Part shown: positions 1 to 33,765 of the stretch, piece after piece
Layout: each line of letters starts with the position of its first letter
Numbering within the stretch: the first letter of the stretch is position 1
Source of the DNA: Megasphaera geminata F0357
Lineage (GTDB): Bacteria; Bacillota; Negativicutes; Veillonellales; Megasphaeraceae
Direction: 5' to 3'
DNA length: 33,765 bases
Assembly (NCBI RefSeq): GCF_000239275.1
Contig: NZ_JH417603.1
Span: 54,016 to 87,780, forward strand
Made by a program: the position numbers and the translations under genes
The notes under the pieces: generated by a model
What the model saw: the letters and a program-made list of their open reading frames with translations, nothing else
Told to the model about the DNA's origin: nothing
Database searches by the model: none

Positions 1-352
1 CAGGCAAGGCTTTAATACAAACGAGCAAAACAACTCCCTTCCCTTCCGGCGTAATCAGGCCCCAATGGCTGCCAATCAGGGGATATAGCGAATATAAGGT
101 ATCCGTATACCACCGCGTAAACGCATTTTGAGACGGATCCGAAACGATTTTCATATTGAGGAAAGACATGGCAAAGAAATAGACGAGACCGATAAACAAC
201 ATCCGTTTTCTCGTCTTTTTTGCAGTTTCCATACAAATGCGTTCTTTATCTTCTTGGCTGAGTTCCGCCAACACCTTGCTTCTTAGGCAAGTCTGCTTAA
301 ATCTATACAGGGTGTACTTGTATATAAAAGATTTCCGTATATCCATGGACAT
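1..352 (-). CDS. Small membrane protein, partial (cut by left window edge)
   Basis: I do not recognise this protein. Reading the minus strand from an ATG at 352 gives at least 117 residues without a stop, running off the left edge. The N-terminus is basic and polar (residues 1-50), followed by a hydrophobic stretch at about 51-67 that should be a membrane segment, then a soluble part rich in Tyr and Trp, and a second hydrophobic patch at about 106-113. The start follows the stop of the next upstream gene by 5 bases, with AGGA about 8 bases before it, so the two are probably co-transcribed. An ATG two codons later (346) is also possible. The alternative frame at 12-236 lacks such a structure and is a shadow. 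Confidence 0.6.
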   Translation of the reverse strand, partial: MSMDIRKSFIYKYTLYRFKQTCLRSKVLAELSQEDKERICMETAKKTRKRMLFIGLVYFFAMSFLNMKIVSDPSQNAFTRWYTDTLYSLYPLIGSHWGLITPEGKGVVLLVCIKALP

Positions 353-357
353 CCGCT

Positions 358-696
358 TTATCCTACCGTGCTCATAACTTTACCGATATAATAAATACCG
401 CCCATAAAAGCACCGATTACCGACAAACACGCTAAGGAAGAGGCGGCGATAATCAATAATTCCTGATTCCGTTCTCTTCCCTTGCGAAAACCCGAAACGA
501 TAACCGCTAACTTCAAGAGCGCACTCAGACCGCCTATAAACGCTCCGCCTAAGAACGCAACACTAAGCATGTAGCCTCCCATATCGGAACCGCCTATGAG
601 TATTGCCATACCGCAAAAAAAGCAAACATACAGAAACACATCCAAGAAGATGGACAATCCCAGTAAAAGCTTTTCTCTCTGTCCGCTGCAGTTCAT
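358..696 (-). CDS. Small multi-spanning membrane protein of unknown function
   Basis: This 112-residue protein is not one I recognise. It is mostly hydrophobic, with four likely membrane segments at about residues 11-33, 39-64 (possibly split by glycines) and 83-104, and a basic loop KGRER in between, so it sits in the inner membrane. I chose the ATG at 696 because a strong GGAGG lies 6 bases before it; the longer reading from 735 has no convincing ribosome site. A second good AGGAG with an ATG at 757 precedes it in another frame and opens a reading frame without membrane character, which I take as fortuitous or a short leader. It is followed after 5 bases by the partial gene at the window edge, so they form a pair. 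Confidence 0.6.
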   Translation of the reverse strand: MNCSGQREKLLLGLSIFLDVFLYVCFFCGMAILIGGSDMGGYMLSVAFLGGAFIGGLSALLKLAVIVSGFRKGRERNQELLIIAASSLACLSVIGAFMGGIYYIGKVMSTVG

Positions 697-828
697 AAAA
701 TCCCTCCAAACCCTCACGCTTGCGGCCATGTTCATACCGGTAGCTGTAATATATCATATTTTTCTCCTGTTCACTACACGGGAGAAGTGACAGCGAGATT
801 CTGTATATTGATTATTTTAGGTTCTATG

Positions 829-875
829 ATAAATGTTGGGGGGCGACACCTTTCGATGCCGCCCCCAACATTTAT
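829..875. terminator. Hairpin after the suf/DUF454 operon
   Basis: The arms 829-837 and 867-875 are perfectly complementary, and with one bulged G the stem continues through 839-845 and 860-866 (GGGGGCG with CGCCCCC). It lies 15 bases after the stop of the DUF454 gene, where the SUF operon should end. Neither side has a clear run of T, so it is a terminator by position more than by form. Confidence 0.5.
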
Positions 876-890
876 TCATAACTCCTTTTC

Positions 891-1305
891 TTATTCGGCG
901 GGATAGCCGCGACCCGTCTTTTTTGTTTTTACGATACATACCAGCGCTATCACATGCGCTGTCCAGACAACGGCTATCACCGCGACGGCCGGCAGTATGT
1001 GACGGGAAAAATAAGCCCCCCGTTCCCATGACGGCGGATACGGACAGCAGAATAGCCGTCTTTGCCCGCAGCGTCAGCGATTTATCCTTTTCATACGCTC
1101 CCACCGTTTTTCTGTACAGGGAGGAATTCAGGAATTTGCGATGGAATCGCTCGGAGCCGCGGGCCAGGCAAAACAACGTCACCATATAGAAGGGCACCGT
1201 AGGCAGCAACGGCAATACCGTACCTGCCGTACCCAGCCCGAAACTGACGGCGCCCGCGGCTAGCCACAGGTAACGTACAACCCCTTTCCGCTCACCGCCC
1301 TTCAT
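891..1305 (-). CDS. DUF454 (YbaN-like) inner membrane protein, frame interrupted
   Basis: The N-terminal frame gives a typical DUF454 start: a hydrophobic segment, then GTVLPLLPTVPFYMVTLFC, then a basic stretch with FHRKFLNSSLY and a second hydrophobic segment. The role of the family is unknown. The ATG at 1305 has GAGG 6 bases before it and overlaps the end of sufU by 14 bases, so it is coupled to the SUF operon. After GGLFF, near 1004-1011, the frame must shift: the next frame gives RHILPAVAVIAVVWTAHV and ends with a basic tail at a TAA at 891-893, which restores the usual last membrane segment and a length of about 137 residues. One extra base (or two missing) in the adjacent T and C runs explains it. 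The unshifted reading continues to 817 with a non-family tail. Confidence 0.7.
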
Positions 1306-1784
1306 GCTCTTCCTCTTTACAGGCGTTACCGGCATTTTCGCCGCCGTCCGGCTTGTCTTTTTTATGTTCCAATGCTTCCTTTAATGTATGCCAGGCAAGG
1401 ACCGCACACTTAACGCGGGCCGGCATATTGGAGATATTCTTCAGGGCAATGGCGTCTTCCAGCTCTTCCAGCTCGTCTTCGTCCGTCACTTCCCGCTTAA
1501 TCATGCTGAGAAAAAGGTCCGTCAGGCGGAGCGCTTCTTCCACGGTTTTACCTTTGATAACGTCGATCATCATATCGGCCGAAGCCCGGCTGATCGCGCA
1601 GCCGTGGCCCGTATAGGCCGCATCTCTGACGATTCCGTCTTCAATTTTCGGCCAGTGTGATGTCGTCGCCGCAGCTCGGGTTATGCCCGTGCTCGGACAG
1701 GTTCGCTCCCGCCAATTCATGTTTATTCGCCTGTGCCTGGTTATGCTCCAGAAGAATATCGGAATATAATTGATCCATTTCCAT
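1292..1784 (-). CDS. sufU: SufU Fe-S assembly / sulfur-transfer protein, frame interrupted
   Basis: SufU accepts sulfur from the SufS cysteine desulfurase in Gram-positive type SUF systems and binds zinc. The ATG at 1784 follows AAGGAG, which itself overlaps the stop of sufS, and opens a frame with LLEHNQAQANKH and NPSCGDDITLAEN that stops at TGA 1641-1643. The rest, from IEDGIV through GHGCAISRASADMM and RVKCAVLAW, lies in another frame ending at 1292. The three zinc/sulfur cysteines and the Asp of CGD are all present, but split across the break. The shift near 1640-1656 equals one extra base or two missing; two missing would restore the usual spacing of 25 residues between the first two cysteines (judged against Bacillus subtilis SufU from memory). 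The C-terminus has a charged extension of about 25 residues. Confidence 0.85.
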
Positions 1785-1798
1785 GCTGCTGTCGCTCC

Positions 1799-3019
1799 TT
1801 AGTCTTTAAATCCCATTTGTTTACGGACAAGCGGCAGTTTTTCAAGGAAATAATCCACTTCTTCCGGTGTATTGTACACATAAAAGCTTACGCGGTTCGA
1901 CGCTTCCGCGTGGATATGCGCGCCGTAAGGCTGCGCACAATGATGGCCAGAACGAATGGCGATGCCGTAGCTGTCAAGGATCGTCGCCGCGTCATGGGGG
2001 TGTACGCCGTCGATAGTAAACGAGATAACGCCCGTTTTTTCTTCGGGATCCGTGCTGCCGATAATATGAATATACGGTAGCTTTTTCATACCGTCAAGAC
2101 AGCGTTTCGTCAGTCCTTCTTCGTGCGCTTCAATATTGTCCCAGCCGATTTTCTCCAGGTAATCAATAGCCGCATGCAGGGCTACCGCGCCTTCCACATT
2201 TTCCGTACCCGCTTCAAATTTAAAGGGCAGTACGTTAAAGGTCGTTGTCTGTTCCCGGACATATTCGATCATGTCACCGCCGAGAAGGAACGGTTCCATA
2301 TCATTCAGAAGGCCCCGTTTTCCGTAGAGTACGCCCGTACCGGCGGACGCAAGCATTTTATGACCCGAGAAGACGAGAAAATCGCAATCCCAGTCCTGCA
2401 CGTCCACTTTCATGTGAGGGACGGCCTGCGCCGCGTCCACGACGGCAATCGCCCCCGCACGGTGTGCCCGTTCGACCAGCTCTTTTACGGGCCGCTTCAT
2501 ACCCAACACGTTACTGACCGCCGCAAAAGACACGATCTTCGTTTTTTCATCGATCTTGGCAAGGTCTTCGTCCGTAAAGCGGCCTTCCCCGTCAAGATAC
2601 ATGTACACCAATTCGGCGCCCGTCACCCGACAGACGCGCTGCCAGGTGACGAGATTGGCATGGTGTTCCGAAATGGGAATGACGATCTTATCGCCCTTTT
2701 TCAGCCGGGTTTCCGCATAGCTGCGCGCAATCAGGTTAAGCCCCTCCGTGGCGTTGCGTACGAAAATAATTTCTTCGCCGTATTTTGCGTTGATCAGTTT
2801 TCGTACCGCTTCACGGGCCTCATCGTACAGCCGGGAGGCTTCCACGCTGAGAATATGGGCGCCGCGGTGGGGATTGCCGTTATGGTTTTCCAGTAAATCG
2901 ACAATCGCGTCAATAACCTGTTTCGGTTTCTGTGTCGTAGCCGCATTATCAAAATACACAAGCCGATGGCTGTTATGCATTTTTTTCAGAATAGGAAAAT
3001 CTTCTCGAATATTTTTCAT
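1799..3019 (-). CDS. sufS: Cysteine desulfurase SufS
   Basis: SufS is a PLP enzyme that takes sulfur from cysteine as a persulfide and passes it to SufU for Fe-S cluster assembly in the cytoplasm. The 406-residue protein begins with the class II signature FDNAATTQKP, has the PLP-binding lysine in FSGHKMLASAGTG and the catalytic cysteine in RSGHHCAQPYG, followed by NRVSFYVYNT. I chose ATG 3019 over the longer reading from 3094 because AAAGGGG precedes it and the family starts at this point; the extra 25 residues would lie inside sufD. The gap to sufD is 13 bases. Its stop codon TAA is part of the ribosome site of sufU. Confidence 0.96.
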   Translation of the reverse strand: MKNIREDFPILKKMHNSHRLVYFDNAATTQKPKQVIDAIVDLLENHNGNPHRGAHILSVEASRLYDEAREAVRKLINAKYGEEIIFVRNATEGLNLIARSYAETRLKKGDKIVIPISEHHANLVTWQRVCRVTGAELVYMYLDGEGRFTDEDLAKIDEKTKIVSFAAVSNVLGMKRPVKELVERAHRAGAIAVVDAAQAVPHMKVDVQDWDCDFLVFSGHKMLASAGTGVLYGKRGLLNDMEPFLLGGDMIEYVREQTTTFNVLPFKFEAGTENVEGAVALHAAIDYLEKIGWDNIEAHEEGLTKRCLDGMKKLPYIHIIGSTDPEEKTGVISFTIDGVHPHDAATILDSYGIAIRSGHHCAQPYGAHIHAEASNRVSFYVYNTPEEVDYFLEKLPLVRKQMGFKD

Positions 3020-3032
3020 GGCAATCCCCTTT

Positions 3033-4106
3033 CTATTCGCGCGCCCGCATTTTTTTACGCGCCGCTTCAAGTACGCGCTTTGCAAGCGCCGCATCGCCCA
3101 ATGCGTCGATTACGGGACGGATGTTCGATTCGACGATAATGAGCTGCGCCCCCTTTTCACTGAAACCGCGGCTCATCAGATAGTAGAGCTTATCCTTGTC
3201 AATCTGGCCGGCGCTGCTGGCATGATTCCCTTCCATGTCGTCTTCTTTGCAAAGCAGAAGAGGCAACGATACGGCGTGTACCCGGGGACTCAGCAGCAGG
3301 CATTCGTCCGTTTCCGAACCGACCGCTTTTTTGCAGCCGCGCAGGAAATCGATAGTACCGCGAAAATTCTTTTTCGACCTGTCCGTAAGGGCACCGGTCG
3401 CGAGGATATCGGCATGTGATTTTTCGCCTTTCTGCGCCACCCAATATGAAAAATCGAGAACCTGCTCATCATGACCGATGTACATGGCGCGGCTGCCGAA
3501 CTTGCTTTCGGCGCCGTCAAGATCCGTCTTGTAATACAAAATAACCGCCCGGCTTCCCAATTCGGCATTTACATAGCGGACATCGCTGTTTTCCCCGGAA
3601 CGGACATAGCGATGTTCAATATGGCGTACATGTTCGCCGTTGAACTGCACTTTTTTTACGGTCACTTTAGCGCCTTTCGCCGCTTCAATGTATTCCGCAA
3701 TATTTACGGCGCCGTTTTTTGCATCTCCTTCAAAAAGAAGATATACTTCCACCTCACTGTTGGCGGCCGCTTCAATTTTCAGCTGCGCCGCAAGATAGGG
3801 AACGGCTTCGCTTACGTTATACGTCAGGCGCACGGAACCTTTAGCCCCCTCGGGAACCGTGACGGAACACCCGTTCATGCTGTGATTCAAGGCGTCGCGC
3901 AGCGATTCGCCGCTTGCCCCGGCAAAATCACCCAAATCGTCAAGGCCGTTCCCCTGATAAAAAGAAACGGTCACATCGCCGACCGTCCGGTTTTCTATGT
4001 CGACGGACGGAAGATACGGCGCTTCCTGCCGTTCCAATTCCAGGTGATTGACCTTCATCCAGCGGAAGGTAGGACGAGGCAGTTCGTTGTACAGTTCTTT
4101 ACTCAT
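3033..4106 (-). CDS. sufD: Fe-S cluster scaffold complex subunit SufD
   Basis: SufD pairs with SufB in the SufBC2D scaffold that builds Fe-S clusters. The 357-residue protein shows the beta-helix core common to SufB and SufD, with EYIEAAKGAKVTVKKVQFN, and the C-terminal helical part LMSRGFSEKGAQLIIVES that is also found in SufB and helps bind SufC. The start at 4106 has GGGAGGG just before it and lies 13 bases after the sufB stop; an ATG 4 bases earlier runs into a stop after three codons and is not used. It is shorter than enterobacterial SufD, as is normal in Firmicutes. Confidence 0.93.
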   Translation of the reverse strand: MSKELYNELPRPTFRWMKVNHLELERQEAPYLPSVDIENRTVGDVTVSFYQGNGLDDLGDFAGASGESLRDALNHSMNGCSVTVPEGAKGSVRLTYNVSEAVPYLAAQLKIEAAANSEVEVYLLFEGDAKNGAVNIAEYIEAAKGAKVTVKKVQFNGEHVRHIEHRYVRSGENSDVRYVNAELGSRAVILYYKTDLDGAESKFGSRAMYIGHDEQVLDFSYWVAQKGEKSHADILATGALTDRSKKNFRGTIDFLRGCKKAVGSETDECLLLSPRVHAVSLPLLLCKEDDMEGNHASSAGQIDKDKLYYLMSRGFSEKGAQLIIVESNIRPVIDALGDAALAKRVLEAARKKMRARE

Positions 4107-4119
4107 TCATTACCCTCCC

Positions 4120-5550
4120 CTATTTCAATGAACCTTTCAGTTCCAGATTAATCAGATTATTCATTTCCACCGCATATTCCAGCGGAAGCGCTTTCGAAAC
4201 GGGTTCCACAAACCCCCGGACCAGCATGGCCCGCGCCTCTTCTTCGCTGAGCCCGCGGCTCATCAGGTAATAAACGGCCTCATCGGAGATGCGGCCGATT
4301 TTGGCTTCATGGCCCAGGTCGATATTATCGTTTTTGACGATAATCGCGGGAATCGTGTCGGATTGAGAAATTTCATCCAGCATAAGCGATTCGCAGCTGA
4401 CGTTTGATTTTGCACCTTCCGCCTTTTCGTTGATGATGACGGCGCCGCGATAAATACAAACGCCGCCGCTCTTGGAAAGGGATTTCGAATCAATATTGCT
4501 CGTCGTATGCGGCGCATTGTGCACCACCTTCGAGCCCGTATCCAGAAACTGGCCCTTACCGGCAAAAGTCACGCCGGTAAATTCACAGTGCGCGCCTTCG
4601 CCCTGGAGGATGGTCATCGGATAGAGACAGGATGTATGCGAACCGAAAGAGCCGGTTACCCAGTTCATCGTACCGTTTTTGCCGACGACGGACCGTTTCG
4701 TGTTCATGTTGTACATATTCTTCGACCAGTTTTCAATCGTCGAGTACGTCAACGTCGCCTCGTCACCGACGAAGAGCTCGACAGCGCCGGCATGCAGGTT
4801 GGCGACATTGTACTTCGGCGCGGAACAGCCTTCGATGAAGTGCACTTTCGCGCCTTTTTCCACGATGATCAACGTGTGCTCGAACTGGCCGGCCCCGGGG
4901 GCGTTCAGACGGAAATAACTCTGCAACGGGATTTTCACGTCCACGCCGGCGGGAACATATACGAAGGAGCCGCCGGACCATACGGCGCCGTGGAGAGCCG
5001 CAAACTTGTGATCTGTCGGCGGAATGAGTTTCATGAAGTGCTTCCGTACTATATCTTCATGCTCTTTCAGGGCCGTGTCAAAGTCCGTATAGACGACGCC
5101 CTGCTTGACCAGTTCTTCCTGAATACTGTGGTACACAACTTCCGAATCATATTGCGCGCCGACGCCGGCAAGGGATGTCTTTTCCGCTTCGGGGATGCCG
5201 AGACGATCGAACGTATCCTTAATGTCTTCGGGCACTTCGCTCCAATCGGCTTTCAGGCCCGCATCGGGACGTACATACGTAATAATATTATCCATCTGAA
5301 GTTCGCTGATATCGGGCCCCCAGTCGGGATAATCGATGGTATAGAACAGCTCCAGGGACTTCAGGCGTTCTTCGAGCATCCAGGCCGGTTCATCCTTTTG
5401 CCCGGAAATTTCCCGGACGATGTCTTCCGTAAGGCCCGCTTCCGTCTTATAAGCATAGTTGAAATCTTTCTTAAAGTTATATACATTGCCGAAATCGGAA
5501 AAGGCATTAATCGTTTCCCGTTCCCGGGCCAGTCTTGTTTCTTCAGCCAT
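4120..5550 (-). CDS. sufB: Fe-S cluster scaffold protein SufB
   Basis: SufB is the main scaffold subunit on which the nascent cluster forms, with SufD and the SufC ATPase. The 476-residue protein has KHFMKLIPPTDHKFAALH, GGSFVYVPAGV, the beta-helix with FIEGCSAPKYN, and NVSCESLMLDE near the C-terminus, which holds the conserved cysteine near the cluster site, then the SRGLSEEEARAML helices. I chose ATG 5550, preceded by AGGAGG at 6 bases, rather than the longer reading from 5640, which would overlap sufC by 80 bases and add a non-family basic stretch. The gap to sufC is 10 bases. Confidence 0.95.
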   Translation of the reverse strand: MAEETRLARERETINAFSDFGNVYNFKKDFNYAYKTEAGLTEDIVREISGQKDEPAWMLEERLKSLELFYTIDYPDWGPDISELQMDNIITYVRPDAGLKADWSEVPEDIKDTFDRLGIPEAEKTSLAGVGAQYDSEVVYHSIQEELVKQGVVYTDFDTALKEHEDIVRKHFMKLIPPTDHKFAALHGAVWSGGSFVYVPAGVDVKIPLQSYFRLNAPGAGQFEHTLIIVEKGAKVHFIEGCSAPKYNVANLHAGAVELFVGDEATLTYSTIENWSKNMYNMNTKRSVVGKNGTMNWVTGSFGSHTSCLYPMTILQGEGAHCEFTGVTFAGKGQFLDTGSKVVHNAPHTTSNIDSKSLSKSGGVCIYRGAVIINEKAEGAKSNVSCESLMLDEISQSDTIPAIIVKNDNIDLGHEAKIGRISDEAVYYLMSRGLSEEEARAMLVRGFVEPVSKALPLEYAVEMNNLINLELKGSLK

Positions 5551-5560
5551 CCTGCGCCTC

Positions 5561-6307
5561 CTATTGCAACCGCGTCCTGTAGATGTCATATCCGTGGGCT
5601 TCGATTTCACCGATGAGAGCCGCCCCGTCGGTCCTGACAATTTTGCCGTCCAGAAGGATGTGCACGAAATCGGGTTTTAAGTACTGCAAAATTTCGCTGT
5701 GATGCGTAATGATAAGGACCGCGTTTCCCGCGTCGTGATACCGGGAAACCGTTCCGGAAACAACGCGGACCGCATCGACGTCCAGACCGGAATCGATTTC
5801 GTCAAGCATGGTCAGCTTCGGTTCAAGCATACACATCTGGAGAATTTCCGTTTTCTTCCGTTCACCGCCGGAAAAACCGTCGTTCACGTACCGTTCGGCA
5901 TAGGACTTGTCCATCAGGAGCTGATCCATTTGCGCGCGCAGCTTCTTGCGGAACGGCATAATGCGTTGTGTTTCTCCCGAAACGGTGCTCTTGGCATTGC
6001 GGATAAAATTTTCCACACTGATCCCCTGTACGGCGATAGGATTTTGAAAAGCCATGAAGATACCGAGCTTGGCACGCTCGTTAACCGGCATATCCGTTAT
6101 ATCGGCGCCTTCAAAATAGATCCTGCCGCCGGTTATGCGGTATGCGGGATTCCCCATAATCGCATGAAACAGAGTTGACTTACCGGCGCCGTTAGAACCC
6201 ATGATCACATGTATTTCACCTTTATTAATCACCAGATCGAGTCCCTTAAGAATATCCTTTCCTTCCACGGTTACCTTAAGGTTTTCCACTCGTAATAATT
6301 CACTCAT
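5561..6307 (-). CDS. sufC: Fe-S assembly ATPase SufC
   Basis: SufC is the ABC-type ATPase of the SufBCD scaffold. The 248-residue protein has the Walker A motif GSNGAGKST, a Q-loop at AFQNP, the ABC signature FSGGERKK, Walker B LTMLDEIDSGLD and the switch histidine in ITHHSE. It is the first gene of the operon, behind a promoter at 6357-6385 and AGGAG at 9 bases before ATG. The order C-B-D-S-U differs from the C-D-S-U-B order of Bacillus. No Fur-like or IscR-like site is obvious to me in the 70-base leader. Confidence 0.96.
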   Translation of the reverse strand: MSELLRVENLKVTVEGKDILKGLDLVINKGEIHVIMGSNGAGKSTLFHAIMGNPAYRITGGRIYFEGADITDMPVNERAKLGIFMAFQNPIAVQGISVENFIRNAKSTVSGETQRIMPFRKKLRAQMDQLLMDKSYAERYVNDGFSGGERKKTEILQMCMLEPKLTMLDEIDSGLDVDAVRVVSGTVSRYHDAGNAVLIITHHSEILQYLKPDFVHILLDGKIVRTDGAALIGEIEAHGYDIYRTRLQ

Positions 6308-6356
6308 TGCGTATCACTCCTGTATAAACATTTAACTCTCATTTTTTGCTACACTT

Positions 6357-6385
6357 AGATTACTCCAACCTTTTCGCAAAGTCAA
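6357..6385 (-). promoter_or_regulatory. Sigma-70 type promoter of the suf operon
   Basis: On the minus strand TTGACT (6385-6380) and TAATCT (6362-6357) are separated by 17 bases. The -10 box lies 49 bases before the sufC start. Confidence 0.7.
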
Positions 6386-6409
6386 CCTTTTTAGTGCATT
6401 TTAAAAATA

Positions 6410-6619
6410 CTACTCATTATTTTCTTTTTCATCGTCATCCATACCGTATTTATCACGCAGTTTCCGCCGTTTATCGCTATGCAGCCAAAGCTGCATGAGT
6501 ACGGTGGTGCAGGCCAGGATAAGGAGCCCGCCGAGCAGGGCCGACATTCCTTCTTTATTAATTGCATATAATAAATATCCGAAAACGACAACCCAGAGAA
6601 AAATCCGCAGCTTACTCAT
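6410..6619 (-). CDS. Small membrane protein coupled to the SCIFF maturase
   Basis: This 69-residue protein has two likely membrane segments (about residues 5-19 and 27-43) and a charged tail with RRKLRDKYGMDDDEKENNE, which is expected in the cytoplasm. I do not recognise a family. Its ATG lies inside the last codons of the maturase gene, an 8-base overlap (ATGAGTAA), so translation is probably coupled. That position suggests a job in the same locus, possibly with the membrane or export side of the peptide, but nothing in the sequence proves it. There is no clear terminator between it and the suf promoter that starts 25 bases further on. Confidence 0.65.
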   Translation of the reverse strand: MSKLRIFLWVVVFGYLLYAINKEGMSALLGGLLILACTTVLMQLWLHSDKRRKLRDKYGMDDDEKENNE

Positions 6620-8015
6620 TTATCACGGCCCGCCTTTCTTCGGCCTTTTTCATGGCAATGACGGCCTGAATATACATGGCGCATTCAATGCGTTTTTTCT
6701 GAATCTGACAGCCCATCTCATAAGGCGTTTCCATACTGCCGCCATACTTGATATTATTGGCATGACAGCCGCCGCTGCAGAAAAATTTGGCCCAGCATTT
6801 GCAGCATGCCGGCTTGTTGAGAACGTGCATATCCCGGAAACGCCGGGGCAGGACGGTATCGGTAATGCCGTCGTACACATTGCCGACAATATACGCTTCC
6901 TGCCCGACGAACTGATGACACGGATAAATGTCCCCGTTCGGCACGACGCACATGTATTCATGTCCCGCACCGCAGCCGCGGAGACGTTTGGCAATGCACG
7001 GGCCCCTGTAAAGATCCATGATAAAGTGGTAATAGACAATCGGATTCCCGCTGAAATACCGCTCCAGATACAGGTCGGTCAGGGCTTCATATTCTTTATA
7101 AACACGCGGCAAATCGGTCGCGTCAATAGCATAAGACAGATCGTCGCCGACGACAGGCTCCATGGAGAGTCCTTCAAAGCCGAGGTCCGCCATATGTTCC
7201 ACGTCAGTTGCAAAATCAAGATTATACTTTGTATACGTGCCCCGCACATAATACTCTTCACCGTTGCGCCGGGCGACGGCTTTCTTTAAATTTTTCACCG
7301 TCGCGGCATATGAACCGCGCCCGCCCGCATCGGGACGCATACGGTTATGTACGCTTTCACGGCCGTCCATGCTGAGGATCAGGCTGATGCGGTTGTCCGT
7401 AAGGTATTTGATTTTAGCCTCGTCGAGGAGCGTACCGTTTGTCGTCAGGGACAGCTTGAATACCTTGTCATGGATTTTTTCCTGTTCCCGGATGTAGGCA
7501 ATCGTTTGTTTCACGACATCAAAATTCATGAGCGGTTCGCCGCCGAAGAAGTCGACCTCACAGTGCCGCCGTTTGCCGGCGGAGCTTGCTATGAGAAAAT
7601 CAACGGCCGCCCTGGCGACATCGAAGCTCATGAGCTCGCGTTTATGCGTATCATAATCCCCCTGCGAGGCAAAGCAGTATTTACAGCGCAGATTACAATC
7701 ATGAGCGATATTGAGACAGAGTGATTTGACGACGGGTTTTTCGTCGGCCACGACTTCAAAGGCTTCACACATGGGCGCAAAAAGCATTTCCGCCCTGATG
7801 AGTTCATCCAGTTCGGCCATGGCTTCCGTCAGTTCTTCACGTCCGTACCTGCCGGCAAGGGCTGTGTAAACAGCCTCTTTATTATGCCCCGTATATGTAT
7901 CGAGTATATCGTACGTGACGGCGTCAATGACATTAATGATGCCGCTGTTTACATCAAGCAGCATATGCACGCCGTTCTGAATATATTTATGGATCATCGG
8001 TCCGATTTTTTCCAT
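6612..8015 (-). CDS. scfB: SCIFF peptide radical SAM/SPASM maturase
   Basis: The enzyme should install thioether bonds between cysteines and acceptor residues of the SCIFF precursor encoded just upstream. At about 467 residues it has a PqqD-like leader-recognition region at the N-terminus (HKYIQNG, LLDVNSGIINVIDAV), the radical SAM motif CNLRCKYC (Cys107, 111, 114), FFGGEPLMNF, and a SPASM region with CGAGHEYMCVVPNG, CHQF and CCKCWAKFFCSGGC, typical of SCIFF maturases. Two adjacent ATGs (8018 and 8015) follow GGAGG; the second has the better 7-base spacing. An in-frame TTG at 8033 would swallow the ribosome site and is unlikely. It overlaps the next gene by 8 bases. Confidence 0.93.
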   Translation of the reverse strand: MEKIGPMIHKYIQNGVHMLLDVNSGIINVIDAVTYDILDTYTGHNKEAVYTALAGRYGREELTEAMAELDELIRAEMLFAPMCEAFEVVADEKPVVKSLCLNIAHDCNLRCKYCFASQGDYDTHKRELMSFDVARAAVDFLIASSAGKRRHCEVDFFGGEPLMNFDVVKQTIAYIREQEKIHDKVFKLSLTTNGTLLDEAKIKYLTDNRISLILSMDGRESVHNRMRPDAGGRGSYAATVKNLKKAVARRNGEEYYVRGTYTKYNLDFATDVEHMADLGFEGLSMEPVVGDDLSYAIDATDLPRVYKEYEALTDLYLERYFSGNPIVYYHFIMDLYRGPCIAKRLRGCGAGHEYMCVVPNGDIYPCHQFVGQEAYIVGNVYDGITDTVLPRRFRDMHVLNKPACCKCWAKFFCSGGCHANNIKYGGSMETPYEMGCQIQKKRIECAMYIQAVIAMKKAEERRAVINE

Positions 8016-8031
8016 CATGTTTCCTCCATAC

Positions 8032-8066
8032 AAAAAGAATACCCTTTACCGAAAATGGTAAAGGGT
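8032..8066 (-). terminator. Hairpin between SCIFF precursor and maturase (attenuator-like)
   Basis: Perfect 10-base arms ACCCTTTACC (8041-8050) and GGTAAAGGGT (8057-8066) enclose a 6-base loop. Read on the minus strand the stem is followed by ATTCTTTTT (8040-8032), a weak T tract. It starts 17 bases after the scfA stop and ends just before the scfB ribosome site, so it may stop most transcripts after the peptide gene or protect the 3' end of a short peptide mRNA. Confidence 0.75.
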
Positions 8067-8082
8067 GTCCCCTCCTGAAAAC

Positions 8083-8223
8083 TTATTTTGTGCAGACCTG
8101 GTTGCCTACCGTGCAAGATGTCTTGCAGGCGGACTGGCAGGAGGTCTGACATTCGCTGCACCCTGTGTGCTGAGCCGTTTTCTGGATAGATTCCGTATTA
8201 ATCGTGATAATATGCTTTGCCAT
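8083..8223 (-). CDS. scfA: SCIFF (six cysteines in forty-five residues) ranthipeptide precursor
   Basis: This 46-residue peptide is the substrate of the downstream maturase. It starts MAKHIITINTESI, a conserved SCIFF leader, and has six cysteines at positions 22, 25, 29, 33, 37 and 44, interspersed with Thr, Ser, Gln and Ala residues that are the usual thioether acceptors. The ATG at 8223 has GAGGTG 7 bases before it, and its own promoter lies at 8255-8283. The stop TAA is at 8083-8085. Ranthipeptides of this type are linked to quorum sensing and regulation in Clostridia; whether that holds here is inference. It is very short and easily missed by gene callers. Confidence 0.95.
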   Translation of the reverse strand: MAKHIITINTESIQKTAQHTGCSECQTSCQSACKTSCTVGNQVCTK

Positions 8224-8254
8224 GTCGGTTCACCTCACTACTGGTATCTGCTGT

Positions 8255-8283
8255 ATTATAGCACAGAAATATGTTTTCCACAA
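8255..8283 (-). promoter_or_regulatory. Promoter of the SCIFF precursor
   Basis: TTGTGG (8283-8278) and a perfect TATAAT (8260-8255) are 17 bases apart on the minus strand. The -35 box starts 4 bases after the stop of the upstream 131-residue gene, so the precursor can be expressed independently of it. Confidence 0.75.
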
Positions 8284-8286
8284 TCT

Positions 8287-8682
8287 TTATAAAAGGCGCA
8301 GGCCTTTAAACTGATAATCCCTGCTCATCGTAATCACGATAGCATAATCGCCGAATATTTCATTTGTCGCAAAAAAGACATCGAAGTCGCCGTTATACGT
8401 TACATAAACGGAATTGATCCGCTCCAGGTACGCGCGGATCTGATCCGCCGTAATTTCCGGCTCGCCGTCATTGCGCCACCGCTCGTTCTTAAATTTGGCC
8501 AGAAGCGGCGCGTGCGCCATGACCCGCAGGCGATGGCTCAAGATCCACTCCCATACAGCTTCACTGTACGTTTTGGCTTCTTTACAGCGCCCTTCTTCCA
8601 ATCCTTCAAGTACGAATAGGACGGGCCTGCCTTCTACGGGAATTTCATCGATATAGCTGCCCTTGACATAGCGTAAATTCAT
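8287..8682 (-). CDS. Uncharacterised 131-residue cytoplasmic protein
   Basis: I do not recognise a family. The protein is soluble, with no signal peptide or membrane segment, no cysteine cluster beyond a single Cys33, and an acidic/aromatic mix (WEWILSHRLRVMAHAPLL in the middle, NGDFDVFFATNEIFGDYAI near the end). It starts at ATG 8682 with GGAGG 8 bases before it and its own promoter at 8743-8772. It lies directly before the SCIFF precursor on the same strand, with 63 bases between them. The closeness makes a role in the same locus possible, but the separate promoter for the precursor argues that they can be uncoupled. Confidence 0.75.
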   Translation of the reverse strand: MNLRYVKGSYIDEIPVEGRPVLFVLEGLEEGRCKEAKTYSEAVWEWILSHRLRVMAHAPLLAKFKNERWRNDGEPEITADQIRAYLERINSVYVTYNGDFDVFFATNEIFGDYAIVITMSRDYQFKGLRLL

Positions 8683-8742
8683 ATCATAAACCTCCGCCGA
8701 AGAAAAATTTTTCCTGCCTGTTCTTCTGCCTTAGACCTCTTT

Positions 8743-8772
8743 ATCTTACTCTATCGTCTTTTCCCTTGTCAA
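8743..8772 (-). promoter_or_regulatory. Promoter upstream of the 131-residue gene
   Basis: A perfect TTGACA (8772-8767), overlapping the end of the nth reading frame, is followed after 18 bases by TAAGAT (8748-8743) on the minus strand. Confidence 0.6.
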
Positions 8773-10259
8773 TCAATACCGTTCTTTCTGTTCCCGGCCG
8801 TACTCGACGGACAGAGATCATTTTGAAAGCAGGTTTCACATAACGGCTTACGGGCCTTGCAAATACGCCGGCCGTGCCAAATAAGCCAGTGATGGGCCCG
8901 GCTCCACCACTTCCGGGGAATGGCCTTTTGCAGCCCCTTTTCCACCGCTTCGGGCGTAGTTCCCGTCGCCAGCCGCATCCGGTTGGAAACACGGAATACA
9001 TGCGTATCCACGGCGATAGCCGGTATACCGAAAAGGACGCTCACAAGCACGTTGGCCGTTTTTCTGCCGACGCCCGGGAGCTTGACGAGTTCATCGAAGG
9101 TATGCGGCACTTCGCCCTTATACTGCTTGCAGAGGATGGCGCAGGTATTCATAATATTTTTCGCCTTGCTGTGATAGAGGCCGCATGTTTTAATTTTATC
9201 TTCCAGGCCGCGCAGGCCGAGCTGCAGGATTTTGTCGGGGCTGTCGTAGGCTGGGAAAAGATCGGCCGTGACAATATTGACCCGTTCGTCGGTGCATTGC
9301 GCCGAAAGGACAACCGCCACGAGCAGTTCGAAATTTGAATGGTACAGGAGGGCCGGTTTCATGATTCCGTATTGATCCTGGAAGCGTTGCAGCATTTCGT
9401 CTTTCTTTTTTTTCGATAGTATCATTCTAAGTTCCTCTTTCTTCACGTCCGGCGTTTCATTCAAACTGCCCGTTTTATATCCGTTCAAATCCAGGGTGAC
9501 ATACGTGAACCCGACGGCCTTTATTTTCGCCGTAATTTCTTCCCGGTGCGCCAGAATCGCTTCAAATTCATCCGTCCCGGCTTCAATGCGGGCGACGTCG
9601 TCGTGATAACGGACGCGCAATGAACCGTTCACGTAAGGAGCCAACACGTTTTCGGCGGCATCAATCTGCGCCAGCCTGTGCAAAGTAAGCGCCGTCCCGT
9701 AAGGGACACGGCTGGCAAGGCAGGCGGCGCTCTGTTTATTCCATGTCGGCAGGCCGAAACGGCGGGATAACGCGCGGATATCCGCCTTGGCAAGAGCCGC
9801 GTCCACCATGGGGCTGCAGACGCTGCCGGCCAGCTCCGCCAGGGCTTTCATGCCGGGGCGGAAGTCCTTCAGATCATCCGTATTGCTGCCGTCCGCAACC
9901 CACGTATAGCCGTTGGCCCGCGCAAAATCGACGAGCTCCGCAAAGCGGATTTTCTTACATATATAACAGCGGTCGACACGGTTTTCGACAAAATTTTCGT
10001 CGGCAAACTCCGAAGACGGGACAAGGACGTGGGGTATACCGATTTTTACCGCCATGTCCCTCGCTTCTTGCCGCTCTCCTGCCGGTAAGGTGGCCGATAA
10101 AGCCGTTACGGCGACGGCTTTGCTGCCGAGAGCCTCATGTGCCGCGTAAGCGAGAAACGTACTGTCCACACCGCCGGAAAAAGCCACGGCAACGCTGCCG
10201 AGATCACGCAGGATACGGCACAATCTGTCATATTTTCGAAGAAGGTCACTGTGTACCAT
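8769..10259 (-). CDS. LarE-like sulfur transferase joined in frame to endonuclease III (Nth)
   Basis: One 496-residue reading frame holds two complete enzymes. Residues 1-278 are LarE-like, an ATP-dependent protein that gives the sulfur of its own cysteine to the nickel-pincer cofactor: PP-loop SGGVDST at 28-34, CYIC at 98-101, and the likely donor Cys180 in AACLASRVPYG. Residues 279-496 are endonuclease III, a base-excision glycosylase: helix-hairpin-helix LPGVGRKTANV with the catalytic Lys, the catalytic Asp in VDTHVFR, and the 4Fe-4S ligands C-X6-C-X2-C-X5-C near the end. The ATG at 10259 has GGAGG 9 bases before it. The joint falls exactly at the natural ends of both proteins and an internal ribosome site precedes the Nth part, so Nth is probably also, or only, made separately. 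No lactate racemase gene is in view. Confidence 0.85.
   Translation of the reverse strand: MVHSDLLRKYDRLCRILRDLGSVAVAFSGGVDSTFLAYAAHEALGSKAVAVTALSATLPAGERQEARDMAVKIGIPHVLVPSSEFADENFVENRVDRCYICKKIRFAELVDFARANGYTWVADGSNTDDLKDFRPGMKALAELAGSVCSPMVDAALAKADIRALSRRFGLPTWNKQSAACLASRVPYGTALTLHRLAQIDAAENVLAPYVNGSLRVRYHDDVARIEAGTDEFEAILAHREEITAKIKAVGFTYVTLDLNGYKTGSLNETPDVKKEELRMILSKKKKDEMLQRFQDQYGIMKPALLYHSNFELLVAVVLSAQCTDERVNIVTADLFPAYDSPDKILQLGLRGLEDKIKTCGLYHSKAKNIMNTCAILCKQYKGEVPHTFDELVKLPGVGRKTANVLVSVLFGIPAIAVDTHVFRVSNRMRLATGTTPEAVEKGLQKAIPRKWWSRAHHWLIWHGRRICKARKPLCETCFQNDLCPSSTAGNRKNGID
9423..9437 (-). promoter_or_regulatory. nth: Internal ribosome site and start for nth
   Basis: GAGGA (9437-9433) lies 7 bases before an in-frame ATG (9425-9423) that would give a 218-residue Nth, close to the 211 residues of the Escherichia coli enzyme. 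An A-run of eight bases follows within the first codons. Confidence 0.6.
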
Positions 10260-10320
10260 ATATATCTTCCTCCTCCATATATTCGGCCTTCTTACGGGCC
10301 GCAGTCCCCGTATGCCCGTG

Positions 10321-10349
10321 TTGTATATCTCTATCGTTTATGATATATT
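10321..10349 (+). promoter_or_regulatory. Promoter of the plus-strand cysteine-motif gene
   Basis: TTGTAT (10321-10326) and TATATT (10344-10349) are separated by 17 bases, 38 bases before the ATG at 10387. The same AT-rich stretch could also serve larE on the other strand, but with poorer spacing. Confidence 0.55.
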
Positions 10350-10386
10350 CAAAAACAACAGGTATCTGTCAAAAGAGGCGTTTCAC

Positions 10387-10794
10387 ATGGACACATTGGA
10401 CAACCTGACACAATATCCGATCTATTTTGCGCCGGGGTGCAGGCTCTTACGGTCGGAACCGGAAATGATCCGGAAAATATACGATTATCTGCGCGGGCTC
10501 TTCGGCAATATTACGCTATACACCCGCTGCTGCGGCTTTGACGACGCGGGAGAGCATGAAGAAGAAGCGGTCTTTATTACGCTCTGCCCTTCCTGCTTTG
10601 CCGTCTACGGCCGTACGTATGCCAATCTTCACCTGCGCGACTTCCGGGACGTTTACGCCGAATACGGGAATATTTACCCATTCGCCGGAGAGGCGGAAAT
10701 ACGTAAGTTTCTCGCTTTCACCGCGGCAGGCGCGGCCCCGGAAAAGGAACCGGCCGTCCGGTCGTTAACTGTCCGGAAACGGATTGAACTGTGT
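10387..10794 (+). CDS. Small CCG/cysteine-motif Fe-S type protein, no stop before terminator
   Basis: The protein resembles the small cysteine-rich proteins related to the CCG domain of heterodisulfide reductase: FAPGC near residue 18, CCGF near residue 52 and LCPSCF near residue 71. These probably bind a metal or Fe-S cluster; the redox partner is unknown. The ATG has AGAGG 8 bases before it. No stop codon occurs in this frame before the strong terminator that starts at 10795; the open frame runs on to 11355, antisense to the cyclodeaminase gene, where it makes no sense as protein. Stops exist in the two other frames at 10766 and 10784, so a small indel in the last 100 bases or so would explain it. 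The end given here is only the end of plausible coding sequence. Confidence 0.6.
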
Positions 10795-10842
10795 ACGGTA
10801 AAGGAAGCGGCGCTGCCGCCGCTTCCTTTACCGTCTTTTTTT
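10795..10842 (+). terminator. Strong intrinsic terminator
   Basis: A perfect 17-base stem (ACGGTAAAGGAAGCGGC at 10795-10811 with 10818-10834), a 6-base loop and then CTTTTTTT on the plus strand. It ends the plus-strand cysteine-motif gene. The right arm also contains the stop codon of the minus-strand cyclodeaminase gene (10828-10830), so the two genes converge on one hairpin; on the minus strand there is no T tract. Confidence 0.92.
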
Positions 10843-11478
10843 ATAAATGGACTCAATAAGGCGTTCCTCATAATCCGCCCGGTCTTCATAGTCCGCCATA
10901 ACGGCCAGCGTGCGGTACACATACGCCGCATCTTCAACAGACTGCAAATTGACGCGCACACTGTAAAAGGCCGCACGCATGGCGGAACGTGCATTCATGG
11001 CCGCGATGACGCCGTCCGTAATGGCCCAGGCGTTGCCGTCGGCGACAACGGTCCTGGCCATGCCGAGGAGGGGGAAAACGGCCTGCCCCAGGGCGAGAGG
11101 CACCTCCGCGGCCCGCATAAACGCGGCCTGTACCTTTTCCGCCCTGCCCGCTTCCTCTTTCGGCAAACGCAACGTGTCCATCAGCGCCGAGAACGCGTCC
11201 GCGTCTTCATCGACGGCACGCAGATAGGATTGACGCAGCACGGGAAGCTGCGACTTGATAATCATCATTTGAGCGTGTACCGCTTCATAGCTCTTTTTAT
11301 CGACCGTCAAATTAGCCACCATTTCAATAAGAGCCGCCGCCGACGCGGCCGTTAAAGCGGCAATACTGCCGCCGCCCGGGACGGGATCCGCCGATGCGGC
11401 CGCTTCGAGAAACTCGTTTATTTTTAAATTTTCCAGCCCGCGCCGCTCAGAAAAGTCCTGTAATATTTCCGTTTTCAT
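10828..11478 (-). CDS. fchA: Cyclodeaminase/cyclohydrolase family protein (FchA-like)
   Basis: Members act on one-carbon tetrahydrofolates, either as methenyl-THF cyclohydrolase or formimino-THF cyclodeaminase. The 216-residue protein shows the family start [16 protein letters not shown], followed by an all-helical body with a conserved AFxxLMD-type region ([13 protein letters not shown]) and [18 protein letters not shown]. Being downstream of fhs with a 32-base overlap, a cyclohydrolase role (methenyl-THF to 10-formyl-THF and back) is the better guess, since no folD-like or histidine-degradation gene is in view. The start ATG at 11478 lies inside fhs and has no strong ribosome site, so translation is probably coupled; a TTG just before it is possible too. 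Confidence 0.85.
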
Positions 11479-13126
11479 CAATATCCATCCTGTTCGCAGC
11501 CGGCACCTTCGGCAGCCCCGGCATAGTCATAATATTGCCTGTCTCGCAGACGATAAACCCCGCCCCGGTGCAGACGCGGACATCTTTGACCGTGACGACA
11601 AAACCCTCAGGCGCACCGAGAAGCTCCGCATTGTCCGAAAGGGAATACTGCGTCTTCGCGACGCAGACAGGCATTTTATCCAAACCGAAGGCTTCCAGCT
11701 CTTTAACCTGTCTGGCCGCTTTCGTTTCAAAAATAACGTCTTTGCCGCCGTAAATTTCCGTGACGATCTTCTTCATCTTTTCAGGGATGGACGCCTCCGC
11801 ATCATACAGGGGCTTGTACGGTGTCTTCGGGCCTTCCATTAAACGGAGCACGATCTCGGCAACTTCCCTGCCGCCTTCGCCGCCTTCGGCCCAGCAGTCG
11901 TTCACGCCCGCTTCAACGCCATAACTGCGGCATAATGCGGTAAGGCAGGCAATTTCCGCCGCCGTGTCGGTATGGAAGCGATTGATCCCGACGACCACGG
12001 GCACATCGAATTTACGCATATTTTCAATATGTTTCGCCAGATTGGCAAAGCCTTTTTTCACGGCGTCCGTATTTTCCGCCTGCAAGTCCGTTTTTTTTAC
12101 GCCGCCGTGCATTTTAAGGGCACGGACGGTGGCGACTATAACGACCGCATCCGGCTTGATGCCGGCAAAACGGCAGGTAATATCCATAAACTTTTCGGCC
12201 CCCAGATCGGCGCCGAAACCGGCTTCCGTAATCGCAATATCCCCCGTTTTCATAGCTAGCTTCGTAGCTATGACGGAATTGCACCCGTGGGCAATATTGG
12301 CAAACGGCCCGCCGTGCACAAGGGCCGGCGTATTTTCCGTCGTCTGTACAAGATTGGGTTTGATCGCGTCTTTCATGAGAATCGCCATGGCGCCGGCAAC
12401 ACCGAGCCGGCCGGCCGTAACGAGATTGCCGTCCAGATCATAAGCCACCGTTATATTCGCCATGCGGCGTTTTAAATCCGTGAGATCATCGGCCAGGCAA
12501 AGTACGGCCATAATTTCCGAAGCCACCGTGATCATGAACCGATCTTCCCGGGGAAAGCCGCAGGTTTTGCCGCCCATGCCGACGACGGTATGGCGCAGCG
12601 CCCTGTCGTTCATATCGAGAACCCGCTTCCAGATGACGCGGCGCACATCGATGCGCAGTTCATTGCCCTGGTGAACGTGGTTGTCAATAGCGGCGGCCAA
12701 CAGATTGTTAGCCGCCGTAACGGCATGCATATCCCCCGTGAAATGAAGGTTGATATCTTCCATCGGCAGGATCTGGGAATGCCCGCCGCCGGCGGCGCCG
12801 CCCTTGATCCCGAAGACGGGGCCGAGAGACGGTTCGCGCATGGCCGCAACCGCCTTCTTTCCGAGAAGGTTAAACGCCTGCGCCAGACCGACCGTTGTCA
12901 TGGACTTCCCTTCTCCGGCCGGAGTCGGGTTGACAGCCGTTACCAGGACGAGTTTACCGTTTTCATGTTGCTGCATCCGTTTAACGGCGGCAAAAGAAAT
13001 TTTTGCTTTGTACTTGCCGTAAAGCTCCAAATCGTCTTCCGTCAGACCCATTTGCGCGGCAATCTCCGTAATCGGCTTTAACGCGGTCTGCTGCGCGATC
13101 TCGATATCGCTTGCCATAGTTGTCAT
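11447..13126 (-). CDS. fhs: Formate-tetrahydrofolate ligase
   Basis: The enzyme makes 10-formyl-THF from formate, THF and ATP, supplying purine and initiator-tRNA formylation. The 559-residue protein has the family's usual length, the ATP site [39 protein letters not shown], and the C-terminal [12 protein letters not shown]. The ATG at 13126 is preceded by AGAGG at 4 bases; a second ATG three codons on (13117) is an alternative. It has its own promoter and a ZTP riboswitch in the leader, so expression should rise when 10-formyl-THF is short and ZMP/ZTP builds up. Confidence 0.97.
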
Positions 13127-13162
13127 AGTCCCTCTCTCCTAACCAATACGGGGCAACGGCAT

Positions 13163-13206
13163 AAAAAATGCCGACACTGCCCGGAATCTCAGCCCAGACG
13201 GTCGGC
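13163..13206 (-). terminator. Riboswitch-controlled terminator before fhs
   Basis: On the minus strand GCCGAC (13206-13201) pairs with GTCGGC (13175-13170), followed by ATTTTTT (13169-13163). The 5' arm overlaps the 3' conserved part of the aptamer, so ligand binding and the terminator are mutually exclusive. A competing small hairpin (CGGCAT with ATGCCG around the T run) could act as part of the antitermination switch. Confidence 0.65.
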
Positions 13207-13259
13207 TCGAAACATGATTATGCTCCCCGTGGTTGTTCCACTTCCGTCAGTTACATAAC
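13191..13259 (-). ncRNA. ZTP (pfl) riboswitch aptamer
   Basis: The leader of fhs matches the ZTP riboswitch. P1 is GTTATGT (13259-13253) with GCATAAT (13223-13217). P2 is GTGG with CCAC (13241-13238 and 13232-13229), followed by the conserved CGGGGAGC. The 3' part has CCGTCTGGGC (13201-13192). The pseudoknot pairs GACGG (13248-13244) with CCGTC (13201-13197), a compensated change from the GGCG/CGCC pairing I recall from the Fusobacterium aptamer. The class senses ZTP/ZMP, the purine intermediate that accumulates when formyl-folate is low, and turns on one-carbon genes. Confidence 0.9.
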
Positions 13260-13267
13260 CTTGTATC

Positions 13268-13297
13268 ATTATATAGTTGCACAGGCTTTTCTGTCAA
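13268..13297 (-). promoter_or_regulatory. Promoter of fhs
   Basis: Perfect TTGACA (13297-13292) and perfect TATAAT (13273-13268) with an 18-base spacer, starting 14 bases after the stop of the upstream epimerase gene. Transcription would begin just before the ZTP aptamer. Confidence 0.85.
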
Positions 13298-13310
13298 TAA
13301 ATCCGGAATG

Positions 13311-14126
13311 TCAGATTTCTCTTTGTCCTTTCTCTGAAAGGGTGAGCGTACCGCTCAACCGCAGTGCCGCCGGCCGCCCTCCTTTCAGACGCGCCGCCGC
13401 AAGGAGCGCGCCGCCCGGCTGGTTAACGCGCAGTGCCGTCCCGGTACCGGCTGCACAAGCCAGGACGGCGGCAAGAGCTGCCGTCCCGGAAGCGCAGCTG
13501 TTCTCCCAATAAAGCGTATCCGTGCCGCTCACATAAACGGCCGGTATCATAAACCGGGTTTCCCGATTAAAGAGGATGAGACCGAACGCATCAAAGCGGC
13601 CGTTTGCCGTATATTCCTTCACAGCCCGCCAGTACGCTTCTTTATCCGTCTCCCCCGAACCGTCCAGGATCCGGACGAAATGTGTTATCCCCGGCAGATC
13701 GACGCGAAAAAAGCGTTCCGGCTTACCGTCTACGGGAATGCGGAGAGCCGTAATGCTCTTCGGCAGGGGCATGTCGATACAGACCTTGTACGTTCGGTTC
13801 CCGGTCCGTTCAACAACCGTCGTCAAGAGGCCCTCATAGCCGGAACAGGACACGTCGTACCGCCCCTTTTCCCGCCCCGACAGAGACAGGGCGTAGGCGG
13901 CCGCCGAGCGGGCCGCGTTACCGCAGAATTCCCCGCCCATCATGTCGATGCGCACGCCGTTTTCCGCCCCGGCCGGAAAACGGATATATCCCACCTGTTC
14001 GGCCGCCAGGTCCGGGCAGGTGAGGATCGCCCCGGCAACGGCGGCGCGCCGTGACGCCGGGACGGCGTCCAACACAAGAATTGTCGTATTCCCGCCGGGA
14101 TCGGCTTTTACATACGATATATTCAA
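13311..14126 (-). CDS. DapF-like PLP-independent amino-acid epimerase/racemase
   Basis: The 271-residue protein has the two-cysteine active site of the diaminopimelate epimerase fold: GGEFCGNAARS for the first cysteine and ENSCASGTAAL for the second, each at the place expected in the two halves. The motifs differ from true DapF (CGNGARC and ACGTGA), and resemble the divergent group that includes the histidine racemase CntK; I cannot name the substrate. The start is TTG at 14126, with GGAGG 7 bases before it; the longer reading from 14267 runs through the promoter region. The TTG start and AT-rich leader suggest modest expression. It is a single-gene unit: the adhesin terminator precedes it and the fhs promoter follows. 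No metallophore genes are next to it. Confidence 0.75.
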   Translation of the reverse strand: MNISYVKADPGGNTTILVLDAVPASRRAAVAGAILTCPDLAAEQVGYIRFPAGAENGVRIDMMGGEFCGNAARSAAAYALSLSGREKGRYDVSCSGYEGLLTTVVERTGNRTYKVCIDMPLPKSITALRIPVDGKPERFFRVDLPGITHFVRILDGSGETDKEAYWRAVKEYTANGRFDAFGLILFNRETRFMIPAVYVSGTDTLYWENSCASGTAALAAVLACAAGTGTALRVNQPGGALLAAARLKGGRPAALRLSGTLTLSEKGQREI

Positions 14127-14238
14127 AAAATCTCCTCCCGTACAGCGATAACCCAAAGATACGGCCCGGACAGCATTATATTCTCCGTACGTTACGTAAC
14201 AGTATATCACATTGCGCGCCGTAATGCCGCTACCTGCG

Positions 14239-14281
14239 AAAAACCCCCGGAGAAACTGTGACAACACAGTCCCTCCGGGGG
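14239..14281 (-). terminator. Terminator of the adhesin gene
   Basis: CCCCCGGAG and CTCCGGGGG (14244-14252 and 14273-14281) with an inner ACTGTG/CACAGT stem, one 2x2 mismatch and a 4-base loop, followed on the minus strand by TTTTT (14243-14239). It lies 40 bases after the adhesin stop. Confidence 0.9.
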
Positions 14282-14321
14282 TAACGCGCGGTTGTTCCCG
14301 TTATGCCCCGCCGTTCGGGCT

Positions 14322-16700
14322 TTATTTGCGCAAATCGTCCTTAAGCGCTTCCAGTTCCCGGCGCAGCTGATTGATAAGAGCATCCTGCGCGTCATCACGG
14401 GCTTTCAGCTCCTTGTTTTCGGCAGTCAGATCCTGCACCTTGCTCATCAGTCCGGAACGCGTCGTCCCGCCGTTAACGCCGGGCCCCACTTTAAGCGATA
14501 TGCCCGCATTGACCATACCGCCGCCGTCGCCTATGGAAGCGCCCAGACTGAACATGGTCACTTCATTGGGACGGTAAAACGCGCCGATAGCCATGGCATT
14601 GGCATTGCGGTAATTCCCCATGCCTGCGGCAAAATCCCATTTGTAAGCGGGATCATAATCAAGAGGGTGCAGCGCCGCCAAAGCGGCCGCCCCTGCCCCG
14701 ACCTTATTGATCCTGCCGTCCAACTGATTGATGCGATCGTTTACGCCGTCAACCCGACCGCTCAGAGTGCCTATTTGGGCGTCTACGGAATCCATCCGGC
14801 CGTCCAGGGAGGTGACGCGCGTATCCAGTGTCCCCACCTGTGTATTAAGTGTCCCTACCTGTATATTAAGTGTCCCTACCTGTGTATTAAGTGTTCCTAC
14901 CTGCGTATTAAGTGTTCCTACCTGCGTATTGAGCGTTCCTACCTGTGTATTAAGCGTTCCTACCTGTGTGTTAAGCGTCCCGACACGGCCGTCAAGAGCC
15001 GTCACTTTATCATCCGTGACCTTCAGCTGCTCTTCCGTCGCCGCACGGCCCGCCTTCGCAAAGTCGGGCGCCGTAAGCGTCTTATTGGTCAGCCCCTTGA
15101 TCGTGGACTGTCCCGTTTCCCCGTTGATGACGACATCCCCGGCGGTGACTTTCTTGCCTTCAATGGTCGTGGTTCCCGCCGACGCGATACCGGCAGCTTT
15201 AAAGGTCGTGACCGTTTTTTCGATCTTCATGCTGTTGCTGCGTCCGCTGCCGTCGTCAACGGCTTGGTATATATATTTCTTATCGACGGAAAGAGCGCTG
15301 TCCCCGACATTGGTGGCCAAGCCGCCTCCGTCAAATTTCAATCTGCTTTGCGTATCGGGATTTACCTTTAAAATCTCCGTCCGGACGGTGCCGCCGTCAA
15401 TCTCCGTGTAATGTTCGGACGCCAGAGACTTGTCACTGACCCGGACAACGCCGTCTTTGACCGTCGTCGTCTTGCCCGTATTGTTTCCTAAACCGTCCGT
15501 GCCCGATACGGTCAGCCCGTCCTTATTAAACTCCATGGTTTTAGAAGGCTGGAACATGCCGCCCTTGGCGTTTGCCGTAATCGTGCCGTCATTCCCGTTG
15601 AGATGGATATTGCTCGTCGCCGCATCATGATTGCCGCCCAGATATACATCGTCTTTCAGTGAAACCGTATTATCCGCACTGACACTGATGTTACTGCCCG
15701 CTTTTACGGCGGAAGCCCCCGCGACGGCAGCTTTTAACTGCGCCACGTTAACGGCATCCGTATCTTCCGAGCCGGCGGCGATTCCCGTAATCTGCCGCGT
15801 TACGGGAGCGGGATTACCGCTTCCGTCCGTACCGTTCACATTTCCTACGGAAATCGCATTGGCCGTGGACGTCCAGGCCGCCCCGGTCCGGGCCGCCGAT
15901 TTCAAATAGCCGTCTTTGCCGGCTTCGCGGTCGGCACGTGAGCCGCTGCCCAGGGCCACGGTATTTTCCACGGCCGCTACGGCGCCGTTACCGACGGCGG
16001 CGGATCCCGTTGCGGCAGCCAGGGTCCGACCGCCCAAAGCGGCCAGGGAGTTGTTTCCGGCCGCGTCGGAAAATTCTCCCATAGCGACGGCGGATCTGCC
16101 GCCTGCAACCGTATCCTGTCCGAAGGCGGTCGCCGCCTCGCCGGTCGCCTTATTGTTCTGTCCGAAAGCGGCGGCACTCTGTCCGGACGCGGTGTTCTGC
16201 GCCCCGAAGGCGGTAGATGCCTTGCCCGACGCGTTTGTCTTATAGCCGAAAGCGGTCGCATTGTCGGCCGACGCCTCCGTCATCTGCCCGAAGGCCGTTG
16301 ACGCCTGTCCGGACGCGACGGACTTCTCACCGAAAGCCGTAGCTTTTTTTCCCGTGGCTACCGTTTTATGGCCGAAAGCGGTGGCTGCATCATTGGCCGC
16401 TCTCGCCTCTTTTCCCCAGGCCATCCCGTACTGATACGTCTGAGCCGTCGTGGTCTCATATTCCCCGTCATATCGTTTTGTTACAGACATACCTGCAGAC
16501 GTCCCGCTGCCCAAAGCCGTATTATATGAACCGCCGGTCTTGGTCACATCATTATAAGAGCCGCCCCAATATAAGTTATAATAATCACTTGCAACCAGAT
16601 TTCCGACAGACGCCGCCTCCGCGTTCATGCCGCAAGTGCAGGCAATTACCGCCAAAGCGGTAATTATCCTTTTTGAATACGGGCATTTCATTGTATTCAC
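14322..16700 (-). CDS. YadA-type trimeric autotransporter adhesin
   Basis: This 792-residue protein should form a trimeric adhesin anchored in the outer membrane. It starts at GTG 16700 with AAGGGGG 6 bases before it. Residues 1-29 are a signal peptide (hydrophobic core ITALAVIACTCG, cleavage after NAEA). Residues of about 90-235 are 14-residue head repeats of the type TAFGxxxxASGxxA. A neck (QITGIAAGSEDTDAVNVAQL) lies near 305, and a second neck-like motif with AATEEQLK near 555. A coiled-coil stalk follows, with eight VGTLNTQ-type heptads (573-628). Residues 668-739 are the membrane anchor, with WDFAAGMGNYRNANAMAIGA. Unusually, 53 residues follow the anchor, forming a further coiled coil (LTAENKELKARDDAQ). 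Own promoter and terminator. Ligand unknown. Confidence 0.95.
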   Translation of the reverse strand: MNTMKCPYSKRIITALAVIACTCGMNAEAASVGNLVASDYYNLYWGGSYNDVTKTGGSYNTALGSGTSAGMSVTKRYDGEYETTTAQTYQYGMAWGKEARAANDAATAFGHKTVATGKKATAFGEKSVASGQASTAFGQMTEASADNATAFGYKTNASGKASTAFGAQNTASGQSAAAFGQNNKATGEAATAFGQDTVAGGRSAVAMGEFSDAAGNNSLAALGGRTLAAATGSAAVGNGAVAAVENTVALGSGSRADREAGKDGYLKSAARTGAAWTSTANAISVGNVNGTDGSGNPAPVTRQITGIAAGSEDTDAVNVAQLKAAVAGASAVKAGSNISVSADNTVSLKDDVYLGGNHDAATSNIHLNGNDGTITANAKGGMFQPSKTMEFNKDGLTVSGTDGLGNNTGKTTTVKDGVVRVSDKSLASEHYTEIDGGTVRTEILKVNPDTQSRLKFDGGGLATNVGDSALSVDKKYIYQAVDDGSGRSNSMKIEKTVTTFKAAGIASAGTTTIEGKKVTAGDVVINGETGQSTIKGLTNKTLTAPDFAKAGRAATEEQLKVTDDKVTALDGRVGTLNTQVGTLNTQVGTLNTQVGTLNTQVGTLNTQVGTLNIQVGTLNTQVGTLDTRVTSLDGRMDSVDAQIGTLSGRVDGVNDRINQLDGRINKVGAGAAALAALHPLDYDPAYKWDFAAGMGNYRNANAMAIGAFYRPNEVTMFSLGASIGDGGGMVNAGISLKVGPGVNGGTTRSGLMSKVQDLTAENKELKARDDAQDALINQLRRELEALKDDLRK
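14817..14984 (-). repeat. Eight tandem 21-bp repeats in the adhesin stalk
   Basis: Eight units of 21 bases, each coding one heptad VGTLNTQ or a close variant (VGTLNIQ, VGTLDTR). Units differ mostly at third positions. Since 21 bases is one in-frame heptad, gain or loss of units changes stalk length without breaking the frame. Confidence 0.95.
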
Positions 16701-16745
16701 AGTAATCCCCCTTTTATAATATAATCAGTAATGAATAACACTATC

Positions 16746-16774
16746 AATATAATATAAACTTTCCTTTGTGTCAA
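16746..16774 (-). promoter_or_regulatory. Promoter of the adhesin gene
   Basis: TTGACA (16774-16769) and TATATT (16751-16746) with a 17-base spacer on the minus strand, in a strongly AT-rich stretch, 46 bases before the GTG start. Confidence 0.8.
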
Positions 16775-16821
16775 TATCGGTAATTATGTATCATTTTCGA
16801 CTGTTTACGGTAATATATTTG

Positions 16822-16860
16822 TGCCGCAACAGCCGTATTTTCAGCTACGGCCCTGCGGCA
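16822..16860. repeat. Two-part hairpin between aspS and adhesin
   Basis: TGCCGCA (16822-16828) pairs with TGCGGCA (16854-16860), and inside it GCCGTA (16832-16837) pairs with TACGGC (16846-16851). It stands 3 bases from the larger aspS terminator hairpin. It may act as a second terminator or 3'-end stabiliser. Confidence 0.6.
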
Positions 16861-16863
16861 ACA

Positions 16864-16915
16864 AATAAGTCCCGCCGGCGGAAGGCGAACCGTGCTTCCG
16901 CCGGCGGGACTTATT
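16864..16915 (-). terminator. Terminator-like 21-base-pair hairpin after aspS
   Basis: Perfect 21-base arms at 16864-16884 and 16895-16915 with a 10-base loop, 20 bases after the aspS stop. On the minus strand it is followed by TTGTTG rather than a clean T run, but the stem itself carries TTATT at its foot. It should end the long recJ-aspS operon. Confidence 0.8.
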
Positions 16916-16935
16916 GTTTGCAGCCGTTGGGGCCG

Positions 16936-18726
16936 TTATTTTTTTACCAAATCTTCTTCGACCCGGATATGCAGCTCATGCAGCTGTCTGAGCGCAACCG
17001 GTGACGGCGCCTCGCTCATGGGGTCGATAGCGTTCTGGGTCTTCGGGAAAGCGATGACATCGCGGATGGACTTGCGCTGAAGCATCAGCATGATCATACG
17101 GTCCAATCCGAATGCCAAACCGCCGTGAGGCGGAGCGCCGTACTCAAACGCTCTGAGCAGGAAGCCGAATTTCTGTTCCGCCTCCTCCGCCGTGAGGCCG
17201 ACAGCCTTGAATACGCGCTGCTGAATATCGGGCCGATAAATACGCAGGGAACCGCCGCCCAATTCCACGCCGTTCAGGACGAGGTCATAGGCTTTCGCGT
17301 AAACCCGCGCCGGATCCGTTTCCAGTTTATCCAGATCTTCCTCACGGGGGGCCGTGAAGGGATGGTGCACGGCCGTATACCGTTTCTCCTCTTCATTATA
17401 TTCAAACATGGGAAAATCAATAATCCACGTGAAAGCAAAGGCATTTTCATCAATACTGCCCGTACGGCGGGCCATTTCTTTGCGGAGTTCGCCGAGAGCC
17501 GCCGCCACGACAGCCGGTTTATCGGCAATCATGAGGACGAGGTCGCCCGTTTCACTGCCGCATTCCCTGCCTATAGCTTTAAGCGTTTCTTCGCCGAGGA
17601 ATTTCCCAATCTGAGATTTCAACCCGTCCGGCGTAAAGCAGATCCAGGCCAGGCCCTTTGCGCCGTACGCGGCGACATATTCTACGAGGCCGTCAAGTTC
17701 ACGACGGGGGATCCGGGCGTAGTCCTTAACATTGATGGCCTTAACCTGCCCGCCCGCTTCGATGACATTGCGGAACACTTTGAATTCCGTATCCTTAACG
17801 AGTGCCGTAATATCATGGAACTTCATATCGAAGCGAAGGTCCGGTTTATCGGAACCGTAGTTTTCCATGGCATAATCCCAGGTCATGCGCTGAATGGGGC
17901 CGTTAATGTCATAGTCAAGCGCTTTTTTGAAAACATAGCCGATCATCCTTCCGTCAGCTGCAATATATCTTCCTGATCCATGAAGGACATTTCCATATCG
18001 AGCTGTGTGAATTCGGGCTGCCGGTCCGCCCGTAAGTCTTCATCGCGGAAGCAGCGGGCAATCTGATAGTACCGGTCCATACCGGAGATCATGAGGAGCT
18101 GTTTAAAAATCTGCGGCGACTGGGGCAGGGCGTAAAATTTCCCCTCATTGACGCGGCTCGGCACTAAATAGTCGCGTGCCCCTTCCGGCGTGCTCTTGCA
18201 GAGTTCCGGCGTTTCAATATCGATAAACCCGTGCTCGTTCAGGAAATCGCGCATAGCGTGCTTGACCTTATGGCGCATCATAAGGTTACGCTGCATTTCC
18301 GGGCGCCTAAGGTCAAGGTACCTGTATTTCAGCCGGATTTTTTCATCCACGTCGATATTGTCTTCAATATAAAAGGGCGGTGTCTTGGAGGTGTTTAAAA
18401 TACGCAGTTCTTCACAGCGGATTTCAATGGTGCCGGTCTTCATTTTTTTGTTGACGGTCGCTTCATCACGCATGCGGACAACACCGCGGACAACAAGCAC
18501 ATACTCGGTGCGCACCTGTTCCGCTTCAGCAAACGAAGCCCGCTCATAATCCGGCGACGCGACTACCTGCACGATACCCGTACGGTCACGCAAATCAATG
18601 AAAATAAGCCCGCCGTGATCGCGGCGCCGCTCCACCCAGCCGCAAAGCACGACTTCCTTACCCCGATCCGCTTCCGTTACTGCCGCGCAGTTAATGGGAG
18701 CGCTGCAAACCCAACATTGTATCCAT
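16936..18726 (-). CDS. aspS: Aspartyl-tRNA synthetase, frame interrupted twice
   Basis: AspRS charges tRNA-Asp; some bacterial forms also charge tRNA-Asn. The full length, 597 codons, fits the family. From ATG 18726 the frame gives [11 protein letters not shown] and then TAA at 18691-18693; skipping one base gives [14 protein letters not shown] and the OB-fold [19 protein letters not shown]. This continues through motif 2 ([19 protein letters not shown]) to LTEG and a TGA at 17943-17945; adding one base gives [13 protein letters not shown] and the rest, with [10 protein letters not shown], the bacterial insert, and motif 3 [14 protein letters not shown], to 16936. The two shifts cancel. The start at 18726 has AAGGG 9 bases before it; the ATG at 18735 overlaps the hisS stop. 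As the gene is essential, sequence errors are the likely cause. Confidence 0.92.
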
Positions 18727-18731
18727 TACAC

Positions 18732-19997
18732 TCATCCCTTCTTCTGTCTTTCAATATATGCAACAATCTCCGCAAACGGAACGGTTTCCTGTTCTTTGGT
18801 TTCCATATTCCGCACCGGCGCGCGGCCGGCGGCCAATTCTTCTGCGCCTATAATAAGCGTGAAATCGGCAGACGCTTTGTCGGCGGCCTTCATTTGCCCC
18901 TTCATGCTCCGCCCCGCCATATCCATTTCCGCATACAGCCCTTTACCGCGCAGCGCCTGTTGCAGGCCGAAGGCTTTTTCTCTGGCCGTGTCACCGAGCG
19001 CTACAATGAATACGGGGCGCAGCTTTTTAACCGGCGGCAGAAGGCCCTGCTCCTTCAAGGTAAGCAGGAGCCGTTCCATGCCGACGGCAAAGCCGATGCC
19101 CGGCGCAGGCAGGCCGCCGAGCTCTTCGCTGAGCCCGTCGTAGCGGCCGCCGCCGCAAACCGTGCTCTGCGCCCCCAGGGGCGCATACATGATTTCAAAG
19201 GCGGTCTTCGTGTAATAATCAAGGCCGCGGACAAGGCGCGGATCGAGAGTAAACGGGATACCGACCTCGGTCAGATAGGCCTGCACCTTCTCAAAATGGC
19301 TCTTACATTCCGCACAGAGGTAATCCGTAATGAGCGGCACCCCGGCAGACAGCATACGAGCCCCATCCTCCTTGCAGTCAAGCACCCGCAGGGGATTCCT
19401 GTCGAGACGGGACTGACAGTCCTCACAGAGCCCGGCGCGCCTGCCTGCAAAAAATTCAAGGAGTTTCCGCCGATAAACGGGGCGGCATGCCGGGCAGCCG
19501 ACAGAATTCAAATGCAGAACGAGGTCATGTAAGCCGAGCTCACGGAAAAGCTGAAGGGCCAGGGCGATGATTTCCGCATCGACCGCCGGATCCTGCGAGC
19601 CGATCTCTTCAACGCCGAATTGATTAAACTGTCTGTACCGTCCCGCCTGAGGGCGGTCATGCCGGAACATGGGCCCCATATAGTAGAATTTATGGATTTT
19701 CCCGTCACCGTACAATTTATGTTCCAAAAAAGACCGCACGACGGACGCCGTATTTTCCGGACGAAGGGTCATACTGCGGCCGCCATGGTCTTCAAAGGTA
19801 TACATTTCTTTGGTTACGACATCCGTCGTTTCACCGATGCCGCGCAAAAAGAGTTCCGTACTTTCAAATACGGGCGTACGTATTTCGCCGCAGCCGTAAA
19901 GGCTGCAGACGTCCCTGATCTTCGCTTCCAAATTCTGCCAATCCCCCGTTTGTTCCGGCAGGAAATCCTGTGTGCCTCTGGGCGCGGTAATAGTCAT
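18732..19997 (-). CDS. hisS: Histidyl-tRNA synthetase
   Basis: HisRS charges tRNA-His. The 421-residue protein has the class II N-terminus PRGTQDFLP, motif 2 with FYYMGPMFRHDRPQAGRYRQ, the histidine-A box LVRGLDYYTKTAFE, motif 3 GIGFAVGMERLLL, and the C-terminal anticodon-binding domain (PVFIVALGD, ADFTLIIGAEEL). A zinc-like CPAC/CEDC/CAEC set lies in the insertion region (residues of about 168-233). It overlaps hemZ by 4 bases (ATGA) and its stop touches the first possible aspS start, so the three genes are tightly coupled. Confidence 0.97.
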   Translation of the reverse strand: MTITAPRGTQDFLPEQTGDWQNLEAKIRDVCSLYGCGEIRTPVFESTELFLRGIGETTDVVTKEMYTFEDHGGRSMTLRPENTASVVRSFLEHKLYGDGKIHKFYYMGPMFRHDRPQAGRYRQFNQFGVEEIGSQDPAVDAEIIALALQLFRELGLHDLVLHLNSVGCPACRPVYRRKLLEFFAGRRAGLCEDCQSRLDRNPLRVLDCKEDGARMLSAGVPLITDYLCAECKSHFEKVQAYLTEVGIPFTLDPRLVRGLDYYTKTAFEIMYAPLGAQSTVCGGGRYDGLSEELGGLPAPGIGFAVGMERLLLTLKEQGLLPPVKKLRPVFIVALGDTAREKAFGLQQALRGKGLYAEMDMAGRSMKGQMKAADKASADFTLIIGAEELAAGRAPVRNMETKEQETVPFAEIVAYIERQKKG

Positions 19998-21445
19998 TTT
20001 GAATTCACTCCTTCATACACGGCGGCGCACAAGTACCGCCGCCTTTCTATCCGTTCCGGCAGTGCCCGGATATACTGCCCTATATCTTTAGGCATGTACA
20101 TTTTCTCCAACTTTTTCCCCTGTACGACAAACTTCGTGGCGCTGCCCGGACCGACGCCCAGGACGGATTGCCGTTCCGCCATCATTTCTATATTATATGC
20201 GCTGATCGTCTTCGGCAGCGCATAGCCGACATTGGCAAACGCGGCGGCCATGTACTGCTGCCGATACAGATAATACGGCGTATACGTCAACTCGGCAAGG
20301 CCGGTTCTCGTGAGCGCCAGCATCTCTTCCACCGTTTTTTCAGACGGGATTTCCGCCCGTAACGGGTGCCGGAAAAGAGGGGCGCCTTTCTTTAATGCCA
20401 ACGTATGAATTGTAACATTTTCAGGCCTCAGTTGGCAAACAGCTTCCATATTTGAAGCCATATCCGCCACGGTCTGCCCGGGCAGACCGGCAATGAAGTC
20501 CATGTTGATAATCGGAAAACCCAACTTGCGGCATTGCGCGAACATCGCATATATATCAGCCACACTGTGCCGCCGGGACAATGTATCAAGCAGCCGCTGC
20601 TGCATCGTTTGCGGGTTTATACTGATACGCGTGACGCCGCTGCGGCGTAATAAGGCAAGTTTAGCGTCAGTTGCCGTATCGGGACGCCCCGCTTCAACGG
20701 TCCATTCCGTACCGGGCCCGACAAGCGGCTCTACGGCTTTCAGGATAGGCGCCAAAGCGTCTACCGGCAATGATGTCGGCGTACCGCCGCCGACATAAAC
20801 GGAACCGATTTCCAGCCCCGCTTCTGCCGCAAGGCGCGTTACCGCCTCCAGATCGGCCGTAACGGCGGCAACGAAGTCATGTAATCGGGAAACCGTCTCC
20901 GCGCCAATCAACCGGGACGGGAAAGAACAGTACAAGCAGTGGCTGGAACAGTAAGGGATGCCGATATAGAGGGCCGTCTTCTTCTTTGTCTCAAGGACAT
21001 AGGGCCGCTGGACCGCGGCCACGGCCACAAGTTCCGCCGCCGTATCCGGCGCTACGCCGTAGCAACGCTGCAACCGGTGTACGGCTTCATCAGCCGGCAC
21101 GCCTTCATCAAAAAGGCGGTGGACAAGTTTGGTCGGCCTGACCCCTGTCAAAACGCCCCACACGGAAGCGGCCGCCCCCGTCCCTTCGCGGTACCGGGAC
21201 AGGAGTAATTCTTTCAGCTCACTTTTACGAGTGAACCGTTGGGGCTCGAAGCGCCGCTCCCGTCCCGCTTCATCTCTGAAAGAACAGGTAAGCGCCGCGC
21301 CGTCCGCGTTCTCGTCAATCCGCACGTCCGCCATGGGCGGGCCGTCTTCATGACGGGTATACCCTAAATACGTCAGGACCTGACCGACAAAGCCGTGATA
21401 GTCGTCAGGTCCTGTATATACGTAGCGTTTCGTCCGCTCAGACAC
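19994..21445 (-). CDS. hemZ: HemZ-like coproporphyrinogen dehydrogenase, radical SAM
   Basis: A radical SAM protein of the HemN/HemW superfamily, of the HemZ type found in Firmicutes. The motif CSSHCLYC (CX3CX2C) binds the 4Fe-4S cluster, followed by SVYVGGGTPTSLP, SINPQTMQQRLLDTL, MDFIAGLPGQ and, near the end, YYLYRQQYMAA. The N-terminal 160 residues form the extra domain seen in HemZ, including GVLTGVRPTKLVHRL. The 483-residue length fits. Whether it really oxidises coproporphyrinogen is not settled for this group, and no other haem genes are nearby. It is coupled to hisS by an ATGA overlap and follows fur after 12 bases. Confidence 0.88.
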   Translation of the reverse strand: MSERTKRYVYTGPDDYHGFVGQVLTYLGYTRHEDGPPMADVRIDENADGAALTCSFRDEAGRERRFEPQRFTRKSELKELLLSRYREGTGAAASVWGVLTGVRPTKLVHRLFDEGVPADEAVHRLQRCYGVAPDTAAELVAVAAVQRPYVLETKKKTALYIGIPYCSSHCLYCSFPSRLIGAETVSRLHDFVAAVTADLEAVTRLAAEAGLEIGSVYVGGGTPTSLPVDALAPILKAVEPLVGPGTEWTVEAGRPDTATDAKLALLRRSGVTRISINPQTMQQRLLDTLSRRHSVADIYAMFAQCRKLGFPIINMDFIAGLPGQTVADMASNMEAVCQLRPENVTIHTLALKKGAPLFRHPLRAEIPSEKTVEEMLALTRTGLAELTYTPYYLYRQQYMAAAFANVGYALPKTISAYNIEMMAERQSVLGVGPGSATKFVVQGKKLEKMYMPKDIGQYIRALPERIERRRYLCAAVYEGVNSK

Positions 21446-21457
21446 GTTCCGCGCCCT

Positions 21458-21961
21458 CTATATCGGCAGGCCGCCGTCCAGGCCCTGAGCTTTACGCTTC
21501 GCCTCACATTCTTCGCAATAGCCGTATACTTTGAGCTGATGATCGACCGTATGGAAATGGAGACGTTTTTCCAGAATCGTTTCCAGCGTTTCCAGGAGAT
21601 CATCCTTGCATTCCCAGACTTTGCCGCAGTCCAGGCAAATAAGATGATGATGGAAATGGCCGTCTTCTTCGCAGTCATTTAACTCATAACGGCTGCAGCC
21701 GTCATCGAAATCGAGCTTTTTCAGAAGATCCATCTGCGTAAAGAGGTCAAGCGTTCTGTACACGGTAGCCAGACCGATGTCCGGAGCCGTAACCTTGACG
21801 AGCTCAAATACGTCTTCCGCGCTTAAATGACGCGCCGTGCTTTCTACGAAAGCACGTAGCACGACTTGCCGCTGCGACGTCATCTTGTACTTTTTGTCTC
21901 TGATTTTGTCTTTCATGCGCTTCATCATTAATTCCATTACATCTTCTTTAGTTTTTTCCAT
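21458..21961 (-). CDS. fur: Fur family metal-responsive repressor
   Basis: A 167-residue DNA-binding repressor. The winged helix has YKMTSQRQVVLRAF and DIGLATVYRTLDLF; the metal site is GHFHHHLICLDCG, with zinc-binding pairs CLDC and CEEC. The HFHHH form and the E-rich region fit Fur (iron) better than PerR or Zur, though only tests of the metal can settle it. The first 20 residues are a charged extension rich in Met and Lys, and a start at one of the inner Met codons is possible. It overlaps the end of the permease gene by 14 bases. Its place beside hemZ suggests a link between iron status and haem or tRNA synthetase expression in this operon. Confidence 0.9.
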   Translation of the reverse strand: MEKTKEDVMELMMKRMKDKIRDKKYKMTSQRQVVLRAFVESTARHLSAEDVFELVKVTAPDIGLATVYRTLDLFTQMDLLKKLDFDDGCSRYELNDCEEDGHFHHHLICLDCGKVWECKDDLLETLETILEKRLHFHTVDHQLKVYGYCEECEAKRKAQGLDGGLPI

Positions 21962-23027
21962 TTTCTTTCGTCATCCTTTCTCTGTACGAGCTGAAAAACC
22001 ATAGGTGTTCGGACGTTACCTGCAGGACAGCTACCATCGGCACCGTCAGAATCATGCCGGCCACACCGAAAAGGGTGCCGCCGATCAATAAAGAAATAAC
22101 AATCACAACAGGATGGATACGGATGACCTTGCCCATGACCTGCGGCAGGATCAGATGTCCGTCAAGCTGTTGGACAATAACATAGAAAACGAGCACCTTG
22201 AGCGCAAGCGCCGGGCTTACGGTCGCACCGAGAAGAATCGCCGGTACGGCCCCGACAATAGGGCCGATGACGGGAATCCACTCCGTAATCGCCGCAATAA
22301 GGGCGATGACCAGCGGATACGGCACATCCATGAGCCACATGCCGCAAGATGTAAGGGTGGCAATGATACAGCTCATGAGCAGCTGCCCGCGAATGTAGCG
22401 GCTGAGCACATGGTGGAGTTCACTGAAGTATGCGTGCAAATGACGCCTGTACTCCTCCGGATAGATGCCGACAAAGGCATTCATCATCTTCGTGCCGTCC
22501 TTCATAAAGTAGAAGGTAATAAAAGGGACGACGAAGAATTCTACAACCGTGCCGGCTATGACAAAGACGGATTTCACCAGGTTGGTCACTCCGTCAATAC
22601 CGTAATTGCTGATTTTGATAAAGGTTTCATTGATAATCGCCTTTACCTGGTCGGGAATATAAAACGGCGCCTGATCGCTTTCCAGCTGAATGACGAGTTC
22701 ATACGTCCGTCCGACAATCGTGCTGAAATTATTGTCCAACAGCTTCAACTGGCTGATTAACGGCTTGACAATACTGTTCGTCATAATAACAAGCACGCCG
22801 ATGAGAACGACGAAGGACAGGAGGATGGAAATATCCACGGGGATTTTCCGATGGACGAACCGGGTCAGACCCTTTTGAATGACATCCCGTACCGGCGCCA
22901 GGATAAATGTTATGATAAGAGACACAATGACCGGCCAATATACTTCTTTCACGGCAAAGAAGAGCAATGCGGCCAGGATCGTCAGGACAACGCGCAGCCG
23001 GAATTCCGTTTTTTTATTGTTAATCAC
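21948..23027 (-). CDS. AI-2E family (YtvI/PerM-like) membrane transporter
   Basis: The 359-residue protein belongs to the AI-2E family of inner membrane proteins, known variously for AI-2 export, sodium-proton antiport or unknown substrates. It has the typical layout: two N-terminal membrane segments, a helical soluble region (residues of about 90-150), and a C-terminal block of segments with EWIPVIGPIVGAVPA and the signature LDGHLILPQVMGKVIRIHPVVIV. I chose the GTG at 23027 with GGAGG 8 bases before it and directly after the MBL gene stop; the longer reading from 23117 would run over that gene. The substrate cannot be told from sequence. Confidence 0.88.
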   Translation of the reverse strand: MINNKKTEFRLRVVLTILAALLFFAVKEVYWPVIVSLIITFILAPVRDVIQKGLTRFVHRKIPVDISILLSFVVLIGVLVIMTNSIVKPLISQLKLLDNNFSTIVGRTYELVIQLESDQAPFYIPDQVKAIINETFIKISNYGIDGVTNLVKSVFVIAGTVVEFFVVPFITFYFMKDGTKMMNAFVGIYPEEYRRHLHAYFSELHHVLSRYIRGQLLMSCIIATLTSCGMWLMDVPYPLVIALIAAITEWIPVIGPIVGAVPAILLGATVSPALALKVLVFYVIVQQLDGHLILPQVMGKVIRIHPVVIVISLLIGGTLFGVAGMILTVPMVAVLQVTSEHLWFFSSYRERMTKENGKN

Positions 23028-23028
23028 C

Positions 23029-23664
23029 CTACCAGCCTCCCGTGAGGAAAGGATTATTGCGCCGTTCCAGGCCAATTTCCGTAGCCGGTCCGTGACCGGG
23101 CAGAACAACGGTGTCATCGGGCAAAGGCATGAGCTTTGTTTCGATGCTCTCTATAAGTTGATGCGAATCGCCGCCGTAAAAATCCGTTCTGCCGACAGAA
23201 TACTGGAACAGCGTATCCCCCGAAAAAACAAGGCCTTCACCGTACAGGCAGACGCCGCCGGGCGTATGTCCCGGCGTTTCGAGCACGGTAAAGTGCAATG
23301 TACCGAGTGTAATTTCTTCTCCGTCATAGAGGATATGCTCCGGTGAAGTGATACTGATATTCCTGCCTAAAAAGGCGGACAGATTATTCCGCGAATTGGA
23401 AATGAGTTCAACATCCCCCCTGCCGATATAAACGGGAACATCTTTATAGTTGCGCACTTCCTGGAGCGCCCCGATGTGATCGGCATGGCCGTGGGTGAGA
23501 AAGACAAAGCGAAGCGTCACGCCGAGCTTCGTCAACTCGCGGTCAATCCTGTCATAATCCCATGCCGGATCGATAAGCATGGCGTCTTTTGTCACATCAT
23601 CGTAGACGATGTAACAATTCGTCATCAGCTCGCCCAGTACCAGGGCTTTGTATTGAACTGCCAT
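23029..23664 (-). CDS. MBL-fold hydrolase, glyoxalase II-like
   Basis: A 211-residue metallo-beta-lactamase-fold protein. The metal motif THGHADHIG supplies the HxHxDH ligands, with GHTPGGV, SGDTLF and LPGHG completing the binuclear site. It lacks the C-terminal helical domain of classic glyoxalase II, so it is a short GloB-like thioesterase of the YcbL type. It starts with AGGAGG 7 bases before ATG and follows dtd after 11 bases. The neighbourhood with dtd and relA is common in Firmicutes; substrate unknown. Confidence 0.9.
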   Translation of the reverse strand: MAVQYKALVLGELMTNCYIVYDDVTKDAMLIDPAWDYDRIDRELTKLGVTLRFVFLTHGHADHIGALQEVRNYKDVPVYIGRGDVELISNSRNNLSAFLGRNISITSPEHILYDGEEITLGTLHFTVLETPGHTPGGVCLYGEGLVFSGDTLFQYSVGRTDFYGGDSHQLIESIETKLMPLPDDTVVLPGHGPATEIGLERRNNPFLTGGW

Positions 23665-23675
23665 AGGAATTCCTC

Positions 23676-24125
23676 CTAAAAAATTTTTTTACTGTCTAAT
23701 AAAATGGTTACGGGACCGTGATTGTCGAGAGATACGACCATTTCCGCGCGAAAAACGCCCGTCCCGACAGTAATTCCTTTTTTTCTGACAGCCGCGACAA
23801 ACGCTTCATACAGCCGATCCGCCTTTTCCGGCGGCGCCGCTGCCGTAAAGCTCGGCCGTCTGCCGCGGCGCGCATCGCCGTACAGGGTAAACTGTGAGAC
23901 GACCAGCATATCGCCGTTTTTTTGCAGAAGGGATTGATTCATCTTGCCGTCTTCATCTTCAAAAATACGCAAATTGACGATTTTCTCAACCATATAGGCG
24001 ACATCGCCGCTGTCGTCGTCGTTGCCGATACCGAGGAGAACGGTCAGGCCGAAACCGGCTTTCCCCGTTTCTCTGCCCGCCGCTATAACCTTCGATTGCA
24101 GCGTCCGTTGTACAACCGCTCTCAT
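23676..24125 (-). CDS. dtd: D-aminoacyl-tRNA deacylase
   Basis: Dtd removes D-amino acids (and glycine mischarged on tRNA-Ala) from tRNA. The 149-residue protein carries both active-site motifs, SQFTLYGD and NHGPVTI (cross-subunit Gly-Pro), and has the usual N-terminus MRAVVQRT. Its ATG overlaps the relA stop by 4 bases. Full length and intact. Confidence 0.97.
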   Translation of the reverse strand: MRAVVQRTLQSKVIAAGRETGKAGFGLTVLLGIGNDDDSGDVAYMVEKIVNLRIFEDEDGKMNQSLLQKNGDMLVVSQFTLYGDARRGRRPSFTAAAPPEKADRLYEAFVAAVRKKGITVGTGVFRAEMVVSLDNHGPVTILLDSKKIF

Positions 24126-26326
24126 TGCTGATTACCTCCCGTATACCGCTGGACTGTATAAACGTCCTTCAGACGCCGGATCTTAGTGGCAATAAATTCG
24201 AACTGCGCCAGATCTTTGATGCTCAGTCCCAGGTGGACGGTAACATTTTTCGAATCGTTCACCTTGGCGTTGACGGACGTAACGGAAATCTTCATCTCCG
24301 CCAACGTCGCCATAATTTCGGCCATAATACCGGTCCTGTCGTATGCGACAATTTCCATATTCACTTCAAAAGACTCGGCGGCGCCATAATCCCACTCCAC
24401 GTCAATAAGACGTTCCACGTCACTGTCTTCGGGTTTCACGTTAGGACAATCGGCACGATGGACGGAAACGCCGCGGCCGCGCGTGACAAAACCGATAACG
24501 GGGTCGCCGGGTACCGGACTGCAGCATTTGGCCAGCCGCACGAGGATACCCGGTTCCCCTTTGACGAGGATGCCCGAACTGTTGTGAGAGCCGAAACTCT
24601 TTCTGGGACGGAGCTTTTCTACGAGTTTTAAAGAGCTGCTGTCTTCTTCTTTGCGATCCAGTTCTTTATGAAGCTCCAGGAGCTTGATGAGAACCGTGTT
24701 TACCGCAAAACCGCCATACCCGACGGCGGCCAGCAGGTCATCTTCCGTACCGGCGTTCATCTGTTTGGCCACTTTGGCAATACGCCCGGAATGGCTGACC
24801 AGCTTCCAATCGTGGCCGAGGCGCTTGCATTCCCGCTCGAGCGCCTCCAGCCCTTTAGCGATATTTTCTTCCCTGTTCTCTTTTTTGAACCAGTTGCGGA
24901 TTTTCGAACGGCTTTCGGAACTGCCGACGATTTTCAGCCAGTCCAGACTGGGCCGGCCCGTTTTTGACGTAATGATCTCGACAATATCCCCGTTTTTCAA
25001 AGCGTAATCAAGGGGGACGATTTTACTGTTAACCTTGGCGCCGACGCAGCGATGGCCGACATCCGTGTGAATGCGATAGGCAAAATCGATGGGGATCGCC
25101 CCCTGCGGCAAGTCAATGACATCGCCGCGCGGCGTGAAGACGAACACTTCGTCCGAAAAAGCGTCGAGCTTCAGGGCATTGACGAATTCCTGCGGATTGC
25201 TCGTATCCTGCCATTCCAGGAGGTTGCGGAGCCATCCCATCTTTTCGTCGAATTCCGATGTCCGGCCGGCCGCATGTCCCTCTTTGTAGCGCCAATGAGC
25301 GGCGACACCGTATTCGGCAATATGGTGCATTTCCCAGGTGCGGATTTGAATTTCCACAGGCTGTCCGCGCGTACCGATGACCGTCGTGTGGAGAGACTGA
25401 TAATTATTCGGCTTCGGCATGGCAATATAATCCTTAAACCGATACGGCAGGGGTTTCCACAAGCTGTGCACAATACCCAGAACGCCGTAACAGTCCTGCA
25501 CCGTGTTGACAATGACGCGGATAGCATATAAATCATAAATCTGGCTCAGATCCCGGTTATCTTTCTTCATCTTTTTATAGATGCTGTAGAAGTGCTTGGG
25601 CCGGCCGTTGATCTCAAAAGAAATGCCCGATTCGCTCAAGGTCTCTTTCAGGACATCAATCGCTTCATTGACAATTTCTTCACGTACCTGCCGTTTCTCC
25701 TTCATCTGGTCGACAAGGTCATAGTACTTGTCCGGTTCCATATAACGGAACGACAGGTCTTCCAGTTCCCATTTAATATTGAAAATACCCAGGCGATGCG
25801 CCAGAGGCGCATAAATTTCCAACGTTTCCTGGGCAATGCGCTTCTGTTTTTCGCTGCGCATAAACTTGAGCGTGCGCATATTATGCAGCCGGTCCGCCAG
25901 CTTGATAACAACGACACGCACATCCTTGGCCATGGCCAGGAACATTTTACGCATACTGTTGACCTGCTGGTCTTCCTTCGTCCGGTAATCAAGCCGGTTC
26001 AGCTTGGTAACGCCGTCGACGAGAAAGGCCACTTCTTTACCGAAGAGCCGCTCCATATCTTCAAGAGTATACGTCGTATCTTCAACGACATCGTGCATCA
26101 GCGACGCCGTTATAGTCGTTGTGTCGATTTCCATGTCCGCCAGGATCTGGGCCACTGCCAGCGGGTGTAAAATATACGGTTCACCGCTGACGCGTTTTTG
26201 TTCTTTATGCGCGTCATTCGCCAATTCATACGCCTTGCGGATATCTTCACAAGCCGCATCGGGCTGATGCTTTTTTATGGTGTCAATAAGATGCCGATAG
26301 GCTTCATCTTTATCCGTAAATTCCAT
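24122..26326 (-). CDS. relA: RelA/SpoT (Rel) bifunctional (p)ppGpp synthetase/hydrolase
   Basis: The enzyme makes and breaks the alarmone (p)ppGpp in the stringent response. The 734-residue protein has, in order, the HD hydrolase domain (LMHDVVEDTTYT, residues near 70-90, intact), the synthetase domain (IYKKMKKDNRDLSQIYDLYA, residues near 245-270), the TGS domain (VFTPRGDVIDLPQGAIPIDF, near 400), a zinc-finger-like CC at KCCSPVPGD, and the C-terminal ACT domain. With both catalytic parts it is a Rel-type long RSH. ATG 26326 has AGGAGG 8 bases before it and lies 12 bases after recJ. Confidence 0.97.
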   Translation of the reverse strand: MEFTDKDEAYRHLIDTIKKHQPDAACEDIRKAYELANDAHKEQKRVSGEPYILHPLAVAQILADMEIDTTTITASLMHDVVEDTTYTLEDMERLFGKEVAFLVDGVTKLNRLDYRTKEDQQVNSMRKMFLAMAKDVRVVVIKLADRLHNMRTLKFMRSEKQKRIAQETLEIYAPLAHRLGIFNIKWELEDLSFRYMEPDKYYDLVDQMKEKRQVREEIVNEAIDVLKETLSESGISFEINGRPKHFYSIYKKMKKDNRDLSQIYDLYAIRVIVNTVQDCYGVLGIVHSLWKPLPYRFKDYIAMPKPNNYQSLHTTVIGTRGQPVEIQIRTWEMHHIAEYGVAAHWRYKEGHAAGRTSEFDEKMGWLRNLLEWQDTSNPQEFVNALKLDAFSDEVFVFTPRGDVIDLPQGAIPIDFAYRIHTDVGHRCVGAKVNSKIVPLDYALKNGDIVEIITSKTGRPSLDWLKIVGSSESRSKIRNWFKKENREENIAKGLEALERECKRLGHDWKLVSHSGRIAKVAKQMNAGTEDDLLAAVGYGGFAVNTVLIKLLELHKELDRKEEDSSSLKLVEKLRPRKSFGSHNSSGILVKGEPGILVRLAKCCSPVPGDPVIGFVTRGRGVSVHRADCPNVKPEDSDVERLIDVEWDYGAAESFEVNMEIVAYDRTGIMAEIMATLAEMKISVTSVNAKVNDSKNVTVHLGLSIKDLAQFEFIATKIRRLKDVYTVQRYTGGNQQ

Positions 26327-26338
26327 CCATATCGCCTC

Positions 26339-28315
26339 CTATTTTCCATTATACAATCTGAAGGTCCGGGAATCTGCCAGTGAAAGCTTTTCCGTCCGTG
26401 CGGGCATTTCATAATATATGTCGTCTTCCCGGCACACCGTTTCTATGAGCTGCAATTCCCGGCATACCTGCAGCGCCGCTAAAAGGACGTGTCCCGGGAA
26501 ATCGGGCAGGGCCTCCAGTAAATGGCGCCGCACAAGCCGCACCTGCCGAGGCCGCTGCGACAGGTACTCCCTCAGTTTTTTATAGACGCGGACCATCGTT
26601 TCCCGGTTCAAGCGTATATCGTCAGTATGAAAATGCACATCCTGCAAAATCATCTGCGCTTCCGTAAGCTCCCGGAATGTATTGACATGAAGCTGGAAAG
26701 CCACATCTATCTCGTCATCCGGCAGAATATGCCCGGCCAGATCCGCCATGGACCAGCCTACACCGTTCACCCTGGTCCCGTCCGCACTGTCCAGGGACAG
26801 CCGGATATGCGATTTATCCCGTCCTATTTCTTTGATGTCATATACCCTGGCCTGACGCAACGCGAAGAGAGGACGGCCGTTGCCCATACCGTAGGGTTCA
26901 AGCAGGCACAGTTCACGGACCGTATCGACAGTAACCTCATGACCGTCAAGAACGGCGTCCACATTAAGCACCGGAATATAATCGTCTTCACGTAACACGC
27001 CGGCCGCATATTCATTCATTCGCCTGCGCAGTTCGTCTATATTTTCCGGAAGCACCGTGAAACCCGCCGCCATAGCATGCCCGCCAAACCGGATAAGCAG
27101 GTCTTTACAATACGTCAGGGCTTCATACATGGAAAACCCCTTGATACTGCGGCAGGACCCTTTACCGATACCGTCCTTAACGGTAATGACGAGGGACGGC
27201 CGGTAATACCGCTCAACCAGGCGCGACGCGGCTATGCCGATAACTCCGCTGTGCCAGCCTTCACCGACAGCGATGAGCACATTGTCGTCACTGTACATGT
27301 TTTTTTCAATTTCATCCACGGCCGCCTGCGTAATGGCCTTTTCAATATCCTGCCGCTCTTTGTTCAGTTCATGTAACTCAAGCGCCGTCTCCCGGGCCTT
27401 GAGAGGATCCTTTTCCAGAAGGAGAAATACGCCCTTTTCGGCATGACTGATACGGCCCGCCGCATTAAGCCGCGGCGCCAGGGAAAAGGCGATGTTGCCG
27501 GCCGTCACCTGCGCCGCGTCTATACCGGAAACCTCCGCCAGCGCCTGCAGCCCGCAGCTGCACCCGTCGGCAATTTTTGTCAGGCCGTCAGCCACGAGCA
27601 CGCGGTTTTCCCCTGTTAGGGGGACAAGATCCGCAACCGTGCCCAAAGCGACCAAGGCCGTATACCCGACAAGATTTTCCTTGTACCGCTCCCGCCACAA
27701 AGCCCGGCAAAGCGTGTACGCCACACCGACGCCGGCCAGTTCTTTACAGGGGTAGGCGCAACCGGGCTTTTTCGGGTTAAGGACCGCATAGGCATCGGGT
27801 ATCCGGTCGGACGGTTCGTGATGATCCGTAATAATGATGTCCGTCTTATCCTTGAACTCTTCAATCAGCTCAACCGAGGAAATCCCGCAGTCAACGGTAA
27901 TGATCAAGTCCGTCCGTTCTTTGATCAATTCCTCCAGCGCTTCCCTGTTGAGGCCGTAGCCCTCGGTCTGACGTTCGGGAATATAAAAGATCGGGTCGCC
28001 GCCGAGATCGGACAGAATCTGATACACGAGCGCTGTCGACGTTATGCCGTCAACATCGTAGTCACCGTAAACAACGATCTTTTCCCCTTTTGCCAGCGCG
28101 TCAAGGATACGCGGCACGGCCTTCTCCGTGCCGGAAAGGAGAAACGGGTCGGCCAGGCTTTCCACAGTATCATAAAGAAAACGGTTTCCCGCGGCGGGAT
28201 CGGTAATTCCGCGGTTTACCATAGCCGTGGCAAGGACAGTGCTTATATGCAGTTTCTCACAGAGAATCCCTACCGTTTCGGCGGGAGCCTCGTTATATAG
28301 CCAGCGTTTTTCCAT
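26339..28315 (-). CDS. recJ: Single-stranded-DNA exonuclease RecJ
   Basis: RecJ is a 5' to 3' single-strand exonuclease in recombination and repair. The protein of about 658 residues has the DHH motifs YGDYDVDGITSTALV, ITVDCGISS and TDHHEP, then the DHHA1 part with GIAASRLVERY and GGHAMAAGF, an OB fold and a C-terminal region. I chose ATG 28315 (MEKRWLYN); TTG 28339 or ATG 28327 would add short cysteine-rich starts without a better ribosome site. It is the first gene of the recJ-to-aspS cluster. Confidence 0.93.
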   Translation of the reverse strand: MEKRWLYNEAPAETVGILCEKLHISTVLATAMVNRGITDPAAGNRFLYDTVESLADPFLLSGTEKAVPRILDALAKGEKIVVYGDYDVDGITSTALVYQILSDLGGDPIFYIPERQTEGYGLNREALEELIKERTDLIITVDCGISSVELIEEFKDKTDIIITDHHEPSDRIPDAYAVLNPKKPGCAYPCKELAGVGVAYTLCRALWRERYKENLVGYTALVALGTVADLVPLTGENRVLVADGLTKIADGCSCGLQALAEVSGIDAAQVTAGNIAFSLAPRLNAAGRISHAEKGVFLLLEKDPLKARETALELHELNKERQDIEKAITQAAVDEIEKNMYSDDNVLIAVGEGWHSGVIGIAASRLVERYYRPSLVITVKDGIGKGSCRSIKGFSMYEALTYCKDLLIRFGGHAMAAGFTVLPENIDELRRRMNEYAAGVLREDDYIPVLNVDAVLDGHEVTVDTVRELCLLEPYGMGNGRPLFALRQARVYDIKEIGRDKSHIRLSLDSADGTRVNGVGWSMADLAGHILPDDEIDVAFQLHVNTFRELTEAQMILQDVHFHTDDIRLNRETMVRVYKKLREYLSQRPRQVRLVRRHLLEALPDFPGHVLLAALQVCRELQLIETVCREDDIYYEMPARTEKLSLADSRTFRLYNGK

Positions 28316-28365
28316 ATATCCACACATTCCGCAAAACAAATAACGACTATCAATTAAGTTACTTC

Positions 28366-28371
28366 ATTCTA
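28366..28371 (-). promoter_or_regulatory. Possible extended -10 promoter before recJ
   Basis: On the minus strand TGG-TAGAAT reads as an extended -10 box 50 bases before the recJ start; the -35 region is poor. A weak candidate for the start of the long operon. Confidence 0.35.
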
Positions 28372-28467
28372 CCATATTTTCATTCTCAAATAAAGTTTTT
28401 TTGAGAAAACAGCTGCTTTTAAATAAATTTCCTGTTTATTTTGAGAATGATAAAAATAAAAAGACTC

Positions 28468-28498
28468 AAAAAACGCCTCTCCTTCCGGAGAGGCGTTT
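28468..28498 (-). terminator. Terminator of the pyruvate:ferredoxin oxidoreductase gene
   Basis: Perfect 12-base arms AAACGCCTCTCC and GGAGAGGCGTTT (28471-28482 and 28487-28498) around a TTCC loop, followed on the minus strand by a run of T (28473-28468), 32 bases after the gene's stop. Confidence 0.93.
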
Positions 28499-28530
28499 CG
28501 TTTGCCGGTATAAAACAATGCTGCCGGACT

Positions 28531-31500
28531 TTATGCTTCGAAGCCTTTTTGCAGGCGAACATACGATTCGCGGCGGGCTTTCGCGTCGGTAACGGTCTTT
28601 TCATAAAGGGACTGTGCCAATTCGGGGAATCCTTTCGCCAAAGACGCATATCGAACTTCGCCTTCGAGAAATTCCTGGAATTTGCTGTAATCCGGTTCTT
28701 TGGAATCAAGGCTGAACGGATTCTTGCCCTGTTCTTTAAGTTCCGGGTTATAGCGGAAGAGATCCCAGTACCCGCATGCGACCGCCAGTTTTTCTTCTTC
28801 CTGACTCTTACCCATGCCCTTGCGGATACCGTGATTGATACACGGGCAATACGCAATAACTACGGACGGGCCGTGGTAAGCTTCCGCTTCGGTCATGGCC
28901 TTCATGAGCTGGTTCTTATCGGAACCCATAGCTACCTGTGCTACATATACATAGCCGTATGAAATGGCCATCATGCCGAGATCCTTCTTCTTCGTCGTTG
29001 TACCGGAAGCGGCAAACTGTGCAATAGCGGCTGTCGGCGTAGCCTTGGAGGACTGGCCGCCCGTATTGGAGTAAACTTCCGTGTCGAGGACGAGGATGTT
29101 GACGTCCTGATCCTGCGCGAGCACATGGTCCACGCCGCCGAAGCCGATATCGTAAGCCCAGCCGTCGCCGCCGAAGATCCAGTGGGAACGTTTGACGAGA
29201 TATTTCTTCTTTGCCAGGAATTCTTCAAGAACCGGCTTGCCTGCCGCTTCTTTTTCGAGAAGGGCCGTCACTTTATCGGCGCGTTCACGTGTGCCTTCCC
29301 CTTCGAGGAGGTTGGCTGCCCAGTCGCTGAGCGCGGCCTGAAGTTCGGGGGAAGCAACCGCTTTTGCGGCTTCAACCTTGAGCGCCAGGTCTTTGCGGAT
29401 CTTGTCGACGCCCATGAACATGCCGAAACCGTATTCCGCGGCATCTTCAAACAGGCTGTTGGCCCAGACGGGGCCGTGGCCTTTTTCGTTCGTCGTATAC
29501 GGGGCCACCGGCGCGGAACCGCCGTAAATGGAGGAGCAGCCCGTAGCGTTGGCGATCATCATGCGGTCGCCGAAAAGCTGAGTCGTCAATTTGACATACG
29601 GTGTTTCGCCGCAGCCTGCACAAGCACCGGAGAATTCAAAGAGCGGCTGTTCGAACTGAGAACCGATAACGGTCTTCTTATTTTGCGGATTGGCTTTCGG
29701 GGACACTTCGTCCTGCGCGAAGTACCACAGATCCATCTTACCGCGTTCGTCGTCATCGTTCGGGACCATGGTAAGCGCCTTGGTCGGGCAGACATTGGCA
29801 CAGCTGCCGCATTCAAGACAGTCGAGCTGGTCAACGACGATGGTGAAACCGTATTCTTTGCCGGATTTTCCCTTGGGCGCAATTTGGAAGCCCGCCGGCG
29901 CCTTGGCACGTTCCTCTTCGGTCGTCAAAACGGGACGGATGGTCGCATGCGGGCAGACAAAGGAGCATTGTGTGCAGCCGATACACTTTTCATGATCCCA
30001 GGAAGGAACATACAAGGCGGGGCCGGCCTTTTCAAACTTGGCGGTACCCGAAGGCATGGTGCCGTCTTCGCGGCCCGTGAAGTCGGAAACTTTGAGGTCG
30101 TCGCCAATCTGGCCGAGAACGGGAGCCGCCACCTTTTCGAAATATTCCGTCGTCGGACGGCCTTCCGTCTTTTCGTCCACAGCATCGGCCCAGGAAGCGG
30201 GATAGCTTACTTCGTGGAATTCGCCGACACCGGCATCAACAGCGGCCCAGTTCATGTCAACGACTTTCTGTCCTTTTTTGCCGTAAGACTTGACGATGGA
30301 ATCTTTCAGATATTTAACGGCGTCTTCCAGGGGGATAACCTTTGCGAGAGCAAAGAACGCAGCCTGCATAACCATGTTGATACGGGTGCCGAGGCCGAGT
30401 TTCTGACCGATAGCGTCGCCGTTCAGGGTATAGAATTTAACGTGATGTTTGGCGATAGCGCGTTTAATACGGGCCGGCAATTCATGCTCCAGTTCGTCAT
30501 CGGACCAGGTACAGTTCAGCATGAACGTGCCGCCGTCTTTAATGCCGCGGAGCAGATCGAAGCGCTTTACATAGGACTGACGGTGACAAGCGATATAATC
30601 CGCCGCGTCGATAAGATAAGGCATATCAATAGGCTGTGTGCCGAAACGCAAGTGAGAAATCGTTACGCCGCCGGATTTTTTGGAGTCATACGCAAAGTAA
30701 GCCTGCGCATACATGTCCGTATGGTCGCCGATAATCTTGATGGCCGATTTATTGGCGCCGACCGTACCGTCGGAACCGAAGCCCCAGAATTTCAGGACGT
30801 AAGACCTGTCGTATCCATAGGCATTTTGTCGGCACGCGGCAGGGAAAGATTTGTAACGTCGTCGACGATGCCGATGGTAAAGCCGTTCAGAGGATGTTCT
30901 TTTTTAAGTTCCGCAAATACGGGGTGAATATCTTCCGGAAGCACGTCTTTAGAGCCGAGGCCTGCGCGGCCGCCGATAATATCTACATTAAGCCCCGCTT
31001 CTTTAGCGAAGTTTACCATATCGAGATAAAGCGGTTCGCCCATAGCGCCCGGTTCCTTCGTACGGTCGATGACGGCTATTTTTCTGACGGTCTTCGGCAG
31101 TACGGCCTGCAAATGTTTGGCAGAGAACGGACGATAGAGATGTACATTTATTACGCCGACTTTTTCGCCGGTTTTGTTTAAATATTTGACGGCCTGATAC
31201 GCGACGTCGGACAGGGAGCCCATAGAGACGATTACATATTCGGCGTCTTCAGCGCCGTAGTAGTTAAAAGGCTTATATGTGCGTCCCGTAATTTCGGAAA
31301 TCTTGGCCATGTAATCGGCTACGATGTCGGGCATGGCGTCATAATACTTGTTATTGGCTTCACAGTGCTGGAAGTAAATATCCGGGTTTTCCGCAGTGCC
31401 GCGAATAACGGGGGCGTCCGGATTGAGCGCACGGTTACGGAAGTTCTGCAACGCTTCGGTATCAACAAGGCCTTTAAGCTTATCGAATTCCATGACTTCG

Positions 31501-32045
31501 ACCTTTTGAATTTCGTGAGACGTGCGGAACCCGTCAAAGAAGTTGATAAACGGCAATGAGCCTTTCAACGCCGACAAATGAGCAACGGCGGAAAGGTCCA
31601 TAACTTCCTGTACGTTCGATTCCGCCAAAAGACAGCAGCCGGTTGCACGAGCAGACATGACGTCCTGATGATCGCCGAAAATGCTCAGCGCATGGTTGGC
31701 CAACGCACGAGCCGCTACGTGGAATACGCCGGGGAGTAATTCGCCGGCAACTTTATACATGGTCGGAATCATCAACAAGAACCCCTGGGATGCCGTATAC
31801 GTCGATGTCAGCGCACCGGCTTGCAGGGACCCGTGGAACGCGCCTGCAGCACCCGCTTCGGACTGCATTTCGATAACCTTCACCGTGTTGCCGAAGATGT
31901 TTTTAAGACCCGCCGCCTGCCAGTCGTCGACATGTTCCGCCATCGGGGAAGACGGCGTAATCGGGTAAATAGCCGCAACTTCGGTGAATGCGTAGGATAT
32001 CCAGCCTGCCGCTTCATTACCGTCCATGGTTTTGAATTTACTCAT
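28531..32045 (-). CDS. nifJ: Pyruvate:ferredoxin (flavodoxin) oxidoreductase, frame interrupted
   Basis: The enzyme converts pyruvate and CoA to acetyl-CoA, CO2 and reduced ferredoxin, the central step of anaerobic pyruvate use. From ATG 32045 the first frame gives domain I (YPITPSSPMAEH, TASQGFLLM) and domains II/III to residue 417, ending at TGA 30792-30794. The rest starts in another frame with SYVLKFWGFGSDGTVGANK and contains two 4Fe-4S motifs (CIGCTQCSFVCP and CLECGSCANVCP), the third-cluster CAGCGETPY, and the thiamine diphosphate motif GDGWAYDIGFGG. One missing base near 30800-30815 restores 1171 residues, the normal size. The break lies within a strongly conserved region, so an assembly error is likely. 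AAGGAG is 12 bases before the ATG. Upstream region shared with a divergent LysR gene. Confidence 0.95.
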
Positions 32046-32080
32046 TACTAATACACGCTCCTTTATTGAAAAAAATACCG

Positions 32081-32102
32081 TTGATATAAATATTTATATC
32101 AA
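32081..32102. promoter_or_regulatory. Perfect 22-base palindrome, likely operator
   Basis: Each half is TTGATATAAAT. The centre lies about 46 bases before the oxidoreductase start, in its leader and downstream of the -10 candidate, which suits a repressor. The half-site TTGAT resembles FNR/CRP-type sites but the spacing is wider than theirs, so the binding protein is unknown. Confidence 0.55.
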
Positions 32103-32147
32103 TCTATAAAGTTAAAAACATACCAGTCCTGTCCCCTCATATGTATC

Positions 32148-32186
32148 ATTATATACATACACGTCACGGCGATACCTATTTGGTAT
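32148..32186 (-). promoter_or_regulatory. Oxidoreductase -10 box with LysR-type T-N11-A site
   Basis: TATAAT (32153-32148) on the minus strand has no good -35 box. In the -35 region is ATACC-N5-GGTAT (32172-32186), a symmetric T-N11-A motif of the LysR type. A promoter with weak -35 plus an activator site there is typical of LysR-activated genes; the adjacent LysR is the obvious candidate, by inference. Confidence 0.5.
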
Positions 32187-32359
32187 AAAGCCAGTGAAGG
32201 TGCTGAATTCCGCCAAAAAAATATTGCCATCAGACAAATCATGTAATATACTGGATAATAATACTACATTTGGACGTGTCTATAATCTGGCATTTTTTTG
32301 CGGCCTTCGACCAGTACATGAACATTTTTTCTAACTTTTTCACGTCCATTATATGCTTT

Positions 32360-32419
32360 GCAAATTTGAAATTCAATAGCGTAGCTTTGCTGTTTTTACC
32401 ATCAGTATGTGCAAATTTG
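32360..32419. repeat. Two direct GCAAATTTG repeats before the LysR gene
   Basis: Identical 9-base copies at 32360-32368 and 32411-32419, each containing the palindrome CAAATTTG, 51 bases apart (about five helix turns). They lie 47-106 bases before the LysR start and may be autoregulatory sites. Confidence 0.4.
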
Positions 32420-32465
32420 TAAACGTATACCTGTTTAGTATCTTATCTTTATAGGAGGTGTTGAG

Positions 32466-33377
32466 ATGGATTTTCATCATTTGAAATATTTCACTGAAGT
32501 CGCCGACAAAAAATCCTTCAGCAAAGCTGCCCGAACGCTGCACATTTCCCAATCCGCAATCAGCCGTACCATTAAAGCGTTGGAGGACGAGCTGGGGGTT
32601 GTTTTATTTATGCGCAACGCCAAGGCCGTCGAACTCACGGATGCAGGTGCGATCTTCCTGACGCACGCAAAACGGGTCGTTTTCATGTTCGAGCACTTAA
32701 AGATGGATTTTGAAAATGAATTTAAACTGGAACAAGGCACGGTACTCATCGGTTTACCTCCTATAACCGGAGCGCCGGTCTTCGCCAACCTCTTAGGAGC
32801 TTTTAAACAGGTATACCCGCAGATCGAACTGGACTTATACGAACATGGCTCCAAAAAGGTCGGTATCAGCGTTCAGGAAGGGCTGATCGATTTAGGCATC
32901 ATTTGCACGCAGCCGAAGGAAAAAGATTTCGAGTCGTTTTTTCTCGACCAGGATCCGATGAACGTGATCATTCACCGCGACAATCCTCTCAGCAAGGAAA
33001 AAACCATTCCCCTGAAAAAATTGGCCAATGAGCCTCTCGTCCTGTATCGGGACGATTTCAATCTGCACGACGAGATCATTACAAACTGTAAAAAAATCGG
33101 GTTCCAGCCTAAAATCGTCTTTGAAACGAGCCAGCGCGATCTCATGATCCAGACAGCCGTCGCCAATCTGGGCATCGCGCTCTTGCCGAGCCGGCTCTGC
33201 CCTACCAAGGAAACGGCCCCCCGCGTATATGAATCCGTTGTCGTAAGGCCCCTGGTGGAACCGAAGATACTCCATGTCCTGTACGTTATCTGGAAACGCG
33301 GCCATTATCTGTCCCATGCGGCGCAGTTATGGCTTGATTTCGTAAAAAACAGAACACGGATTTCCGCAAATGTCTGA
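32466..33377 (+). CDS. LysR family transcriptional regulator
   Basis: A 303-residue LysR-type regulator. The N-terminal winged helix has LKYFTEVADKKSFSKAARTL, HISQSAISRTIKALEDELG and LFMRNAKAVELTDAG; the C-terminal part is a two-lobed ligand-binding domain, with VLIGLPPITGAPVF and NLGIALLPSR. The effector is not predictable. ATG 32466 is preceded by AGGAGGTG at 5 bases. It is divergent from the pyruvate:ferredoxin oxidoreductase gene, and LysR proteins commonly control the gene they diverge from, so redox or pyruvate-linked control of the oxidoreductase is a reasonable inference. It overlaps the next gene by 8 bases. Confidence 0.93.
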   Translation: MDFHHLKYFTEVADKKSFSKAARTLHISQSAISRTIKALEDELGVVLFMRNAKAVELTDAGAIFLTHAKRVVFMFEHLKMDFENEFKLEQGTVLIGLPPITGAPVFANLLGAFKQVYPQIELDLYEHGSKKVGISVQEGLIDLGIICTQPKEKDFESFFLDQDPMNVIIHRDNPLSKEKTIPLKKLANEPLVLYRDDFNLHDEIITNCKKIGFQPKIVFETSQRDLMIQTAVANLGIALLPSRLCPTKETAPRVYESVVVRPLVEPKILHVLYVIWKRGHYLSHAAQLWLDFVKNRTRISANV

Positions 33378-33750
33378 CAGCAGGCCCGACGCAGGCAGGT
33401 TATCGGCATTACGGGAATTTGTAAGAACCTTTCCCGACAGGGAGCATACGCATGATGATCTGCTCCGACGTTTCGTTTTCGCAGCCGTAATCATCATCAT
33501 TCTGGAAGGGGCTTATATCATTTTCTTACAAGTGCAGCTCCTTGAACTGGAATCTGCCGTCAGCATGCAGGAAACCCGCATTGCCCAAGCGGAACAGGAC
33601 TACGACAGGCATAACCATATGCTCTACAGTCTGAATGAAACGGTAACTTCAATTCAGCGCCAATGGACCTCTCTGAATTTCAGGGTCCTGGAAAACACAT
33701 GGAAGCTTGACGGCATAACGCCTCAAGCCCCGGCTGACATTAATCAGTAA
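33370..33750 (+). CDS. Small membrane-anchored coiled-coil protein
   Basis: A 126-residue protein I do not recognise. The first 32 residues are charged, residues 34-57 form one membrane segment (FVFAAVIIIILEGAYIIFLQ), and residues of about 55-100 are a likely coiled coil with heptad-like spacing (QLLELESAVSMQETRIAQAE). It probably sits in the inner membrane with the coiled coil outside. The start overlaps the lysR end (ATGTCTGA, 8 bases), with no strong ribosome site, so it is translationally coupled to the regulator. The TAA is at 33748-33750; the window ends 15 bases later. Confidence 0.7.
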   Translation: MSDSRPDAGRLSALREFVRTFPDREHTHDDLLRRFVFAAVIIIILEGAYIIFLQVQLLELESAVSMQETRIAQAEQDYDRHNHMLYSLNETVTSIQRQWTSLNFRVLENTWKLDGITPQAPADINQ

Positions 33751-33765
33751 AAACAAAAAGCTCCG

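Follow-up and report, generated by a model that had tools for sequence, protein, structure and literature searches.

SCIFF ranthipeptides have been described as a clostridial family (PMC8326336, PMC8172795). The closest described systems are CteA/CteB (thermocellin) of Clostridium thermocellum and Tte1186a/Tte1186, and for CteA, Cys32 is reported as the thioether donor and Thr34 and Thr37 as acceptors (PMC8326336, PMC8172795). In the literature searched, we found no paper linking SCIFF with Negativicutes, and none on SCIFF with secD or on TIGR04086. Here, we analyzed a stretch of 33,765 nucleotides (referred to as the window) that contains a SCIFF locus from this class. On the basis of current results, the locus is probably a standard two-gene SCIFF operon that carries a dedicated promoter and an intergenic hairpin, and the genes that flank it are not conserved partners.

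SCIFF precursor and maturase genes

The precursor gene scfA (positions 8083-8223, minus strand) encodes a peptide of 46 residues with six cysteines, MAKHIITINTESIQKTAQHTGCSECQTSCQSACKTSCTVGNQVCTK, which exceeded the cut-offs of both TIGR03973 (76.8 bits; cut-off 50) and PF13165 (79.6 bits; cut-off 27) in profile searches. Adjacent to it, scfB (6612-8018, minus strand) encodes a 468-residue radical SAM/SPASM maturase that reached 578.6 bits against the SCIFF maturase profile TIGR03974 (cut-off 425) and 516.9 bits, below the cut-off of 855, against the ScfB-like orphan family NF040492. Thus, the original prediction of a SCIFF precursor together with its radical SAM/SPASM maturase was borne out by all three SCIFF profiles. 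The scfB gene was read from an ATG, with an alternative in-frame TTG possible at 8033. The nearest solved structure was PDB 5WGG/5WHY, with which residues 7-452 of ScfB could be aligned (E = 8e-145). The radical SAM motif CxxxCxxC (C108, C112 and C115) and the SPASM-region cysteines were kept in the alignment with 5WGG and were invariant in the ScfB alignments of relatives.

Comparison with the described systems revealed that the window maturase shares its radical SAM and SPASM cysteines with CteB and Tte1186, whose chemistry is treated in the cited reports (PMC8326336, PMC8172795), and that the precursor resembles CteA and Tte1186a in its six cysteines and in a CKTSCT core, which includes the reported donor cysteine and both acceptor threonines. 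By position in the alignment, C33 of the precursor corresponds to Cys32 of CteA, and T35 and T38 correspond to Thr34 and Thr37. The donor and acceptor residues for a Cys-to-Thr non-alpha thioether are thus found in the precursor sequence, and ScfB is predicted to link Cys33 to either Thr35 or Thr38.

Reading downstream on the minus strand, the gene order is a LarE/endonuclease III ORF (8769-10259), a 131-residue ORF, scfA, scfB, a 69-residue ORF and sufC (5561-6307). The four ORFs from the 131-residue to the 69-residue one were all conserved as proteins in 16 genomes of the Megasphaera family, so none of them is a chance ORF. Other genomes of the family had scfA sequences with 89-98% identity, and ScfB shared 82% identity with its Megasphaera micronuciformis F0359 counterpart, which identifies the host as a Megasphaera relative. 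Two further observations were made in the window. LarE and endonuclease III read as one 496-residue ORF (8769-10259, minus strand); in four other loci (L005, L011, L013 and L100) nth has an ORF to itself (209-227 residues), and eight consecutive A at the junction leave room for a sequence error. In addition, positions 14322-16700 (minus strand) encode a protein resembling trimeric autotransporters, in which VGTLNTQ is repeated in tandem and the C-terminal end is anchor-like; such a protein fits a diderm host.

Distribution and inheritance of SCIFF in Negativicutes

A class-wide search identified scfA in 279 of 300 Negativicutes genomes, including 221 of the 227 near-complete ones. In the Megasphaera family, scfB was found in 16 of 17 genomes, the exception being only 82% complete. 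None of eight genomes lacking scfA that were checked had a ScfB over the cut-off, indicating that precursor and maturase are present or absent together. We also built a maximum-likelihood tree of ScfB with 86 rows, in which all 34 Negativicutes sequences grouped together, apart from those of Clostridia and with a single MAG nested inside, and in which ScfB followed the host tree. The nested MAG sequence (L147), labelled Acholeplasmataceae, was placed next to G046 and probably represents a mislabelled or contaminated contig.

Considering both the occurrence of scfA in the great majority of genomes and the agreement of ScfB with the host tree, SCIFF is, as judged from these sequences, a vertically inherited core trait of the diderm Negativicutes. 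A diderm host had previously been considered noteworthy for SCIFF; diderm hosts are in fact the rule in this class, in which scfA is near-universal. The role of SCIFF should therefore be sought as a core function, independent of the Sec genes that adjoin it in Clostridia.

In Clostridia, the secDF gene lies directly 3' of scfB in 33 of 57 named loci, and a TIGR04086 membrane protein gene precedes scfA in 29 of 57, often with yajC and tgt; among loci L125-L179, scfAB lies between the TIGR04086 gene and secDF in about half. In contrast, none of these four genes recurred beside scfAB in the Negativicutes loci sampled, where neighbors, named from reading the ORFs, varied by lineage. For example, gap-pgk-tpi adjoined scfAB in Selenomonadaceae, and a tRNA-like sequence preceded scfA in a family neighboring the Megasphaera family (f3). 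In Veillonella, Sporomusa and family f10 (L092, L093, L096, L102-L106 and L116), hypF-(hypC)-hypD-hypE followed scfB at a distance of 10-54 bases, a recurring link of SCIFF to hydrogenase maturation across families. No dedicated exporter, peptidase/protease or immunity gene recurred beside scfAB in the Negativicutes lineages sampled, which would fit a housekeeping or signaling peptide that acts inside the cell or leaves it by a general route.

Promoter and hairpin of the scfAB operon

The gap of 63 bases between the 131-residue gene and scfA contains a promoter, TTGTGG-N17-TATAAT with a TG-extended -10 element (8255-8283, minus strand), which starts 3 bases past the stop of the 131-residue gene. 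Phylogenetic footprinting with 15 aligned relatives showed that TTGTnGA, TnTGnTAnAAT and the ribosome site were the invariant part of an otherwise variable gap. All but one of the 17 family genomes carried the promoter pattern at scfA; elsewhere it matched only twice in all of these genomes together. A generic promoter scan did not list it, its -35 element matching at only 3 of 6 positions. A regulon sharing this motif was also considered and rejected, as each genome has the pattern at essentially no site other than scfA. Because the footprinted pattern has been kept at scfA, it is very likely that scfAB starts its own transcript, with scfA transcribed from this extended -10 promoter.

Between scfA and scfB we identified a terminator-like hairpin (8041-8066, minus strand) with a 10-bp stem, ACCCTTTACC/GGTAAAGGGT, followed by ATTCTTTTT (folding z of the gap, -4.4). 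Such a hairpin was found in the scfA-scfB gap of 16 of 17 loci in the Megasphaera family, 44 of 47 in other Negativicutes and 35 of 52 in Clostridia. The only miss in the family, L006, has the same stem, with the start codon chosen inside the tail. Among controls from the same loci, hairpins occurred in 4-6% of dinucleotide shuffles and in 19-25% of other same-strand gaps, the latter being a mix of operon and non-operon junctions. For the excess of hairpins, Fisher P values were 1e-5, 9e-17 and 6e-11, values that overstate independence since the loci are related. The hairpin was conserved in place rather than in sequence, with unrelated stems in other Negativicutes and in Clostridia. Within the Megasphaera family most stems share one sequence; the covariation there comes mainly from a single clade whose stem differs.

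In operons of other RiPP precursors and enzymes, a hairpin 3' of the precursor gene is taken to set the ratio of peptide to enzyme. The SCIFF hairpin likewise lies between the peptide gene and the enzyme gene, and it was recognized by its position across loci of two classes. No paper joining SCIFF with a terminator was found in the literature searched. The hairpin may pass only part of the transcripts into scfB, or may stabilize a short scfA message, and in this way the precursor would be made in excess of the enzyme. Several clostridial hairpins, which are less regular as a group (35/52), have long stems and a weak T run, and these would suit a role in stabilizing cleaved scfA mRNA, as a 3' end or processing element, rather than termination. 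However, in most Negativicutes at least five T lie no more than 8 bases from the stem, and we consider the processing element possible but the less probable function. Whichever applies, the scfA promoter together with the hairpin ahead of scfB provides a simple, testable regulatory feature that is worth carrying forward.

Flanking genes and the question of SCIFF partners

The 131-residue and 69-residue genes had been proposed as two partners of the SCIFF locus. In the Megasphaera family the order of 131-residue gene, scfA, scfB and 69-residue gene was complete in all 16 genomes with scfB. It should be noted that sufC downstream and nth upstream were also retained wherever the fetched DNA extended far enough; since they are equally syntenic, the conserved order is no special evidence for partnership. 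Most SCIFF loci in the class lacked both flanking genes; these genes lay beside scfAB only in their own family and not in most Negativicutes genomes, and in relatives they were found at unrelated positions. Thus, the partner proposal did not hold for the class, and a false lead of two 'partner' genes is removed.

The 69-residue gene (6410-6619, minus strand) encodes a membrane protein with two hydrophobic spans, and its predicted 8-base overlap with scfB is real (6612-6619). Its start overlapped scfB in 12 of the 16 family genomes (by 8 bases in 10, and by 4 and 14 in the other two) and lay 4 to 24 bases behind the scfB stop in the remaining four. These overlaps make co-expression with scfB, and translational coupling to it, plausible within the family, where the gene may be a family-specific operon member. 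This is the sole part of the partner idea that is left; a partner role as such is unsupported. The more specific suggestion of an export partner gained no support either, and the exporter candidate was rejected given that the protein had no family match in profile searches and no class-wide linkage.

The strict four-gene block (16/16) and the frequent overlap (12/16) nevertheless exceed what accidental adjacency needs, and count against the reading of a standard two-gene operon. They could reflect a three-gene operon specific to Megasphaeraceae, in which the 69-residue protein has been recruited as an anchor, receptor, exporter or immunity protein for SCIFF. The gene always adjoins scfB in the family, and the upstream promoter and hairpin place it in the scfAB transcript. 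A broader survey argues against this. The gene adjoined scfB only in its own family in the class-wide search, and its family was weakly recovered elsewhere in the order, with a probability of 97.7% in a profile comparison between its own family and the recovered homologs. A reverse search with the recovered proteins matched 51 of 61 genomes overall: every other family of the order had homologs, and 14 of the 17 genomes of the gene's own family gave the copy beside scfB. The homologs of Veillonella, Dialister-like and f3 genomes have unrelated genes as neighbors, for example one resembling exodeoxyribonuclease III (names again from reading the ORFs). Moreover, G200, a genome that is 99% complete and lacks both scfA and scfB, still has a homolog. 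Considering also the little weight of adjacency next to equally syntenic sufC and nth, we regard such recruitment as rather improbable. Under the standard two-gene operon, the 69-residue gene would encode a small Veillonellales membrane protein, its place behind scfB in this family would be happenstance, and the two may be translated together. A wider scheme is put forward as a doubtful possibility: SCIFF of diderm Firmicutes would be a core peptide that lacks an exporter of its own, its dosage would be set by the position-conserved hairpin of the two classes, and the 69-residue protein would have joined the Megasphaera-family transcript to serve as a receptor or anchor specific to that lineage.

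The 131-residue gene (8287-8682, minus strand) encodes a soluble protein that we do not count in the SCIFF operon. A four-gene functional locus, in which the two flanking proteins would both be partners, would account for the 16/16 conservation in the family; it is very improbable, as the scfA promoter stands directly after the 131-residue gene, this gene follows nth without scfAB in family f3, and SCIFF loci in the rest of the class have neither flank. The gene was found in only 20 of 300 class genomes, with one additional marginal match (E = 0.003, broken frame). In four f3 genomes it lies directly after nth, and scfA is about 467 kb away in one of them (G088); the remaining three have it on a different contig. 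A SCIFF partner role for its product was therefore rejected, and the gene is better described as a neighbor of nth. Its product matched PF10020 (DUF2262, function unknown) at 30.1 bits, a marginal likeness that exceeds the cut-off of 29.8 by 0.3 bits, and 15 of 17 aligned family members matched DUF2262 at E of 0.1 or better. The structural model, a confident one (pLDDT 92), is alpha/beta, with no significant Foldseek match in PDB and an uninformative best VIA-align Z of 4.5. No paper on DUF2262 was found in the literature searched. In one family locus (L008, genome G005), the 131-residue gene is split by a frameshift (3162-3553) and scfAB is intact.
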